Source: Promicromonospora iranensis (GTDB lineage: Bacteria > Actinomycetota > Actinomycetes > Actinomycetales > Cellulomonadaceae). From it: a stretch of DNA of 64,000 nt. The translations under genes and the position numbers were made by a program. The stretch is from the NCBI RefSeq assembly GCF_028994805.1, contig NZ_JAJQQP010000010.1:186001-250000 (forward strand), in the 5' to 3' direction. Positions 1 through 64,000 of this stretch are shown here, piece after piece (position 1 is the stretch's first letter; every line of letters starts with the position of its first letter). The notes beneath the pieces are model-generated. The model searched no databases. It had not been told where the DNA came from and saw only the letters and a list, made by a program, of their open reading frames with translations.

Positions 1-46
1 CGAGGTCCTCGGTGCGCGCGCTCAGTGTCGCGTCGTGGCTCGTCAT
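1..46 (-). CDS. 5' end of a gene running off the window
   Basis: An ATG at 46-44 on the minus strand opens a frame (MTSHDATLSARTED...) that runs off the left edge. It overlaps the stop codon of the preceding GTPase gene as ATGA, so the two are probably translationally coupled. In actinobacteria GTPases like this neighbour often come as tandem pairs, so a second P-loop GTPase is a fair guess. Only about 15 codons are visible and no domain can be seen. Confidence 0.5.
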   Translation of the reverse strand, partial: MTSHDATLSARTEDL

Positions 47-1722
47 GTCAGCCTCCTGAGCTCGGCCAGCCGCACGCGGAGCGGAGCGGCCGCGTCGTCG
101 GCTAAGGCGGGGACGTCAAGGGCACTCTGGACAGAACGGGCCTCTTCCGCAACCGCAAGCGCCACCTTGTCGGCAAGTTCGCCCTGTAGTTCCTCGATGG
201 TCTCGCTGACCGTCTCGCCGAGAACCCGGTCGACGAGCCGTGCGGAGTCCTCGTTCCCGAGCGCGGTGGCCAGCAGGAGGGTCGCGAGGCCGGTGTCGCC
301 GAATGTCTTCCGGGCACCGGCGGCGCGGCCCGCGGCGGCGTGCTCGGAGCTCTCCGCGGCCGTGGCGTCCATGCGCCGGACGATGTCGTCGGCCCGCGCG
401 GCCCACCCGGCCGCGGTCTCCTGACCCCAGGCGAGGCGGTCCGTGGCGCGCTCAGGGCCGTTCGGGAGGATCGTCTCCCCGGCGGGAGGTGCGCTGGGGC
501 CGGTGAGGAGGCCGCGCAAGCTCTCCTCGGTGCGGACGCCGGCGGCCACGAAGGCGCGGGCCGCGGTGGCCTCGACCTCCTCGCGCAGGCTGGCGAGCGC
601 CGCCTCGCGGGCCTTGCCAGCACGCTTGGTGGTCCGGGCGACGCCGTCGCGGACCGTGACGCGGGAGATCCGATGGGTGCTCTCGAGCTCGGCGAACCGG
701 GCGGCGACGCTGCCTTCGCCCGCCGCGCCGGACAGGACGGCGGTCCGTGCCGCCAGCTGCTCGTCCGGGACCACGGAGTCGACGGCGTTGCGCAGGTCGA
801 ACGCGGCGGTGCCCTGGTCCTCGACCGCGGCGACGAGCCCCATCACCCATTCGGGGAGGGCGCCGAGCGCGCCCTTGAGCGTGCGCAGGATGATCGTCCG
901 TGAGCGCTCGGGTCCGGCCATCAGCCCGAGCCAGCGCTGGATCGGCTCCACCAGCTTCGGGTCGAGCAGCCCTTCGTGCGGCCCGACATCGGGCACGATG
1001 AACAGCGGGACGTCCTTCATGCCCCGTTCCTTCATCCGCGAGTTGAGGTCCGCGCGGATGGTCGTCAGGTTCTCCTTCGGGACCCGGTTGAGCACCATCG
1101 CGACGCTCGCCCCGCGCTCCTTCGCGCGGTCCAGGGCCTGCCAGGGCAGGGCGTCGCCGTACCGGGCGGCGGTCGTGACGAACAGCCAGAGGTCGGCGGC
1201 CTCGAGCAGCTGGTGGGCGGTCGAGCGGTTCTCCGACAGGAACGAGTCGAGGTCGGGCGCGTCCATCAGCGCGGTCCCGCGCGGCACGCCCTCGTGCTTG
1301 ACCAGCCGGGCGAGCTCGGTGACGGGGCCGGGGGTGAGGGTGTCGACGTCGCGCGGGTGGACGCCCACGACGGGCTCGCGGGTCGTGGGTCGCAGCACCC
1401 CTGCCTCGGACACCTCCTCGCGCAGCAGGCTGTTGAACAGGGTGGACTTTCCGGCTCCCGTGGAGCCCGCCAGCACGACGACGGCGGGGCTGGACAGCTC
1501 GGCGAGGCGCGGCAGCAGGTGCTCGTCGAGCTGCGCCAGGAGTCTCATCCGGGAGGCTTCGGCTTCTTCGGCACTGTCGATGGGAAGAGGGAGGGTCGCG
1601 GACGCGACGTCGCGGCGCAGATCTCGGACGACGTCGTGCACCGTGAAGCCGAGCTGCTCCGCAACGTTCGGGTCCACACCACCCCGACGGCCGAGCACTG
1701 CGGAGCGTGTTCCTGGAGTCAC
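43..1722 (-). CDS. Dynamin/YfjP-like P-loop GTPase
   Basis: Predicted cytoplasmic or membrane-associated GTPase of the dynamin/YfjP-like class, about 559 residues from the chosen start. The G1 loop GSTGAGKST lies at residues 86-94, a G3-like DAPD follows about 105 residues later, and an NRVP sits where the G4 NKxD motif is expected. The C-terminal half is Ala/Glu-rich and probably helical, as in dynamin-like stalks; I see no clear membrane segment. The frame stays open up to 1842, next to the tRNA. I prefer the GTG at 1722 because an AGGA lies 7 bases upstream on the coding strand. The stop overlaps the start of the next gene by 4 bp. The cellular role cannot be read from sequence; vesicle, division or membrane-remodelling roles are known for relatives. 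Confidence 0.75.
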   Translation of the reverse strand: MTPGTRSAVLGRRGGVDPNVAEQLGFTVHDVVRDLRRDVASATLPLPIDSAEEAEASRMRLLAQLDEHLLPRLAELSSPAVVVLAGSTGAGKSTLFNSLLREEVSEAGVLRPTTREPVVGVHPRDVDTLTPGPVTELARLVKHEGVPRGTALMDAPDLDSFLSENRSTAHQLLEAADLWLFVTTAARYGDALPWQALDRAKERGASVAMVLNRVPKENLTTIRADLNSRMKERGMKDVPLFIVPDVGPHEGLLDPKLVEPIQRWLGLMAGPERSRTIILRTLKGALGALPEWVMGLVAAVEDQGTAAFDLRNAVDSVVPDEQLAARTAVLSGAAGEGSVAARFAELESTHRISRVTVRDGVARTTKRAGKAREAALASLREEVEATAARAFVAAGVRTEESLRGLLTGPSAPPAGETILPNGPERATDRLAWGQETAAGWAARADDIVRRMDATAAESSEHAAAGRAAGARKTFGDTGLATLLLATALGNEDSARLVDRVLGETVSETIEELQGELADKVALAVAEEARSVQSALDVPALADDAAAPLRVRLAELRRLT

Positions 1723-1855
1723 GGCTTCATCCTGATAGGTCAAGATCGTTCTGCCAACCCGTGCCGCACTGTTGGTAGGCAGGAACACAGAGATTGTTGT
1801 AGCGACAGAGCGGGACGGAAAGGATGAACCATCGCGCTCCATGACAACAGATCGG

Positions 1856-1930
1856 TGCCCCCGGCAGGATTCGAACCCGCGACCTAGTCATTAGAAGTGA
1901 CCCGCTCTATCCAACTGAGCTACGGAGGCA
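1856..1930 (-). tRNA. tRNA-Arg (anticodon UCU)
   Basis: The minus strand folds as a complete cloverleaf of 75 nt: acceptor TGCCTCC pairs with GGGGGCA, the anticodon stem GGTCA/TGACT closes a CTTCTAA loop with anticodon TCT, and the T arm is GCGGG-TTCGAAT-CCTGC. It should decode AGA, a rare codon in high-GC genomes. The 3' CCA is not encoded. No integrase or attachment-site duplication is visible next to it. Confidence 0.95.
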
Positions 1931-2109
1931 AGCGAAGCGAGTTTAGCCTAGGTCGGGCTGGCCTTGACCATGCCAAGTGAAGCGTCCGACAAGCCACGTC
2001 GACGAGCCAAGTGGCAGGTACGGAGTGTGTCGCAACGGCTCGAGAGCGGTCCGCTAGACCCGGCGCCATCACTTTCCGGCGATATCCCCCTCTGGGCCCG
2101 TGTATTCTT

Positions 2110-2143
2110 CGTAGTGACCAGAATTAATACTTGAGTCACTACG
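2110..2143. promoter_or_regulatory. Inverted-repeat operator upstream of TetR gene
   Basis: A perfect 9-bp inverted repeat, CGTAGTGAC (2110-2118) and GTCACTACG (2135-2143), with a 16-bp AT-rich centre, ends just before the GAGGAG ribosome site of the TetR gene. Position and symmetry suggest an autoregulatory operator over the promoter. The AT-rich centre contrasts with the GC-rich surroundings. Confidence 0.6.
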
Positions 2144-2156
2144 AGGAGCGCCCCAC

Positions 2157-2840
2157 GTGCCACGCCCGCTCGTCGCCGACCGCCGAGGCCGCATCCTCAC
2201 GGCCGCGCGGGACCTGATCCTGACCAAGGGCTGGGCGGAGGTCACGGTGGCCGACATCGCGGCCGGTGCCGGGATCGGAAAGGGCGCCGTCTACCTGGAG
2301 TTCCCGGACAAGCCGGCCATCCTCGCGGCGGTCCTGAACCGCAGCATGCGACAGCTGTCCGCTGAGGTCCACGGCCGGGTGCTCGCCGCACCCGGCCTCG
2401 TCGACCTGCCCGCCGTGTACCGGTTCGCCGTCGAGGCCCTGCTGGGCGACCCGCTGATGCGCGCGCTCTACCTGGGCGACCAGGCAGTGCTCGGCACGCA
2501 CGTCCGCGACGTGACCGACGACCGCTACCTGCAGCGCCTCGGCTGGCTGACCGACTACGTCACCGGCCTGCAACGGGCCGGCGTGCTCGACCCCGCGACG
2601 CCCGCGGACACGATCGTCCGGGTCCTCAGCGTGTTCACGCTGGGCCTGGCCCATGCGCCCGGCGCGCTCGGCGCCACGTCCGCCCAGGACCTGGCCGAGA
2701 CGGTCGAGCTGTTCGCCGGTCTCGTCGGCCGCGGGCTCGCCACGGACCTGCCGACCGATCCCGAGGCGGCCCGTGCGGCACAGCTGGCCCTGCTCGAACG
2801 CCTCGACGCCCAGCTCGACCTGCTCAAGGAGCCCACGTGA
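2157..2840 (+). CDS. TetR/AcrR family transcriptional regulator
   Basis: A 227-residue one-component repressor. The N-terminal helix-turn-helix spans roughly residues 8-55 (RILTAARDLI, VTVADIAAGAGIGKGAVYLEF); the rest is the ligand-binding and dimerisation domain. It starts at GTG 2157, 8 bases after GAGGAG. The stop overlaps the start of the alpha/beta hydrolase gene by 4 bp, so the two form an operon. The 9-bp inverted repeat directly upstream is the likely operator, and the hydrolase substrate or a relative of it may be the inducer. The ligand is unknown. Confidence 0.9.
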   Translation: MPRPLVADRRGRILTAARDLILTKGWAEVTVADIAAGAGIGKGAVYLEFPDKPAILAAVLNRSMRQLSAEVHGRVLAAPGLVDLPAVYRFAVEALLGDPLMRALYLGDQAVLGTHVRDVTDDRYLQRLGWLTDYVTGLQRAGVLDPATPADTIVRVLSVFTLGLAHAPGALGATSAQDLAETVELFAGLVGRGLATDLPTDPEAARAAQLALLERLDAQLDLLKEPT

Positions 2841-3721
2841 CCAGCCTCTTCGAGACCCACACCGACCTGACCGTCTCCGGCGGGCCGGTGCGGCACCACC
2901 AGGTCGGTGACACGGGGCCGCCGGTCCTCCTGCTCCACGGCGCCATGCTGGACACCGCCCAGGGCGTGTGGCGGCGAGTCGCGCCCGCGCTGGCGGCCGA
3001 CCATCAGGTGCACCTCGTCGACCTGCCGAGGCACGGCGGCAGCCGACCCTGGCAGGGCGTGCTCGACGACGCCTTCTACCGCCGGTTCCTCGACGAGCTG
3101 CTGGACACCCTCGACCTGCCGCAGGTGGCCATGATCGGGCTCTCGATGGGTGGCGGCATCGCGACCGGCTACGCGCTGGACCATCCGGAACGGGTCAGCT
3201 CCCTGATCGCCGTCGGGCCGGGCGGGATCGGGGCCCGGCGCCGGGCGCAGCTGCTCACCTGGCTGTTCCTGCGCGCGCCCGGAACCATGCGGCTGACCAG
3301 CCGGTACCTCGCCCGCCGTCCGGAGCTCGTCCGGAAGTCCATGCTCAGCAGCCTCACCGCCGGCGCGGACACCCAGGACTTCGAGGACATCGTCCGCCTG
3401 GCCACCGAGGAAGCCCGGGCGAAGGACGCGCACGGTGAACCAGGGCTCGACGACTGGCAGACCCAGGCCTACGGGCCGTTCTCGATGCGGCTGAACCTCC
3501 TGCTCGACCTGCCGAGGCTCGCCGTCCCGACGCTGTGGGTCCGGGGCGACCAGGACTCGCTCGTGGGACACGCGGAGCTGTCCGCCGCGGCCGCCGCGGC
3601 GCCCGGCTCACGCCTGGTCACCGTCGCGGACGCCGGGCACATCGTCACCTACGACCAGCCCGACGAGTTCACCCGGCTGGCCCGAGCCTTCCTTGCCGAG
3701 ACGCTCGACCCTCGGGCGTAG
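2837..3721 (+). CDS. Alpha/beta hydrolase
   Basis: A 294-residue cytoplasmic alpha/beta-hydrolase with no signal peptide. The oxyanion-hole HG motif (LLLHGAML) is near residue 34, the nucleophile elbow GLSMGGG places the serine at 103, an acid candidate lies in RGDQDSLV and the catalytic histidine in DAGHIVTY. Such enzymes cleave esters, lactones or C-C bonds; the substrate cannot be told. It overlaps the TetR gene by 4 bp, so the regulator probably controls it. Its last 114 bp overlap the opposite-strand DUF2834 gene. Confidence 0.88.
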   Translation: MTSLFETHTDLTVSGGPVRHHQVGDTGPPVLLLHGAMLDTAQGVWRRVAPALAADHQVHLVDLPRHGGSRPWQGVLDDAFYRRFLDELLDTLDLPQVAMIGLSMGGGIATGYALDHPERVSSLIAVGPGGIGARRRAQLLTWLFLRAPGTMRLTSRYLARRPELVRKSMLSSLTAGADTQDFEDIVRLATEEARAKDAHGEPGLDDWQTQAYGPFSMRLNLLLDLPRLAVPTLWVRGDQDSLVGHAELSAAAAAAPGSRLVTVADAGHIVTYDQPDEFTRLARAFLAETLDPRA

Positions 3722-4072
3722 CCGGCGGCGCAACGCCAGCTCCCGGATCCCGAGGAAGAGGGGGAGCGTGAAGGCGATGGCGACCATGAAGCTGAGCGGC
3801 ACGAGGATCCAGACCCAGCGAGCCCAGCCGAGCCGGGCGCCCTCGACCAGCATGAACAACGACGCCGCAAGGGCGACGACGATGATGTCGACCGCCGCCG
3901 AGGAGCTCGCCGGGTTGGCGAACCAGCCCTCGAGGTAGCCGAGCCCTTGCGGGTCGGCCATGAACGCGACGTTGAAGCTCCAGGTTCCGACCAGGCCGGC
4001 CAGCGCGAGCGTGAACCACGTGACGGCGAGGGTGAGACGGCCCCGAGCGGGAACTCGTGCGGCTTTCGACAT
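3608..4072 (-). CDS. DUF2834-type small membrane protein
   Basis: A 154-residue predicted membrane protein with about three transmembrane segments (near residues 13-35, 58-77 and 86-108). The pattern TWSFNVAF...W..NPASSSAAVD...EGARLGWARWVW...PLFLGIREL matches the DUF2834 family as I remember it. The family has no firm function. An AGGAG lies upstream of the ATG at 4072. The C-terminal tail of about 40 residues is charged and coded inside the oppositely oriented hydrolase gene, so the true 3' end should be checked. It diverges from the MerR gene with a shared 59-bp control region. Confidence 0.7.
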   Translation of the reverse strand: MSKAARVPARGRLTLAVTWFTLALAGLVGTWSFNVAFMADPQGLGYLEGWFANPASSSAAVDIIVVALAASLFMLVEGARLGWARWVWILVPLSFMVAIAFTLPLFLGIRELALRRRLRPRVERLGKEGSGQPGELVGLVVGDDVPGVRDGDQA

Positions 4073-4096
4073 GGCAGCTCCTGGTGGAGATCGGTA

Positions 4097-4131
4097 TTGA
4101 TATCGACACTATCGATAGTTACACTATCAGC
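4097..4131 (+). promoter_or_regulatory. MerR-type promoter/operator, leaderless start
   Basis: TTGATA (4097-4102) and TACACT (4120-4125) are separated by 17 bp and followed 6 nt later by the MerR gene ATG, so the transcript should be leaderless. A perfect 12-bp palindrome, ACTATCGATAGT (4108-4119), fills the spacer, with a third half-site ACTATC at 4124-4129. This is where MerR-family regulators bind. The site probably also controls the divergent DUF2834 gene. Confidence 0.65.
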
Positions 4132-4803
4132 ATGCGGATCTCGGAACTCAGCGAGCGCACCGGCGTCAGCCCTGCATCGATCAAGTACTACACGCGGGAA
4201 GGGCTGCTACCGGCCGGGGAGCGGACCGGCTACAACTCGACCGCGTACGACGAGTCCCATGTCGCACGACTCCGTCTCATCCGGGCGCTCATCGACACGG
4301 GCGGACTCACGGTCGCTGCCGCAGGCGAGGTCATCGCGGCGATCGACTCCCCCGACATCGACCTCGACCATGCCTTCGGCATCGCCCAGCGGTCGGTCCC
4401 GCGGGACGTCACGCCACCCTCGTCGACCGCGATCGAGCAGGTGCGCGCCGTCATGCGCGAGCGCGGGTGGGCGACGGTCGCCGACAACCCCGGTATCCCG
4501 CTCGCCGCAAGCGTGCTCGATGACCTCGCCACGACCCGCACCGACCTCAGCGCGGTGCTCCCCCGTTACGCAGAGGCGATCGACATCATCGCCGAGGCGG
4601 ACCTCGACGCGGTCGCGGCGAGCGGCGACCGCGACCAGATGACCGAGACCGTCGTGGTCGGCATCGTCCTCGGAGACGTCCTGCTCGCTGGACTCCGCCG
4701 CATCGCGCAGGAGTCGCACACCCATCGCCGGTACCGCGGGGGCGTCGTCCCCGGCCAGGCGCACGAACCAGGCCAGGCGAACGAGACAAGGGAACTCACA
4801 TGA
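4132..4803 (+). CDS. MerR family transcriptional regulator
   Basis: A 223-residue MerR-type activator/repressor. The N-terminal winged helix begins MRISELSERTGVSPASIKYYTREGLLP, followed by the NxTAYDESHVARLRLIRAL part and a dimerisation helix. The C-terminal region of about 140 residues is helical and carries no metal-binding cysteine pattern, so a metal ligand is unlikely. The frame is open upstream to 4057, but the homologous N-terminus and a leaderless-type promoter fix the start at 4132. The stop overlaps the next gene by 4 bp. It probably regulates that membrane protein and the divergent DUF2834 gene. Confidence 0.9.
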   Translation: MRISELSERTGVSPASIKYYTREGLLPAGERTGYNSTAYDESHVARLRLIRALIDTGGLTVAAAGEVIAAIDSPDIDLDHAFGIAQRSVPRDVTPPSSTAIEQVRAVMRERGWATVADNPGIPLAASVLDDLATTRTDLSAVLPRYAEAIDIIAEADLDAVAASGDRDQMTETVVVGIVLGDVLLAGLRRIAQESHTHRRYRGGVVPGQAHEPGQANETRELT

Positions 4804-5819
4804 CCTCACCCATGGCTATCTCAACGCCCTCCTCCACGCCCACCGTCCGGGCCCCGCTCCCCCGCCCCGACCGATGGCACCGCCCGCTCATCGGCCTCGC
4901 CGTCGTGATGGCCGTGCTCACGGTCGCGACCGGCGTGCTCGCGATCGCCGATCCCCGAGAGATCCTCGGCCAGAACGCTTGGTTCAAGCCGCTGAAGTTC
5001 GTCCTCTCGACCGGCATCTACGCCGTGACCTTGGCCTGGCTGATCGGCCAGGTGCGCCGGTTCCGGCGGGCGGCCGACCTGCTCGGCACCCTTGCCGCGG
5101 TGGGCCTGCTCGTCGAGATCGTCATCATCGCCGGCGTCGCCGCGGCCGGCGCGACGAGCCACTTCAACGTCACCACCCCGCTCCACGGCGCGCTGTGGGC
5201 CGTCATGGCCGGCTCGATCGTCGTCGTCTGGCTCGCGAGCGCCGTCGTGGGCGTCACCGTCGCCCTCAGTCCGGGCCCGGACGCGGCACGCAACCTGGCC
5301 GTCCGCGGCGGAATCACCCTCGCCATGGTCGGTCTGGGACTCGCCTTCCTCATGACCAGCCCCACAGCGGAGCAGCTCGAAGACTTCCGGGGTGTCGCAG
5401 GCGCGCACGCGGTCGGTGTCGCGGACGGCGGACCCGGCCTGCCGTTCCTGGGCTGGAGCACCGAGGGCGGCGACCTCCGCATCCCACACTTCATCGGGAT
5501 GCATGCACTGCAGGTGATCCCGCTCGGCCTTCTGGGACTCGAGCTGCTCTCCCGCCGGGTCGCGGTGCTCCGCCTCCAGCAGGTGCGGTTCCGGCTCGTG
5601 CTCATCGGTGTGCTCGCCTTCGCCGTGATGCTCGCGATCGTCACCTGGCAGGCGCTGATCGGCGAGCCGATCGTGCGGCCGTCCGCCCCGGTCCTCTTCG
5701 CGGGCGTCGCGACGGCGGTGGGGACGGCCGTATCGGCGGGAGCAGTGCTCGCGGTCGCCCGCCGCCCCCGGACGAGGAAGGGGGGCGCCACTGCCGAACG
5801 GGCGGCCACCACCCGGTGA
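4800..5819 (+). CDS. Polytopic membrane protein of unknown function
   Basis: A 339-residue integral membrane protein with about seven or eight hydrophobic segments and short charged loops. I do not recognise the family with certainty. Conserved-looking features are an early NAWFKPLKF motif after the first segment, a histidine in SHFNVTTPLHG, and PHFIGMHALQVIPL in the second half. The histidine-containing segments could bind a cofactor, but that is speculation. It is translationally coupled (ATGA) to the MerR regulator and so is its probable target. The divergent DUF2834 membrane protein may work with it. Confidence 0.75.
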   Translation: MTSPMAISTPSSTPTVRAPLPRPDRWHRPLIGLAVVMAVLTVATGVLAIADPREILGQNAWFKPLKFVLSTGIYAVTLAWLIGQVRRFRRAADLLGTLAAVGLLVEIVIIAGVAAAGATSHFNVTTPLHGALWAVMAGSIVVVWLASAVVGVTVALSPGPDAARNLAVRGGITLAMVGLGLAFLMTSPTAEQLEDFRGVAGAHAVGVADGGPGLPFLGWSTEGGDLRIPHFIGMHALQVIPLGLLGLELLSRRVAVLRLQQVRFRLVLIGVLAFAVMLAIVTWQALIGEPIVRPSAPVLFAGVATAVGTAVSAGAVLAVARRPRTRKGGATAERAATTR

Positions 5820-5836
5820 GTGTCAGACGTGCCACG

Positions 5837-5842
5837 TAGCCT
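5837..5842 (+). promoter_or_regulatory. -10 box TAGCCT, leaderless start
   Basis: TAGCCT fits the actinobacterial TANNNT -10 pattern and ends 6 nt before the ATG at 5849, with no Shine-Dalgarno sequence between. No convincing -35 box is visible. Confidence 0.45.
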
Positions 5843-5848
5843 TCCCGC

Positions 5849-6988
5849 ATGTCCACCGGACCAGCCGAGCTCTCCCCCGTCGCCGCGCGCCGGCTTCGCC
5901 TGCGCTGTCAGGGCCTCACCGTGCCCGACGGCGACGGGGGCCGCCCCGACGCATCCCCCGTCGACGTCGTCCGACGGATGGTCGCGCTCCAGGGGCAGGA
6001 CCTGCCGGCGGTGCTGCGGGCGATCGCCGTCCGGTCCCGCCCGGGCACCACGCTGGACGACGTGCGTGCCGCGTTCGACGCCGGCGAGCTCGTACGCGGG
6101 TGGACCCAGCGCGGCACCTTGTTCGCGACGACGCCCGGCGACCTCGCCGCACTCCTCTCACTCACGGGCGCGCGCATGCTGCACACGGGCCGTCGGGTCC
6201 GCGAGACGGAGGGCCTGGACGACGACGTCGCGGCGCGCGCCGAGGCGATCGCCCGGGAGGCTCTCGGGTCGTCCGCCGGCGGCCTCACGCGCACCGCGAT
6301 GACCGAGCGGTGGCAGCAGGCCGGCGTGCCCGTCGAGGGACAGCGCGGCTACCACCTGATCGCCATGCTGGGGGTACGCGGAGTGCTGCACTGGGGGCCG
6401 TTCGCCGGGGCGCAGCAGCTCATGGTCGCGACGCCCGGAGCCGGGCACGGCGGCGGCCCGGCCGAGGAGCCCGGCACCGCGCTCCGCCGCATCGCGCGGT
6501 CGTACATCGCCAGCCGTGGTCCGGTCACGCCGGACGATCTCGCCTGGTGGCTCGGCCTGCCGAAGGTGCCGGTGCGCGCCGCTGTCACCGCCCTGCGCGC
6601 GGAGCGACCGGACGCAGCCGCCGAGGTGCTGGTCGACGGCAGGGTGATGCTCGTCGGCCGGGAGCCGGGCGGCCCTGGTGCCGGCGCACCGCCCGGCCCC
6701 GGCACCGATCTCGCCGGGCCGTCCGGCGTCGTGCTCGTGCCGGGGTTCGACGAGATCCTGCTGGGCTACCAGGACCGTGAGCTGGTCGCGGACGCCGAGG
6801 CGATGCGGACCGTCGTGCCGTTCACCAACGGGATCTTCCGCCCGGCGGTCCTCCTGGACGGACGCCTGGTCGGGACCTGGCGCCGCGCACCGAAGCGGGA
6901 CGAGGCGCCGTTCGAGCTCGTGCCGGGGATCCCGGCACCCGCCCGCGCGGCGGTCGACGCCGCGGTGGCCGCCTGGCACCTGGGCTGA
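5849..6988 (+). CDS. AlkZ/YcaQ-like winged-helix protein (possible DNA glycosylase)
   Basis: A 379-residue protein of the winged-helix DNA-binding (HTH_42) superfamily, typically 350-400 residues. Relatives AlkZ from Streptomyces and E. coli YcaQ/AlkX are DNA glycosylases that unhook interstrand crosslinks and use a Q-x-Q or Q-x-D catalytic motif. Here residues 47-53 read LQGQDLP, giving Q48-G49-Q50 at the expected place near the N-terminus. The downstream WTQRGTLF and the C-terminal VLVPGFDEILLGYQDR are typical of the family. It is monocistronic and probably translated from a leaderless transcript. Glycosylase activity is inferred from the motif, not certain. Confidence 0.8.
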   Translation: MSTGPAELSPVAARRLRLRCQGLTVPDGDGGRPDASPVDVVRRMVALQGQDLPAVLRAIAVRSRPGTTLDDVRAAFDAGELVRGWTQRGTLFATTPGDLAALLSLTGARMLHTGRRVRETEGLDDDVAARAEAIAREALGSSAGGLTRTAMTERWQQAGVPVEGQRGYHLIAMLGVRGVLHWGPFAGAQQLMVATPGAGHGGGPAEEPGTALRRIARSYIASRGPVTPDDLAWWLGLPKVPVRAAVTALRAERPDAAAEVLVDGRVMLVGREPGGPGAGAPPGPGTDLAGPSGVVLVPGFDEILLGYQDRELVADAEAMRTVVPFTNGIFRPAVLLDGRLVGTWRRAPKRDEAPFELVPGIPAPARAAVDAAVAAWHLG

Positions 6989-7000
6989 CGGTCGCGCCCG

Positions 7001-7816
7001 TCACTGCTGGCGGCTGTAGGCACGCACGGCCAGCGGGCAGAACACAAGGAAGAGCGCCGCGCACCAGACGAGTGTCGTGGTGACGGTGTCGCCGACCGGA
7101 GCACCGTTGAGCAGCGCCCGGCAGGCGTCCATGACGTGGGTGACGGGGTTGATCTCCGCCCAGGACCGCAGCCAGCCGGGCAGGGTCTCGACGGGAGCGG
7201 CGAGGCTGGTGCCGAGCTGCACCGGCAGGAAGCTGATGAAGCTGATCGCCAGGACGGTCTCGGCGCTCCTGACCAGCACACCGACGAACACGGTGACCCA
7301 GCTCAGGCAGAAGCCGAACAGGATGGCCAGACCGGCCGCGGCGAGCGCGCCCGCGAGCCCGCCGTGCACGCGGAAGCCGAGCAGCGCGCCGAGGGCGAAG
7401 AGGACGGCGACGGCAAGCAGGTACCGGACGATGTCGGCCAGCACGGAGCCGAGCAGGGGCGCCAGGCGGCTGATCGGCAGGCTCCGGAACCGGTCGGTCA
7501 CACCGTTCTTGAGGTCGAGGTTGATGGCGCTGCCGGTCGAGACCATCCCGGCGAGCCCCGCGCCCATGACGAGGATGCCGGGAAAGAGGTACTGGAGGTA
7601 GGTGGCCGTGGAACCGGCGACCGAACCGCCGAAGAGGTAGACGAAGAGCACCATGAACAGTGCCGGGGTGACGACCCCGTTGATGACGGGACCGGGGTTG
7701 CGGGTCGTCTTGGCGAGGCTGCGGCCGGCGAGCACGAGGCTGTGGCGCAGCCACGCCATCGGTCGAGCGGGCGGCGGGGCGACGGCGGTGGACAGGGCGG
7801 GCGTGGTGGTGGTCAT
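7001..7816 (-). CDS. ABC-2 type transporter permease (DrrB-like)
   Basis: A 271-residue membrane subunit of an ABC exporter, with six predicted transmembrane segments and the family region PGILVMGAGLAGMVSTGSAI between segments 2 and 3. Its ATG at 7816 overlaps the TGA of the ATPase gene by 4 bp. The same frame continues far upstream, but that part is a shadow of the ATPase gene. With the DrrA-like ATPase it should form a daunorubicin-resistance-type efflux pump for a drug or lipid. Confidence 0.88.
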   Translation of the reverse strand: MTTTTPALSTAVAPPPARPMAWLRHSLVLAGRSLAKTTRNPGPVINGVVTPALFMVLFVYLFGGSVAGSTATYLQYLFPGILVMGAGLAGMVSTGSAINLDLKNGVTDRFRSLPISRLAPLLGSVLADIVRYLLAVAVLFALGALLGFRVHGGLAGALAAAGLAILFGFCLSWVTVFVGVLVRSAETVLAISFISFLPVQLGTSLAAPVETLPGWLRSWAEINPVTHVMDACRALLNGAPVGDTVTTTLVWCAALFLVFCPLAVRAYSRQQ

Positions 7817-8820
7817 GATGCGGCCTTCGTCGGTTCGTGGTCGGTGGGCGTGCCGGTGAGGGAGAGGAACACCTCGTCGAGGCTGGGCAGTCGCAGCGAC
7901 AGCTCGGAGACCCCGATGTGGTGCTCGCGCAGCCGGGCGGCGATCTCGAAGAACGCCTCGTCCCCCGACACGGGTACGACGAGCTCGTGCCGGCTGGAGC
8001 GCTCCGGCGCACGACCCGCGACGTCGGCCAGGATCAGGGCGGCCGCGTCCGTGTCGACCGGGTCGTCGGGTCGAAGCGCGATGGTGTGCCCGCCGACCTG
8101 GCTCTTGAGCTCCGCCGGGGTGCCGGAGGCGATGACCCGCCCGTGGTCGATGACCGCGACGGCGTCCGCGAGGGCATCCGCCTCCTCGAGGTACTGGGTG
8201 GTGAGGAGGACGGTGACGCCGTCGGCACTCAGCCCTCGGATCATCTGCCACAGCTCGTCCCGCTTGCCGGGGTCCAGCCCGACCGAGGGCTCGTCCAGGA
8301 AGACCACCTCGGGGTGCCCGACAAGGCTCGCCGCGAGGTCGAGGCGGCGGCGCATGCCGCCGGAGTAACCCGCGACGGGCCGCTTCGCCGCCTCGTCGAG
8401 GCCGAAGCGAGCCAGCAGCTCCGTCGCCCGCCGGACCGCCTGCGCGCGAGGCAGGTCCAGCAGCCGCCCGATCATGACGAGGTTCGCCGCGCCGGTCAGC
8501 TCCTCGTCGACGCTGGTGTGCTGACCCGACAGCGCGATCCGCCGCCGGACCTCCCCCGCGTGCCGCACGACGTCCAGCCCGGCCACCGAAGCGCGTCCGC
8601 CGTCCGGGCGCAGCAGCGTCGCCAGGATCCGGATCATCGTCGTCTTGCCCGCACCGTTGGGCCCCAGCAGGCCCAGCACCTGGCCGCGCGGGGCAGCCAG
8701 GCTGACGCCGTCGAGCGCGGTCACCTTGCCGAATCTCTTGGTCAGCCCTGCCGCTTCGAACCCTTGCTCGCTCACCGGTGTCGCCCTTCGCTTCGCAGGA
8801 ATTTCAGATGCTGTGATCAT
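7813..8820 (-). CDS. ABC transporter ATP-binding protein (DrrA-like)
   Basis: A 335-residue ATPase with Walker A GPNGAGKTT, signature YSGGMRRRLDLA, Walker B VVFLDEPSVGLD and a switch histidine in LLTTQYLEE-type context. The C-terminal extension of about 80 residues, ending in LPSLDEVFLSLTG, is typical of DrrA-type drug exporters. The ATG at 8820 was chosen; a GTG at 8775 would remove 15 non-conserved residues and is also possible. It is coupled to the permease and diverges from a TetR gene, which is the likely regulator. Confidence 0.88.
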   Translation of the reverse strand: MITASEIPAKRRATPVSEQGFEAAGLTKRFGKVTALDGVSLAAPRGQVLGLLGPNGAGKTTMIRILATLLRPDGGRASVAGLDVVRHAGEVRRRIALSGQHTSVDEELTGAANLVMIGRLLDLPRAQAVRRATELLARFGLDEAAKRPVAGYSGGMRRRLDLAASLVGHPEVVFLDEPSVGLDPGKRDELWQMIRGLSADGVTVLLTTQYLEEADALADAVAVIDHGRVIASGTPAELKSQVGGHTIALRPDDPVDTDAAALILADVAGRAPERSSRHELVVPVSGDEAFFEIAARLREHHIGVSELSLRLPSLDEVFLSLTGTPTDHEPTKAAS

Positions 8821-8823
8821 CTG
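8805..8823. promoter_or_regulatory. Inverted repeat in divergent exporter/TetR region
   Basis: CAGATG (8805-8810) and CATCTG (8818-8823) form a 6-bp inverted repeat with a 7-bp centre. It overlaps the start of the exporter gene in an otherwise AT-rich intergenic stretch (TTTTCAGAGTATCTTAAG). It is a plausible operator for the adjacent TetR protein. Confidence 0.45.
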
Positions 8824-8866
8824 GATTTTCAGAGTATCTTAAGCACATGGTTCGAGGAAGGGAGCC

Positions 8867-9979
8867 GTGGTGGTCCGACTGACTCGCGCCGAGCAGCAGG
8901 AGCGCACCCGCAGGGCGGTGCTCGGCGCAGCCCGGGAGGAGTTCGTCGAGCACGGCTACGCCCTCGCGAAGATCGACCGGATCGCCGAGCGGGCAGAGCT
9001 CACCCGCGGCGCGGTGTACTCGAACTTCCCGGGCAAGCGCGCGCTGTACCTGGCGGTCCTGGTCGCGCTCGTCCAGGACCCCGAGGCGGCGGATCCCTCG
9101 CGGCCACCCGGCTCGCTGGCCGACGCGCTGGGCGGGTTCGCCCGGGTCTGGCTGGAGCGCCTGCCCCTGGCCGACGACACGGCGTCGGGGGGCCGCCTGC
9201 AGCTGCGCTCGCTCGCCGGCGTCGTCGACGACGAGCGGGGCCGGACCGTGCTGGCGCAGCTCGCCCGGGTGGAGGCGCTGCTGCTCGCCGTCGGGCTCGA
9301 GTCCTGTGCACCGGAGCGCAGCGAGCCGGCCCGCCGGGTACGGCTGGCCGAGCTGGTGCTGACGATGCTGAGCGGCTCAGCGGCGCTGGCCGAGATGGCA
9401 CCGGGGTTCGGCGACCCGTTCGACCGGGCACGCGCGTGCGAGCACCTGGCCGGGCTCGATCTCGACGACACCTGGGCGCCGTCGTACCTCCCCCACGTCG
9501 AACCCGCGGAGCCGGTGCACGACGCGTGGACGCCGCCCGCCGGGCTGGCCGACGAGATAGCGGGCGGCGCCGTCGATCTCGGCGCTGACGGGCTGATCAC
9601 GGTGCTCGGCGCTCACCGCCTGGGCGCCGTCGAGGAAGCGGTCCGTACGGTGCGGCCCGGCGAGCAGGCGACGGTCGTCGTCGTCGCGAGCGATCCTGCC
9701 GAGACGTCGAACCTCGTGCGGCTCCGGGTGGCCGACGCCGTCGGGAGCCTGCGCCGGGTCTTCGGCCCGGAGCCGTGGCAGCACGTGCGGCTCGTCATCG
9801 ACGACGCGGCCGTGGCGGCGTCGGCCATCGGCCTGTCCGGGGTCGGCGACGACACCCAGGCGGCCGTGCTCGTCCGGGACGGCCTGATCACGGCCCGGGC
9901 CCAGGGGCTGGGCGCGGCGTACGCCGCCACGACCGCGCACCACCCGCCACCCTCGGCCACCTCACGGCGCCCCCGTTGA
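8867..9979 (+). CDS. TetR family regulator with long C-terminal domain
   Basis: A 370-residue regulator, much longer than the usual 190-230. The N-terminal TetR helix-turn-helix covers residues 6-60 (RTRRAVLGAAREEFVEHGY, AELTRGAVYSNFPGKRALY). The C-terminal extension of about 150 residues after ~215 looks globular (ITVLGAHRLGAVEEAV, VVVVASDPAETSNLVRLR), possibly a second alpha/beta domain. A GAAGGGAG ribosome site precedes tandem GTG codons at 8867 and 8870. It diverges from the DrrAB-like exporter and probably represses it. Confidence 0.85.
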   Translation: MVVRLTRAEQQERTRRAVLGAAREEFVEHGYALAKIDRIAERAELTRGAVYSNFPGKRALYLAVLVALVQDPEAADPSRPPGSLADALGGFARVWLERLPLADDTASGGRLQLRSLAGVVDDERGRTVLAQLARVEALLLAVGLESCAPERSEPARRVRLAELVLTMLSGSAALAEMAPGFGDPFDRARACEHLAGLDLDDTWAPSYLPHVEPAEPVHDAWTPPAGLADEIAGGAVDLGADGLITVLGAHRLGAVEEAVRTVRPGEQATVVVVASDPAETSNLVRLRVADAVGSLRRVFGPEPWQHVRLVIDDAAVAASAIGLSGVGDDTQAAVLVRDGLITARAQGLGAAYAATTAHHPPPSATSRRPR

Positions 9980-10036
9980 CGGTGGCGGCCTGCTGCTCCG
10001 ACCCGCACTCCGATCCCGGACGCGTCAAGATGGAGC

Positions 10037-11623
10037 ATGCTGCTCGCCGAGGTCGCCGCCACCTCCGACGCCGTCGCCGCCACGCGCTCACGCCTTGCCA
10101 AGCGCGCGGCCATCGCCGACCTGCTGCGCCGTGCGGCCGCGGGTGACCAGGCGGCAGGCGACCGAGCCGCCCGCGACGCCGCCGCGGACATCGAGATCGT
10201 GGTCTCCTACATCGCCGGCACCCTGCGCCAGCGCCGTACCGGTCTCGGCTGGGCGGCGCTGCGCGACCTCCCGCCGCCGGCGACCGACGCCACGCTCACG
10301 GTGCGCGACGTCGACACGGCCTTCGCCGAGATGGCGGCCCTCGAAGGCCCCGGTTCCGCCCAGGCCCGATCGTCCGCTGCCGCCACGCTGTTCGGCGCCG
10401 CCACGGACCGTGAGCAAGCCTTCCTCCGCGGCCTCGTCGCGGGCGAGCTGCGGCAGGGCGCGCTCGACTCCGTGGTGGTCGACGCCGTCGCCGAGGCCGC
10501 CGGCACTCCCCCGGACGCCGTCCGCCGCGCCGTCATGATGCGCGGCGCGACCGGCCCGGTGGCGAGCGCCGCGCTCCTCGCGGAGGACCCGGCCGCCACG
10601 CTGGCGGAGTTCACGCTCGAGGTGGGCCGCCCCGTGCGGCCCATGCTCGCCCAGTCGGCGCCGGACCTCGCCGCCGCCTTCGAGAAGCTCGGCCCCGACG
10701 GGAAGACCGAGCTGTGCGTGGACGTCAAGCTCGACGGCATCCGCATCCAGGTGCACCGCCTCGGCGACGACGTCCGCGTCGTCACACGCTCGCTGGACGA
10801 CATCACCGAGCGTGTCCCGGAGATCGTCGACGTGGTGCGGGCGCTCCCGGCCGATCGTCTGGTGCTCGACGGCGAGGCACTCGCGGTCGGGCCGGACGGC
10901 GTGCCGCGGCCGTTCCAGGAGACCGCCGCCCGCTCCGCCACCCGGGAGTCGACGCCGGAGGCGGAGCTCGCCGCGCAGCTCCAGCTGTCCCCGTTCTTCT
11001 TCGACGTGCTGCACGCCGACGGGCGCGACCTGGTGGACGCGCCGCTCCGCGAGCGCCTCGCGGTGCTCGACGAGGTGGCCGCGCCGCACACGGTGCGCCG
11101 TCTGCTGACCTCGGACGCCGACGCCGCCGCCGAGTTCTTCGCGGGCGCGCTGCGTGAGGGCCAGGAGGGTGTCGTGGTGAAGTCCCTCGACACGCCCTAC
11201 GCGGCCGGACGCCGGGGCGCGGGCTGGGTCAAGGTCAAGCCGCGCCAGACGCTCGACCTCGTGGTGCTCGCCGTCGAGCGCGGCTCGGGCCGGCGCCAGG
11301 GCTGGTTGTCGAACATCCACCTCGGTGCGCGCGATCCCGAGGGCGGTTTCGTGATGCTGGGAAAGACCTTCAAGGGCATGACCGACGAGATGCTGAAGTG
11401 GCAGACCGAGCGGTTCACCGAGCTCAGGACCGGCGACGACGGGTGGGTGGTGACCGTGCGCCCGGAGCAGGTGGTGGAGATCGCCTTCGACGGGCTGCAG
11501 CGCTCGACGCGCTACCCGGGCGGCCTGGCGCTGCGGTTCGCGCGCGTGCTCCGGTATCGCGACGACAAGAGCGCGGCGGAGGCGGACACGATCGAAGCGG
11601 TGCGGACCCTGGCGGGGTTCTGA
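10037..11623 (+). CDS. ligB: ATP-dependent DNA ligase LigB
   Basis: A 528-residue ATP-dependent DNA ligase. The N-terminal DNA-binding domain begins MLLAEVAATSDAVAATRSRL and is followed by the nucleotidyltransferase domain with the adenylated lysine K231 in VKLDG (motif I) and EGVVVKSL (motif IV). The OB fold is C-terminal, including the GWVKVKPRQTLDLVVLA and LSNIHLGARDPEGGF stretches. Sequence and length closely match what I remember of mycobacterial LigB (about 507 residues). LigB-type ligases seal nicks and are usually dispensable next to the NAD-dependent LigA. It is monocistronic. Confidence 0.93.
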   Translation: MLLAEVAATSDAVAATRSRLAKRAAIADLLRRAAAGDQAAGDRAARDAAADIEIVVSYIAGTLRQRRTGLGWAALRDLPPPATDATLTVRDVDTAFAEMAALEGPGSAQARSSAAATLFGAATDREQAFLRGLVAGELRQGALDSVVVDAVAEAAGTPPDAVRRAVMMRGATGPVASAALLAEDPAATLAEFTLEVGRPVRPMLAQSAPDLAAAFEKLGPDGKTELCVDVKLDGIRIQVHRLGDDVRVVTRSLDDITERVPEIVDVVRALPADRLVLDGEALAVGPDGVPRPFQETAARSATRESTPEAELAAQLQLSPFFFDVLHADGRDLVDAPLRERLAVLDEVAAPHTVRRLLTSDADAAAEFFAGALREGQEGVVVKSLDTPYAAGRRGAGWVKVKPRQTLDLVVLAVERGSGRRQGWLSNIHLGARDPEGGFVMLGKTFKGMTDEMLKWQTERFTELRTGDDGWVVTVRPEQVVEIAFDGLQRSTRYPGGLALRFARVLRYRDDKSAAEADTIEAVRTLAGF

Positions 11624-11765
11624 CCGGGTCGGAGCGTCCCTCGGCACGGGGTCCGAGGGTTGGCACACGTCCCGCTTCTCCGTAGGTTGTGTCCTGCTCC
11701 GGGGCACGTCAGCGCGTGTGGACCGCCCTGTTCCGATGCGCCCGACGACGAGCGAGGGGAACCAC

Positions 11766-12797
11766 ATGAGTGACGTCCGACAGGTCCGCGGCTGGTTCGA
11801 CGGCGCAGCGTTCCGACGGGATCTCCGGGCGGCCTGGCTCGACGCGTCGATCGCGCTGGTGGTCACGCTCGCGGTCTTCGCCTGGCTCACGTGGCGCGTG
11901 CACGCCGGGACGTCGGCGACGCTCGGCGTCATGCCGTACCTCGCGGGAGGTGCCGGGACCTACTGGATGTACTGGATGTGCCAGGCGTTCGGCTGGTCCG
12001 GCCTGCTCTGGGCCTGGATCACCGTCCTGCTCGGTCTGCTCCGGTCCAGCCGTCCGCAGCCCTGGCTCCGCCTGTCGCCGTCGACCGTCGAGAAGCTCCA
12101 TCGCACCACCAGCCTGACGACCGTGGTGCTGATGTTCGGGCACGCCTTCTGGTTCTTCGCCGAGGAGGTGCGCGGCAACGCCGAGGGCCTCGACCCGGCC
12201 GGCAACCTCTGGTACGCCTTCGTGCGGGTCTTCGTGCCCGGCGCCTACCCCAGCGGTACGGGGGTCATCGCGATCCTCATCGGGCTGCTGGCCCTCTACC
12301 TGGCGATCCCGCTGGGACTGGCCTACTACGTGCGGCGACGGATCGGTGCCAAGACCTGGCGGGTGCTGCACGCCTCGATCATCGTCGTCTACGTCCTGAG
12401 CGTCTGGCACACGCTGCTGTACGGCACCAACGTCTGGTACGACGGCTGGTTCCGCACCACCGTGTGGTTGCTGCAGCTGCCCGTCGCGGCACTGCTGCTG
12501 GTCCGGCTCCTCGCCCCGGCACACCGGCCCGTCCATCGGCCCCTGGACACGGTGGGCCGCTGGGTGGCCCGCAGCGCGGTGGCGCTCTCGGTCGTCGTCG
12601 TGCTGGCCGTCGCGGGGACAGGGCGCGACGGCGGCCGGACTCCCGGCGTCGACGGCGCCGAGCTCAACGTCACTCCCGTCATGGTGTGGACCGGCCTGGT
12701 GGTGTTCGTCACGGTGGTCGGCATCACGGTGGTGCGGGCGCACCGCGCTGCCGCACGGCAGCGCACCGCACCGCGCGCGTCGGCCGACGCCGGCTGA
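11766..12797 (+). CDS. Ferric-reductase-like transmembrane protein
   Basis: A 343-residue integral membrane protein with about seven transmembrane helices. Histidines in KLHRTTS, FGHAFWFF, LHASIIVV and SVWHTLL are spaced as haem ligands in the ferric-reductase-like transmembrane domain (also seen in MsrQ and NOX relatives). There is no FAD/NAD domain, so an electron partner would be separate. The start at 11766 follows GAGGGGAA; the frame is open to 11718 but lacks a ribosome site. It lies upstream of a P450 and a sulfotransferase, which makes a redox link possible but unproven. Confidence 0.75.
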   Translation: MSDVRQVRGWFDGAAFRRDLRAAWLDASIALVVTLAVFAWLTWRVHAGTSATLGVMPYLAGGAGTYWMYWMCQAFGWSGLLWAWITVLLGLLRSSRPQPWLRLSPSTVEKLHRTTSLTTVVLMFGHAFWFFAEEVRGNAEGLDPAGNLWYAFVRVFVPGAYPSGTGVIAILIGLLALYLAIPLGLAYYVRRRIGAKTWRVLHASIIVVYVLSVWHTLLYGTNVWYDGWFRTTVWLLQLPVAALLLVRLLAPAHRPVHRPLDTVGRWVARSAVALSVVVVLAVAGTGRDGGRTPGVDGAELNVTPVMVWTGLVVFVTVVGITVVRAHRAAARQRTAPRASADAG

Positions 12798-12922
12798 GCC
12801 CCCGACCCGGCGTCCCCGCCGCCCGTTCCACCCGGATGCCGGGGCGGCCTCGACATATAGGTACATATCCGGCAGGGTTTGGCCAGGAACCACCACCTGT
12901 ACCCGACCCAGACGGGGACTCG

Positions 12923-14236
12923 ATGCGCTCGACCATGATCGACGGCGTCGCCGGCACGGACGGCGCCGTCAGCGGTGACTCCGCCGGCCGGCCCGTGAAG
13001 CTCTACGACCCTGCCACCGTCACAGCCGTCACCGAGCTGACCGGCACGCCCGACCCGGGCGTCGTCCACGCACGCCTGCGCGAGGAGTGGGGGGATGTCG
13101 CCCCTGTCGAGCTGGCGCCCGGCGCCCGCGCCTGGCTCGTGACGGAGTACCGGACCATCGTCGCGATGGCCAGGGGCCAGTTCCCCCTCACGACGACGAC
13201 GCAGACCTGGAGCGGCCACGAGCGTCCGAGGCCGTCCGCCGACGCGCCGATGCTCCGGCCGCTGGCGGCCACCGACCGGCCGATGGTGGAGCAGACCGAC
13301 GGGAGCGTGCACGACCGGCTCCGCACCCCGCTCGACGAGGTGCTGGGTGTGATCGACGACGCCGAGGTCGCCAAGACCACGCGGGCCCGGTGCGAAGAGC
13401 TCATCGACGGGTTCGCCGCGACCGGCGTGGCCGACCTCGTGCGCGAGTACGTGGCGCCGCTGCCCCAGCTGACGCTCGGCGCGCTCCTCGGCTTCGACCC
13501 CGCGACCGCGCAGCAGGTGTTCGAGGCCGCCGCGCGCCGAGCGGCGGAGCGTGATGCCGCACCGGCGGTGCACGAGGTGAGCTTCCTGCTCTCCGCACAG
13601 ACGGCGGCCCGCCGGCCCGACGGCGGGCTCTCCCCCGCCGGGCGCCTCGCACGGCACACCGCCTACGCGAGCACCGCGGAGGCGGCGCACGGCGTCCTGT
13701 CGCTGACCGCCACCGCGGCCCTCGGCATCCAGGCCTGGCTCGCACAGACGCTCTACCTCTCGCTCACCGACGCACAGTTCGCCGGGCGGCTCGCGGGCGG
13801 ACGGCTCGGGACCGACGAAGCCCTCGACGAGGTGCTGTGGACGGCATCGCCGGTCAGCTCCCTGGCGCCCCGGATCGCCGTCGAGGACTTCCTGCTCGAC
13901 GGCAAGCTCGTGCAGGCGGGGGACGCGATGCTGCTTGCCGTCGGGGCAGTCGGCTCGGACCCGAGCATCCGCGGCGCGGGTCCGTGGGACGGGTCCGGCG
14001 GCAGCGCCCACCTCGCGTTCGGCGTCGGCACCCACGCGTGTCCCGCGCCGCACCTCGCCCGGCTGATCGTCCGGACGGCCGCCGAGACCTTGCACCGCCG
14101 CCTCTCGCCCGCGCTCTCGCTGCGGCCGGACGAGGCCCAGTGGGCGCCGGACTTCCGTTTTCGACTGTTGGAAGCGCTCCCAGTCGTCTTCACCCCCGAG
14201 CAATCATCACCGAGGCCCGAGCCGTTCGTCCGGTGA
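12923..14236 (+). CDS. Deviant cytochrome P450 (CYP157-like, ExxW)
   Basis: A 437-residue soluble P450-fold protein. The haem-binding loop reads FGVGTHACP at residues 366-374, with the thiolate C373. Two otherwise near-invariant motifs are altered. The K-helix ExxR is E303-V-L-W306, and the I-helix region (about 256-272) lacks the AGxxT oxygen-activating motif. CYP157-type P450s of Streptomyces, often encoded in conservon operons, are known to replace the ExxR arginine with tryptophan, so this is probably a relative. No conservon kinase, roadblock or GTPase gene is adjacent. It may have an unusual activity or a regulatory role. The sulfotransferase gene follows 51 bp later. Confidence 0.8.
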   Translation: MRSTMIDGVAGTDGAVSGDSAGRPVKLYDPATVTAVTELTGTPDPGVVHARLREEWGDVAPVELAPGARAWLVTEYRTIVAMARGQFPLTTTTQTWSGHERPRPSADAPMLRPLAATDRPMVEQTDGSVHDRLRTPLDEVLGVIDDAEVAKTTRARCEELIDGFAATGVADLVREYVAPLPQLTLGALLGFDPATAQQVFEAAARRAAERDAAPAVHEVSFLLSAQTAARRPDGGLSPAGRLARHTAYASTAEAAHGVLSLTATAALGIQAWLAQTLYLSLTDAQFAGRLAGGRLGTDEALDEVLWTASPVSSLAPRIAVEDFLLDGKLVQAGDAMLLAVGAVGSDPSIRGAGPWDGSGGSAHLAFGVGTHACPAPHLARLIVRTAAETLHRRLSPALSLRPDEAQWAPDFRFRLLEALPVVFTPEQSSPRPEPFVR

Positions 14237-14287
14237 ACCTTGACGAAGCCGCACGACACGCCATGCCGATCGCACGAGAGGGACACC

Positions 14288-15517
14288 GTGAGCCGTACGA
14301 CCCGAGCCTCCAAGGTTCTCAATACCGTTCTCGCCCCTGTGGGCCGGGGGCGCGAGGATCCGATGAACGCGTGGGCGAAGGCCTCCGCCCAGGTCGAGAG
14401 GGACGCGGGCACGCAGGACCGGAAGTTCGCCGACGGCCTCGGCGCCGTGCTCTCGAGCATCGCCGCTGAACCGCGCCTGACGCCCCTGGGCTGGACGTTC
14501 GTCCTCAGCTCGATCAAGGACCGGTACGCCAACCGGCTGCGCATCAACAGGCTGCTGGTCGAGCACCCCGAGATCGCTGACGAGCCCATCGCGGACCCCG
14601 TGTTCGTGCTCGGGCTACCCCGCACCGCGACCACGCTCACCCATCGGGTGCTGGCCGCATCGCCTGCCCACCGGGGCCCGCTCATGTGGGAGATGTCCCA
14701 CACGGGGCTCGAGGACGCGGCCGTCGCGGCACGCGAGATCAAGAAGCTCGACCAGGGCAGCCAGTTCGTCACCGGCCTGTTCGCGCCGGGGCTCAAGGAC
14801 ATGCACCCGAGCCGTGCCCAGCACCCGGAGGAGTCGATGATGCTCCTTCCGCACGGCACCTTCTGGTCGTTGCTGCACGGCAGCCTGCCCGCCTACCGTG
14901 GCTGGTACGCGCGCCGCAGCGCGGAGGACCTGGCCGGCGACTACGCGTACCTGAAGCGCGGTCTGCAGGTGCTCCAGCACGGACGCGAGCGCAAGCGCTG
15001 GATCGTCAAGTACCCCGGACACCTGAACGACATGGCGGCGATCCAGGAGGTGTTCCCTGACGCCACCTTCGTGTGGACGCACCGTGACCCGGCCACCGTC
15101 CTCGGCTCGACCTGCAGCCTCGTGGAGACCATGTGGTCGATGTACCAGAAGGACCCGGACCCCCTGGAGGTCGGGCAGCTCGTGCTGGAGACCATGGTCA
15201 CGTGGGTGAACACCGCCCTGGAGTCCCGGCTCAGCCTGCCGCCGTCGTCCATCGTGGACGTGCCGTACCACGCGCTGAGCGCCGACCCGCACACCGAGGT
15301 GCCGCGGCTGTACTCGGCGATCGGGGCCACCTGGTCCGCGAGCGACCGGGCCCAGCTCGACCAGGTGCTCGCCCGGCCGGCGGGAACCCGTCCGCACCAG
15401 TACGACATGCGGCGCTACGGGCTGCAGCCGGATCAGGTCGAGGAAGCGTTCGCGGGGTACCTGCGCCTGCTGAACACCATCGACGTGCTGGACGCGAAGC
15501 CGCAGGCCGAGATGTGA
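14288..15517 (+). CDS. Sulfotransferase family protein
   Basis: A 409-residue protein of the PAPS-dependent sulfotransferase family. The 5'-phosphosulfate loop reads FVLGLPRTATTLTHRVLA near residue 105, and the 3'-phosphate region contains FVWTHRDPATVLGS. It should transfer sulfate from PAPS to a hydroxyl or amine of a small molecule or lipid; the acceptor is unknown. The GTG at 14288 follows GAGAGGGA, so I prefer it to the upstream ATG at 14240, which overlaps nothing but lacks a ribosome site. The P450 gene ends 51 bp upstream in the same direction, suggesting a shared transcript and perhaps a modified hydrophobic product. Confidence 0.85.
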   Translation: MSRTTRASKVLNTVLAPVGRGREDPMNAWAKASAQVERDAGTQDRKFADGLGAVLSSIAAEPRLTPLGWTFVLSSIKDRYANRLRINRLLVEHPEIADEPIADPVFVLGLPRTATTLTHRVLAASPAHRGPLMWEMSHTGLEDAAVAAREIKKLDQGSQFVTGLFAPGLKDMHPSRAQHPEESMMLLPHGTFWSLLHGSLPAYRGWYARRSAEDLAGDYAYLKRGLQVLQHGRERKRWIVKYPGHLNDMAAIQEVFPDATFVWTHRDPATVLGSTCSLVETMWSMYQKDPDPLEVGQLVLETMVTWVNTALESRLSLPPSSIVDVPYHALSADPHTEVPRLYSAIGATWSASDRAQLDQVLARPAGTRPHQYDMRRYGLQPDQVEEAFAGYLRLLNTIDVLDAKPQAEM

Positions 15518-15575
15518 CGGCTGCCGTCGCGGGCCTGCGGGCCCGCGACGGCGCCACCTCCACCAGGATGCGCGG

Positions 15576-17300
15576 TCAGCTCCCGGGGGCTCTCCGGACG
15601 GCGATCGGTGCGGCGTCCCGCAGCTGCCGCACGTAGGGGTGTGCCGGCTCGTCGAAGACCGTCGCCGCCGGGCCCGACGCGACGATGCGGCCCTCCTGCA
15701 GGACGGCGATGTCGTCGCTCATGTGCAGCGCCACGCCGAGGTCGTGGGTGATCAGGAGGTAGGCGAGGTTCCGCTCGCGCTGGAGCCGGTCGAGCAGGTC
15801 GAGCACCTGTGCCTGGACCGAGACGTCGAGCGCGGAGACCGGCTCGTCGAGGATCAGCACGCGGGGGTCGGCTGCGAGCGCCCGGGCGACGGAGACGCGC
15901 TGGCGCTGGCCGCCGGACAGGTGCAGGGGGCGACGGGTGGCTGTTGCCGGGTCGAGGCCCACGGTGTCCAGCAGCTCCGCGATCTCCCCGCGGACGGATC
16001 CGGGACGGGTCGTCCGGCCCCGGGTGAGGGCGTCCGCGAGGACGGCGCCGACGGTCCAGCGGGGGTCGAAGGAGCTGAGGGCGTCCTGGAACACGGCGCC
16101 GACGAGGGGCCGGCGCGGGCGCCGTCGGGCCTCGGGCAGCGGGATCCAGGGTTCGCCGAGCACCGTGACCGTGCCGGCGTCGGGCCGCTCCAGCCCGAGG
16201 AGGAGGCGGGCGGTGGTGGACTTGCCCGACCCGGACTCGCCGACCAGCCCGAGCGTCCGGCCGGCGCGGAGCGAGAGGGACACGTCGTCGGCGGCGACGA
16301 TCTCCCGCCCACCGACGTGAAAGCTGCGGCTGAGCCCCGCAGCCTCGATCAGCACATCGCCGAACGCAGGCTCGGTCGCTCCATCCGCGCCGAGGACGTC
16401 GAACGTAGGCTCCGTCGCCTTGTCGGCGGTCATGCCGCTACAACTCCTACGTTCGACGGCGGCGGTCGGCGCACCGTCCGCGTCCGAGAGGGGTGTGCCG
16501 CGGGGGCGGCCCGCCGGGACGGCGGCCACCAGCTTGCGCGTGTACGGGTGTCGGGGCCGCTCGAACACCTCCGCCGGGGTGCCCTCCTCGACGACCACCC
16601 CGTCGGTCATGACGAGCACCCGGTCGGCGATGCCCAGGACCACCGACAGGTCGTGGCTGATGAGCAGCACCCCGGTGCCGTCGTCGCGCAGCTGACCCAG
16701 CAGCCGGAGCACACCGGCCTGGACGGGCTGGTCCAGCGCGGTGGTGGGCTCGTCGGCGACGACCAGCCGCGGTTCACCCGCGATGCCGGCGGCGATGAGG
16801 GCGCGCTGCCGCTGCCCGCCGGAGAGCTGGCCGGGACGCTGGCCGGCCCGCAGCTCGGCGTCGGGCAGGCCCACCCGTCCCAGGAGCTCGATGGTGCGCG
16901 TGCGGCGGCCGGCTGCGTCGAGGCCGGTGTGCAGGGCGAGCGTGTCGCCGATCTCGCGGCCGACCGGCCGCAGAGGGTCGAGCGAGACGAGCGCGTCCTG
17001 CGCGATCAGGCCGACCGTGCCGCCGCGCAGACGACGCAGACGCCGTCCGGACAGCGAGAGCACGTCCTGCCCGGCGACGGTCAGCTCCGCGGCGGTGACC
17101 CGCGCCCCCTCCCCCGCGAGACCGACGATGCTGCGCGCGGTGACGCTCTTGCCCGAGCCCGACTCACCGACGATCGCCACGCACTCGCCGGCCGCCACCT
17201 GGAAGCTGACGCCGTCGACGACGCGGCGCTCGCCCCGCCGGTCCGGGAACACGACGACCAGGTCCTGGACGCTCAGCACCGGCTCGGTCGGCCCGCTCAT
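15576..17300 (-). CDS. Peptide ABC transporter, fused double ATPase (DppDF-like)
   Basis: A 574-residue fusion of two oligopeptide-type ABC ATPases. Each half has Walker A GESGSGKS, a LSGGQRQR signature and its own Walker B (LVVADEPTTALD, VLILDEPVSALD); each ends with the peptide-transporter motif HPYTRKL or HPYVRQL. A linker of about 50 residues joins them. The ATG at 17300 overlaps the permease stop by 4 bp. It energises import of peptides or a related solute through the two permeases encoded just upstream. Confidence 0.92.
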   Translation of the reverse strand: MSGPTEPVLSVQDLVVVFPDRRGERRVVDGVSFQVAAGECVAIVGESGSGKSVTARSIVGLAGEGARVTAAELTVAGQDVLSLSGRRLRRLRGGTVGLIAQDALVSLDPLRPVGREIGDTLALHTGLDAAGRRTRTIELLGRVGLPDAELRAGQRPGQLSGGQRQRALIAAGIAGEPRLVVADEPTTALDQPVQAGVLRLLGQLRDDGTGVLLISHDLSVVLGIADRVLVMTDGVVVEEGTPAEVFERPRHPYTRKLVAAVPAGRPRGTPLSDADGAPTAAVERRSCSGMTADKATEPTFDVLGADGATEPAFGDVLIEAAGLSRSFHVGGREIVAADDVSLSLRAGRTLGLVGESGSGKSTTARLLLGLERPDAGTVTVLGEPWIPLPEARRRPRRPLVGAVFQDALSSFDPRWTVGAVLADALTRGRTTRPGSVRGEIAELLDTVGLDPATATRRPLHLSGGQRQRVSVARALAADPRVLILDEPVSALDVSVQAQVLDLLDRLQRERNLAYLLITHDLGVALHMSDDIAVLQEGRIVASGPAATVFDEPAHPYVRQLRDAAPIAVRRAPGS

Positions 17301-18139
17301 GCGGCGCTCCTGTTCCGCTTCTGGATGCCGCGCCCGACGACGGTGGCGGCCGCGGCACTGGCGACGATCGCGAGGCCGGGGAAGAAGGTCATCCACCAGA
17401 AGTTCGCGATGTAGGTGCGGCCGGCGGCGAGCATCGCCCCCCACTCCGCGGCGGGTGGCACGGCGCCGAGGCCGAGGTAGCTGAGGGACGACACCCAGAT
17501 GACCGCCTGCCCGAGCCCCAGGGTCGCGAGCACGAACAGCGCGGCGGTCACGTTGGGCAGGACGTGGCGGGTGATGATCCAGAACCGTCCGCGCCCCAGC
17601 ACCCGGGCCGCCTCGACGAACTCGGCGGCCGCCGTCCGGCGGACCTGGGACCGGATGATGCGCGCGTACCCCGGCGCGGTGGCCAGGCCGACGGCGATGG
17701 TCGAGCTCAGCACGCCCGGTCCGGTCACGACGATGAACAGCAGCGCGAGCAGCAGGCCCGGGAACGCGAAGAGCACCTCGACGAGCCGCGTCGTGCCGAA
17801 GTCGAGCCAGCGCGGCCCGAGCCCCGCGACGAAGCCGAGCACGGTCGCGAGGCCGATGCCGATCGCCGTCGCGAGCACGCCGATCCGCAGCGACTCCGCC
17901 GCCCCGTGGACCACCCGGGTGTAGATGTCCCGGCCGGACTCGTCGGTCCCGAACAGGTGCGCGGGCGACGGCGGCCGGAACGCCTCGGCGCGCGAGACGG
18001 CGAGCGGGTCCCCCGGGGCGAGCAGGTTCGGCCAGAGCGCCGCGACGAGCAGGAGCGCCAGGACGACGCCCGCGATCGCCTCCGCGGCCGTGGGGCGGAA
18101 GGCTGTGGCCCGGACGACGGCGCCGCGCAGGCGGCTCAC
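17297..18139 (-). CDS. Peptide ABC transporter permease (DppC-like)
   Basis: A 280-residue inner-membrane permease. It has an N-terminal transmembrane helix, the HLFGTDESGRDIYTRVVHG signature of DppC/OppC proteins, five further helices and the EAA-like loop EFVEAARVLGRG. The GTG at 18139 overlaps the stop of the DppB-like gene (GTGA). The frame stays open far upstream, but that part is antisense to DppB. It forms the channel with the DppB-like subunit. Confidence 0.9.
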   Translation of the reverse strand: MSRLRGAVVRATAFRPTAAEAIAGVVLALLLVAALWPNLLAPGDPLAVSRAEAFRPPSPAHLFGTDESGRDIYTRVVHGAAESLRIGVLATAIGIGLATVLGFVAGLGPRWLDFGTTRLVEVLFAFPGLLLALLFIVVTGPGVLSSTIAVGLATAPGYARIIRSQVRRTAAAEFVEAARVLGRGRFWIITRHVLPNVTAALFVLATLGLGQAVIWVSSLSYLGLGAVPPAAEWGAMLAAGRTYIANFWWMTFFPGLAIVASAAAATVVGRGIQKRNRSAA

Positions 18140-19119
18140 TGGGGCACCGCCCGTACGCGCGGGTCGATGGCCCGGTCGGCGAGGTCGGTCACCAGCGTCA
18201 TGACCGTGTACGCGAGCGCCACGACGAGCACGATGCCGGTCACGAGCGTGACGTCGCGCAGCTGGACCGCCGACAGGAGGCTGCGGCCGAGGCCCTGGCG
18301 CGCGAACACCGACTCGACGACGACCGCACCGCTGATCAGCGACCCGAAGGCCCAGCCGGAGAGCCCGACGGCGGGGATCGCGGCGTGCCGCAGCGTGTGC
18401 CGCCAGAAGATCCGCGCCTCGCTCTCGCCCCGCGCCCGGGCCGTGGTGACGAAGGGCGACTCCATGGCGGTCAGGAGGGACTCGCGCATGACCTGCCCGA
18501 GGAATCCCGCCAGCGGGATCGCCAGGGTGAGCGCGGGCAGCACGATGCCGAGCGGCCCCGGCACACTGACCGGCGGGAGGATCCCGAGGGTGATGCTGAA
18601 GAACAGGATCAGGACCGTCGCGAGCCAGAAGTGCGGCACCGCCGCGGCGACCAGCTCGAGGCCGGAGCCGATGGCCCAGGCGATCCGGCCGCCCCGCACG
18701 CTCCAGGCGGCCAGCGCGCACGCGAGCGCCCAGGCCAGCGCGAGCGAGCAGAGGGCGAGGGCGAGGGTGGCGCCGAACTGCTCCCCGATCGCCGTCGCCA
18801 CCGGCTTGTGCAGGGAGTACGACTGGCCGAGATCCCCGGTCGCGAGCCGCCCGAGGTAGGTCAGGTACTGCACCACGAGCGGCTGGTCGAGGCCGTACTC
18901 GCGGCGCACCTGGTCGAGCGCCTCGGGACCGGCCTGCGAGCCGGGCCCGCCGAGGATCGCCTCGGCCGGGTCGCCGGGGACCAGCCGGAGCGCGAAGAAC
19001 GTGATGGTCGCGGCGGCCCAGAGCACGAAGACGACCCCACCGGCGCGCAGGAGGAGCCAGCGCCGGTTGCCCGGCGCCGGCCTCCTGCGCGCCCCGGTGG
19101 TGGGGACCGGAAGCGTCAA
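18136..19119 (-). CDS. Peptide ABC transporter permease (DppB-like)
   Basis: A 327-residue permease. Features are an N-terminal helix, the GDPAEAILGG segment, the periplasmic DQVRREYGLDQPLVVQYL element typical of DppB/OppB, and the EAA-like loop FVTTARARGESEARIFWRH. The start is a TTG at 19119 overlapping the TGA of the binding-protein gene, so translation is coupled along the operon. Confidence 0.9.
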   Translation of the reverse strand: MTLPVPTTGARRRPAPGNRRWLLLRAGGVVFVLWAAATITFFALRLVPGDPAEAILGGPGSQAGPEALDQVRREYGLDQPLVVQYLTYLGRLATGDLGQSYSLHKPVATAIGEQFGATLALALCSLALAWALACALAAWSVRGGRIAWAIGSGLELVAAAVPHFWLATVLILFFSITLGILPPVSVPGPLGIVLPALTLAIPLAGFLGQVMRESLLTAMESPFVTTARARGESEARIFWRHTLRHAAIPAVGLSGWAFGSLISGAVVVESVFARQGLGRSLLSAVQLRDVTLVTGIVLVVALAYTVMTLVTDLADRAIDPRVRAVPQ

Positions 19120-20780
19120 GACGCCAGCCAGGCCTCGGCGAACGTCGGCGTCGACACCGTCGGCATCGCCCGCAGACCCTGCACGGTCGACGAGTGGAGG
19201 AAGTGGTTCTGCTGGTCGTACAGCGGCAGGACGTGGTACCCCTCGAGGATGATCCGCTGGGCCTGCTCGTACAGGCTCTGGCGGGCGTCGGGGTCGCTCG
19301 TCGCCGACGCCCGGGTGAGCAGGTCGTCGAGCGCGGGGTCGTCCACCTGGGCGAGGTTCGCGAAGTAGCCGCTGGGCGCGGGCTCGATGCTGTCGGAGTG
19401 GTACAGGACCCGCAGCACGTCCGGGCCGACCTTCGTGTACGGGGCACTGACGAGGTCGTAGTCGTTCTCGGCGAGCGCTCCGTACCAGCTCGACAGGTCG
19501 AGCGGGTGGAGCCTGACCTCGAAGCCCGCCTCCTTGGCGTCCGCCTGGATCTGCTCGAACAGGGACTGCTCGGCGGGGATCGACTGGTTGGTGCTGACCG
19601 GGAAGTCGAGGGTGAGGCGCTTGCCGTCCTTGACCCGGTAGCCGTCGGCGTCCCGCTCGGTCCAGCCCGCCTCGTCGAGAAGGGCCGCCGCGGCGTCGGT
19701 GTCGACGGTGAAGAGCTCGGGCAGGCTCAGGCCGAGCGGCTCGACGCTGGACAGCGGCGAGTAGGAACGCTCGGCGGTCCCGAAGAACAGGCTCTCGATG
19801 CCCTCGTCGACGTTCACGGACCGGACGAACGCCTCGCGGACGCGCTCGTCGTCGAACGGTGCCTTGCCGGAGTTGAGCTCGATCCGGTTGGCGGCGCCGG
19901 GACGGGGTGCGTCCAGCTCCTGGATCGCCTCGTCGGACTCGGCCGACCGGATGGTGTCGGGCTGCGCGTTGTCGATGACCTGCGCCTCACCGGACTGCAG
20001 GGCGGCGTACCGGCTCGCGGAGTCGGGGATGAACCGCCACACGATGGTGTCGAGGTACGGGAGGCCGGTGCCGGCGTCGGCCGGCACATCGGCGGGCGGA
20101 GAGGTGTAGTCGTCGTTCCGGACGAGAGTCACCGAGTCCTGACGCTCCCACTCGTCGACGACGAACGGGCCGGTGCCGACCGGTGCGGCGCAGTTCTCCT
20201 CCTGGCTGCGCTCCAGGGCCTTCGGCGACTCCATCGCCACCCAGATCTGCGACAGCGACTCGAGCAGCGCGCTGTCGGGCATGCTCAGCTCCAGCCGGAC
20301 CAGGTGGTCCTCGACGGCCACCACGTTCTCGATCTTCGCCAGGGCGAGGTAGCCGGTCGACGACGCCGTCGCCGGGTCCTGGACGTGCGCGATGTTGGCG
20401 GCCACCGCCTCGGCGTCGAACGGCGTCCCGTCGGTGAACTGCACGTCCTCACGGAGCGTGAACTCCCAGCTCAGGCCGTCGTCGCCCTCCTGCCACTCGG
20501 TGGCGAGCCACGGGATGACCTCGCCGCTCTCGTCGAGCGAGACGAGCGACTCGAGGTACTGGGTGGCGATGAGGGCCTGCGGGTAGTTGCCGCCGACGTG
20601 CGGGTCCAGGCACGACGGCTCCGCGTCACCCGAGGCATAGGTCAGGGTTCCGCCCTCGACAGGTTCACCGGACGGTTCGCCCGGCGTCCCTCCCCCGGGT
20701 GAGCAGGCGGCGAGCAGAAGGGCTACGGCTGCCGTGACGACGACGGCGGCACGCGGGCGGGAGAACCGACGCGAGGGCAT
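19116..20780 (-). CDS. Peptide-type ABC transporter solute-binding lipoprotein
   Basis: A 554-residue extracytoplasmic solute-binding protein of family 5 (Dpp/Opp/Nik). A signal peptide with lipobox LLAACS places the lipidated cysteine near residue 29. The mature part starts with EGGTLTYASGDAEPSCLDPHVGG and contains WEFTLREDVQFTDGTPFDAEAV, hallmarks of the family. The ATG at 20780 (MPSRRFSR) gives a normal signal peptide; the frame is open to 20894, and a GTG a few codons upstream is an alternative. It is the first gene of the four-gene operon. The ligand, peptide or nickel chelate or other, is not evident. Confidence 0.9.
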   Translation of the reverse strand: MPSRRFSRPRAAVVVTAAVALLLAACSPGGGTPGEPSGEPVEGGTLTYASGDAEPSCLDPHVGGNYPQALIATQYLESLVSLDESGEVIPWLATEWQEGDDGLSWEFTLREDVQFTDGTPFDAEAVAANIAHVQDPATASSTGYLALAKIENVVAVEDHLVRLELSMPDSALLESLSQIWVAMESPKALERSQEENCAAPVGTGPFVVDEWERQDSVTLVRNDDYTSPPADVPADAGTGLPYLDTIVWRFIPDSASRYAALQSGEAQVIDNAQPDTIRSAESDEAIQELDAPRPGAANRIELNSGKAPFDDERVREAFVRSVNVDEGIESLFFGTAERSYSPLSSVEPLGLSLPELFTVDTDAAAALLDEAGWTERDADGYRVKDGKRLTLDFPVSTNQSIPAEQSLFEQIQADAKEAGFEVRLHPLDLSSWYGALAENDYDLVSAPYTKVGPDVLRVLYHSDSIEPAPSGYFANLAQVDDPALDDLLTRASATSDPDARQSLYEQAQRIILEGYHVLPLYDQQNHFLHSSTVQGLRAMPTVSTPTFAEAWLAS

Positions 20781-20861
20781 GGCTTGGTGCACATCCTGTC
20801 TGGAGCGTTTTTCCGAACACTGGCGTTCATGCTCCCAAACCCCGGGCAGCGCTGGTGGTAT

Positions 20862-20878
20862 TCCGCGTTCGACGCGGA
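20862..20878. other. Short perfect hairpin between two minus-strand genes
   Basis: TCCGCGT and ACGCGGA flank a 3-nt loop in the 136-bp gap upstream of the binding-protein gene and downstream of the CPBP protease. No T run follows on either strand, so it is at best a weak terminator for the protease gene or a regulatory stem. Confidence 0.35.
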
Positions 20879-20916
20879 GTGGGACGCACCACACCCGGGC
20901 GCCCGTCGGCGTCGCC

Positions 20917-21861
20917 TCACCCGGTGGTGACCACGTCGTACCGCCGCGCCAACCACCGTACGTACACGGGCAGCACGAGCATCGCGAACGTGGGCACCAG
21001 CAGAACCGGTCCCGTGACCGCCGCGAGGCCGCCGAGGCCGCCCGTCAGGATGGTGAGCGTCAGCAGCAGCGTGTTGCTCAGGCCGTGCACGAGCACTGCC
21101 GCCTCCAGACCGCCGCTCACGTGGGTCGCGGCCGAGAACCCCACGGCGGCCGCGAAGTAGTAGAGCAGTGCAAACGGATCGAACGAACCGTGGACGACCG
21201 TGAACAGTGCGGCAGAGAACACGGTGGACGCAACCACGGCGAGCCCGGTCCTGGCGAACAGGGATCCGACGGCACGGGAGACCAGACCGCGAAAGAGATA
21301 CTCCTCCCCTGCTGACTGCAGCGGGACGGTCAGCACCGCGACGGCCACCAGCGCGAACGTCTCCGGGGAGAGCACCAGCGGCCCGGAGGGCAACGCCGTC
21401 CACACGAGGCACAGCAGGACCGCCCAGACGGGGGCGACATGGACCACCAGACGGCCGAACCACGTCCAGCGGAACCGCCCCTCGACCGAGGAGAGCCAGC
21501 GCAGGCGCACGCCGTTGCAGACCCGCTGCACCAGCCCGGACACAGGCACCAGGGCGCCCAGGAGGAGGTTGCCGACCAGCCAGAACCCGACGGTGACCTC
21601 GGGCCGCGCCGGGTCGAACGGTTCGAGGCCGAGGAGCCGGTCGACCAGACCACCCGAGGGGCCGGCCAGCACGAAGATCGACAAGGCGAGAACGGTCAGA
21701 CCGGCCAGCACCGCCAGAGCCGAACGCCACCAGGAGAGGTGCGCGCCAGGCCGGGTACGCAGCCCCTGCACGTAGGGGGCGGGGCAGGTGCCCGCCGCAC
21801 GGTCGGCAACAGGGGCGGGGTCGGTATGCATCGCGGGGGGACTCGTTTCAGTCGGGAGCAT
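20917..21861 (-). CDS. CPBP family intramembrane metalloprotease
   Basis: A 314-residue membrane protein with about eight helices and the three CPBP/Abi motifs: EEYLFRG (E186, E187, R191), FTVVHG (H224) and a later HGLSNT. Relatives include CAAX prenyl endopeptidase Rce1 and bacteriocin-immunity proteins; the bacterial substrates are mostly unknown. A helical segment at 46-66 precedes the conserved core. The ATG at 21861 was chosen; M11 is an alternative. Confidence 0.88.
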   Translation of the reverse strand: MLPTETSPPAMHTDPAPVADRAAGTCPAPYVQGLRTRPGAHLSWWRSALAVLAGLTVLALSIFVLAGPSGGLVDRLLGLEPFDPARPEVTVGFWLVGNLLLGALVPVSGLVQRVCNGVRLRWLSSVEGRFRWTWFGRLVVHVAPVWAVLLCLVWTALPSGPLVLSPETFALVAVAVLTVPLQSAGEEYLFRGLVSRAVGSLFARTGLAVVASTVFSAALFTVVHGSFDPFALLYYFAAAVGFSAATHVSGGLEAAVLVHGLSNTLLLTLTILTGGLGGLAAVTGPVLLVPTFAMLVLPVYVRWLARRYDVVTTG

Positions 21862-21992
21862 GTCCCTCGTGATTCGAAACCATGACGTAGCGTCGAGGTC
21901 AAGGTGCCCGGAGGCAGGTGCCACGCCGCCCGAGACCGGCGGGACCTGGAGAACGCCGTCGCCACAGCGATGACCGCCTGGCCGAGCCCGCC

Positions 21993-23450
21993 TCAGTAGC
22001 TGTTCGGCGCGTGGACCGACTGCCAGTGCCAGGGCTCGGGGTTGCGGCCGGACGGCTCGGCGAACGGCGGGTGCACCCAGCCGTAGGCCTCGGCGTTGGC
22101 CTTGAGCCACTCGTACTGCGCCGTCCCGAACGTCTGCACTCCCCCGCCGATGTCGATCGCCAGCCCCGTGCCGTGGTTCGAGCAGCCCGGCGGGGCCGCG
22201 GTCCTGGACGACGGGTCGTACAGCGACTCCTGCTGCGCGTACGTGCGGTAGGAGGAGTTGATGGTCATGCTCACGCCGAACTCGGCCACGTACGCCTCGT
22301 TCAGCTCGGCCAGGCCACCGACGACGTCCGCCCGCACCTGGTGGCTCGGCGAGAACGGGACCGCTGCCAGCTCGGACGGCGCCAGATGGCCGTTCTCCGC
22401 GGTCCACACCTGGTCCGGCTGCGGGCACGTACCGGCAGGTGCCGTGTCCGCGCCACCGTCGGCGCCGGCGTCCGCCGCGTCCGTGCCGTCGGCGGGGTCC
22501 CTGTCCGCGGCACCCGCGGCCGGTCCCGCGACGTCGGCCTCGACCTCCAGCGCCTCCTCCGGCACCGTGGCGAGGACCACGGCGACCGCCTCCTCGACCC
22601 GGGCCTGCACCGCGGACATGGCCGTGGCCAGCTTCCCGGTCCTGCCGAGCAGGCCCGCCACCTCGTTCCCGCGGGCGACGGGGCCGGACCGGGTCGGTGC
22701 GGCGGCCTGAGCGGTATCGGCAGTCGTCAGCAGGGCGTCCGCCTGCGCGTCCAGGTCCCCGGCCTGGTCCAGCACCGCGCGCAGGCTCTCCCGGTCCGTC
22801 GCGGCCGCAGTCTCCGCGGAGTCCGCGTAGACCAGCTCTCCGGCAGCCGCTGCCTCTCGCAGGTCCGCCTGAGCACCCGCCAGGCGCGGCAGGGCGCGTT
22901 CCAGCCGCACCGCACGCCCGGACTCGACCGCCGTCCGGGTCGCCTCGCGCAGAGTGGTGACCGCCGCTCCGGTGTCAGCGCGCAGCGTGGCCACGCGCTC
23001 CAGGAGCGCCCTGGCCTCCACGTCCGTGCCCGACGGTGACCAGGTCACCGAGCCGAGCGACGTCACCAGCCGCCGGGCGTCGTCGACCGCCTCGTCGAGC
23101 GCCAGGCGTTCCGGCTTCTTCGCGGCCCGCCCGTCCGGCCCTTCACGGACCGCCCGTGCGGACTCCACCTCGCCGGCCAGCTGCGCGCGAAGGGTCGCGC
23201 TCTCGGCGACGGCCGCCTGCGCATCCATCGCCGCCGCCGACGTCGCCGCGGCCCCTGTCAGCGGGTCGAGCAGCCCGAGCGCATAGGCACCGCCGGAGGC
23301 CGAACCCAGCCCCAGGACGACCGCGGCGGCGACCCACCACCGCCGTCTGCCTCGTCGTGTCCGCCGCTCCGCGGCACGCCGGGCGCGCGGCGACGACGGA
23401 GACTGCTGCGGCGTCGGCAGCTCCGGCCACAGCGGCGTCTCGGTCAGCAC
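21993..23450 (-). CDS. VanY-type D-alanyl-D-alanine carboxypeptidase
   Basis: A 485-residue membrane-anchored peptidase of the M15B family. A basic N-terminus is followed by one transmembrane helix (about residues 38-60), then about 250 Ala/Arg/Asp-rich residues that look helical, and a C-terminal catalytic domain (about 345-485). This domain has SSYRTYAQQ, the zinc motif SNHGTGLAID and the EPWHWQ ending. It should trim the terminal D-Ala from peptidoglycan stem peptides outside the cell. The long helical spacer is larger than in typical VanY proteins and may position the domain in the wall. The GTG start at 23450 follows a -10-like box by 6 nt. Confidence 0.88.
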   Translation of the reverse strand: MLTETPLWPELPTPQQSPSSPRARRAAERRTRRGRRRWWVAAAVVLGLGSASGGAYALGLLDPLTGAAATSAAAMDAQAAVAESATLRAQLAGEVESARAVREGPDGRAAKKPERLALDEAVDDARRLVTSLGSVTWSPSGTDVEARALLERVATLRADTGAAVTTLREATRTAVESGRAVRLERALPRLAGAQADLREAAAAGELVYADSAETAAATDRESLRAVLDQAGDLDAQADALLTTADTAQAAAPTRSGPVARGNEVAGLLGRTGKLATAMSAVQARVEEAVAVVLATVPEEALEVEADVAGPAAGAADRDPADGTDAADAGADGGADTAPAGTCPQPDQVWTAENGHLAPSELAAVPFSPSHQVRADVVGGLAELNEAYVAEFGVSMTINSSYRTYAQQESLYDPSSRTAAPPGCSNHGTGLAIDIGGGVQTFGTAQYEWLKANAEAYGWVHPPFAEPSGRNPEPWHWQSVHAPNSY

Positions 23451-23456
23451 CGAAGA

Positions 23457-23462
23457 AATCTA
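23457..23462 (-). promoter_or_regulatory. -10 box TAGATT, leaderless start
   Basis: On the minus strand TAGATT ends 6 nt before the GTG start of the carboxypeptidase gene, with no ribosome site between, which suggests a leaderless mRNA. No clear -35 box is visible. Confidence 0.45.
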
Positions 23463-23532
23463 CGCCCCTTGTCGCGAGAAGGAGACGACGGAGCGGGTGA
23501 ATTCCGGTTCGCCGGTCGCAGGCGGCTGGGCT

Positions 23533-24069
23533 TCAGGCCAGTTCGTTGCGACTGCCGGGCATACGGTGCACGTAGCGGTCCGCATGCACCATCTGTTCCA
23601 GCAGGTCGTACCCCGACTGGGCGGTCAGATCACCGTTCGCGATCATGTGCTCGACCAAGGTCCGCGTGCTCCACGTTGTCAACCCTGTACGGCGACCGTA
23701 GTCATAGGCCGCAGCGTCGTCAGTCATCCATACCGACCCTGAGAACTCCGCGCGGGTACGCAGCACGTGGCAGGTTTCCGCCTCGCCGAGATGCTGAAAG
23801 GGCCTGTCCGGGGTGCCACCGAAAGCGGCGATTCGGATCCGTTCGACCATCGCCGCTTCGACCTCGGTGGTCTCGACCGGCTCACCGAGCCACATTTCAT
23901 CAATAACCCGTTGCAGATCGACCAGAAATGCTGTCGAGCGCTCAGCCTCATAGGCCACAGCAGCGGTCCATCGCCCACGGCCGACAAACTCCGCCTTCAG
24001 GAGGTCGGTCCGTGCGGTCGCGGCGAAGTTGCAGAGTACAGAGGTGTCCGGAAACCAGTAGCGGTTCAA
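23533..24069 (-). CDS. PIN-like domain protein (putative toxin/effector)
   Basis: A 178-residue protein with a PIN-like nuclease layout. D8 lies in FPDTSVLCNF at the N-terminus, acidic residues follow near 41-43 (YEAE), then GEAET (E96, E98) and MTDDAAAYDYGRRTGL (D117, D118) before the last strand. These residues usually bind Mg2+ and cleave RNA. Its ATG overlaps the stop of the XRE-ImmA/IrrE gene by 4 bp, so both are made together. I infer a toxin-antitoxin-like or defence pair. The family is unusual enough that the PIN assignment rests on motif order only. Confidence 0.7.
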   Translation of the reverse strand: MNRYWFPDTSVLCNFAATARTDLLKAEFVGRGRWTAAVAYEAERSTAFLVDLQRVIDEMWLGEPVETTEVEAAMVERIRIAAFGGTPDRPFQHLGEAETCHVLRTRAEFSGSVWMTDDAAAYDYGRRTGLTTWSTRTLVEHMIANGDLTAQSGYDLLEQMVHADRYVHRMPGSRNELA

Positions 24070-25148
24070 TGGCTTTGGCCCCCGGCAGCGAATGACTCGA
24101 TGATCTGCTCAACCGGGACGCTGAGGAGGTCCGCAAGCGGTCTCGCAGAGGTCTCCCCCTCCTGATACGCATTCAGGTGTCCGACCACGATCCGTCGCGG
24201 GAACCTACGTGCTGCAGAATCGGTTCCGGCTTGGTGTGCCAGTTCCGGGCGACGCCCAAGGATGCTGCACGTCTCGGCGGTCAACGCGGCAAGCTCCCGC
24301 TGTTCGGACGGGCTGATCAGCCCGAGGTTGCGCGCACGCCAACTGAGAGCCACGGGCGAGACCTGCAGCAGGTTGACCAGCCGGATCGCTTCCGCTCGCA
24401 CCAGGTGACCGGTCGGAGCAGCCGCCCGCAGAACCGTTTCAGGCATGAGGAACTCGGCGGCGAACTTGTCTGCGGCCTTCTCGTGGGGGTGCTTTCCATG
24501 CTGGCCCACATTCTCCGCCACGAGGTCGTGCGCATGACGCAGCAGGATATGACCGAGCTCGTGTGCGATCGTGAAGCGTTGGCGCGCCCAATAGAGGGTC
24601 ATGCCAGCTCCGATCAGGCGAAGCGTCGACGTCTGCCACGCGAACCCGTCCAAGCCACCCGGGAACCTCTCGACGACCGTGTCGACGTCGAAGGCAGTGT
24701 CCAGGGCGTTGATCAGGTCCGGAGTGCTCAGAGCCTGCACGGTCAAGGACCGCTCAGCCAGCCGTCCGGTCGCCCACTTGGCCAGCCCAGAAGCGTCAAG
24801 TTCCAGCGGCACAGGCGTCAGTTCTCGTGAGCCCCTTAGCTGCTGCAACTGCTGGTCCGCCCGATGGAACCGCTCAGCGATGCTCTCGATGGTCGCTGTC
24901 GCATGGTCCGCGGATGCGCGCGCCGCCATAGCGGGGCGCTCCGGCTCACGACCTGTGAGAAGCCAGTCGACAGTAGTGCCTGCCGTCTCCGCAATGAGAG
25001 CCAGGTCCAGGGTGGTGAAGCGCCGAGTCCCGTTCAACGACTTGGAAAGCTTGTCAGGAGTCAGCCGAACCTTCGTGGCGAAGTCCGCCTGCGTCAGGCC
25101 AGACTTCTCGATCGCTTGGCGGACACGAGCGGGGAGTGATGTGTCCAT
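24066..25148 (-). CDS. XRE helix-turn-helix fused to ImmA/IrrE metallopeptidase
   Basis: A 360-residue two-domain protein. Residues 6-65 form a Cro/CI-type helix-turn-helix (GLTQADFATKVRLTPDKLSKSLNG). After a helical linker, residues 170-270 form a zinc peptidase domain with HELGH at 196-200 and the downstream EKAADKFAAEFLMP that provides the third ligand region. This fusion (COG2856 class) is known from phage repressor-cleaving ImmA, the radiation regulator IrrE and many toxin-antitoxin modules. The ATG at 25148 begins the conserved domain. The PIN-like gene follows with a 4-bp overlap. It probably represses the pair and may release it by proteolysis. Confidence 0.88.
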   Translation of the reverse strand: MDTSLPARVRQAIEKSGLTQADFATKVRLTPDKLSKSLNGTRRFTTLDLALIAETAGTTVDWLLTGREPERPAMAARASADHATATIESIAERFHRADQQLQQLRGSRELTPVPLELDASGLAKWATGRLAERSLTVQALSTPDLINALDTAFDVDTVVERFPGGLDGFAWQTSTLRLIGAGMTLYWARQRFTIAHELGHILLRHAHDLVAENVGQHGKHPHEKAADKFAAEFLMPETVLRAAAPTGHLVRAEAIRLVNLLQVSPVALSWRARNLGLISPSEQRELAALTAETCSILGRRPELAHQAGTDSAARRFPRRIVVGHLNAYQEGETSARPLADLLSVPVEQIIESFAAGGQSH

Positions 25149-25327
25149 GTAGCCATGATCGACGGTAGTTGCGATAAGCGCAACCAGCCAGCTCCCTGGG
25201 TGGACCAGAGAGCCCGAAGACTCGTCGCCACACGACCAGACGGTGACACCGGGAACTCTTGCCGGTGCCCCCACGTTCTCATCCCGCCGAGCCGCGCCTT
25301 CGCCCTCGGCGGCGGAGGCCCGCGGCA

Positions 25328-25333
25328 TATACT
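25328..25333 (+). promoter_or_regulatory. Candidate -10 (TATACT) for the tel/gln/pkn operon
   Basis: TATACT at 25328-25333 is close to the TATAAT consensus and lies in the 220-bp gap between divergent genes. About 29 nt separate the expected start site from the ATG at 25369, and AGGAG lies in that leader. The -35 region (CTCGGC) is a poor match, so an activator may be involved. Confidence 0.5.
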
Positions 25334-25368
25334 CGCCGCGTTCGGACGCCCTATCGCGAGGAGCACCG

Positions 25369-26589
25369 ATGACCGAGCCGATGCCGCTTCAACCGCCTGC
25401 CCCCGCAGCCGAACCCCTCGTGCTGAGCGCACCCGACCCGGTCCAGCCCGTCGCCGCCACCCAGGCGCCCAAGATGGCGCCCAAGGTCGACCCCGCGGCG
25501 GCACCCGCGCTCGACCAGAAGGTCAGCACCTACCTCGACGGCCTGCTCAGCGCCGACACCAAGAGCCCCGAGTTCGCCAAGCGCGCCGACGACGTGCGCA
25601 CCATGGGCGACCAGGACATCCGCCAGGCCGCCGACTCCAGCAACCGCCTGCTCGCCACGCCCGTCCGCGCGCTCAAGGAGGGCGGCCTCGCCGACGGCTC
25701 CAAGGTGGGCCAGACCCTGCTGGAGCTGCGCCGCACCGTCGAGGACCTGGACCCGTCCGAGGCGAGCGTGGGCCGCAAGATCCTCGGGATCATCCCGTTC
25801 GGCGACAAGCTCCAGGACTACTTCCGCCGCTACGAGTCGGCCCAGGGTCAGCTCAACGCCATCATCCAGGCCCTCTACAACGGCCAGGACGAGCTGCGCA
25901 AGGACAACGCCGCGCTCAACCTGGAGAAGCAGAACCTCTGGGACACGATGGCGCGGCTCAACCAGTACATCTACGTGGCCGAGCGGCTCGACGCCCAGCT
26001 CTCCGCGAAGATCGCCGAGCTCCAGGTCGCCGACCCCGAACGGGCCAAGGCACTGTCCGAGGACGTCCTGTTCTACGTGCGCCAGAAGCACCAGGACCTG
26101 CTCACGCAGCTCGCGGTCTCGATCCAGGGCTACCTCGCGATCGACATCATCATCAAGAACAACATCGAGCTCACCAAGGGCGTCGACCGGGCGACCACCA
26201 CGACCGTCTCCGCGCTGCGCACCGCCGTCATCGTGGCGCAGGCGCTCGCGAACCAGAAGCTCGTGCTGGACCAGATCGGCGCGCTGAACACCACGACGTC
26301 GAACATGATCGCCGCGACGTCCAAGATGCTCGCCGACCAGTCGGCCACCATCCAGGAGCAGGCCGCGAGCTCGACGGTCGGCATCGAGCAGCTGCAGTCC
26401 GCGTTCGCCAACATCTACGCCACGATGGACTCCATCAGCGACTTCAAGAGCCGGGCGCTCGACTCGATGTCGCAGACCATCGGCGTGCTCGAGACCGAGA
26501 CCACCAAGGCCTCGGCGTACGTGGAGCGGGCACGGCGCACCAACACCGACGGCGTGGCGAGCGGTTCTCTCGACCTCAACACCCCGTGA
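25369..26589 (+). CDS. TelA/KlaA-family toxic anion resistance protein
   Basis: A 406-residue, mostly alpha-helical cytoplasmic protein of the TelA family (about 350-400 residues). After a Pro-rich leader of about 45 residues come the conserved stretches RRYESAQGQLNAII, LEKQNLWDTMARLNQYIYVAERLD and YLAIDIIIKNNIELTKGVDRATTTTVSALRTAVIVAQALANQ. Members are linked to tellurite and other envelope stress, but their biochemical role is unsettled. AGGAG precedes the ATG. It is the first gene of a ten-gene cluster with GlnX, GlnH and PknG, so here it probably belongs to a signalling or membrane-stress complex and not to tellurite resistance as such. Confidence 0.88.
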   Translation: MTEPMPLQPPAPAAEPLVLSAPDPVQPVAATQAPKMAPKVDPAAAPALDQKVSTYLDGLLSADTKSPEFAKRADDVRTMGDQDIRQAADSSNRLLATPVRALKEGGLADGSKVGQTLLELRRTVEDLDPSEASVGRKILGIIPFGDKLQDYFRRYESAQGQLNAIIQALYNGQDELRKDNAALNLEKQNLWDTMARLNQYIYVAERLDAQLSAKIAELQVADPERAKALSEDVLFYVRQKHQDLLTQLAVSIQGYLAIDIIIKNNIELTKGVDRATTTTVSALRTAVIVAQALANQKLVLDQIGALNTTTSNMIAATSKMLADQSATIQEQAASSTVGIEQLQSAFANIYATMDSISDFKSRALDSMSQTIGVLETETTKASAYVERARRTNTDGVASGSLDLNTP

Positions 26590-26609
26590 CGGCGGGCTCG
26601 GAGGCAGGC

Positions 26610-27185
26610 ATGAGCTGGTGGCGGCGACTCTTCGGCGGCGGACGCACCGAGGAAGCGGAGCAGACCGTCACGATCCCGGCCCCGCCCACCACCGAGCAGA
26701 TCGTGACATCCGTCGACGCCGTGCTGGAGCGTGCGACCGGCCGGGCGCCCGCCGCGGTGACCGCCCGGGTCCAGCGCGTGGCCGAGACCGTGCACGAGAT
26801 GGCGCCCCGCCTGGACCGGCTCGGCGCCGGCTCCCAGCAGGCGCACACGGTCGTCGCCACCGCGACCAGCTACCTGCCCGAGGCCGTCGACGCCTACCTG
26901 CGCCTCCCCCGTGACTTCGCCGACCGGCGGGTCGTGGACCGGGGCAAGACGTCGCTCATGATCCTGTGCGACCAGCTCGACCTGCTGGGCGCCACCATCG
27001 ACAAGATCTCCGACGCCGTGTCCCGCGCCGACGCCGTCGCCCTCGTGGCCCACGGCCGGTTCCTCGAGGAGAAGTTCGGCACCTCCGGCCTGACGCTCCC
27101 CGGCTCCGCACCGGGCTCGCTGCCCGCCCCCGGTACGTCCGGTCCGGGGACGACGGCGGGTCCCGCCCCCCTGGAGGCCCCGTGA
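26610..27185 (+). CDS. Small helical protein, XpaC-like partner of TelA
   Basis: A 191-residue protein beginning [11 protein letters not shown] and ending in a Pro/Gly-rich tail. The middle (about 60-155) is helical, with [13 protein letters not shown] and [22 protein letters not shown]. This arrangement resembles XpaC-type proteins, which are often encoded next to TelA-family proteins; the identification is by context and pattern only. It lies 20 bp after the TelA-like gene and overlaps the AAA ATPase start by 4 bp. Confidence 0.65.
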
Positions 27186-28591
27186 CCACCGCACTCGGCG
27201 CAGCGCTCGACGCTCTCGCCGCGACGGCCACCACCGTCGGTGTGAGCGGCGCGGCGGCGCGCGCCGAGGGGGAGCGACTGGCTGCTGCGGTCGCCGAGTC
27301 CTCCCCCGGCGCCCCGGCCGACTGGATCGCTGCCACGGGGCGTCCGACGTCGGGCGGCAGCCTGCAGCCGTTCTTCGACGCCGCGGTGGGCGCCCGCCGC
27401 TGGCGCTCCGCCCCGACCGACCTGCTCGCAGAGCTCGTCACCACCGGCTCGCCCCAGGCACAGCAGTATGCGGAAGTGCTGGCAACGGTCGTCGACGCCG
27501 CGGCCGCCCTGGGCGACCCCAGCATCAGCGCCATCGCGGCGGCCGAGGGCACCAAGGCGGTCCACCGCAGCGCGGCAGCAGGCCGCGACGCGGCACCGGC
27601 GTCGCCGCACGCGCCGGCACCCCTGCCGGCCACCCGCCCCTCCTCGACGCACTCAGGCGACTCCCGCGACCACCTCCCCTTCCCCACCGCGGAACGCGAG
27701 CGCACCGGACAGGCCGCGGGGCCCGAGGCCGCCCCTGCCGAAGTCCCCGAGCCCGCCGAAGAACGCACCCTGGAAGACCTCCTCGAAGAGCTCGACCAGC
27801 TCACCGGACTGACACGCGTCAAGGACGAGATCCGCCGCCAGACCGAGCTGCTGCGCATCGAGCGCCTCCGCGGCGAGGCCGGCCTGAGCGCCCCGACGCT
27901 GACGCGTCACCTGGTGTTCGTCGGCAACCCCGGCACGGGCAAGACGACGGTGGGCCGCCTCGTCGCCGGGATCTACCGCGCGCTGGGCCTGCTCGACAAG
28001 GGTCACCTCGTCGAGGTGGACCGCTCGGAGCTGGTCGCCGGCTACCTGGGGCAGACCGCCGAGAAGACGACAGCGGTGGTGGAGCGCGCCCTGGGTGGCG
28101 TGCTGTTCATCGACGAGGCGTACGCCCTGGCCGAGGACCAGTACGGCCGTGAGGCGGTGGATACCCTGGTCAAGGACATGGAGGACCACCGCGACGACCT
28201 CGTCGTGATCGTGGCGGGCTACCCGGGCCCGATGGCCCGGTTCGTGGCCACCAACCCGGGGCTGGAGAGCCGGTTCGCGCGCACCATCACCTTCGAGGAC
28301 TACTCCGGCGACGAGCTGCGACAGATCTTCGCGAGCATGGCCCGGGCCGCCGACTTCGAACCGGAGGCCGCCACGCTGGAGCGCTTCGACCGCCTCGCGG
28401 CCCAGCAGGCGCGCGGCGAGGGCTTCGGCAACGGGCGCTGGGCCCGCAATGTGCTTGATTCCGCGATCGCCCGGCACGCCTGGCGCCTGCGGGACGTTGA
28501 ACGACCGACGCTGGACCAGCTGCGCACGCTGGTCCCGGAAGACCTGGAGGATGTCGTGGACATCGGGACAGACAGCGAGGCCACCGCGTGA
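27182..28591 (+). CDS. CbbX/SpoVK-like AAA+ ATPase
   Basis: A 469-residue AAA+ ATPase. Residues 1-190 are Ala-rich and poorly conserved, probably a helical adaptor. The ATPase module follows: [23 protein letters not shown], Walker [10 protein letters not shown] (248-256), the pore-type segment [13 protein letters not shown], Walker [12 protein letters not shown], sensor 1 region [13 protein letters not shown] and arginine finger NPGLESRF. CbbX and the type VII protein EccA have this core. It probably remodels a partner protein, perhaps in the PknG circuit. The start is a GTG overlapping the previous stop; its own stop overlaps the glnX start. Confidence 0.9.
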
Positions 28592-29928
28592 CCGCACCGC
28601 TGACGACGACGAACCCGGCCGCGGCAGACCCCGGGCCCAGCACCACAACCAGCACCACACCCGGCACCACGGCCGCGCCCGTCACGCCGGCCGGCCGTCT
28701 CCGGGCGGGTCTCGCGACCACTCCGGGCCGCCTGGCACTGGCCACGACGGTGGCCGTGGTGGCCTGCCTGCTCCTCGGGGTGACCGGATTCCTCGCCGGG
28801 AACGGCCAGTCCGCGGCGCTGCAGGACGCGCAGCGGGACGCGGCCCAGCTGGTGGGTACGCAGGAGCTGCGCAACGACCTGGTGTCGGCCGACGCGACGG
28901 CGACCAACGCGTTCCTCGTGGGTGGGCTGGAGCCGACGGAGGCACGCGAGCGCTACGAGACGAGCCTGTCCGAGGCCGCCGAGGCGGTGCCGTCCCTGGC
29001 GGCGACCGCGCGGGGCGCCGGGGAGGCCGCGGACCTCGCAGCGGTCGCCGACTCGGTCCAGCGGTACGCGGGTCTGGTCGAGTCGGCCCGGGCGAACAAC
29101 CGGCAGGGCTTCCCGGTCGGTGCGGCGTACCTGGACCAGGCGTCGGCGGCGCTGCGCGACGAGGTGCTGCCCACCATCGACGAGGTGGCGGTCTCCACGT
29201 CGCAGCGGGTCGACGCCGACATGGGTTCCGTCTCCCTGGCCCAGGCCCTCCTGCTGTTCGTGCTGCTGTCGCTGGTGGCTCTGGGCGCCGTCCAGCTCTG
29301 GCTCGCGCGGCGCACGCACCGCGTCCTGAACACCGGCCTGGCGGCCGCGAGCGTCGCCCTCCTCGTGGGCGGCGTGGTCGCGGCGGCAGCGGTGCTGGGC
29401 GGCAACGGCGTCGCCCGGTCCGTGGCAAGCGGCCCGTACGCGGCGACCGTCGCCACGTCGGAAGCCTTGTCGCTGGCCACGGACGCCAAGTCGATGGAGT
29501 CCTTCACCCTGATCAAGCGCGGGTCGGGGGGCGACTTCGAGGAGTCGTACCAGACGTCGCTCGCCGACGCCAAGGCCCTGCTTGCCGAGGCCGCCGAAGC
29601 GACCGACACCGGCTCCGACCCGCTGTCCCTCCTGAACGCGTGGGACGAGAAGCACACGGAGATCCGCGCGCTGGACGACGAAGGCAGCTGGGACGACGCG
29701 GTCAGGGCCGCGACGGCCACGGGCGACGACACGGCGGGCGCCGCCTTCACCGCGTTCTCCGACCAGGCCCACGCCGACGTCGAGGCCATGAGCGACGACG
29801 CGGTCGACCGGCTCGGCTCCGCGGCGACCACCGCGCAGGTAGCGGCCTGGATCGCCCTCGTGCTCGGGGTCGCAGGTGCCGTCGCCGCTGCCGCCGGGAT
29901 GAACGTCCGCCTGAAGGAGTACCGATGA
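28588..29928 (+). CDS. glnX: GlnX-like transmembrane sensor
   Basis: A 446-residue membrane protein with predicted helices at about 50-70, 217-240, 247-270 and 418-438. Between them lie two extracytoplasmic helical domains of about 150 residues each, of the kind seen in chemoreceptor sensor regions. In Mycobacterium tuberculosis, glnX-glnH-pknG is a conserved operon in which GlnX relays amino-acid binding by GlnH to the kinase PknG. Gene order, topology and length agree here. The N-terminal 40 residues are Thr/Pro-rich and cytoplasmic, and could hold phosphorylation sites. Both ends overlap neighbours by 4 bp. Confidence 0.85.
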
Positions 29929-30950
29929 GCATGCGCACCGCCCGCAGACCGATCGTCACCGCCCTCGTGGCGCTCGCCCTCGTCGGCACGACGGCGGCGT
30001 GCGCGCCCGAGCCGACCACGCACCTGCTCACCGGCGCGGCCGGGGTGGGTTCGACGGCGCAGGGGTCCACGCAGGAGTCGGCCCCCGAGGCCGCGACCGG
30101 CGGAGCGGTGCCCAGCACCGCCACCGCCGCCCAGGACTGCAGCGACGGGCGGCCCGCCGTCGCGTCCATGGCCCCCGGCGGCAGTCCCGAGGTGACGTCC
30201 GGCTCCACGATGGCGGCCATCCGGGAGCGCGGTGCGCTCGAGGTGGGAGTATCGGCGGACACGCTGCTGATGGGCTCGCGCAACCCGTTCACGGGCGACA
30301 TCGAGGGCTTCGACATCGACGTGGCCCGGCAGATCGCCGACGCGATCCTCGGCGACCCGGACAAGATCCGGTTCCGCGTGATCACGTCGGGTGACCGCGA
30401 GACGGTCCTGGCCGACCACGAGGTCGACATCGTGACGCGCGCCTTCACCATCAACTGCGACCGCTGGGAGAACATCGCGTTCTCGGCGGAGTACTACCAC
30501 GCGGGCCAGAAGCTCCTGGTGCCCTCCACCTCCGAGGTCACCGGCATCGAGGACCTCGCCGGGCAGCGGGTCTGCGCGCCCGAGGGCACCACCACCCTGG
30601 AGCGGCTCGGGGAGTGGGAGGGCGTCGAGGCGGTGCCGGCCGCCACCCACACCACGTGTCTGGTCCTGTTCCAGCAGGGTGAGGTGGACGCCATCACCGG
30701 CGACGACACGGTCCTGGCCGGCTTCGCCGCGCAGGACCCGTACGCGAAGGTCGTCGGCGACGCCGTGAGCGACGAGCCCTACGGCGTCGGCATCCCGTCC
30801 GACCAGCCGGACATGGTGCGGTTCGTCAACGGTGTGCTGGAGGACATGGTCTCCGACGGTCGGTGGGAGGAGTCCTACGACCGCTGGCTGGGCGGGGCGC
30901 TCGGCCCGGCGCCCGCCGCACCCACGCCCGTGTACGGACGGACACCGTGA
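29925..30950 (+). CDS. glnH: GlnH-like amino-acid-binding lipoprotein
   Basis: A 341-residue family 3 solute-binding lipoprotein. The signal peptide ends in TTAAC, giving a lipidated cysteine near residue 26; about 70 low-complexity residues follow. The binding core has ALEVGVSADTLLMG, GDIEGFDIDVARQIADAI and DIVTRAFTINCDRWENIAFS. GlnH of M. tuberculosis binds aspartate and glutamate and acts with GlnX to control PknG. No ABC permease or ATPase gene is adjacent, which supports a sensory role and not transport. Two cysteine pairs in the core may form disulfides. Confidence 0.88.
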   Translation: MSMRTARRPIVTALVALALVGTTAACAPEPTTHLLTGAAGVGSTAQGSTQESAPEAATGGAVPSTATAAQDCSDGRPAVASMAPGGSPEVTSGSTMAAIRERGALEVGVSADTLLMGSRNPFTGDIEGFDIDVARQIADAILGDPDKIRFRVITSGDRETVLADHEVDIVTRAFTINCDRWENIAFSAEYYHAGQKLLVPSTSEVTGIEDLAGQRVCAPEGTTTLERLGEWEGVEAVPAATHTTCLVLFQQGEVDAITGDDTVLAGFAAQDPYAKVVGDAVSDEPYGVGIPSDQPDMVRFVNGVLEDMVSDGRWEESYDRWLGGALGPAPAAPTPVYGRTP

Positions 30951-32050
30951 GCAGGACCGGACGTGCGCCGGCACCGCCCGGCGCCCTGGGGGTCGCGGCC
31001 GAGCCCGCGGAGCTCCTGAGCTACCTGTCGGACCTCCAGGCGTGGCTCGACGCGCGCCGTGCCGACCTGGACCGGCTCGACTCCGCGGCGCACCGCTCCG
31101 ACGAGAGCTCCGTGACGGCCGACGTCGTGCTGGCCCTGACCCTGTGGCAGGCGGTGCGCACGCGCACCGACGAGCTGGTCGCGGTGTGGGACTCCGGCCG
31201 CGCGGACGCTGTCGCGCGCGAGCGCATGTCCCAGCTGATCTGGGGCCGCCTGGGCGGCGACCCGGCCACCTCGCTGCTCTCCCTGGTCGACGCCGCGCGC
31301 CTCTGCGACGCGCAGGCGGACCAGCTCGCCACCCGCCTCTCCTTCGACCCGCACGCCGCCGACGTCACGGCCCGCCTGCGGTCCGTGGCCGCCGGGATCG
31401 TCCGGGCCGAGGACGCGGCGCACGCCTCCGCCGACACCGAGGACGACGCCGTCGTCGCCCGCCTGCGCGACCGGCTGGCGCGCCTCACGTCCGACGCCGC
31501 CCGGGGTGCCGACATCACCGGACCGCTCGGCGCGCTCGAGGACGACGTCGCGCGCAGCGAGCGGGACCTCATCGTGGCCACGGCACGCCGCCGGTCGCTC
31601 GCCAAGGACCGGGAGCGCGCCGTCGCGCTGCGCACCTCCCTGGCGGACCGGGCACCCGTGCTCAACCAGGTGGCGGACCGCTGCCGCCGGGAGATCGCCG
31701 ACCCGCCGCGGCTCGCCGTCCCGGACGTGGCCCGGCTCGGTGACGTGCCCACCGAGCCCGACCGGCTCACGACGTACGTCCAACGGCTGGGCGCCGTCGA
31801 ACGCGCGATGGAGAAGGTCGAGGACGCCTACACGGCACCTCTGCGCGAGCGCGCCGAGCTGCGCTACCGCGTCAAGAACCTGATGACGAAGGCCCAGGGC
31901 AACGGGCGGGCGGCGTCGTCCACCGTGAAGGCGGGCGAGGACGAGGCGCGCGAAGCGCTGGACGCCACGCCCTGCGACCTGGCCCTGGCACGGCACTTCA
32001 CCGAGCAGCTCGAGATGCTCGTGCGCGATCTCCCGGAGGGACACCGATGA
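30947..32050 (+). CDS. Unknown helical protein between GlnH and PknG
   Basis: A 367-residue, Arg/Ala/Asp-rich, predicted all-helical protein with no signal peptide or membrane segment. I recognise no domain. Long heptad-like stretches (SDLQAWLDARRADLDRLD near 25-45, then about 170-290) suggest a coiled-coil or septum-like scaffold. The C-terminal part includes YRVKNLMTKAQGNGRA. It overlaps both glnH and pknG by 4 bp, so it is made in step with them. The glnH-pknG junction in M. tuberculosis has no such gene, so this is an added component, possibly an adaptor between sensor and kinase. Confidence 0.75.
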   Translation: MSRTGRAPAPPGALGVAAEPAELLSYLSDLQAWLDARRADLDRLDSAAHRSDESSVTADVVLALTLWQAVRTRTDELVAVWDSGRADAVARERMSQLIWGRLGGDPATSLLSLVDAARLCDAQADQLATRLSFDPHAADVTARLRSVAAGIVRAEDAAHASADTEDDAVVARLRDRLARLTSDAARGADITGPLGALEDDVARSERDLIVATARRRSLAKDRERAVALRTSLADRAPVLNQVADRCRREIADPPRLAVPDVARLGDVPTEPDRLTTYVQRLGAVERAMEKVEDAYTAPLRERAELRYRVKNLMTKAQGNGRAASSTVKAGEDEAREALDATPCDLALARHFTEQLEMLVRDLPEGHR

Positions 32051-34329
32051 CGACACAGGCCTGCGCCGAGCCGGGCTGCACCGGCACCATCGAGGACGGC
32101 TACTGCAACGTGTGCGGCGCCCCCGCCGGCGGCAACCCCGCCGGCGGCGCGCTCGCCGCGGTGGCGGCCTCGTGGGGCGCCGACGACCCGACGACCCTGC
32201 GCGCCTCGGGCGGGATGCCTGAGATGTCGCAACCCTCCACCGGACGAACCAGCTCGTCCCGCCTCGCGTCCACGGCCCTGGGCTCGGCCCGCGTGGCGCC
32301 CGGCACCTACCAGACCCGGCGCGTCGGCACCGGCTCGACGCGGCTGCGCGGGCACCGGCTCGGCGCGGGCCTCACCACCGTGCCGCACACCCCGGTCGCC
32401 GACCCGCTGCAGGCCGTCATGACCACGCCCGAGCTCGCGGAGAACAAGCGGTACTGCCCCACCTGCGGCCAGCCGGTGGGCCGCGCCCGCGACGGCGTCC
32501 CCGGCCGCATCGCCGGGTTCTGCGGGCACTGCGGCGCGCGGTACGACTTCGCCCCCGCGCTCAAGGGGGGCGACCTCCTGGCCGGCCAGTACGAGGTGGT
32601 GGGCTGCCTCGCCCACGGTGGCCTGGGCTGGATCTACCTGGCGCGCGACCGCAACGTCAGCGGCCGCTGGGTGGTGCTCAAGGGCCTGCTCAACGCGGGC
32701 GACCGGGAGGCGTACGAGGCGGCGGTCGCGGAGCGCCAGTACCTCGCCGAGGTGGAGCACCCGCTCATCGTCGAGATCTTCAACTTCGTCCTGCACGAGG
32801 GCCTCGGCTACACCGTCATGGAGTTCGTGGGCGGCAAGTCGCTCAAGGACGTGCTCAAGGAGCGCCGCGACAAGGGCGGCGGGCAGGCCCGGCCGCTGCC
32901 CGTGGACCAGGCCATCGCGTACATCCTCGAGGTGCTGCCCGCGTTCAGCTACCTGCACGACCACGACCTGCTGTACTGCGACTTCAAGCCGGACAACATC
33001 ATCGCCCAGGGCGACGGCGTCAAGCTGATCGACATGGGCGGCGTACGCCGCACCGACGACATGACGTCGGCCATCTACGGCACCATCGGCTACCAGGCGC
33101 CCGAGGTGGCGGAGATCGGGCCGTCGGTGGCGTCCGACATCTTCACGCTCGGCCGGACCCTGGCCTCCCTGGTGCTGGACTTCCGCGGCAACACCACCGT
33201 GTACCAGTCGTCGTTCCCGCCGGTCGCCGAGACCCCCGTCTTCCAGAAGTACGACTCCTTCTACCGCTGGCTGGCCAAGGCGTGCGCGCCGGCCCCCGCC
33301 GACCGCTTCGCGACCGTCGACGAGGCCCGCGTCCAGCTCCTCGGCGTGCTCCGCGAGGTGGTCGCCACCGACAAGGGCCCGGGGTACACCGCCACGACGT
33401 CCGCGGAGTCGGTCCTGTTCGGTGTACCGCCGCTCGACGGCGCCGACGGGGCGCTGGGCTGGCACGAGCTCCCCGTGCTCAAGGTGGACTCCACCGACCC
33501 GATGGCGTCCTGGCTGGCCGGCGTGAACGTCGCCGACCCGACCGCCCGCATGGTCGCGCTCTCCGGCGCCACGGAGCCCACCGTCGAGGTACGGCTCGCC
33601 CTGGCCCGGGCCGCCATCGAGGCCGGCGACCTCGGCCGGCTGCGCGAGACCGTCGCGCAGATCCTCGAGCACGACCCCTGGGAGTGGCGCGCCGCCTGGA
33701 TGGAGGGCCTCGGGCACCTCTCGGCGGGCGACCCGGCAGCCGCCCGCGCCTCGTTCAACGCCGTCTACGGGCAGGTGCCCGGCGAGCCCGCGCCGAAGCT
33801 CGCGCTCGCCACGGTCTGCGAGGTGTCCGGCGAACCCGGCGTCGCCGAGCAGCTCTACGGCATCATCGCGCGCGCCGACTCCAACTACACCGGTGCCGCC
33901 GCATTCGGCCTCGCCCGCGTCCGGGCGGGCGGCGACGACCTCGACGGCGCCCTCCGGGCGCTCGACCTCGTCGGACCCACCCGGGGCTCCTTCCCCGACG
34001 CCCGCCTGCGGCGGGCCCGGCTCCTCGTCGGTGCGCGGCGCACCCTGCTCGACCTGTCCGACGCCGTCACCGGGCTCGACGACGCCCACGTCCCCGACCG
34101 CCCGAAGGCCGAGGTCACCGTCGACGCCCTCTCCGGCGCGCTCGGCCTGGTCACCCGCGGCGGTCCCGACCCGAGCGTGCGCGTGGCCGGCGCCGAGGCC
34201 ACCGAACCCGCCCTGCGGGACCGGCTCGAACAGGCCCTGCGCGCGCTCGCCCGCCTCACCGACGACCGCTCGGAGCGCGTGGCGCTCGTCGACCGGGCAA
34301 ACTCCGTACGGCGGTGGACCATGCGTTGA
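32047..34329 (+). CDS. pknG: Serine/threonine protein kinase PknG
   Basis: A 760-residue soluble kinase. The N-terminus carries a Cys4 ribbon (C6, C11, C20, C23), then a rubredoxin-like element with CPTC (137-140) and CGHC (159-162). The kinase domain (about 178-440) has the ATP lysine in VVLKGL, catalytic loop YCDFKPDNII and IDMGG in place of DFG; relatives have DLG. The C-terminal 270 residues form TPR-like helices. PknG in mycobacteria and corynebacteria phosphorylates the FHA protein GarA/OdhI to control 2-oxoglutarate and glutamate metabolism. The extra N-terminal ribbon is unusual. Upstream GlnX and GlnH supply the input. Confidence 0.94.
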   Translation: MTTQACAEPGCTGTIEDGYCNVCGAPAGGNPAGGALAAVAASWGADDPTTLRASGGMPEMSQPSTGRTSSSRLASTALGSARVAPGTYQTRRVGTGSTRLRGHRLGAGLTTVPHTPVADPLQAVMTTPELAENKRYCPTCGQPVGRARDGVPGRIAGFCGHCGARYDFAPALKGGDLLAGQYEVVGCLAHGGLGWIYLARDRNVSGRWVVLKGLLNAGDREAYEAAVAERQYLAEVEHPLIVEIFNFVLHEGLGYTVMEFVGGKSLKDVLKERRDKGGGQARPLPVDQAIAYILEVLPAFSYLHDHDLLYCDFKPDNIIAQGDGVKLIDMGGVRRTDDMTSAIYGTIGYQAPEVAEIGPSVASDIFTLGRTLASLVLDFRGNTTVYQSSFPPVAETPVFQKYDSFYRWLAKACAPAPADRFATVDEARVQLLGVLREVVATDKGPGYTATTSAESVLFGVPPLDGADGALGWHELPVLKVDSTDPMASWLAGVNVADPTARMVALSGATEPTVEVRLALARAAIEAGDLGRLRETVAQILEHDPWEWRAAWMEGLGHLSAGDPAAARASFNAVYGQVPGEPAPKLALATVCEVSGEPGVAEQLYGIIARADSNYTGAAAFGLARVRAGGDDLDGALRALDLVGPTRGSFPDARLRRARLLVGARRTLLDLSDAVTGLDDAHVPDRPKAEVTVDALSGALGLVTRGGPDPSVRVAGAEATEPALRDRLEQALRALARLTDDRSERVALVDRANSVRRWTMR

Positions 34330-34448
34330 GCGGCCCGCCGAACCGGAACCGGTGCACCGAGGCACCGAACGGTGATCCGCTCACGGTGATCCGCTGAAAG
34401 ACAGTCGCGGGGTGCGAACCCTGACGAGGCAAGGAGACCGACCCAGAC

Positions 34449-35561
34449 ATGAGTGCCGACGACAGTAGCCTCGCCCGCTGCCCCCACTGCGGAGAGAACG
34501 CGGCGCCCCGCGCCAGATTCTGCGAGAACTGCGGCACGCCGCTGGGCACCACCGCGGCGACCAGCCCCTCCGAGGTGACCCTCGAGCTGGCGCCCACCGT
34601 CGTGGACCCGGACCCGGCGACCGGCGACTCCTCCGCCCGCCGGTCCTGCGGGGCGTGCGGCGGCACCATCGCCCCGGACGGGTACTGCGCCGACTGCGGA
34701 ACGCCCGGCCAGTCCGAGCGCGACCACTTCGAGGAGCGCCCGGCCGACTGGGTCGCGGGCGTCTGCGACCGGGGTGTGCGCCACGCACGCAACGAGGACG
34801 CGATGGCGCTCGCCGCGGGCAGCACCTTCGCGGCCCTCGTGGTCTGCGACGGCGTGTCCAGCGCCCCCGACTCCGACGTCGCCTCGCTCGCCGCGAGCCG
34901 GGCGGCACGGGACGTGCTCGTCGCCTACGGGCCGGAGGGGTCGAGCTCCGTGGAGGGCGCCACCAGCCGGCGCATCGCCGGCTGGACCGACGCGATGGTC
35001 GCCGCGTCGCGCGCGGCGGGCCAGGCCGTGCGGGGCGCCGCGGAACAGCTCGCCGCGACGAAGGGCACGAACGTGACGGACGACCCGCCGTCGTGCACCT
35101 TCGTGGCCGCCGTCGTGGACAACGGCCTGATCGTCGCGGGATGGCTGGGCGACTCCCGCGTGTACTGGCTGCCGGACTCCGGGCAGGCCGAGCAGCTCAG
35201 CGTCGACGACTCGTGGGCCCAGGAGATGATCGCGGCCGGGGTGCCGCGCGCCCAGGCAGAGACGTCACCCCAGGCGCACGCGATCACGCGGTGGCTGGGT
35301 CCGGACGCGCCGGACACCGACGCACGCTGCGCGGCCACCGTCCCGGCCGGGCCGGGCTGGCTCCTGGTGTGCTCCGACGGCCTCTGGAACTACTGCTCCG
35401 ACGCGCACGAGATGAGTGACCTCGTGCAGCGGTTCGCCACCTCCGGCGACCCGCACACCACGGCCGCGGCGCTCGTGCGCTGGGCCAACGCACAGGGCGG
35501 GCGGGACAACATCACCGCTGCGCTCGCCCGTGTCTCCCCCGCTGCCACCGAGCAGCGATAG
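34449..35561 (+). CDS. PP2C-type Ser/Thr phosphatase with zinc ribbons
   Basis: A 370-residue metal-dependent phosphatase. Two zinc ribbons come first: CPHCG...CENCG (residues 12-33) and CGACG...CADCG (about 68-86). The PP2C domain follows, with RHARNEDAMAL, VVCDGVSSAP, GWLGDSRVYWL, VCSDGLWNYC and GGRDNITAAL, so the metal-binding aspartates are present. It should remove phosphates placed by PknG. AAGGAG precedes the ATG. A 119-bp gap after pknG may hold a secondary promoter; I see no strong terminator there. Confidence 0.9.
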   Translation: MSADDSSLARCPHCGENAAPRARFCENCGTPLGTTAATSPSEVTLELAPTVVDPDPATGDSSARRSCGACGGTIAPDGYCADCGTPGQSERDHFEERPADWVAGVCDRGVRHARNEDAMALAAGSTFAALVVCDGVSSAPDSDVASLAASRAARDVLVAYGPEGSSSVEGATSRRIAGWTDAMVAASRAAGQAVRGAAEQLAATKGTNVTDDPPSCTFVAAVVDNGLIVAGWLGDSRVYWLPDSGQAEQLSVDDSWAQEMIAAGVPRAQAETSPQAHAITRWLGPDAPDTDARCAATVPAGPGWLLVCSDGLWNYCSDAHEMSDLVQRFATSGDPHTTAAALVRWANAQGGRDNITAALARVSPAATEQR

Positions 35562-35586
35562 CCTGCCGTTACCGAGAGGAGCCACC

Positions 35587-36879
35587 GTGGCCGAGTTCTC
35601 CGCCGAGGTCTTTCAGAACGAGTTCCTGTCCGACGGTGCCACTGATGTGCACGCCGTCGTGTCCGTGACCTGCACGGGCGCGGGATCCACCGCCGACGCC
35701 GGTGCACAGCCGGGCGCCGCAGGCGTCGCCGAGATCGTCGCCGTCGACACGTCCGGGTCGATGCAGGGCCGCAACATGGACGCGGCGAAGCACGCCGCGG
35801 CAGTGGCCGTGGACCAGATCCCTGACGGCACCCTGTTCGCCATCATCGGCGGCTCGCACGTGGCGACCCGGATCTTCCCGTACCCGAACGCGCGCGTGCC
35901 CATGGTGGCCATGGAGCCGGGCGCCCGGACCGAGGCCAAGCGCGCCATCTCGACCATGGCCGCCGGTGGCGGTACCGCCATCTCGTCCTGGCTCCGCCTC
36001 GCCGACGACCTCTTCGCCACCGTTCCGGTGGCCCAGAAGCACCTGATCCTGCTGACGGACGGCAAGAACGAGTCCGAGCCGACGATGCACCTCGACCGGA
36101 TGATCGCGGACGTCACCGGGCACTTCCAGTGCGACGCCCGAGGCGTCGGCGACCGCTGGGTGGTGGAGGAGCTGCGCAAGATCTCCACCGCCCTGCTCGG
36201 CACCGTCGACCTCATCGCCCGGCCGGAGGACATCGCCGAGGACTTCGCCGCCCTCGTCCGCAAGTCCATGGCCCGAGGTGTCGCCTCGGTGGACCTGCGC
36301 GTGTGGGCGCCGCAGGGGTCCGAGGTCCTGTTCGTGAAGCAGGTCGCGCCGGAGGTCGACGACCTCACCGGCCGCCGCACCCAGGTGAACGCCCTGACGA
36401 GCGCCTACCCGACGGGCGCGTGGGCCGACGAGACCCGCGAGTACCACGTGGCGGTCCGCGTGCCGGCGAAGCCGGTGGGCTCCGAGCAGCTCGCGGCGCG
36501 CGTCCAGGTCGCCGTGGGCGACGAGGTGACGGCGTCGGGCCTGGTCAAGGCCAAGTGGTCGGACGACTCCACGCTCACCGCCCGGATCAGCCCCGAGGTG
36601 GCGCACTACACGGGCCAGGCGGAGCTCGCCTCGGCCATCCAGGAGGGCCTGGCCGCGAAGGCCTCCGGCGACGAGGCGACGGCGACGGTGAAGCTCGGCC
36701 GCGCCGTGCAGCTCGCCGCCGAGACGGGCAACGACGAGGCGACCTCACGCCTGCGCAAGATCGTGGAGGTGGAGAACGAGGAGGAGGGCACCGTGCGTCT
36801 CAAGCGGAACACCGCCAAGCTGGACGAGATGGCACTCGACACCGCGTCCACCAAGACGACCCGGGTACGGCGCGCATGA
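35587..36879 (+). CDS. VWA domain protein
   Basis: A 430-residue cytoplasmic protein with a von Willebrand A domain at about 45-240. The MIDAS metal site is complete: DTSGS (D54), the GGGTAIS threonine and the LLTDGKNE aspartate. A beta-rich region (about 250-370) and a helical tail with a charged Arg/Thr end (TKTTRVRRA) follow. It probably makes metal-dependent contacts with a partner. VWA and MoxR/AAA-type proteins often work together, so the AAA ATPase of this cluster is a candidate. The GTG at 35587 follows GAGAGGAG. The stop overlaps the FHA gene by 4 bp. Confidence 0.88.
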   Translation: MAEFSAEVFQNEFLSDGATDVHAVVSVTCTGAGSTADAGAQPGAAGVAEIVAVDTSGSMQGRNMDAAKHAAAVAVDQIPDGTLFAIIGGSHVATRIFPYPNARVPMVAMEPGARTEAKRAISTMAAGGGTAISSWLRLADDLFATVPVAQKHLILLTDGKNESEPTMHLDRMIADVTGHFQCDARGVGDRWVVEELRKISTALLGTVDLIARPEDIAEDFAALVRKSMARGVASVDLRVWAPQGSEVLFVKQVAPEVDDLTGRRTQVNALTSAYPTGAWADETREYHVAVRVPAKPVGSEQLAARVQVAVGDEVTASGLVKAKWSDDSTLTARISPEVAHYTGQAELASAIQEGLAAKASGDEATATVKLGRAVQLAAETGNDEATSRLRKIVEVENEEEGTVRLKRNTAKLDEMALDTASTKTTRVRRA

Positions 36880-37727
36880 CGGTCGTCTGCCCGGAGGGCC
36901 ACCCCAGCCAGGCCACGGACTACTGCGACGTGTGCGGTACGCCGATCCCGGCCGGCCGGCCGCCGGCCGAGCCGGACGCGCCCGCGGTGGACCCTGCCGC
37001 GGGTGCCTCTGCCGAGGCGTCGGCCGAGGGCTCCACCGCCGGCCCCGTGACCTGCCCCAACTGCGGCGACCTGTCCCCCTCCGGCTCCCTGTTCTGCGAG
37101 AACTGCGGGTACGACTTCACCACCGGTACGGCAGCGCCGCCGGCACCGCCGCCGTCCGCGCTGGACCTGAGCGGCCTGGGTACGGCTCCGCCGGCGAACC
37201 CTCCGGGACCGACCGCACCGTCGTCGACCTCCCCGCCGCCGAGCACGCCGGCGCCGTCGACGAGCGGGGTGCCCGCACCGTCGGCGGACGGTGGCGGGCT
37301 CAGCGCGCCGCCCGTCCCGGGCGACGACGCGTGGGTCGCGGAGATCTGGGTGGACCCCGACTGGTACGCGCACGAGCGCCCCGAGGACCCGATGCCGTCG
37401 GCGGGCCTGCCCGGCCTCGTGACGCTGCGGCAGCGCAGCCTCCTGGTGGGGCGGCCGTCGCAGTCCCGGAACATCCGGCCCGACGTCGACTGCGGCAGCG
37501 ACCCGGGAGTGTCCCGCCGCCACTGCCAGCTGACGACCGACGGGCTGCGCTGGTGGGTGGAGGACCTGGGCTCGTCGAACGGCACGTTCGTCGCCGCCAC
37601 GGGCGATCCCCTGCCCGACACCCCGCTGACCCAGGGGATCCGGCGGGAGGTCGAGGAGAGCGACCGGATCTACATCGGTGCCTGGACACGCCTGGTCATC
37701 CGGAAGGCCCTCCCCGGCGAGGCCTAG
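36876..37727 (+). CDS. FHA domain protein with zinc ribbons
   Basis: A 283-residue protein. The N-terminus has CPEGHPSQATDYCDVCG and a second pair CPNCG...CENCGYDF, two zinc-ribbon-like units. A Pro/Ser-rich linker (about 90-150) leads to a C-terminal FHA domain with LLVGRPSQSRNIRPDVD, SRRHCQL and DLGSSNGTFV, the phosphothreonine-binding residues. It lacks the N-terminal ETTS motif through which PknG phosphorylates GarA, so it is not a simple GarA orthologue. It is the last gene of the cluster and probably reads phosphorylation on a cluster member. Confidence 0.88.
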   Translation: MTVVCPEGHPSQATDYCDVCGTPIPAGRPPAEPDAPAVDPAAGASAEASAEGSTAGPVTCPNCGDLSPSGSLFCENCGYDFTTGTAAPPAPPPSALDLSGLGTAPPANPPGPTAPSSTSPPPSTPAPSTSGVPAPSADGGGLSAPPVPGDDAWVAEIWVDPDWYAHERPEDPMPSAGLPGLVTLRQRSLLVGRPSQSRNIRPDVDCGSDPGVSRRHCQLTTDGLRWWVEDLGSSNGTFVAATGDPLPDTPLTQGIRREVEESDRIYIGAWTRLVIRKALPGEA

Positions 37728-37883
37728 CCCCGGGACAAAAAAGCCGTGCGCTCCGTGGACCTCACCTGGGAGGCTCAGGGCACACCGCGGTGACGTCCGT
37801 CCGGTCCCATACCGGGCGGTGGAAGGGCCCGGCCAGGCCCATGTCGGGAGACCGACACATCCAGCGTCACGAAAGGCACTCAC

Positions 37884-38063
37884 GTGCACACCGAGTACGA
37901 CCTGGCGCTGTCCCTCCACCGGGACCGCCTCCGCGACGCCGAGGAAGACCGGCGTTCTCACCGGCTCCGTCAGGAGCAGAAGCGACGCAAGGCCGAGGTC
38001 CGCGCCGCACACCGCAGCGACAGCCGCGCACGGGTTCCCGCCCTGCGTGTCCGGTCGGCATGA
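37884..38063 (+). CDS. Small basic protein, 59 aa
   Basis: A GTG at 37884, 9 bases after GAAAGG, opens a frame of 59 codons (VHTEYDLALSLHRDR... to ...VRSA). The product is Arg-rich with alternating acidic and basic residues in one long predicted helix. A second small basic gene follows at 38334 with a similar composition. The function is unknown. Codon use and ribosome site make it likely to be real. Confidence 0.55.
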   Translation: MHTEYDLALSLHRDRLRDAEEDRRSHRLRQEQKRRKAEVRAAHRSDSRARVPALRVRSA

Positions 38064-38213
38064 TCCCCGCGGCGCCCGCCGGAACCCACCGGCACCCGGC
38101 GCCCCTCGACACCCCCGAAGCAGAGCGTGGTCCCAGGACCCGCTCTGCTTCGGCGTCGTGCCCCTGACCTGCGCCAGGGTGCCGCACGTCACGCCTGTCC
38201 GCCTTGCGCGGTA

Positions 38214-38248
38214 TTTCCGTGATCAGGGATGATGTAACACGACGGAAA
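38214..38248. promoter_or_regulatory. Inverted repeat upstream of the 49-aa gene
   Basis: TTTCCGT (38214-38220) and ACGGAAA (38242-38248) form a 7-bp inverted repeat with a 21-bp centre that is AT-richer than its surroundings. It lies about 85 bp before the small gene at 38334. It could be an operator or promoter region. Otherwise the 270 bp between the two small genes hold nothing I can identify. Confidence 0.35.
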
Positions 38249-38333
38249 CACGCGAGGGACGTTCGAGCCGTGACCCGGCCGGCGCGCCCTTCCCCACCGT
38301 CATCCTCTCCCCACCCCTGGAAGGACCAGACAC

Positions 38334-38483
38334 ATGCATGCCCAGACCGCGTACTACATCGGCCGCGCACAGGTCGCCGAGATCGCCCGCCGTGCGGAGG
38401 TCGCCGGTGCCCAGGAGCGCGCCCTGCGTGAGCGTCCCGAGCGCCGCACCGCCAAGCGCTCCAAGCGGCTCCGCCTGATCTGA
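38334..38483 (+). CDS. Small basic protein, 49 aa
   Basis: ATG at 38334, 8 bases after AAGGA, encodes 49 residues (MHAQTAYYIGRAQVAEI... ending KRSKRLRLI). The first half is an amphipathic Ala/Glu/Arg helix and the tail is strongly basic, which suggests nucleic-acid or membrane contact. No known family was recognised. It resembles the 59-aa protein upstream in charge pattern, so both may belong to a poorly described class of actinobacterial small proteins. Confidence 0.6.
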   Translation: MHAQTAYYIGRAQVAEIARRAEVAGAQERALRERPERRTAKRSKRLRLI

Positions 38484-38528
38484 CCGTCCGGTCCGGCCGC
38501 CCGTAGCTTCTGACGACGGTCCGTGACG

Positions 38529-38544
38529 CCGACCTCGAGGTCGG
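38529..38544. repeat. 16-bp perfect palindrome upstream of orn
   Basis: CCGACCTCGAGGTCGG reads the same on both strands. It lies 46 bp after the 49-aa gene and 112 bp before orn. No T run follows, so it may be a protein-binding site and not a terminator. Confidence 0.45.
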
Positions 38545-38642
38545 ACACCCTGGCCCTTCCTCGGACGACCTCGGTCGCCCACGGGAGGGCCTTCCTGTGT
38601 CCGGACCACAGCCACGGCGTCACCTCGCCGCTCCGGACGCAA

Positions 38643-38648
38643 TAGGCT
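38643..38648 (+). promoter_or_regulatory. -10 box TAGGCT, leaderless start of orn
   Basis: TAGGCT ends 7 nt before the GTG of orn, with no ribosome site between, so orn is probably translated from a leaderless transcript. Confidence 0.5.
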
Positions 38649-38655
38649 GAGCGGC

Positions 38656-39291
38656 GTGAGCCTTCCCCACCCCAACGAGCGGATCGTCTGGATCGACTGC
38701 GAGATGACGGGCCTGGACCTGCGCGCCGACGCGCTCGTCGAGGTCGCCGCGATCGTCACCGACTCCGACCTCAACGTCCTGGGCACCGGTGTCGATGTCC
38801 TCGTGAAGCCCCCAGCCGAAGCGCTGGCGCAGATGAACGACTTCGTCCGCGCCATGCACACCACGTCCGGCCTGCTCGACGAGCTGGACGGGGGACTGAC
38901 GCTCGAGGAGGCGCAGGAGCAGATCCTGGCCTATGTCCGGGAGTGGGTACCCGAACCGGGCAAGGCACCCCTGGCCGGCAACTCCGTCGGGACCGACAAG
39001 ACGTTCCTCGACCTGCACATGCCCGAGCTCGTGGAGCACCTCCACTACCGGATCGTCGACGTGTCGTCGATCAAGGAGCTCGCACGCCGCTGGTACCCGC
39101 GTGTCTACTTCGCGTCGCCGAAGAAGGGCGGCGGTCACCGCGCGCTCGCCGACATCCTCGAGTCGATCGACGAGCTGCGCTACTACCGCGAGGTCCTGTT
39201 CCCCACCCAGCCAGGACCTGACACGGCCACCGCACGCGCCGCGGCGCAGCGCGTCGCCGAGACGTCCGTCACGAAGCAGCTCGCCCCGTAG
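38656..39291 (+). CDS. orn: Oligoribonuclease
   Basis: A 211-residue DEDDh 3'-5' exonuclease that degrades 2-5-nt RNAs and the linear dinucleotide pGpG. Exo I reads WIDCEMTGLD with D14 and E16, Exo II contains NSVGTDKTFLDLHMPEL, and Exo III has HRALADILESI with the catalytic histidine. The length is close to the family norm of about 180-200, with a short C-terminal extension. The GTG start at 38656 is set by the conserved N-terminus and the leaderless-type -10 box. orn is essential or growth-important in many bacteria. Confidence 0.96.
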   Translation: MSLPHPNERIVWIDCEMTGLDLRADALVEVAAIVTDSDLNVLGTGVDVLVKPPAEALAQMNDFVRAMHTTSGLLDELDGGLTLEEAQEQILAYVREWVPEPGKAPLAGNSVGTDKTFLDLHMPELVEHLHYRIVDVSSIKELARRWYPRVYFASPKKGGGHRALADILESIDELRYYREVLFPTQPGPDTATARAAAQRVAETSVTKQLAP

Positions 39292-39298
39292 TTTTCAG

Positions 39299-39328
39299 TT
39301 CGGTCCGGGGCCACCGAGCATGTATGCT
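39299..39328 (+). promoter_or_regulatory. Candidate promoter of tRNA-His
   Basis: TTCGGT (39299-39304) and TATGCT (39323-39328) are spaced by 18 bp. The expected start site lies about 30 nt before the tRNA. Confidence 0.45.
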
Positions 39329-39363
39329 TTTCGACGGCCGCCGGTCCACGATCGGCGGGCATG

Positions 39364-39436
39364 GTGGGCGTAGCTCAGCTGGTAGAGCATCGCGTTGTGG
39401 TCGCGAGGGCCGCGGGTTCAAGTCCCGTCGCTCACC
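39364..39436 (+). tRNA. tRNA-His (anticodon GUG)
   Basis: A 73-nt cloverleaf: acceptor GTGGGCG/CGCTCAC, D arm GCTCAGCTGGTAGAGC, anticodon stem CGCGT with loop containing GTG, and T arm CGGG-TTCAAGT-CCCG. The discriminator is C, and the base before position 1 (39363) is G, the extra G-1 typical of tRNA-His. CCA is not fully encoded. Confidence 0.95.
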
Positions 39437-39441
39437 CGGAC

Positions 39442-39498
39442 GAACGAGGTTCGGACGTCACTCGAGGAACATTCTCGGGTGATGTTCGGACCTCGTTC
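39442..39498 (+). terminator. Very long intrinsic-terminator hairpin after tRNA-His
   Basis: A 25-bp stem (arms 39442-39466 and 39474-39498) with only four G-U wobbles and no mismatch closes a 7-nt loop. It is followed by TTGTT. It starts 6 nt after the tRNA 3' end, so it should terminate and perhaps help 3' processing of the tRNA. Confidence 0.75.
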
Positions 39499-39512
39499 TT
39501 GTTGCGGGGCGC

Positions 39513-40115
39513 ATGTCGGGAGCCGTCACCTCGCCGCCAGATGCCAGCATGGTGGCCATGGAGCTGGTCGAGTCGCTCGGGCTCCTCGCCGAGCAGAACA
39601 TGTCCGGGCTGGCCTTCTTGGCTGCCTATGGCGTCACGTGGGTGGTCTGCGGCGTCGTCTGGCTTCGCGCGTCAGAACGCGTGGCCGCCTTCGCCACCCT
39701 CTTCCAGGGCATGGTCGCCCTCCCGGCCGCTCTGGGCCTCTCGGCACTGATCGGGGCGATCGGTGGGGAACGGCCGGTGCCCGACGAGATCACGCAGCTC
39801 TCGGTGCTTGTCGGGACCTCACAGCTCCTCGGGCTGCCGTTCCTGGTCTTCCTGGTCGTCAAGCACCGGTACACCCTCGTGCCCTTCGCCTTCGCGGCGA
39901 TCACGTCGATGCACTTCGTGCTGTACTCCTGGCTCTACCAGACACCGGTCTACCTCGTGATGGCAGTGCTGATCTCCCTGGGCACGGCCACGGTGATGTT
40001 CGCCGCCGCGGAGCCGGAGCGGCGGACGACGCCTGCCCGGGTCAGCTTCCTCACCGGCGGCCTCCTGCTGTGCACAGCACTGCTCTTCCTGGGACTTCAC
40101 CTGCTCGCCGGATAG
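39513..40115 (+). CDS. Small membrane protein, six helices, unknown
   Basis: A 200-residue protein with about six transmembrane segments (GLAFLAAYGVTWVVCGVVWL, LFQGMVALPAALGLSALIG, LGLPFLVFLVVKHRY and later ones). Histidines in KHRYTLVPF and SMHFVLYSWLY are polar residues within or next to helices. It resembles uncharacterised small membrane families (DUF7010-like), but I cannot assign it firmly. The ATG at 39513 lies just after the tRNA terminator; the ATG at 39549 is an alternative that removes 12 non-hydrophobic residues. Confidence 0.7.
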   Translation: MSGAVTSPPDASMVAMELVESLGLLAEQNMSGLAFLAAYGVTWVVCGVVWLRASERVAAFATLFQGMVALPAALGLSALIGAIGGERPVPDEITQLSVLVGTSQLLGLPFLVFLVVKHRYTLVPFAFAAITSMHFVLYSWLYQTPVYLVMAVLISLGTATVMFAAAEPERRTTPARVSFLTGGLLLCTALLFLGLHLLAG

Positions 40116-40312
40116 CCGGAAACAGGTTCCCGGTCGACCGAGAGGTCGGCTGCCCGCTGAAGGCACGGCCTCTGGCCGCCGTTCGCGTGGTGGATGCTGC
40201 TGGACTCGTTGTCCGGCGGCTTCGATGATTCGCCGCCGGACCGATGCTCGCACCAGCCCCAGGCAGTCCGTCAGGAGATTCGGCGACGCCCGAGATGCCC
40301 GGCCTGGATTCT

Positions 40313-41209
40313 TCAGCCCAGCAGCTTCACCACGGCGTCCGCGAGCTTGCCTTCGACACCCGTGCCGTACTTCATCCACAGCGACGGCTCGGTGAGCTCC
40401 AGCTCGATGACCATCGGGACTCCGTCGTCCCCCGAGACGAGGTCCACACGCGCGTAGGTGAGCTCCGCGCCTGTGGCCTCCCGGGCCACCGCGAGCGCCC
40501 GCTCGGCGACCTCGATCTGCGCGGGCGTGGCCTCGAACGCGGACTTCTCCTCCTCCGCGTAGAGCTCGCTGGTGTCCTCCGCGGGGCCGGTGAGCACCGC
40601 GTTCTTGCGGACGGCGTGGGTGAGCTCGCCGTCGATGAAGATGAGGCAGGTCTCGCCGGTGGTGTCGACCGAGGTGACGTAGGGCTGGATCATGACCCAG
40701 CGGCCGTCGTCGAGCAGCCGGACGGCGTGGGCGATCGCCTTGCCGCGGGACTCGGCGGACACGGGCTGGTAGCGCCCGGTGTTCTTGGCGCCGGCGCTCA
40801 CGACGGGCTTGACCACGAAGTCACCGAACGCGGGCATGCGGGTGTGCACCGCACGCTTGGACAGGTGCCGCGCGGGGTCGAGCCAGATGGTGGGGATCAC
40901 CGGGATCCCGGCCTCCTCCAGCACGCGGAGGTAGCGCTTGTCGGTGTTCCACTCGATGACGTCGGCGGAGTTGGCGACCTGGGGCAGCGACCGCGCCCAC
41001 GCGAGGAACTCGTCGTGGCGCGGCGAGTAGTCCCAGGTGGAGCGGACCAGGACGAGGTCGTAGGACTGCCAGTCCACGGCGGGGTCGTCCCACACCGCGG
41101 GTTCGGCCGTCACACCGCGCTCGGCCAGCGCGCCGATCAGCGGCACGTCGTCCTTGTCGAGGTCGGGCAGCTGGGAGCAGGTGGCGAGGGCTACACGGGC
41201 GTTGGTCAC
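40313..41209 (-). CDS. ATP-grasp (RimK/DcsG-like) ligase
   Basis: A 298-residue ATP-grasp enzyme. An N-terminal Rossmann-like domain (VALATCSQLPDLDKDD, VLVRSTWDY) is followed by the ATP-binding fold: WNTDKRYLRVLEEAGIPVIPT, FVVKPVVSAGAKNTGRY, and EYxTS-like RWVMIQPYVTSVDTTGETCLIFIDG, then YARVDLVSGDDGVPMVIELELTEPSL. The last stretch carries the Mg2+-binding acidic residues. Relatives include the cycloserine enzyme DcsG and RimK-type ligases that join an amine to a carboxylate. No biosynthetic neighbours are visible, so the substrate is unknown. The start is a GTG at 41209. The 197 bp downstream to 40115 hold nothing recognisable. Confidence 0.85.
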   Translation of the reverse strand: MTNARVALATCSQLPDLDKDDVPLIGALAERGVTAEPAVWDDPAVDWQSYDLVLVRSTWDYSPRHDEFLAWARSLPQVANSADVIEWNTDKRYLRVLEEAGIPVIPTIWLDPARHLSKRAVHTRMPAFGDFVVKPVVSAGAKNTGRYQPVSAESRGKAIAHAVRLLDDGRWVMIQPYVTSVDTTGETCLIFIDGELTHAVRKNAVLTGPAEDTSELYAEEEKSAFEATPAQIEVAERALAVAREATGAELTYARVDLVSGDDGVPMVIELELTEPSLWMKYGTGVEGKLADAVVKLLG

Positions 41210-41277
41210 GCACCGAGACTATCGGGACCGGTTCGGCCGGGGTCCCGCGCCGGACGCCGCGTGAGGAGCGGCGTCGG

Positions 41278-42339
41278 TCACACTGCCGGTTCGCGGCCGG
41301 GCGCGTCCTCGGGAACGCCGCCGACGGCGTCCTGGGCGTCCGGGCCGGCTCCCGCCGCGTCCGCGGCCCGGCGCAGCGCGCCGAGGATGCCGTCGGCGGT
41401 GAGCGAACCGACGACGTCGCCCGACTTCCCCACGACCGGCACCCGGCCCATCGCCGAGCCCGGCAGGGCCGCGACCGCCTCGAACGCGTCGGTCAGGCGG
41501 GCGCCGAGCCGGACGGGCGCGGGAGCCGGCTGGACGATGTGGTCCGCGCTCTCCAGGTCGGCCGCCTGCACCTGGGCGAGGGCGAGCATGCGGGAGGCGG
41601 AGCCGTCCCCGATGAAGTCGCGCACCCGGTCGGACGCCGGGTGGGCCAGCACCGCGAGCGGGCTCGCGATCTGCTCGAGCGTGCCCCCGCGGGACAGCAC
41701 GGCGATCCGGTCGCCGAGCCGCGCCGCCTCGTCGATGTCGTGCGTCACGAGGATCACCGTGGTCCCGGTCTCGCGGTGGATCCGCGCGAACTCGGTCTGC
41801 AGGTGCCGACGGAACTCCGGGTCGACGGCGCCGAACGGCTCGTCCATCAGCAGGACCGGCGGGTCGGTGGCCAGCGCCCGGGCCACGCCGATGCGCTGCC
41901 GCTCACCGCCGGACAGCTCGTGCGGGTACCGCTTCGCGAAGTTCGCGGCCGGCAGGCCGACGAGCTCCAGCAGCTCGGCCACCCGCGCCCGGGTGCGCCG
42001 GCGGTCCCAGCCCAGCAGCGCGGGCACCGTCGAGATGTTCGCCTCGACGGTGCGGTGCGGGAACAGCCCGACGTTCTGGATGACATAGCCGATGCGGCGG
42101 CGCAGCGCCACGGGGTCGGCGGTCGTCACGTCCTCGCCGTTGAGCAGGATCCGGCCCGACGTCGGCTCCACCAGACGGTTCACCATGCGCAGCGTGGTGG
42201 ACTTGCCGCAGCCGGACGGGCCGACGAGCGCGAGGATCTCGTGCTCGCGGACGGCGAGGCTCAGTCCTTCGACGGCGACGGCGCCGGTCCCGAACGCCTT
42301 GCGAACGGATTCCAGCTCGATCACGGTGCGGGCAGTCAT
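41278..42339 (-). CDS. OpuC/ProV-like osmolyte ABC transporter ATPase
   Basis: A 353-residue ATPase with Walker A GPSGCGKST (40-48), signature LSGGERQR, Walker B VLLMDEPFGAVD and switch LVTHDIDEAARLGDR. The QTEFARIHRETGTTVILVTHDIDEA stretch is typical of glycine-betaine/carnitine/choline importers. The C-terminal region (about 240-320) contains a degenerate CBS pair that in OpuA senses ionic strength. The ATG at 42339 lies inside the perfect inverted repeat shared with the divergent permease gene. With the two permeases and the binding protein at 45346 it should import a compatible solute. Confidence 0.92.
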   Translation of the reverse strand: MTARTVIELESVRKAFGTGAVAVEGLSLAVREHEILALVGPSGCGKSTTLRMVNRLVEPTSGRILLNGEDVTTADPVALRRRIGYVIQNVGLFPHRTVEANISTVPALLGWDRRRTRARVAELLELVGLPAANFAKRYPHELSGGERQRIGVARALATDPPVLLMDEPFGAVDPEFRRHLQTEFARIHRETGTTVILVTHDIDEAARLGDRIAVLSRGGTLEQIASPLAVLAHPASDRVRDFIGDGSASRMLALAQVQAADLESADHIVQPAPAPVRLGARLTDAFEAVAALPGSAMGRVPVVGKSGDVVGSLTADGILGALRRAADAAGAGPDAQDAVGGVPEDAPGREPAV

Positions 42340-42383
42340 GCCTGAGAACCTACCGGGTCGCACGCGGTAGGTTCTCAGGCATG
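42337..42383. promoter_or_regulatory. Divergent leaderless promoters in an 18-bp inverted repeat
   Basis: CATGCCTGAGAACCTACC (42337-42354) and its exact reverse complement (42366-42383) flank an 11-bp centre. The outermost triplets are the start codons of the ATPase (minus strand) and permease (plus strand) genes. In each direction TAGGTT (plus strand 42368-42373) precedes the ATG by 7 nt, with no ribosome site, so both mRNAs should be leaderless. A dimeric regulator could bind both arms and control both genes equally. Confidence 0.75.
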
Positions 42384-43040
42384 CCCGGCAACCCCTGGTT
42401 CTCCTGGTCCTACGTGGTCGACAACGCGCCCCTGCTGTGGCAGCGCACGGTCGAGCACGCCGGCCTGACCATCGAGGCGGTCGCGATCTCCGCGGCGATC
42501 GCCATCCCCCTGGGGGCCTTGATCTCCCGGTCCCGGTGGCTGTCCGGGCCCGTGCTCGGTGCGGTCGCCGTGGCGTACACGGTGCCGTCCCTGGCGTTGT
42601 TCGCGATCCTGGCGCCGCTGCTCGGCATCGGCCGCACGCCCGTCCTCGTGGGCCTCGTGGTCTATGCGCTGCTCATCATCCTGCGCAACACGGTGGCCGG
42701 GCTCGCCACCGTGGACCCGGCGGTCATCGACGCCGCCCGCGGCCTGGGCTACGGGCCGGGCCGGCTGCTCGTCCAGGTGGCGATGCCCAGCGCGCTGCCG
42801 AGCATCATCGCCGGCCTCCGGCTGGCCACCGTCTCGACGGTAGCGCTCGTCACCGTCGGGGTCGTGGTGGGGTACGGCGGGCTGGGACAGCTGATGTTCC
42901 AGGGCTTCCGCAACAACTTCTACCGGGCCGAGATCATGACGGCCACGCTCGCGACCATCCTGCTCGCCCTCCTGCTGGACCTCGTCCTGTGGGCCGCCGG
43001 CCGAGCACTGACCCCCTGGCTGCGCAGGAGGACCGCATGA
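42381..43040 (+). CDS. OpuC-like osmolyte ABC transporter permease 1
   Basis: A 219-residue permease with about five or six transmembrane helices. The family segments AVAYTVPSLALFAILAPLLGIGRTP and the EAA loop AVIDAARGLGYGPGRLL are clear. The ATG at 42381 is embedded in the shared inverted repeat. The stop overlaps the second permease gene by 4 bp. Confidence 0.92.
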   Translation: MPGNPWFSWSYVVDNAPLLWQRTVEHAGLTIEAVAISAAIAIPLGALISRSRWLSGPVLGAVAVAYTVPSLALFAILAPLLGIGRTPVLVGLVVYALLIILRNTVAGLATVDPAVIDAARGLGYGPGRLLVQVAMPSALPSIIAGLRLATVSTVALVTVGVVVGYGGLGQLMFQGFRNNFYRAEIMTATLATILLALLLDLVLWAAGRALTPWLRRRTA

Positions 43041-43720
43041 CCGCCCCCACCGGCGTCGTCGACCAGGCGCTCGTCTGGCTCAACGACCCACTGACCTGGA
43101 CCGAGCCCGGCGGCGTCCTCGACCTCACCGCCGAGCACCTGCTCATGACCGCGGCCGCCGTCGCGGCGGCGGCCGCTGTCGCGATACCCGTCGGCGCCTG
43201 GCTCGGGCACAGCGGGCAGGGCGCCGGTCTGGTCGTCTGGCTCACCAACGCCTCTCGTGCCATGCCCACGCTCGGCATCATCCTGCTGCTCGCAGCAGGC
43301 GGGCTGTTCGGCAACACGGCCACCGTCATCGCCGCGGCGTTCTTCGCCGTGCCGGTCCTCCTGGTGAACACCTACGAGGGCGTGCGCGGCGCCGACCCCG
43401 ACGCGCGCGACGCCGCCCGCGGCATGGGTATGAGCGGCGGCCGCATCCTGCTCCAGGTCGAGCTGCCGCTCGCCACCACCCTCGTCGCCGCCGGACTGCG
43501 GACCACCATCGTGCAGGTGGTCGCGACCATCCCGCTGGCGGCGCTCGCCGGGGGCGGCGGCCTGGGCCAGATCATCGCGTTCGGCATGGGCACCCAGCGG
43601 TACGGCGAGGTGCTCGCCGGCGGCGTGCTCGTCGCGGCGCTCTGTCTCGCGATCGACGCCGTGCTCGCGGTCGGGCAGCGCCTGGCGACGCCCGCCCCGC
43701 TGCGCGCGAGCGCCGGCTAG
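43037..43720 (+). CDS. OpuC-like osmolyte ABC transporter permease 2
   Basis: A 227-residue permease with the same fold as its upstream partner. It shows SRAMPTLGIILLLAAGG, the EAA loop DARDAARGMGMSGGRILLQ and the closing GGLGQIIAFGMGTQRYGEVLAG. The ATG overlaps the previous stop. Two permeases, one ATPase and one binding protein are the usual OpuC set. It ends 15 bp from the convergent TetR gene. Confidence 0.92.
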   Translation: MTAPTGVVDQALVWLNDPLTWTEPGGVLDLTAEHLLMTAAAVAAAAAVAIPVGAWLGHSGQGAGLVVWLTNASRAMPTLGIILLLAAGGLFGNTATVIAAAFFAVPVLLVNTYEGVRGADPDARDAARGMGMSGGRILLQVELPLATTLVAAGLRTTIVQVVATIPLAALAGGGGLGQIIAFGMGTQRYGEVLAGGVLVAALCLAIDAVLAVGQRLATPAPLRASAG

Positions 43721-43735
43721 GGGCGGCGCTCCGGG

Positions 43736-44332
43736 TCAGCCTCGGACGGCGGCGACCGCCGCGTCGAACAGGTCCACGGGGTCTGCCGTGCCGCCCGACT
43801 CGCGCCAGGCCTCGACGGCCGTGTCGAGACAGGCGAGCGCTGCGGCGATGACGGCACGAGCGCGCGGGTCGGCAGTGGTGCCGGGGGCGATGCCGAGCCG
43901 GCGCTCGATGTCGGGCGCGAACAGCTCCTGCCAGCGCAGGTGCTTCTCGAGGTGCTTGGCGCGCAGCGACGGCGCGTCGGCGTACATGTCGGCGATCTCC
44001 AGCGCCGTCACGGCACCGGAGCCCGGAGCATGCAGGGTCTTGAGCGCCTCGCGGAGCGCGTCCCACGCCGACTCGCTCTCCGGACGCGCCTCGAGCGCGT
44101 CGCGCACCCGGCGCCCGAGCGCCTCGAGATCGCCCAGGACGACGTCTTCCTTGCTCCGGAAGTAGTGGAAGAAGGACCGCCTCGAGATTCCGGCCGCTGT
44201 CGCTATCTGCTCGACGGTGGTCGCCTCGAAGCCCTGCTCGGCGAACAGGCGCAGCGCCGTGTCGGTGATCTCAGCGTGGACGGCCCTGCGCGTTCGCTCG
44301 CGCAGGCTCGGTGTCTCAGACGTCGGCTCCAC
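43736..44332 (-). CDS. TetR family transcriptional regulator
   Basis: A 198-residue TetR-type repressor. The helix-turn-helix is at about 10-60 (RTRRAVHAEITDTALRLFAEQGF, ISRRSFFHYFRSKEDVVLGD). The C-terminal domain is a TetR_C-like helical bundle. The GTG at 44332 follows TAGGAT by 7 nt, so the mRNA is probably leaderless. It diverges from an SDR gene, and an inverted repeat sits on the SDR promoter, so the SDR enzyme is its likely target. The ORF reads open much further upstream across the SDR gene, but that part is antisense shadow. Confidence 0.9.
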   Translation of the reverse strand: MEPTSETPSLRERTRRAVHAEITDTALRLFAEQGFEATTVEQIATAAGISRRSFFHYFRSKEDVVLGDLEALGRRVRDALEARPESESAWDALREALKTLHAPGSGAVTALEIADMYADAPSLRAKHLEKHLRWQELFAPDIERRLGIAPGTTADPRARAVIAAALACLDTAVEAWRESGGTADPVDLFDAAVAAVRG

Positions 44333-44339
44333 GGGGGTG

Positions 44340-44391
44340 ATCCTACCCTGGGTGCGAATGCTTGCACCGAGTGCAACAGTCTGCGTACAGT
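44340..44391. promoter_or_regulatory. Divergent TetR/SDR promoters with operator
   Basis: Toward the SDR gene, TTGCAC (44362-44367) and TACAGT (44386-44391) are 18 bp apart and the ATG follows 5 nt later. TTGCAC-CGA-GTGCAA (44362-44376) is a perfect inverted repeat covering the -35 box, a natural TetR operator. On the other strand TAGGAT (44340-44345) lies 7 nt before the tetR GTG. Both transcripts look leaderless. Confidence 0.65.
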
Positions 44392-44396
44392 GCAGT

Positions 44397-45233
44397 ATGG
44401 CCGACATCGACTTCACCTCGCAGACCACCATCGTCACGGGCGCCAGCTCAGGGATCGGCGCCGCCTTCGCACGAGCTCTGGCCCAGCGCGGCTCCGGCGT
44501 GATCCTGGTCGCCCGCCGCCTCGACCGCCTCCAGGAGCTCGCGAGCGAGCTCGAGCGCGAGCACGGCGTGCGCGCCACCCCGATCGCCCTCGACCTCAGC
44601 CGGCCCGGAGCCGGGCGGACGCTGGCGAGCGAGGTCGCGGCGCGCGGCCTCACCGTGACGGGCCTCGTGAACAACGCGGGCTTCGGCACCGACGGGCCGT
44701 TCCACGAGGAGGACCCGGACCGGCTGCAGGACGAGATCGCCGTCGACGTGGCGAACCTCGTGGACCTCTCACGCGCGTTCATCGAGCCGCTCCGGCAGGC
44801 CGGGCGCGGCATCCTGGTCAACGTGGCGAGCATGGCCGCCTACCTGCCCGGCCCGGACATGGCCGTCTACTCGGCCTGCAAGGCCTTCGTCCTCAGCTTC
44901 ACCGAGGCGCTCTGGTACGAGTCGCGATCGAGCGGCCTTCGTGTGCTCTCCCTCGCGCCCGGGCTCACTCGCACGGAGTTCTTCGACGACCTCCAGGGCG
45001 GGGCCTACTCCGGCAGCTACCAGACACCCGAGCAGGTCGTCGGGACCGCCCTGCGGTCGCTGGACCGGGGAAACCGCCGGCCCAGCGTCGTCTCGGGCCG
45101 GGGCAACGCCCTGGCAGCGGGAGCAGGACGCCTCTTCACCCGACGCCACGCCGTGCTCCTGTCCGGTTCGGCCGGCGCCCGCTCGCGCAACACCGCCGCG
45201 GCAGCACCCGCCGGAGCGGGCCGCAGAATGTAA
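44397..45233 (+). CDS. SDR family oxidoreductase
   Basis: A 278-residue classical short-chain dehydrogenase. TGASSGIG (residues 15-22) binds NAD(P), VNNAGFG follows, the catalytic serine lies in NVASMAAY, and YSACK gives the Tyr and Lys. The RRLDRL after the glycine motif favours NADP(H). The last 35 residues are Arg/Ala-rich. The substrate is unknown. The start is set by the promoter described upstream. Its divergent TetR partner probably represses it. Confidence 0.92.
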   Translation: MADIDFTSQTTIVTGASSGIGAAFARALAQRGSGVILVARRLDRLQELASELEREHGVRATPIALDLSRPGAGRTLASEVAARGLTVTGLVNNAGFGTDGPFHEEDPDRLQDEIAVDVANLVDLSRAFIEPLRQAGRGILVNVASMAAYLPGPDMAVYSACKAFVLSFTEALWYESRSSGLRVLSLAPGLTRTEFFDDLQGGAYSGSYQTPEQVVGTALRSLDRGNRRPSVVSGRGNALAAGAGRLFTRRHAVLLSGSAGARSRNTAAAAPAGAGRRM

Positions 45234-45345
45234 CGGACTTCTCACGAGCCGGTTTACCCCTTGCCATAGTGCTCCGGCCGGGGTCGAATGGGGGGCGATC
45301 AAAGCCGTAGAACAGTTGTACGTCACCCACGTTCGGAGACATTCG

Positions 45346-46374
45346 ATGAAGTTCCCCCGTACGCATGTGTCCCTGCCCCGGGCGCTCGGCGCCGCGGCCG
45401 CCGTAGCCAGCCTCGCCCTCCTCACCGCCTGCGGCGAGCCGGGCTCCGCCGGAGGCAGCGGCGGCACCTCGACGAGCGCCGGCAGCGTCGCTGCCTGTGA
45501 GGCGGTCCCGAGCGACGAGCTGGTGGTCCTCGACGACGACAAGCAGCTGCAGACCGTCGACAACATCATCCCCGCCGTCAACGCGGCGGCCGTCGAGGGC
45601 GACGACACCCTGATCCCGCTCCTCGACACGGTGTCGGCGGCGCTCGACACCGACACCCTCATCGGCCTGAACAAGGCCGTCGACGTCGACCGCCGCACCT
45701 CCAAGGAGGTCGCGGAGGAGTTCGTGGCGGACGCCGGCCTCGACAACCCCGAGCAGAGCGGCAGCGGCGAGATCGTCATCGGCGCCGCCGACTTCGCAGA
45801 GAGCGCCACCCTCGGCACCATCTACGCGACGGTGCTGAACGCCGCCGGCTACGACACCGAGGTGACCACCATCGGCAACCGCGAGGCCTACCTCCCGGCG
45901 CTGGAGGACGGCACGCAGGTCCAGGTGATCCCCGAGTACGTGGGCACGCTCACCGAGTTCATCAACAAGGACGTCAACGGGGCCGACGCGGAGCCGGTCG
46001 CCAGCAGCGACCTCGACGCCACCGCCGAGGCCCTCACCGGGCTGGGCGAGGAGGTCGGCCTCGTGTTCGGCGAGCCGTCGCCCGCGCAGGACCAGAACGC
46101 GTTCGCGGTGACCAAGGCCTTCGCCGACGAGCACGGCGTCGCGACGCTCAGCGAGCTCGCCGAGGCCTGCGGCGGCCTGGTGCTCGGCGGCCCGCCGGAG
46201 TGCACGGAGCGCCCGTTCTGCCAGCCAGGTCTCGAGGAGACCTACGGTCTGGAGTTCGCGGAGTTCCGCTCGCTCGACGCCGGCGGCCCGCTGACCAAGT
46301 CGGCGCTCCAGCAGGGTGAGGTCACGCTCGGCCTGGTCTTCAGCTCGGACGGCTCCCTGACCCCGTCCGAGTAA
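45346..46374 (+). CDS. OpuC-type osmolyte-binding lipoprotein, circularly permuted
   Basis: A 342-residue lipoprotein (lipobox LLTAC, C29) that should bind glycine betaine or a similar solute for the importer at 41278-43720. The order of family segments is shuffled. The part that normally ends the protein comes first: DELVVLDDDKQLQ (57-69), NIIPAV, a LNKAVDVD helix and VAEEFVADAGL (to 132). The normal beginning follows: EIVIGAADFAES (142-153), PEYVGT, and QNAFAVTKAFA. The protein stops at LGLVFSSDGSLTPSE (328-342), which in canonical proteins leads straight into the VVLDDDK segment. So the sequence reads as a clean circular permutation. Cysteines at 51, 275, 286 and 292 could form disulfides. 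GGAGA precedes the ATG. Confidence 0.85.
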   Translation: MKFPRTHVSLPRALGAAAAVASLALLTACGEPGSAGGSGGTSTSAGSVAACEAVPSDELVVLDDDKQLQTVDNIIPAVNAAAVEGDDTLIPLLDTVSAALDTDTLIGLNKAVDVDRRTSKEVAEEFVADAGLDNPEQSGSGEIVIGAADFAESATLGTIYATVLNAAGYDTEVTTIGNREAYLPALEDGTQVQVIPEYVGTLTEFINKDVNGADAEPVASSDLDATAEALTGLGEEVGLVFGEPSPAQDQNAFAVTKAFADEHGVATLSELAEACGGLVLGGPPECTERPFCQPGLEETYGLEFAEFRSLDAGGPLTKSALQQGEVTLGLVFSSDGSLTPSE

Positions 46375-46410
46375 CGCCGACACCTCGCCGTAGTCGGCGG
46401 CCAGTCCACT

Positions 46411-46478
46411 CCCTTTCGAGGCCTAAGTTTCTCCCTCTTGAAACAGTTCAGAGCGGAGAAACTTAGGCCTCGAAGGGG
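46411..46478. terminator. Large hairpin between convergent genes
   Basis: Two 24-bp arms (46411-46434 and 46455-46478) pair with one mismatch, and the 20-nt loop can pair further (CTC.TGAA with TTCAGAG). The arms contain CCTAAGTTTCTCC-like sequence, less GC-rich than the surroundings. It lies between the stops of the binding-protein and oxidoreductase genes, so a bidirectional terminator is likely. A REP-like mobile repeat is an alternative. Confidence 0.6.
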
Positions 46479-46497
46479 AACTTCTCAACGCGCCAGA

Positions 46498-48084
46498 TCA
46501 GAGGCCGTACGACTCCAGGAAGCGGAGCCAGACCTCGCTGACCGTCGGGTACGCGGGGACCGCGTGCCAGAGCCGGTCCAGCGGCACCTCGCCGACGACG
46601 GCGATCGTCGCGGCGTGCAGCATCTCCCCGGCGTCGGGCCCCACGAAGGTGGCCCCGACCAGGACGCGCCGCTGCGTGTCGACGAGCACCTGGGCACGCC
46701 CCGTGTACCCGGGTGTCTCGACGCTCGCGCCGGCCACCCAGGCCAGGTCGTAGGAGACCGCCTCCACCGGGATCCCCGCCGCGCGCGCCTCGCGCTCGGT
46801 CGGCCCCACCCACGACACCTGCGGCTGGGTGAACACGACCTGGACGCTGGCGGTGTGGTCGGCGGTCGCGGCGTACCGCGACCATGCCCTGCCCTCCTGC
46901 CCGACGGCGGGCCCCGGCTCACCGTCGGTCGGCGCCCGGTCCCCCGCCTCCGTGCCGTACCGAGCGGCCACCACGTCGCCGACGACGCGTGCCTGGTACT
47001 TGCCCTGGTGCGTGGTCGGTGCGCGGCCCGTGACGTCGCCGCACGCGTACAGCCAGCCGCCCGTGACGCCGGCGACCTGCATCGAGTCGTCCACCACCAG
47101 GGCGCCGCCACGGCCGAGGCCCGACTCGTCCAGGCCCACGCTCTCCACGCCCAGGTCAGCGGTGCGCGGCACGCGACCGGTCGCCACGAGGATCTCGGCC
47201 GCGGTGATCGTGTCGCCGTCGGTCAGGGTGACGGTCACCGGGCCGGTCGCCTCGCCCTCGGCTCCGGACCCCGCGCCGGGACGCTCGACCGACGCCACCT
47301 CGACACCCGTCCGGACGTCCACCCCGAGCCCGCGCAGCGCGTCGCCGACCATCTCCCCCGCGAAGGGCTCGGCGTTCGACAGCAGGCCGCCACGGGCCAC
47401 CAGCGTCACCTGCGCGCCGAGGTCCGCGTACGCGTTCGCCATCTCGACGCCGACCACGCCGCCACCGACGACCACCAGCGACTCGGGGACGGCGTCCGCC
47501 GCCGTCGCCTCGCGGCTCGACCAGGGGGACGCCTCGGCCAGCCCCGGGGTGTCGGGCAGGACGGGCACGCTGCCCGTCGCGACGATCACCGCGTGCCGGG
47601 CGCGCAGGAGCTGCGTCGCCGGCGACTCCCCCGTCTCGGCCTCCCCGAGGCCGCCCGCGCCGTCGCCGTCGGACGCACCGGTCCCGCCGGCTCCGGCCGG
47701 CGGCACGGTGACCTCGACGAGCCGCTCCCCGGCCAGCCGTCCGTGCCCGCGCACGAGGGTCAGGCCGGCGCCCTCGACCCAGGAGACCTGACCGGCGTCG
47801 TCCCAGCCGCTGGTGATCTCGTCCCGCCGCGCGAGGACGGCGGCGACGTCGGGCGCGCCCGGGTCCCGCAGGCCCGGCGTGTCCCGGGCGAGAGCGCGCA
47901 CCGCGCCCGCGCGCAGCAGCACCTTGGACGGCATGCAGGCCCAGTACGAGCACTCACCGCCCACCAGCTCGGACTCGACCAGGGCGACGGACAGGCCGGT
48001 GCGCGACGCGCGGTCGGCCGCGTTCTCACCGACCGGACCGCCGCCGATCACGACGACGTCGAACGTCTCTTCAGAAAGGCTCAT
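46498..48084 (-). CDS. Flavin disulfide oxidoreductase (dihydrolipoamide dehydrogenase-like)
   Basis: A 528-residue FAD-dependent class I pyridine nucleotide-disulfide oxidoreductase. N-terminal VVIGGGPVGENAA binds FAD, the redox pair is in GGECSYWACMPSK, a second nucleotide motif VVGGGVVGVEMANAYADLG binds NAD(P)H, and YACGDVTGRA is the FAD ribityl contact. The C-terminal dimerisation domain has the HAATIAVVGEVPLDRLWHAVPAYPTVSE region with the usual HxxxxE-like pair. It is about 60 residues longer than lipoamide dehydrogenase because of Gly/Ala-rich insertions. It may be a lipoamide, mycothione or mercuric-type reductase; the substrate is uncertain. The frame continues upstream, but the ATG at 48084 starts the conserved domain. 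Confidence 0.85.
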   Translation of the reverse strand: MSLSEETFDVVVIGGGPVGENAADRASRTGLSVALVESELVGGECSYWACMPSKVLLRAGAVRALARDTPGLRDPGAPDVAAVLARRDEITSGWDDAGQVSWVEGAGLTLVRGHGRLAGERLVEVTVPPAGAGGTGASDGDGAGGLGEAETGESPATQLLRARHAVIVATGSVPVLPDTPGLAEASPWSSREATAADAVPESLVVVGGGVVGVEMANAYADLGAQVTLVARGGLLSNAEPFAGEMVGDALRGLGVDVRTGVEVASVERPGAGSGAEGEATGPVTVTLTDGDTITAAEILVATGRVPRTADLGVESVGLDESGLGRGGALVVDDSMQVAGVTGGWLYACGDVTGRAPTTHQGKYQARVVGDVVAARYGTEAGDRAPTDGEPGPAVGQEGRAWSRYAATADHTASVQVVFTQPQVSWVGPTEREARAAGIPVEAVSYDLAWVAGASVETPGYTGRAQVLVDTQRRVLVGATFVGPDAGEMLHAATIAVVGEVPLDRLWHAVPAYPTVSEVWLRFLESYGL

Positions 48085-48134
48085 GGCGCCATCACACCAC
48101 GCCGGTGAGACGAGTGGCACGAGGTCGGCGGCGC

Positions 48135-48980
48135 CTACCTCGCGAGGGTCCTGGTGAAGAACTCGACCGAAGCGTCCACGACGTCGGCCTTCGCCTTCGG
48201 GTCGTCCTGGTCGGGCAGGACGAAGCCGTAGTGACCGGAGTCGGCCGAGCCGACGACACCGCCCTCGGCTCCTGGTACGTGGCGTGCGTAGCGCAGGGCG
48301 TTCTGCGGGGCGGGCAGGCTCTGATCGTTCGCCGTCCAGGACACCGCGACGGGCACGTCGACAGCAGCGAGGCTGTCGACGTCCACGGGCGCCCCGAGCG
48401 GGCAGAGCAAGAAGCCGGCGCGGACGCGCGGGTCGCGATAGTCCGCGGCCGCCTTCGAGACCCACGCCCGGGCCACCTCCTGCCGGTCCGGCAGTGATCC
48501 GTACCGTGCCACGATCTCGTCGGCGAGCCCGGGGTACTCCGGCGTGGGCGCCGCCTCGACCGCGCCCGTGAGCATGGCGCGGTACGCCTCCGCGGAGACG
48601 CGCGCGCCGCAGACGGCCGCGGCGGTGTACCCGCCGATCGAGAACCCGCAGGCACCGACGGGACCGCGCGGCGCGACGTGGTCCAGGACGAACGAGAGGT
48701 CGAGCGGCCGGTCCCACCACCAGACGAAGGCCTCGGCGACGTATCCGTCCACGTGGCTGTTCCCGTGGTGGTCCAGGCCGACGACGTCGAACCCGGCCTC
48801 GCACAGCGGCTCCGCCCACCAGGAGAGGTCGAGGGCACTGCCGCCCGTGCCGTGGGACAGCACCACGAGCGGCGCGCTGTCGCGTGCGGCGCGCCACTCG
48901 TAGATCCGGACCGGGCGAGGCCCGCCGCCGTCGTGCGCGCGGCGGGACTCGTCGAGAAGGACCGTGACCCGGGGACTCAT
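48135..48980 (-). CDS. Dienelactone-hydrolase-like alpha/beta hydrolase
   Basis: A 281-residue hydrolase. LSHGTGGS forms the oxyanion hole, GFSIGGY contains the nucleophile serine, and DSGHYGFVLPDQD near the end gives the histidine. The YEWRAARDS start and the LDHHGNSH segment match predicted dienelactone hydrolase-type proteins. No signal peptide is present. The ATG at 48980 is 10 bp after the tex stop, so it may be co-transcribed downstream of tex. Confidence 0.85.
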   Translation of the reverse strand: MSPRVTVLLDESRRAHDGGGPRPVRIYEWRAARDSAPLVVLSHGTGGSALDLSWWAEPLCEAGFDVVGLDHHGNSHVDGYVAEAFVWWWDRPLDLSFVLDHVAPRGPVGACGFSIGGYTAAAVCGARVSAEAYRAMLTGAVEAAPTPEYPGLADEIVARYGSLPDRQEVARAWVSKAAADYRDPRVRAGFLLCPLGAPVDVDSLAAVDVPVAVSWTANDQSLPAPQNALRYARHVPGAEGGVVGSADSGHYGFVLPDQDDPKAKADVVDASVEFFTRTLAR

Positions 48981-48990
48981 GGGCGAGGCC

Positions 48991-51411
<2,421 letters not shown>

Positions 51412-51566
51412 TTGTTCCCTTACGTCACGTCTGGAAGGTCGGGACAGATTGTGCCTGGCACCACTGACACTTGTCGCCTCCTGCGGTGCGTGTCCGGATG
51501 CAAGGCCGAGGCTCGTCGCCACACAGACGGGTCAGACCCAGCGTCGGCACCACCGGAGGAGCCACA

Positions 51567-52871
51567 GTGCAGCGTCGCCACGCCGTCCCTCGCGTCACCC
51601 ACCGCCGGACGACGGTGCTCACGGCGGTGGTCGCCGCAGCGGCCCTCGCCGTCACCGCCTGCTCCGGCCCCGACCTCGCCGAGGGCCTGGAACGGTCGGA
51701 CGCGGCGCGCCACGTCGTCACGCTCGCCGACGCCTCCGCGAGCGCCGACGCCGTCGCCGCGACCGAGCACCTGGGCCTGCTCGCGCTGCGCGTGAGCGCC
51801 GAGCCGGAGGAGAACGCCCTGGTCTCCCCCGCGTCGCTCGCCCTCGCCCTGGCGCTGCTCGCCGAAGGTGCCCGCGGCGAGACCGCGGACTCCCTGGACG
51901 CGGCGCTCGGCGCCTCCGGCGAGGACCGCACCTCCGCCTACAACGCGCTCCAGGGTGCGCTGGCGGCCCACGACGGCGACCCGGACGTGGTGCGGGACGA
52001 CGACCTGCCCGACGAGCCGGTGCTGCACCTGGCGAACCAGGCGGTGCTGGACGACCAGCTCACGGTCGAGCAGGACTACCTCGACGCGCTCGCGTCCGCG
52101 TTCGGTGCCGGTGTCCAGCGCACCGACCTGAGCAGCGGCGAGGGCACACGGGTCCTGGACTCCTGGGTCGACCACCACACGGGTGGCCTGATCGAGGAGT
52201 CGGCCATCCAGCCCGACCCCTGGCTGCGCCTGGTGCTGCAGAACGCGGTCCTGCTCGCGGTGCGCTGGGAGACGCCGTTCCAGGAGCACGCCACGAGCGA
52301 CGAGGACTTCACCGGGCCGGCCGGCACGCGGCCCACCGAGATGCTGCACGGCGCGGAGTCCTGGGCCTACGCGGAGAGCGGCGGGTGGGCCGCCGTCCGG
52401 CTGCCCTATGTCGACGCGTTCCACGCGGACGTGCTCCTGCCCCCGGCCGGCACCGACCCGGCGGAGGTCTCGCCCGAGATCCTGACCACCCTCGTCGATG
52501 CCCTCGGTACGGCGGAACCGCGGACCGTCGCCCTCGCCATGCCGACCCTGGAGCTGAAGCCGCCCGCCCTGGACCTCGCCCCCGTGCTGGCGGAGGCCGG
52601 GCTGGGCGGCCTCTACGACGGCCCCGACCTGTCCGGCGTCACGACCACGGAGCCGCTGCAGGTCAGCCAGGCGTTCCAGCAGGCCTCCCTGAGCCTGGAC
52701 GAGGAGGGCACCGTCGCGGCCGCCGTGACCGAGATCGGCACCGAGACCAGCGGCATGCCGGCCGAGCCGGAGATCCGGATGACCGTCGACCGTCCCTACC
52801 TGCTGCGGATCGCCCACACCGGCACGAGCCTCCCCCTGTTCCTGGCGGCCGTGCGCAGCCCGCAGCACTGA
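51567..52871 (+). CDS. Serpin-family lipoprotein
   Basis: A 434-residue predicted secreted lipoprotein (lipobox VTAC near residue 33) with a full serpin domain. NALVSPASLALALALLAEGARGET, LHLANQAVLDDQL and VRWETPFQEHAT are typical. The reactive-centre hinge reads LDEEGTVAAAVTEIG, and the strand-5 region RPYLLRIAHTGTSLPLFLAAV closes the fold. An Ala-rich hinge suggests an inhibitory serpin; the P1 residue is probably Thr/Ser/Met in TETSGM. It would sit on the outer face of the membrane and trap proteases. GGAGGA precedes the GTG at 51567. It diverges from tex. Confidence 0.88.
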   Translation: MQRRHAVPRVTHRRTTVLTAVVAAAALAVTACSGPDLAEGLERSDAARHVVTLADASASADAVAATEHLGLLALRVSAEPEENALVSPASLALALALLAEGARGETADSLDAALGASGEDRTSAYNALQGALAAHDGDPDVVRDDDLPDEPVLHLANQAVLDDQLTVEQDYLDALASAFGAGVQRTDLSSGEGTRVLDSWVDHHTGGLIEESAIQPDPWLRLVLQNAVLLAVRWETPFQEHATSDEDFTGPAGTRPTEMLHGAESWAYAESGGWAAVRLPYVDAFHADVLLPPAGTDPAEVSPEILTTLVDALGTAEPRTVALAMPTLELKPPALDLAPVLAEAGLGGLYDGPDLSGVTTTEPLQVSQAFQQASLSLDEEGTVAAAVTEIGTETSGMPAEPEIRMTVDRPYLLRIAHTGTSLPLFLAAVRSPQH

Positions 52872-52924
52872 CCATTGACCGGAGCAACCCACCGCCAGTA
52901 GCGTGCGCAGCAAAACGGGTGAAA

Positions 52925-52938
52925 CCGCATTTATGCGG
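52925..52938. other. Small perfect hairpin before the transporter gene
   Basis: CCGCAT-TT-ATGCGG lies 30 bp before the transporter start and 53 bp after the serpin stop. It could be a weak terminator or a leader structure. No T run follows. Confidence 0.35.
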
Positions 52939-52968
52939 CCGGATCCCCCGAGCACGAGGAGGTGCTCC

Positions 52969-54366
52969 GTGGCGTTGTCGTTCCTCGACCGCGAGCACAC
53001 GGTGGCCAGGCCCGGCTACAGCAGGTGGCTCATCCCGCCGGCGGCGCTCGCCATCCACCTGTGCATCGGCCAGGCGTATGCCACCAGCGTCTACAAGAAC
53101 GCGCTGGTCACCCACTTCGAGTCGAGCCTGACGGCGATCGGCGTCATCTTCTCCATCGCGATCGTCATGCTCGGCCTCTCGGCGGCGGTGCTGGGCACCT
53201 GGGTGGAACGCGTGGGGCCGCGTGCTGCGATGTTCGCGTCCGCGTGCCTCTGGGCCTCCGGGTTCCTGGTCGGGGCGCTCGGCATCGCGACGTCGCAGCT
53301 GTGGCTCGTCTACCTCGGCTACGGCGTCATCGGCGGGATCGGGCTCGGTATCGGCTACATCTCTCCCGTGTCGACCCTGATCAAGTGGTTCCCGGACCGG
53401 CCGGGCCTGGCCACCGGCATGGCGATCATGGGGTTCGGTGGCGGTGCGCTCGTCGCCTCGCCCCTGTCGCGGCAGCTCATGGCGTTCTACGACAGCGGCT
53501 ACGACCCCGCCGACCCCACGTCCGTGGCGTCCGGCAGTTCCGTCACCTCGCTCTTCGTGACCCTCGGCACCGTGTACTTCCTCGTGATGATGCTCGGGGT
53601 GTTCACGGTGAAGGTCCCGCCGCCCGGCTGGTCACCCGCCGGTTTCGACGCCGGCGCGGTGGCGGCCAAACCGATGGTGTCGACCGCGAACGTCTCGGCG
53701 GCCAACGCCATCAGGACCCCGCAGTTCTGGCTCCTGTGGACGGTCCTGTTCTGCAACGTGACCGCGGGCATCGGCATCCTCGAGCAGGCTGCCCCGATGA
53801 TCCAGGACTTCTTCCGGGACGGCGACACCTCCTCCGTCGCGCCGACCACGGCGGCCGGCTTCGTCGCGTTCCTGTCCCTGTTCAACATGGCGGGCCGCTT
53901 CGTGTGGTCGTCGACGTCGGACTACATCGGCCGCAGACCGACCTACATCATGTACCTCGGCGTCGGGATGGTCCTCTACGTGCTGCTGGCCACGGTGGGG
54001 CACCTCTCCACGCTGGTCTTCGTGCTCGTCGCGGCAGTGATCCTCTCCTTCTACGGCGGTGGTTTCGCCACGGTCCCCGCCTACCTGCGCGACCTGTTCG
54101 GCACGTTCCAGGTCGGCGCCATCCACGGCCGCCTGCTCACCGCATGGTCCGCGGCGGGCATCGCCGGGCCGCTGATCATCAACGGGTTCCTCGACGCGCA
54201 GGGGACACCGGGCGAGCTGGTCGCGGCCGACTACCGGCCCGCGCTGTTCACCATGGTCGGCGTGCTCGCGCTGGGCTTCGTCGCCAACATCCTGGTCCGT
54301 CCCGTGGCCGAGCGGTTCCACGAGGCGCCGAGCCGCACCGATGCGTTCACCGAAGGAAAGGTGTGA
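52969..54366 (+). CDS. OFA-type MFS transporter (oxalate/formate family)
   Basis: A 465-residue, 12-helix major facilitator. The start LIPPAALAIHLCIGQAYATSVYKNAL, GGIGLGIGYISPVSTLIKWFPDRPGLATGMAIMGFGGGALV and GRFVWSSTSDYIGRRPTYIMYLG are characteristic of the oxalate:formate antiporter family. It should exchange or take up small carboxylates such as formate or oxalate. GAGGAGG precedes the GTG at 52969. A 49-residue partner follows 2 bp downstream. Formate dehydrogenase genes lie 3-6 kb away, which supports a formate-related substrate. Confidence 0.9.
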   Translation: MALSFLDREHTVARPGYSRWLIPPAALAIHLCIGQAYATSVYKNALVTHFESSLTAIGVIFSIAIVMLGLSAAVLGTWVERVGPRAAMFASACLWASGFLVGALGIATSQLWLVYLGYGVIGGIGLGIGYISPVSTLIKWFPDRPGLATGMAIMGFGGGALVASPLSRQLMAFYDSGYDPADPTSVASGSSVTSLFVTLGTVYFLVMMLGVFTVKVPPPGWSPAGFDAGAVAAKPMVSTANVSAANAIRTPQFWLLWTVLFCNVTAGIGILEQAAPMIQDFFRDGDTSSVAPTTAAGFVAFLSLFNMAGRFVWSSTSDYIGRRPTYIMYLGVGMVLYVLLATVGHLSTLVFVLVAAVILSFYGGGFATVPAYLRDLFGTFQVGAIHGRLLTAWSAAGIAGPLIINGFLDAQGTPGELVAADYRPALFTMVGVLALGFVANILVRPVAERFHEAPSRTDAFTEGKV

Positions 54367-54368
54367 CC

Positions 54369-54518
54369 ATGCCGGAGCAGACCACCGAGCAGCCGGCCCC
54401 GGAGCCGACGGCGAACCAGGTGCCGCGCCTGATCGTCACGTGGCTGGTCGTCACCGCCCCACTGGCCTACGGCTTGTTCCAGACGGTCAAGGGCGTCGTC
54501 CCGCTGTTCGCGGAGTGA
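54369..54518 (+). CDS. MFS transporter small subunit, 49 aa
   Basis: A 49-residue single-span membrane protein. A Pro/Gln-rich cytoplasmic start is followed by one hydrophobic helix (RLIVTWLVVTAPLAYGLFQTV). It begins 2 bp after the OFA transporter stop, with GAAAGG upstream. Very short proteins of this kind accompany OFA-type transporters in many bacteria and are called MFS small subunits; their exact role is not settled. Confidence 0.75.
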   Translation: MPEQTTEQPAPEPTANQVPRLIVTWLVVTAPLAYGLFQTVKGVVPLFAE

Positions 54519-54696
54519 CCACCTCGGCCCGGTTCGTGATGCGCCGCAGGGTGGAGTTTCGGCCTGCCCCGAAGCATTCACCCGGAGCCGAACGTCGTCG
54601 CGGGGGAGCCGCCCGGATCACTAGATTCCGAGTGCCCCGCGAAAGAGCCCGGCACGGGGTCGGGCGAGGTGAGCGCGGGGCAGGACGGAAGATCCG

Positions 54697-55224
54697 ATGT
54701 CACTCCAGAAGCGCGCACTCGCCGCACTGTCGGGTGTGCTGATGGTGTTCCTCGTCGCTCTCGGGGGTATCCCGGCGGCACAGGCATCCGACGGCACTCC
54801 GGATGGCACCCGCGTCACCAGCGCGTCCGACGACGGACAGGGGCTGCGGGCGGCAGCCGCGGCACGTTCGGCGGGCTCCGACGCGGGGACGCTGGCCAAC
54901 CCGGGCGTGTCTCCGGCGCCGGAGAACACGTTCTCCAACCGGACCTACAGCCAGGCGATCAACCTGGTGAACACCTGCCCGAGCGGCCGCTTCTGCACGT
55001 ACCAGCAGCAGGACAACGGCCAGTACCGGGTGTACGACTTCTACCGGTGCACCGACTACCAGCTCTCGAACTGGTTCGACAGCCGCATGGCGAAGAACAA
55101 CCAGACCGGCGGCGTGACCGTCCGGTTGCTGGGATCGAACGGACAGCAGGTCGACACGGTCACGGCAGGCCAGTACAAGGCCGTGAACTGGAACCCGGTC
55201 TGGACCATCCGGCTCTGCGGCTGA
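54697..55224 (+). CDS. Secreted I36-like protease inhibitor
   Basis: A 175-residue exported protein. A Sec signal peptide (about 1-31, ending AQA) and a disordered Ala/Gly/Ser propeptide-like stretch (32-85) precede a small domain with CPSGRFCTYQQ and a final C (CG end). Four cysteines pair up in a small beta fold, as in the I36 inhibitors of streptomycetes. It probably inhibits an extracellular metalloprotease; the propeptide may need removal. GGACGG precedes the ATG at 54697. The 178 bp upstream hold nothing else recognisable. Confidence 0.8.
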   Translation: MSLQKRALAALSGVLMVFLVALGGIPAAQASDGTPDGTRVTSASDDGQGLRAAAAARSAGSDAGTLANPGVSPAPENTFSNRTYSQAINLVNTCPSGRFCTYQQQDNGQYRVYDFYRCTDYQLSNWFDSRMAKNNQTGGVTVRLLGSNGQQVDTVTAGQYKAVNWNPVWTIRLCG

Positions 55225-55295
55225 CCGGCCGACGGACGGCACGCCCCGTGCGCCGATGTCTGGCGCGCGGGGCGTGCCGCGCGCGCGCCCGCCCC

Positions 55296-56273
55296 TCAGG
55301 ACGGCGAGCTGCTCAGCAGCCCGTAGCCCAGCGCGGTGAGCTCGTGCGAGGTCCGGTTGCCGCACCGGGTGGAGCGGATCAGACCGGCCCTGCGCAGCAC
55401 GGTCGCATGCTCCGACGCGGAGGCCAGTGATGCTCCGAGCCGCCGGGCCAGTCCGGACGTCGTCGTCGGGCGCACGAGCGCCTGCAGCGCGGCGGCCCGC
55501 GTCCGGCCCAGCAGCCGGGCGAGCGGCGCCTGTGCGTCGGCTGCTGCCGGAGCACCGACGAGGCTCACGCCATGCTCGATCGGGAAGAGGAGCACCGGCT
55601 CGAGCTCCGGATCGGCAAAGGTCATGGGCTTGCGCCAGCAGAAGTAGGAGGGGACCAGCCGCAGCCCGCGTCCGGCCAGGTGGACGTCCCGGTCCACGGT
55701 CGGGTTGTCGATCAGCAGGACAGGAGCGTCCCAGACGACGGTCGGGTGCAGGGACGACAGCACTCCTTCCACGCCTCTCGCCGCGAGCACGCGAGCGCGG
55801 ACCATGAGGTCGACGTCCACCGCGGCACGGATCCGGGTCCAGTACGGCTCGATCGCGTGGGAGTGGTACGCGGTCATCGTGGCGCCCAGACCGTCCACCG
55901 CCTTCACCAGGCCGTTCCGCAGGTCCGTCGCCCACGCCGACACCGGTTTCTGCGCGCTGAGGCGGTCCAGGTCGGTCCGCAGGCGGTCCCGGTGCGTGAA
56001 GAGGACGCCGTCCAGCCCGTCGACGAAGTCGGTCGTCCCGGCGGGCGGTGTCAGGAAGTCCGGCGAGTACCCGCGGGAAGGTGTCAGGTGCAGGTACGGC
56101 AGGGCGAGCCGAGGCAGGTCGGCGACCACCTGCGCGCGCCACGCTCCGAACGTCCGGGCACCATGGAGCTCGTTGACCAGGTGGGCGCTGAGCATGGTCT
56201 CCCACATCGGGTCGGGTCCGGACGCGATCCGGACCCGGGCCAGGTCGTCGGACGTGAAATGGAACCGGAGCAT
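55296..56273 (-). CDS. ArsR-like winged-helix regulator with large N-terminal domain
   Basis: A 325-residue protein. Residues 1-245 form a long domain (LRFHFTSDDLARVRIA, SPDFLTPPAG, VPSYFCWRKPMTFADPELEPVLLFP) found in many actinobacterial ArsR-like regulators (DUF5937-type). The C-terminal 75 residues are a winged helix-turn-helix (TTTSGLARRLGASLASASEHATVLRRAGLI). No metal-binding cysteines are evident. The ATG at 56273 gives the typical N-terminus; the frame is open further upstream. It is divergent to a protein of the same architecture. Confidence 0.85.
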   Translation of the reverse strand: MLRFHFTSDDLARVRIASGPDPMWETMLSAHLVNELHGARTFGAWRAQVVADLPRLALPYLHLTPSRGYSPDFLTPPAGTTDFVDGLDGVLFTHRDRLRTDLDRLSAQKPVSAWATDLRNGLVKAVDGLGATMTAYHSHAIEPYWTRIRAAVDVDLMVRARVLAARGVEGVLSSLHPTVVWDAPVLLIDNPTVDRDVHLAGRGLRLVPSYFCWRKPMTFADPELEPVLLFPIEHGVSLVGAPAAADAQAPLARLLGRTRAAALQALVRPTTTSGLARRLGASLASASEHATVLRRAGLIRSTRCGNRTSHELTALGYGLLSSSPS

Positions 56274-56518
56274 GTTCTCCCTCACGTGGTGCGCATCGTC
56301 GCGTAGCCCTGCAGCAAGCAGGCGGGTGTCCTCTGAGTGAGAAGTGGTCTGGCGGGCGATCTTCGTACATGCGGCTTGGTGGCGCCTCAGAGCACGGAGC
56401 CCCGGAGCGGCCGGCGCCGTCGGCCACCAGCAGACCGCGGAGGGACAGGCACGGGCCATCGTTTCGGCCACCGTCGAATCGTCTTCCGGGTGGACCCGGA
56501 GCGGCACACACTGGTCCC

Positions 56519-57562
56519 GTGGCGATCCACATCACGATGACGACCGACGTCCTGGCCCGGTCGCGCTTCGTCGTGTCGCCCGCGCACGAGGTCGTGAGCG
56601 CGGTCCGCCTGCGAGGCCGGCACCCGGCCCCGCATGCCCGCGCCTGGTACGAGCTCGCGGCGTGCCGGATGGACCGGGGCCTCCTCGCGGTCCTGGAGGC
56701 GCTGGTACCCGACGAGCACGACTACGTGTCCGACTTCCTCGCACCACCGCCGGAGCCCGGAGACACCATCGCGCGCCAGGCCGCCCGGATCGCCGGGACG
56801 GACCCGGCGGTGGTGGACTACCACCTCGACATCGGGCTGCGGGGCCGCGCCGTCCGGCCCGGCGTCGCGGCCATGCACGGCGACGCGGCACGCTACGAAC
56901 GCTGGCGCCGCCCCGTGCCGCCGGTCCTGGCGGAGCTCGTGGCGTGCGGGCCCGAGGTCGTCGCCAGGACGGCGGCCGAGGCGGTGCTGGCATTCTTCGA
57001 GGCAGGCGTGGCCTGCGACTGGCCGGACGTTGCCGCGCTGCTCGCCGAGGACATCCGGCGGCGCGGTGAACTGGTCGCCGCACGAGGCGCCGTCGCAGCC
57101 CTGACGAGCCTCGGGCCCGGGCTGACGTGGAACGGGGACGGCGTGAGCCTGGCGCGCCGCTTCGAGGGAACCGTGGGCTGGGCGCGCGAGGGGCTGCTCT
57201 TCGTCCCCGTCACCGCCCACGACGGGCCGGTGCGGTTCACCGCGGAGGAGCCGTACACGCCGATGCTCGTCTACCGCCCGGACGGGATCGCGCGGCTGTG
57301 GGAGCGACAGGTACCGCCGGACCCGGCGCCGGCCCTCGCCGAGCTGGTCGGCAGCACACGTGCGCAGCTGCTCATGGTGCTCGACGAGCCGCTGTCCACC
57401 CGCGATCTCAGCCGGCGCTACCACTGGTCGGAGCCGACGGTGTCGTACCACCTGAAAGTCCTGGAGCGGTCCCGGCTGGTCGCGGCCGAGCGCCGCGGGA
57501 GGTGGGTGCTGTACCGGCAGACTCCGCTCGGGGAGCAGCTGCTCGGCCCGTGCGAGCCGTGA
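56519..57562 (+). CDS. ArsR-like winged-helix regulator, divergent paralogue
   Basis: A 347-residue protein with the same plan as the divergent gene at 55296: a large N-terminal domain (DVLARSRFVVSPAHEVVSA, HDYVSDFLAPPP) and a C-terminal winged helix (LSTRDLSRRYHWSEPTVSYHLKVLERSRLV). Start choice is weak: the GTG at 56519 has no good ribosome site, and the ATG at 56537 is possible. The 245-bp region between the two genes contains no recognisable motif beyond possible promoters. The two proteins may regulate each other. Confidence 0.82.
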   Translation: MAIHITMTTDVLARSRFVVSPAHEVVSAVRLRGRHPAPHARAWYELAACRMDRGLLAVLEALVPDEHDYVSDFLAPPPEPGDTIARQAARIAGTDPAVVDYHLDIGLRGRAVRPGVAAMHGDAARYERWRRPVPPVLAELVACGPEVVARTAAEAVLAFFEAGVACDWPDVAALLAEDIRRRGELVAARGAVAALTSLGPGLTWNGDGVSLARRFEGTVGWAREGLLFVPVTAHDGPVRFTAEEPYTPMLVYRPDGIARLWERQVPPDPAPALAELVGSTRAQLLMVLDEPLSTRDLSRRYHWSEPTVSYHLKVLERSRLVAAERRGRWVLYRQTPLGEQLLGPCEP

Positions 57563-57600
57563 GGTGCGCAGCTTGTACGCGATCGGCACCGCCCGACGGA

Positions 57601-58413
57601 TCAGCGCAGCCGGTCCGCCCGCGAGTAGACGTTCATCGAGTCGCCGCGCACGAAGCCGAGCAGGGTCAGGCCGCACTCGTCGGCCAGGTCCACGGCGAGC
57701 GTGGACGGCGCCGAGATCGCGGACAGCACCGGGATCCCGGCTCGCGCCGCCTTCTGCACCAGCTCGAACGACGCCCGCCCGCTGACCTGGAGCACCGTCC
57801 CGGCGGCGGGCAGGGCGCCGTCGCGCAGCGCCGCACCGACCACCTTGTCGACGGCGTTGTGCCGGCCGACGTCCTCCCGGACGTACAGCGGCTCGCCGTC
57901 GGCGGTGAACAGCCCCGCCGCATGCAGGCCCCCAGTCCGGTCGAAGGCGCGCTGGCGCTCGCGCAGCAGGTCGGGCAGGGCGGCGATCACGTCCGCACCG
58001 ACCGTCATCGGATCCGTGGCGACCGGCCAGCGCAGCCCGGCCCGGACCTCGACCACGGTGTCCGACCCGCACACGCCGCACGCGCTCGTCGTCGCGAACG
58101 CCCGTGGCCGCGGGGGCTCGACGCCGCGCGCGAGCGCCACCTCGACGGTGTTGTCCTCGTCGGGGCACAGCCGCATCGCCACGACGTCCGCCGGCGCGGC
58201 CACCGCACCCTCCGAGACCAGCCAGCCGGCCACGAGGTCGAAGTCGTCGCCCGGGGTGCGCATCGTGAGGGTCAGCGCGCTGCTGCCCGGCGCCGGGCCG
58301 GGATCGACCAGCCGGACCATCAGCGGTTCCTCGACGGCGAGCGTGTCCGGACGTGCCGCACGTGCGCCCTCGCGGACGCGGACGACGCGCCGTCGATCGG
58401 TGACGACTCCCAT
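57601..58413 (-). CDS. fdhD: FdhD formate dehydrogenase sulfurtransferase
   Basis: A 270-residue accessory protein that transfers sulfur from a cysteine desulfurase to the bis-MGD molybdenum cofactor of formate dehydrogenase. The conserved SACGVCG loop near residue 115 carries the two transfer cysteines. VEEPLMVRL, LTMRTPGDDFDLVAGWLVSEG and SGRASFELVQKAARAGIPVL are family landmarks. It diverges from the FdhF/YdeP molybdoenzyme gene by 77 bp, its natural client. Confidence 0.94.
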   Translation of the reverse strand: MGVVTDRRRVVRVREGARAARPDTLAVEEPLMVRLVDPGPAPGSSALTLTMRTPGDDFDLVAGWLVSEGAVAAPADVVAMRLCPDEDNTVEVALARGVEPPRPRAFATTSACGVCGSDTVVEVRAGLRWPVATDPMTVGADVIAALPDLLRERQRAFDRTGGLHAAGLFTADGEPLYVREDVGRHNAVDKVVGAALRDGALPAAGTVLQVSGRASFELVQKAARAGIPVLSAISAPSTLAVDLADECGLTLLGFVRGDSMNVYSRADRLR

Positions 58414-58478
58414 GCCGCCAGTCTCGCACCCGCACGGACCGAGATGTCCGGACTCTCCACACCGGGTGAAGTCCGGCG

Positions 58479-58484
58479 TAGGGT
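58479..58484 (+). promoter_or_regulatory. -10 box TAGGGT, leaderless start
   Basis: TAGGGT ends 6 nt before the GTG at 58491 and no ribosome site is present. TCCACA at 58456-58461 lies at the -35 distance and shares three bases with the consensus. Confidence 0.5.
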
Positions 58485-58490
58485 CGAGCC

Positions 58491-60815
<2,325 letters not shown>

Positions 60816-60838
60816 GACCGGGGCGCCGTGGCGTGCGG

Positions 60839-61636
60839 TCAGCGGCGCACGTACTCGAGGTCCGCGATGTCGCGTCCTGCCTGGTGAGCCTTGCGCTCGA
60901 ACCCCGTGAGCACACGCCGCTCGAACCGCGGGGCCAAGGCGCCCGCGCCGTGCGCGTTGATGAGCTCGGCGTCCGCCTCGAGCACCTCGACCATCTGCTC
61001 GGCGTACTCCGCCCAGTCCGTCGCGAGCCGCAGGGTGCCGCCCGGGCGCAGCACGCGGGCCGCGAGCGCCGTGAACTCCGCGGTCACGAGACGACGCTTG
61101 TGATGGCGCGCCTTGTGCCAGGGGTCGGGGAAGAAGACCCAGAGCTCGTCGACGGCGCCGGCCGGGATCGTGGTCTCCAGCAGCTCGGCCGCGTTGGCCT
61201 GCACGAGTCGCAGGTTCGGCAGCCCGTCCTGACCGAGGGCCGCGCCGGCCCGCTCGGCACGCGCGATGGTGTGCGCCAGCCCGGGCTGGTAGACCTCGAC
61301 GGCGAGGTAGTCGCGTGCGGGGTCGGTGACAGCCGCCTCGACGACGGCGTCGCCCAGGCCTGAGCCGATCTCCACGACGAGCGGTGCCCTGCGGCCGAAC
61401 ACCGCCTCGGCGTCCAGCACGAACTGAGGGTCGACGGAGGTCCGGGCGATCGCCCGGGGCACGTCGATCAGGTAGGTGCCGTGCCGCTCGGCCCACATCC
61501 GCTTCTGCTTGTCCGTGAGCCTGCCGGACCGGCGCACGAACGACACCGGCTTCGTCCGGAACCCCGCGAGCTCGGGCCGGTCCGCGGCGTCGGGCTGGTG
61601 CGGGGCGTCAGGCTGGGGAGGAACGGGCTGGCTCAC
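60839..61636 (-). CDS. trmB: tRNA (guanine-46-N7)-methyltransferase TrmB
   Basis: A 265-residue SAM-dependent enzyme that methylates N7 of G46 in the tRNA variable loop. The SAM motif is VVEIGSGLGD, and the diagnostic FFPDPWHKARHHKRR follows. The N-terminal GFRTKPVSFVRRSGRLTDKQKR is also typical. I place the start at GTG 61636, 6 nt after TACGCT, rather than the GTG two codons earlier. It is convergent with the FdhF/YdeP gene. Confidence 0.95.
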   Translation of the reverse strand: MSQPVPPQPDAPHQPDAADRPELAGFRTKPVSFVRRSGRLTDKQKRMWAERHGTYLIDVPRAIARTSVDPQFVLDAEAVFGRRAPLVVEIGSGLGDAVVEAAVTDPARDYLAVEVYQPGLAHTIARAERAGAALGQDGLPNLRLVQANAAELLETTIPAGAVDELWVFFPDPWHKARHHKRRLVTAEFTALAARVLRPGGTLRLATDWAEYAEQMVEVLEADAELINAHGAGALAPRFERRVLTGFERKAHQAGRDIADLEYVRR

Positions 61637-61642
61637 GGGCAC

Positions 61643-61648
61643 AGCGTA
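61643..61648 (-). promoter_or_regulatory. -10 box TACGCT, leaderless start of trmB
   Basis: On the minus strand TACGCT ends 6 nt before GTG 61636, with no ribosome site, suggesting a leaderless mRNA. Confidence 0.4.
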
Positions 61649-61777
61649 CGAGGTGGTGGCCGAGCGTTGCGTATCCGCAAGGATTGCCGCCTCCCCGCGC
61701 GGGCGGGCTCCGGCCTGCGGAAGGCTGGGAGCGGATCACCTGAAGCACTCCCCGGACGACCTCTGATCGGAAGCACC

Positions 61778-62059
61778 ATGACCGACCGCGGCCCGTGCTC
61801 CCAGGTCGAGCTCGACGGACGGCGCGTCGTGATCGACCTGTCCGACGCCGACCTCGCACAGCTCGCCCGGATCACGACGAGGCGCCGCGCCTGCGCCCCC
61901 GATCTCGTCCTGGACTGGATCCGTCGTGGGCTGTACGGCGAGGGCGCCTGGGCCGAGCTGAGCGGCAGGTCTGACCGGATGGCGCGGGACGTCGAGGTCG
62001 CACGACAGACCGACGAGCTGTTCGGGGGCCTGCTCGGCGACTGCGGCGACAGCGACTGA
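61778..62059 (+). CDS. Small protein, 93 aa, unknown
   Basis: A 93-residue acidic/basic protein (MTDRGPCSQVELDGRRVVIDLSD...). A short beta stretch is followed by helices (ADLAQLARITTRRR, LVLDWIRRGLYGEG), somewhat like a ribbon-helix-helix regulator. No family was recognised. The ATG at 61778 has GGAAGC upstream. Confidence 0.6.
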   Translation: MTDRGPCSQVELDGRRVVIDLSDADLAQLARITTRRRACAPDLVLDWIRRGLYGEGAWAELSGRSDRMARDVEVARQTDELFGGLLGDCGDSD

Positions 62060-62071
62060 CCCGCCGGTGCC

Positions 62072-62647
62072 TCAGAGCCGACCGACCTCCACCTCGAGCA
62101 TCCCCACGGCCTCGGCCGGCTCCAGGTCGCCGACCAGGACCCGCAGGGTCAGGCCGTCGGCCAGGGCGAGCAGGTGCCTGGCCTGCTCCAGTGCGCTTCG
62201 GCCGTCGCCGTCACCGACCGCACCGCGGTCGGCACGGATCAGCCGCACGCACTCCTCCTCCGCCCCCCGTCGCGCCTCGGCCAGCACCTGGCGGACGGCG
62301 GAGTCGTTGATCGACTTCGCCACGTAGGCGTACCAGACGCTGACGCCCATGCGTCCGGCGTCGTCCCGCGGGATCTGCTGGCTCACGACGTGCAGCAGGC
62401 GTTCGCGTGGCGCCGCGTCGGCGGTCTCCTGGTAGCCGCCGTACGCACTCTGGACGAGCGAGGTGCACCCGGCCAGGACGAGGGCCTCCTTCGTGCCGAA
62501 GTAGTGCTGGATCCGTCCCATCGAGACGCCCGCCTCGGCCGCGACGTGCCGCAGGCTGACGCCCTCGATCCCGTGCTGGGCGATCACCAGCCAGAGCGCG
62601 TAGACGATCTCCCAGCGGCGTTCCTCGTGGTCCACGACTCTCGGCAT
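62072..62647 (-). CDS. TetR family transcriptional regulator
   Basis: A 191-residue repressor. The helix-turn-helix is at 9-58 (RWEIVYALWLVIAQHGIEGVSLRHVAAEAGVSMGRIQHYF) and the helical ligand domain follows. TATCGT lies 6 nt before the ATG at 62647, so the mRNA is probably leaderless. It diverges from an alpha/beta hydrolase gene over a 16-bp perfect inverted repeat, and so probably represses both genes. Confidence 0.92.
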   Translation of the reverse strand: MPRVVDHEERRWEIVYALWLVIAQHGIEGVSLRHVAAEAGVSMGRIQHYFGTKEALVLAGCTSLVQSAYGGYQETADAAPRERLLHVVSQQIPRDDAGRMGVSVWYAYVAKSINDSAVRQVLAEARRGAEEECVRLIRADRGAVGDGDGRSALEQARHLLALADGLTLRVLVGDLEPAEAVGMLEVEVGRL

Positions 62648-62653
62648 GCGCCC

Positions 62654-62702
62654 ACGATAACAATACGTTCGCATCGCAACCTGATACGATGCGAACGTAT
62701 TG
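62654..62702. promoter_or_regulatory. 16-bp perfect inverted-repeat operator
   Basis: CAATACGTTCGCATCG (62661-62676) and its exact reverse complement (62687-62702) flank a 10-bp centre between the divergent TetR and hydrolase genes. The minus-strand -10 box TATCGT (62654-62659) abuts it. This is a strong candidate TetR operator. Confidence 0.75.
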
Positions 62703-62734
62703 CAAAACAGTCGACATCCTGGGAGGGCCCTCCG

Positions 62735-63736
62735 ATGCGCACGAACCACTCCGGACCGAAGCGCCGCCGGTGGCCGATCGTCCTGCTGGCCGTCGTCGCG
62801 GTGGTCTCGACGAGCGGCCTGGTCCTGCTCCTCGCGACCGGCGGACCAGCCGTCGGACACTTCCGCTCGCCGGACGCGCGCGACGACTACGCCGACGCGT
62901 ACGCCGAGGCGCTCGACCGCCTGCCGGAGCCCACCGAGACCCACGACGTCGAGACGACCTTCGGCACGGTGCGCGCCTACGCCTGGGTAGCCGAGGAGCA
63001 GCCAGCCGCCACGCCCGTCGTCCTGCTGCCCGGGCGTTCGGCGGCCACGCCCATGTGGGGCGACAACCTGCCGCACTACATCGAGCACCGGACCGTCTAC
63101 GCCTTCGACACCCTCGGAGACACCGGCCTGTCCGAGCAGACGATCCCGATGCGCGACGTCGGGGACGCCGCCCGCTGGGTGGACGAGGCCATGGCCGGCC
63201 TGGACATCGAACGCGCGCACCTGGTGGGGCACTCGCAGGGCGGTGGGCTGGCCGCCGCCGTGGCGGTGCGCCACCCGGACCGCCTGGCCAGCCTCACCCT
63301 GCTCGAGCCGGTCCTGACCCTCGGATCACTGCCGCTCTCGACGGTGCTTGCGAGCATCCCGCTCTCGATGCCGTTCCTCCCCGAGTCGTGGCGCGAGGCG
63401 GCACTGAACGAGATCGGCGGTGTCGAGGACGAGGAGGTCGACCCGGACGACCCGCTGGCCCGGATGATCGATGTCGGCGCGGAGAGCTACAACTCGTCAG
63501 GGCTGCCCAACCCCGTCCAGCTCACCGACACGGAGCTGAAGGGCCTACCGATGCCGGCCTACGTGGCGATCGCGAGCGACTCCTCCCTGGCCGGCGGCGA
63601 GGCGGCGGCGGACAAGGCGAAGCTGATCCCGGATGCCCGGGTCAAGATCTGGCCCGACACCACCCACTCCCTCCCCATGCAGGTGGCCCCGGCGCTCGAC
63701 GCCGAGCTGGAGGCGTTCTGGGCGGCACACCCGTAG
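62735..63736 (+). CDS. Membrane-anchored alpha/beta hydrolase
   Basis: A 333-residue protein with an N-terminal transmembrane anchor (RRRWPIVLLAVVAVVSTSGLVLLLA) and an extracytoplasmic alpha/beta hydrolase domain. VVLLPGRSAATPMW is the oxyanion region, GHSQGGG holds the nucleophile serine, and DTTHSLP the histidine. GGGAGGG precedes the ATG at 62735. The divergent TetR protein and the 16-bp repeat suggest induction by a substrate-like ligand. Confidence 0.88.
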   Translation: MRTNHSGPKRRRWPIVLLAVVAVVSTSGLVLLLATGGPAVGHFRSPDARDDYADAYAEALDRLPEPTETHDVETTFGTVRAYAWVAEEQPAATPVVLLPGRSAATPMWGDNLPHYIEHRTVYAFDTLGDTGLSEQTIPMRDVGDAARWVDEAMAGLDIERAHLVGHSQGGGLAAAVAVRHPDRLASLTLLEPVLTLGSLPLSTVLASIPLSMPFLPESWREAALNEIGGVEDEEVDPDDPLARMIDVGAESYNSSGLPNPVQLTDTELKGLPMPAYVAIASDSSLAGGEAAADKAKLIPDARVKIWPDTTHSLPMQVAPALDAELEAFWAAHP

Positions 63737-63751
63737 GAGCAGCGCCCGCCG

Positions 63752-64000
63752 TCAGCGCTCAGGGACGAACGCGCGCCGCACCGTCTCGGCGAGCGCCGTG
63801 CGCCGCCGCGCGTGGTCGTCGTCCGGGTCGGCGGGCGACGCCGCGTGGTAGAGGCTGGCCGGGGACCAGGTGAGCGCGAGCATGCTGACCATGGCGAGCA
63901 CGTCGGCCGGTGCCACGTCAGGATGGACGCGCCCCTCCCGCTGGGCGTCCGCGATGGCCTCCACCTTGTCGGCGTACGAGCCCTGCCGGTCGGTGACCAG
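63752..64000 (-). CDS. TetR-like regulator, C-terminal part
   Basis: The frame enters from the right edge and ends at 63752, so only the last 82 or so codons are seen. LVTDRQGSYADKVEAIADAQREGRVHPDVAPADVLAMVSMLALTW and VRRAFVPER match the C-terminal ligand domain of TetR proteins. The DNA-binding part lies outside the window. Confidence 0.7.
   Translation of the reverse strand: MVTDRQGSYADKVEAIADAQREGRVHPDVAPADVLAMVSMLALTWSPASLYHAASPADPDDDHARRRTALAETVRRAFVPER

Follow-up and report, generated by a model that had tools for sequence, protein, structure and literature searches.

Why does the kinase PknG, which is studied as a metabolic switch and a tuberculosis factor in organisms that seem to have shed half of its gene set, stand here among nine other co-directional genes? 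The GlnX-GlnH-PknG-GarA pathway is established in mycobacteria and corynebacteria (excerpts of PMC6069109 and PMC9769921). In the window (the whole 64,000-nucleotide stretch analysed), ten genes occupy positions 25369-37727 of the plus strand, and with the ORF starts that we chose, seven of the nine junctions are 4-bp overlaps; the other two are gaps of 119 nt (PknG/PP2C) and 25 nt (PP2C/VWA). These ORF coordinates bear out the layout described in the earlier note and move its cluster start from 25328, which is the end of a minus-strand ORF, to 25369. The genes are designated A to J.

25369..26589, +, A: TelA family protein, 406 aa (PF05816, 313.8 bits against a gathering score of 30)
26586..27185, +, B: uncharacterised protein, 199 aa (191 aa if it starts at ATG 26610), conserved TelA partner (relatives near TelA)
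27182..28591, +, C: AAA+ ATPase of the SpoVK/EccA/CbbX superfamily, 469 aa (PF00004 and PF17866; GNPGTGKTT, LFIDEAY)
28588..29928, +, D: GlnX family membrane signal transducer, 446 aa (NF058618; four hydrophobic segments)
29925..30950, +, E: solute-binding protein of GlnH type, 341 aa, perhaps a lipoprotein (PF00497; match to 6H1U)
30947..32050, +, F: uncharacterised helical family, 367 aa, its stop overlapping the PknG start (profile A2)
32047..34329, +, G: PknG, 760 aa, with N-terminal zinc ribbon, rubredoxin, kinase and TPR (PF16919, PF00069, PF16918)
34449..35561, +, H: PP2C phosphatase, 370 aa, zinc ribbons at its N-terminus (PF13672, DZR)
35587..36879, +, I: VWA protein, 430 aa, C-terminus DTASTKTTRVRRA (VWA_3 and VWA_3_C; match to 4FX5)
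36838..36876, +, putative site of phosphorylation by PknG and of FHA binding: residues 418-430, the C-terminal tail of I (tail conservation)
36876..37727, +, J: zinc ribbons, linker and FHA, 283 aa (FHA; DZR slightly below the cut-off)

Pfam cut-offs were passed by TelA, the solute-binding protein (SBP_bac_3), PknG (PknG_rubred, Pkinase and PknG_TPR), the phosphatase (PP2C_2 and double zinc ribbon), the VWA protein (VWA_3 and VWA_3_C) and the FHA domain; B, F and GlnX matched no Pfam family at E 0.1. The catalytic motifs expected of the kinase, PP2C, vWA, FHA and AAA domains are all present. No promoter or terminator was seen in a scan of the locus, which is uninformative at the G+C content found here. 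The observed architecture suggests, with a probability of roughly 0.6, that the operon encodes an amino-acid-responsive Ser/Thr phospho-switch, in which an input half (GlnX, GlnH and PknG) would act through phosphorylation and binding on an output half (PP2C, VWA and FHA), the eventual output being likewise a prediction from sequence.

Two layers of the gene set

Among the 64 named PknG loci with 10 kb on both sides, which come from the best 80 of 567 relatives and lean to near kin, the same ten genes occur in the same order in 22 and the last seven genes of the set in 23; GlnX is present in 61, GlnH, PP2C and VWA in 57 each, FHA in 56 and F in 55. The gene set consists of two layers: a widespread core, GlnX-GlnH-F-PknG-PP2C-VWA-FHA, which recurs across Actinomycetota, and a clade-limited TelA-B-AAA unit. 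The spread of the core in the named loci rules out the cluster as a peculiarity of the host genome. Conservation of gene order was a check set by the earlier note, and its picture of one closely packed phospho-signalling set with writer, eraser and reader is upheld by this recurrence. By a permissive count of any in-frame start that would give 4 bp, the overlap is possible in relatives at F/PknG (77/95), AAA/GlnX (29/31), PknG/PP2C (62/99), GlnX/GlnH (41/96) and GlnH/F (29/74), and seldom at A/B (1/25), B/AAA (2/24), PP2C/VWA (13/92) and VWA/FHA (6/82). In three cyanobacterial loci (Phormidium, Tolypothrix and Pseudanabaena), F, PknG, PP2C, VWA and FHA lie together with a GlnX-family protein; neither GlnH nor the TelA-B-AAA unit was found in these three loci. 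The full set is absent from the excerpts available of the PknG descriptions PMC6069109, PMC8546545 and PMC9769921, and was not found in those of PMC11090510, PMC12321487, PMC6509490, PMC10470591 and PMC7472852.

Profile A2 detected F in 38 of the 197 genomes of the class (nine candidates scored per genome, absent meaning not found). Of its 49 rows, 45 were used, the second fragments of four split genes being left out, and 43 of these 45 hits have a PknG hit at most 3 kb away; for PknG, the stronger rows were taken and kinase-only rows and second fragments omitted. PknG itself occurs in at least 55 of the class genomes, with five candidates scored per genome. VWA_3_C was detected in 40/197 class genomes (up to 33 candidates per genome) and in 0/14 control genomes; 38 of its 47 hits lie within 10 kb of PknG or F, and nine have no PknG or F hit nearby. 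In a scoring of candidate F proteins, ORFs wrongly taken for F at loci L044 and L046 fell below the threshold, and GlnH of L039 and L047, used as negatives, scored about zero. The PDB matches of F (best 'Syn-F4-Link' at 4.7e-6, then coiled-coil proteins) were put down to helix composition.

On a tree with cyanobacteria as the root, the position of the GlnX-GlnH-PknG operon described in mycobacterial papers makes it probably a reduced form rather than the ancestor of an expansion; the earlier note had the cluster 'expanded' from a three-gene module, which is the opposite direction. Neither F nor the VWA C-terminal domain was found in any of 14 sampled genomes of one family with the three-gene operon. 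In an AU test, a single clade of the reduced rows of f8 and Pseudonocardiaceae was not rejected (p 0.715), the tree constrained to that clade being better by 5.3 log units (group codes are read by inference, f8 as Mycobacteriales and f23 as Streptomyces). A single core loss is therefore possible, and a count of at least six independent core losses (six changes at starred branches) was not retained.

PknG of this locus combines rubredoxin, kinase and TPR domains, with a zinc ribbon at residue 6, VLKG at 210 and YCDFKPDN at 310; K212, D312, N317 and D329 are invariant in 28 sequences. The N-terminal zinc ribbon is present in 86/105 clustered PknG proteins vs 1/16 reduced ones. As a proven marker of the cluster it was rejected, since about two of four independent pairs are informative and the association is not significant on the tree.

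The VWA tail and its putative reader

The phosphatase carries the motifs RNEDA, VVCDGVS, CSDGLW and GGRDN and four CxxCG. The best solved match of the VWA protein is 4FX5 (E 4.2e-107), and the MIDAS motif DxSxS is present as DTSGS at residue 54. A [DE]TxSTKT-like tail ends 89 of 97 VWA proteins, the other eight being without the pattern; in the aligned columns, S421 is kept in 94/97, T422 in 88/97, T424 in 96/97 and T419 in 80/97. In alignment A4, S421, T424 and R426 are invariant across 28 chosen VWA sequences, and the invariant Ser/Thr columns number six of 60, four of them at or next to the MIDAS and two, S421 and T424, in the last ten residues. A4 (28 rows) and A5 (26 rows) were hand-picked for spread from named loci. 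Locus L133, left out of A4, has a VWA frame that continues without a tail into FHA, perhaps because the frame is broken in a draft contig. At L156, the tail is kept in a VWA protein away from PknG and F.

Protein J joins an N-terminal zinc finger to an FHA domain, the arrangement of ArnA-type proteins. Its family profile finds chain C of 8S05, a solved archaeal vWA-ArnA pair, as the best PDB match (E 8.7e-14, over zinc ribbon and FHA), with 5A8I at 1.9e-13 over the zinc ribbon and FHA and GarA at 3e-10. ArnB-type proteins combine a MIDAS-bearing vWA domain with a beta-sandwich and a C-terminal helix bundle. For the VWA profile, the match to chain A of 8S05 (9.5e-10) covers only the vWA domain (45-219), and two unrelated vWA proteins score higher. 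According to excerpts of PMC6509490, the tripartite fold of 4FX5 is that of the ArnB paralogue vWA2. In the ArnA/ArnB system, kinase activity leads to phosphorylation of ArnB and assembly of the complex, which a phosphatase takes apart again and starvation loosens (excerpts of PMC6509490 and PMC7472852); single pairs of ArnB phosphosite mutants were without effect on motility (excerpts of PMC6509490). The earlier note had rightly placed a PP2C eraser and an FHA reader in the set; the ArnB-ArnA likeness of the VWA-FHA pair and the conserved VWA tail were missing from it.

The phospho-switch would operate as follows. By homology, GlnH would bind an extracellular amino acid and pass the signal via GlnX to the PknG TPR domain, as proposed for mycobacteria and corynebacteria in the literature. 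Active PknG may then phosphorylate the VWA tail, [DE]TxSTKTxR. J would dock on the phosphorylated tail to form a VWA-FHA complex, modelled on the binding of Sulfolobus ArnA to the ArnB C-terminus, to which the computed sequence relation with ArnA/ArnB lends a basis, and the clustered PP2C would erase the mark. More speculatively, F, which adjoins PknG in most clusters, might link PknG to its partners as an adaptor, docking might be the role of the zinc ribbons of PknG, PP2C and J, and in the clade of the host the switch might be wired to TelA-B-AAA, perhaps as a membrane effector. The mycobacterial form would retain the input half alone, acting via GarA. Alternatively, binding of the tail might need no phosphate, or some protein other than J might bind it.

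The input half and GarA

GlnX, GlnH and PknG lie together on one strand, with F between GlnH and PknG. GlnX passes the broad family NF058618 (290.8 bits, cut-off 250) and scores 130.9 vs a cut-off of 780 for the equivalog NF041460, which places it in the family and outside the equivalog; its four hydrophobic segments are located at 51, 217, 252 and 418. The best PDB match of GlnH is mycobacterial GlnH, 6H1U (E 1.1e-65), and its N-terminus is hydrophobic although the lipobox pattern is unmatched. In the pocket, R147, R169 and D250 are retained, whereas S164 is replaced by Thr, T162 by Ala and W232 by His, so the complete set of Asp/Glu-specific residues (R147, W232 and T162 for the side chain; S164, R169 and D250 for the head group) is not found in this protein. 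W232 is Trp in 9/9 reduced, 4/57 core and 0/31 ten-gene loci, with L092, on a cut contig, placed among the core loci.

GarA is a known PknG substrate with the acidic-Thr-Thr-Ser motif ETTS (excerpts of PMC12321487). A GarA-like gene elsewhere in the host genome (C12:371845) scores 156.5 bits, under the cut-off of 200, and has DTTA at the motif, which is ETTS in 14/14 f8 genomes and varies elsewhere. Nearly every genome of the class has GarA (188/197 with a match at E 1e-20 or better), and PknG therefore probably still acts on it as well. No GarA orthologue was found in the two of the three cyanobacterial cluster genomes that could be searched, where the best model match reaches 41-42 bits vs 151-233 in eight actinobacterial genomes.

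It is rather unlikely, in our estimate, that the classical pathway acts alone, with GlnH, GlnX and PknG controlling 2-oxoglutarate metabolism through GarA, PP2C serving as the GarA phosphatase and VWA, FHA, F and the TelA unit co-transcribed for some other function. This account draws on a pathway already established in two groups and on the presence of GarA in the host and its class, but it sits poorly with DTTA in place of ETTS, with a conserved Ser/Thr tail on the VWA protein itself, and with the location of F and VWA_3_C mostly beside PknG, including cyanobacteria in which no GarA orthologue was found. Within the phospho-switch reading, we would tentatively suggest that the first task of PknG may have been to drive a bacterial switch of ArnA-ArnB type, in which the VWA tail is marked, FHA reads, PP2C erases and F is a close partner; in mycobacteria and corynebacteria, the GarA pathway might then be the remainder, or a rewiring, after loss of that half.

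The TelA unit and related systems

One well-supported clade has TelA, B and AAA ahead of GlnX. The AAA protein, 'CbbX-like' in the earlier note, passes PF00004 and AAA_lid_6 but falls below the equivalog cut-offs of SpoVK (248/423), EccA (231/467) and CbbX (TIGR02880, 224.1/459.25 bits); it is therefore not specifically CbbX, and only the superfamily placement stands. B has no Pfam, NCBIfam or PADLOC match, and its relatives lie near TelA away from PknG in 6/10 fetched loci. Its identification as XpaC was rejected, with no Pfam match in 18 members nor in 4 relatives away from PknG.

Were TelA-B-AAA the output, the cluster would be an envelope-maintenance system in which the phospho-switch governs membrane stress tolerance, in keeping with the position of the unit ahead of GlnX and with locus L166, where TelA and B flank a solute-binding-protein-VWA gene. 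Most cluster-bearing loci, however, are without the unit (TelA lies near PknG in just 24/64 full-flank named loci among the best 80 of 567 relatives, and the cyanobacterial loci showed no sign of the unit), which excludes it as the general output, and we consider this account quite unlikely. The link to envelope stress or protein remodelling inferred in the earlier note would bear on this added layer only, not on the core. A conflict or stress module like TerY-P (vWA, PP2C and a kinase with zinc ribbon, sometimes AAA; excerpts of PMC11090510), with a role in defence or metal stress and not in nutrient signalling, is very unlikely, for although the parts are alike, TelA suits a metal-stress theme and L155 holds a paralogous F-kinase-PP2C-VWA-FHA cluster without GlnX/GlnH, PADLOC gives no match for VWA, FHA, F, GlnX or GlnH and weak or generic ones for the kinase, AAA, TelA and PP2C, the kinase is PknG with TPR and an N-terminal zinc ribbon, FHA and amino-acid sensor genes are present, and gene order is conserved over many families, unlike a patchy defence locus.

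The phospho-switch proposed here can be set beside four known systems. TelA-XpaC pairs are known in Bacillota, and TelA here is likewise beside a small conserved partner gene, B, which differs in having no Pfam match. The TerY-P triad shares vWA, PP2C and a zinc-ribbon kinase; its kinase has the ribbon at the C-terminus, whereas in PknG the ribbon is N-terminal and TPR C-terminal, and an FHA reader and an amino-acid sensor are added. With GlnX-GlnH-PknG-GarA/OdhI of mycobacteria and C. glutamicum, the locus shares clustered GlnH, GlnX family protein and rubredoxin-kinase-TPR PknG, and a GarA-like gene elsewhere in the genome. It differs in four extra core genes (F, PP2C, VWA and FHA) and three clade-specific ones, an additional zinc ribbon on PknG, a GlnH that keeps only R147 of the three Asp side-chain contacts published, and DTTA vs ETTS in GarA. 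For PknG, the clusters point to a possible phosphatase, a likely substrate whose site is defined, a reader and, in F, a new family of partners; they also place VWA_3_C and 4FX5, the latter listed merely as 'von Willebrand factor type A', in a genomic context.

The ArnA-ArnB archaellum regulators of Sulfolobus differ in that the present system is bacterial and forms one operon with kinase, phosphatase and sensor, its putative phosphosite is a short C-terminal tail, its phosphatase is PP2C vs PP2A, and there is no sign of DNA binding here. Both have a zinc-finger-FHA and vWA pair whose families match chains of 8S05, and both would combine nutrient input with a Ser/Thr kinase and phosphatase (excerpts of PMC6509490 and PMC7472852), and the clusters connect a phospho-switch of archaea with a nutrient kinase of bacteria.

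A ten-gene set conserved in two layers

The gene set occupies 25369-37727 of the window, which is G000:C2:186001-250000, and consists of ten genes, A to J, on the + strand. Seven of the nine junctions are 4-bp overlaps and the remaining two are gaps of 119 and 25 nt, and the gene coordinates thus bear out the co-directional, mostly overlapping arrangement claimed in the earlier note. No Pfam or NCBIfam match was found for B and F, the latter an uncharacterised helical family. The catalytic and metal-site motifs expected of the window proteins were seen.

Products of the gene set with Pfam/NCBIfam assignments (within 25369-37727)
A, + strand: TelA
C, + strand: AAA+ ATPase of the SpoVK/EccA/CbbX superfamily
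D, + strand: membrane protein of the GlnX family
E, + strand: solute-binding protein, family 3 (GlnH)
G, + strand: PknG
H, + strand: PP2C with a double zinc ribbon
I, + strand: VWA_3 and VWA_3_C (VWA protein)
J, + strand: zinc ribbons and FHA (FHA protein)

A PknG-profile scan of a species-genome collection gave at least 567 relatives, the best 80 of which were used as named loci; the closest among the matches listed is Promicromonospora sp. AC04, with a 89% identical PknG. Genes near PknG were counted in the 64 named loci of these best 80 that have 10 kb on either side. Among these matches listed, the core genes D-J are frequent (GlnX 61, GlnH 57, F 55, PP2C 57, VWA 57, and FHA 56 loci), and the added genes A-C occur in 24 (TelA), 24 (B), and 23 (AAA) loci. 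The exact order A-J is present in 22 and the order D-J in 23 of the 64, and the check on gene order proposed earlier therefore found it conserved in relatives. The ten-gene order occurs in Promicromonospora, Cellulomonas, Oerskovia, Pseudactinotalea, Sediminihabitans, Nocardioides, Terrabacter, Granulicoccus, and others, and in Propioniciclava without GlnH. The seven-gene order occurs in Streptomyces, Kitasatospora, Actinoplanes, Phytohabitans, and others, and several Actinomadura place GlnX-GlnH after the FHA gene. The architecture of the gene set is conserved, with very little room for doubt.

When 74 PknG proteins are placed in a tree, those of the ten-gene loci fall into one 19-row group (support 100), with L084, a locus whose contig is cut near PknG, as the sole exception. 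B-profile matches were found in 25 of 197 sampled class genomes, and TelA lies at or near B in six of the ten fetched loci with B matches away from PknG. Because of this single tree group and the proximity of TelA to B away from PknG, TelA-B is regarded as a separate pair, for which a single entry into the cluster is the simplest history. At one locus (L166), a solute-binding-protein-VWA gene (Pfam SBP_bac_11 + VWA) is flanked by TelA and a B-like protein, and it is another sensor tied to TelA-B. Similar spacing is seen at L163, L168, and L169, where TelA and B alone were identified.

The core beyond actinomycetes and the apparently reduced form

The F-PknG-PP2C-VWA-FHA genes are present in two Acidimicrobiales MAGs. 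The cyanobacteria Phormidium (locus proteins identified by Pfam), Tolypothrix, and Pseudanabaena have the same five plus a GlnX-family protein, which exceeds the NF058618 cut-off in all three; GlnH was not found within these three loci. PknG homologues have been described in Ktedonobacter and Calothrix, and the operon genes named in the available part of that report are glnX and glnH (PMC8546545).

F and VWA_3_C are linked to PknG. In whole-genome searches of the 197 class genomes, made independently of PknG, F was found in 38 genomes, with a PknG match within 3 kb for 43 of the 45 F matches used, and VWA_3_C in 40, with PknG or F within 10 kb for 38 of 47 matches. The F proteins from the window through to cyanobacteria have a common C-terminal signature (ELRGRLxAYxAKAxxxGxAED...PCDLxxA), and identity to the window's F drops to about 15-22% beyond the ten-gene group. 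A 4-bp F/PknG overlap is possible via an in-frame PknG start in 77 of 95 loci.

The published PknG operon, in the part of the source available, is GlnX-GlnH-PknG (PMC6069109). In one family of class genomes (f8), which we read as Mycobacteriales because of its OdhI scores, PknG was found in 14 of 14 genomes and profile searches found F and VWA_3_C in 0 of 14. When the PknG tree is rooted on cyanobacteria, the reduced rows sit among core-type rows, and the mycobacterial operon looks like a reduced form. Perhaps the reduced rows of f8 form one clade with those of Pseudonocardiaceae, in which case the core would have been lost once. Rooting on the reduced clade would instead mean that the core arose once and was later transferred to Cyanobacteria and Acidimicrobiia, which we consider less likely than reduction.

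GarA is probably not the whole story. GarA/OdhI matches (E <= 1e-20) occur in 188 of the 197 class genomes, versus a lower bound of at least 55 for PknG. With the GarA model, eight actinobacterial genomes scored 151-233 bits, and two searched cyanobacterial genomes gave generic FHA matches alone (41-42 bits). The GarA-like gene in the window's genome (G000:C12:371845-372192) scored 156.5 bits, the cut-off being 200. Its motif is DTTA, with DTTM in Cellulomonas (L207) and ETTS in f8. An N-terminal zinc ribbon precedes the phosphorylation-type motif in GarA of many non-f8 actinobacteria (most of L186, L187, L189, L191-L201, L205, L206, L209-L220, L222-L226, L229, and L230), so that GarA and J have the same domain plan there; none was found in GarA of f8, Promicromonospora, or Cellulomonas.

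Sensor pocket, zinc ribbons, and the VWA tail

The GlnH pocket was compared by alignment with the mycobacterial pocket as described in the available part of its report (PMC6069109). Arg147, Arg169, and Asp250 are kept, whereas Ser164, Thr162, and Trp232 are replaced by Thr, Ala, and His. Position 232 is Trp in 9/9 reduced, 4/57 core, and 0/31 ten-gene loci. This GlnH probably binds an amino acid, and it may favour side chains other than those of Asp/Glu. PknG, PP2C, and J have zinc ribbons in common, and a shared docking role is our guess; the N-terminal ribbon of PknG is present in 86 of 105 clustered versus 1 of 16 reduced proteins, with about two of four independent pairs informative.

The VWA protein (430 residues) ends in a conserved tail. 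An acidic-x-x-Ser-x-x-Thr pattern, as in DTASTKT, occurs in 89 of 97 VWA proteins and, counting near forms, its last Thr is exactly five residues from the C-terminus in 56 and at most nine in 78. In the alignment of the 97, which takes in a few misplaced rows, Ser421 is kept in 94, Thr422 in 88, Thr424 in 96, and Thr419 in 80. Across 28 sequences picked to cover a broad range, six of the 60 columns with Ser/Thr show no variation: Ser421 and Thr424, within the last ten residues, and Ser56, Ser58, Thr130, and Thr157, which lie at or next to the MIDAS. Of the eight proteins missing the pattern, L053, L055, L058, L060, and L064 are mostly paralogues, L114 and L116 have RSTKTVR without the acidic-Thr part, and the last is L133. 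The tail is present at L155, a paralogous F-kinase-PP2C-VWA-FHA cluster without TPR or GlnX/GlnH, and at L156, a PP2C-VWA-FHA locus with no adjoining kinase gene seen. In our reading, this tail is the likely PknG site and FHA ligand. A phospho-switch, in which GlnH/GlnX would signal to PknG, J would bind the phosphorylated tail and PP2C would erase the mark, has in our estimate a probability of roughly 0.6.

Some loci differ in detail. The TPR and sensor genes are absent together at L155, and a similar kinase match lies in G142:C239. Second PknG-VWA pairs were seen at L053, L055, and L161, in genomes read as Streptomyces; there STKT or STRT does not end the VWA protein, which continues into an additional C-terminal zinc ribbon. 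At L133:14049-17246 the VWA frame loses the tail and reads without a stop into an FHA domain, which is either a fusion or a frame break in a draft contig. Elsewhere in the window's genome (G000:C12:20741-20974, L154), a J-like FHA domain ends a long ORF that by our reading resembles a BadF/ROK-type kinase.

Comparison with the ArnA-ArnB pair

The best solved match of the VWA protein is 4FX5 from Catenulispora (E 4.2e-107; 3e-175 by profile). As described in the available part of the source, 4FX5 and the ArnB paralogue vWA2 have the same vWA domain, beta-sandwich, and C-terminal four-helix bundle (PMC6509490). In entry 8S05, the VWA profile matches chain A (9.5e-10) and the FHA profile matches chain C (8.7e-14), whose letters equal those of ArnA (5A8I) across the aligned part. 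We infer that chain A, named in the entry just 'Conserved protein', is ArnB. The chain A match is less telling because two unrelated vWA proteins score higher. For J, the ArnA match outranks GarA (3e-10).

According to the available parts of the Sulfolobus reports, the ArnB C-terminus, which carries phosphosites, is the ArnA binding region, and the complex is promoted by kinase, dissolved by PP2A, and looser on starvation (PMC6509490, PMC7472852). Motility was the same as before in single phosphosite-pair mutants of ArnB (PMC6509490). In S. islandicus, phosphorylation controls the ArnA-ArnB pair as well, there in DNA damage (PMC10470591). The meaning of the gene set is larger than the reading in the earlier note. 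It consists of known families and is a variant of PknG signalling that is probably joined to an ArnAB-like switch.
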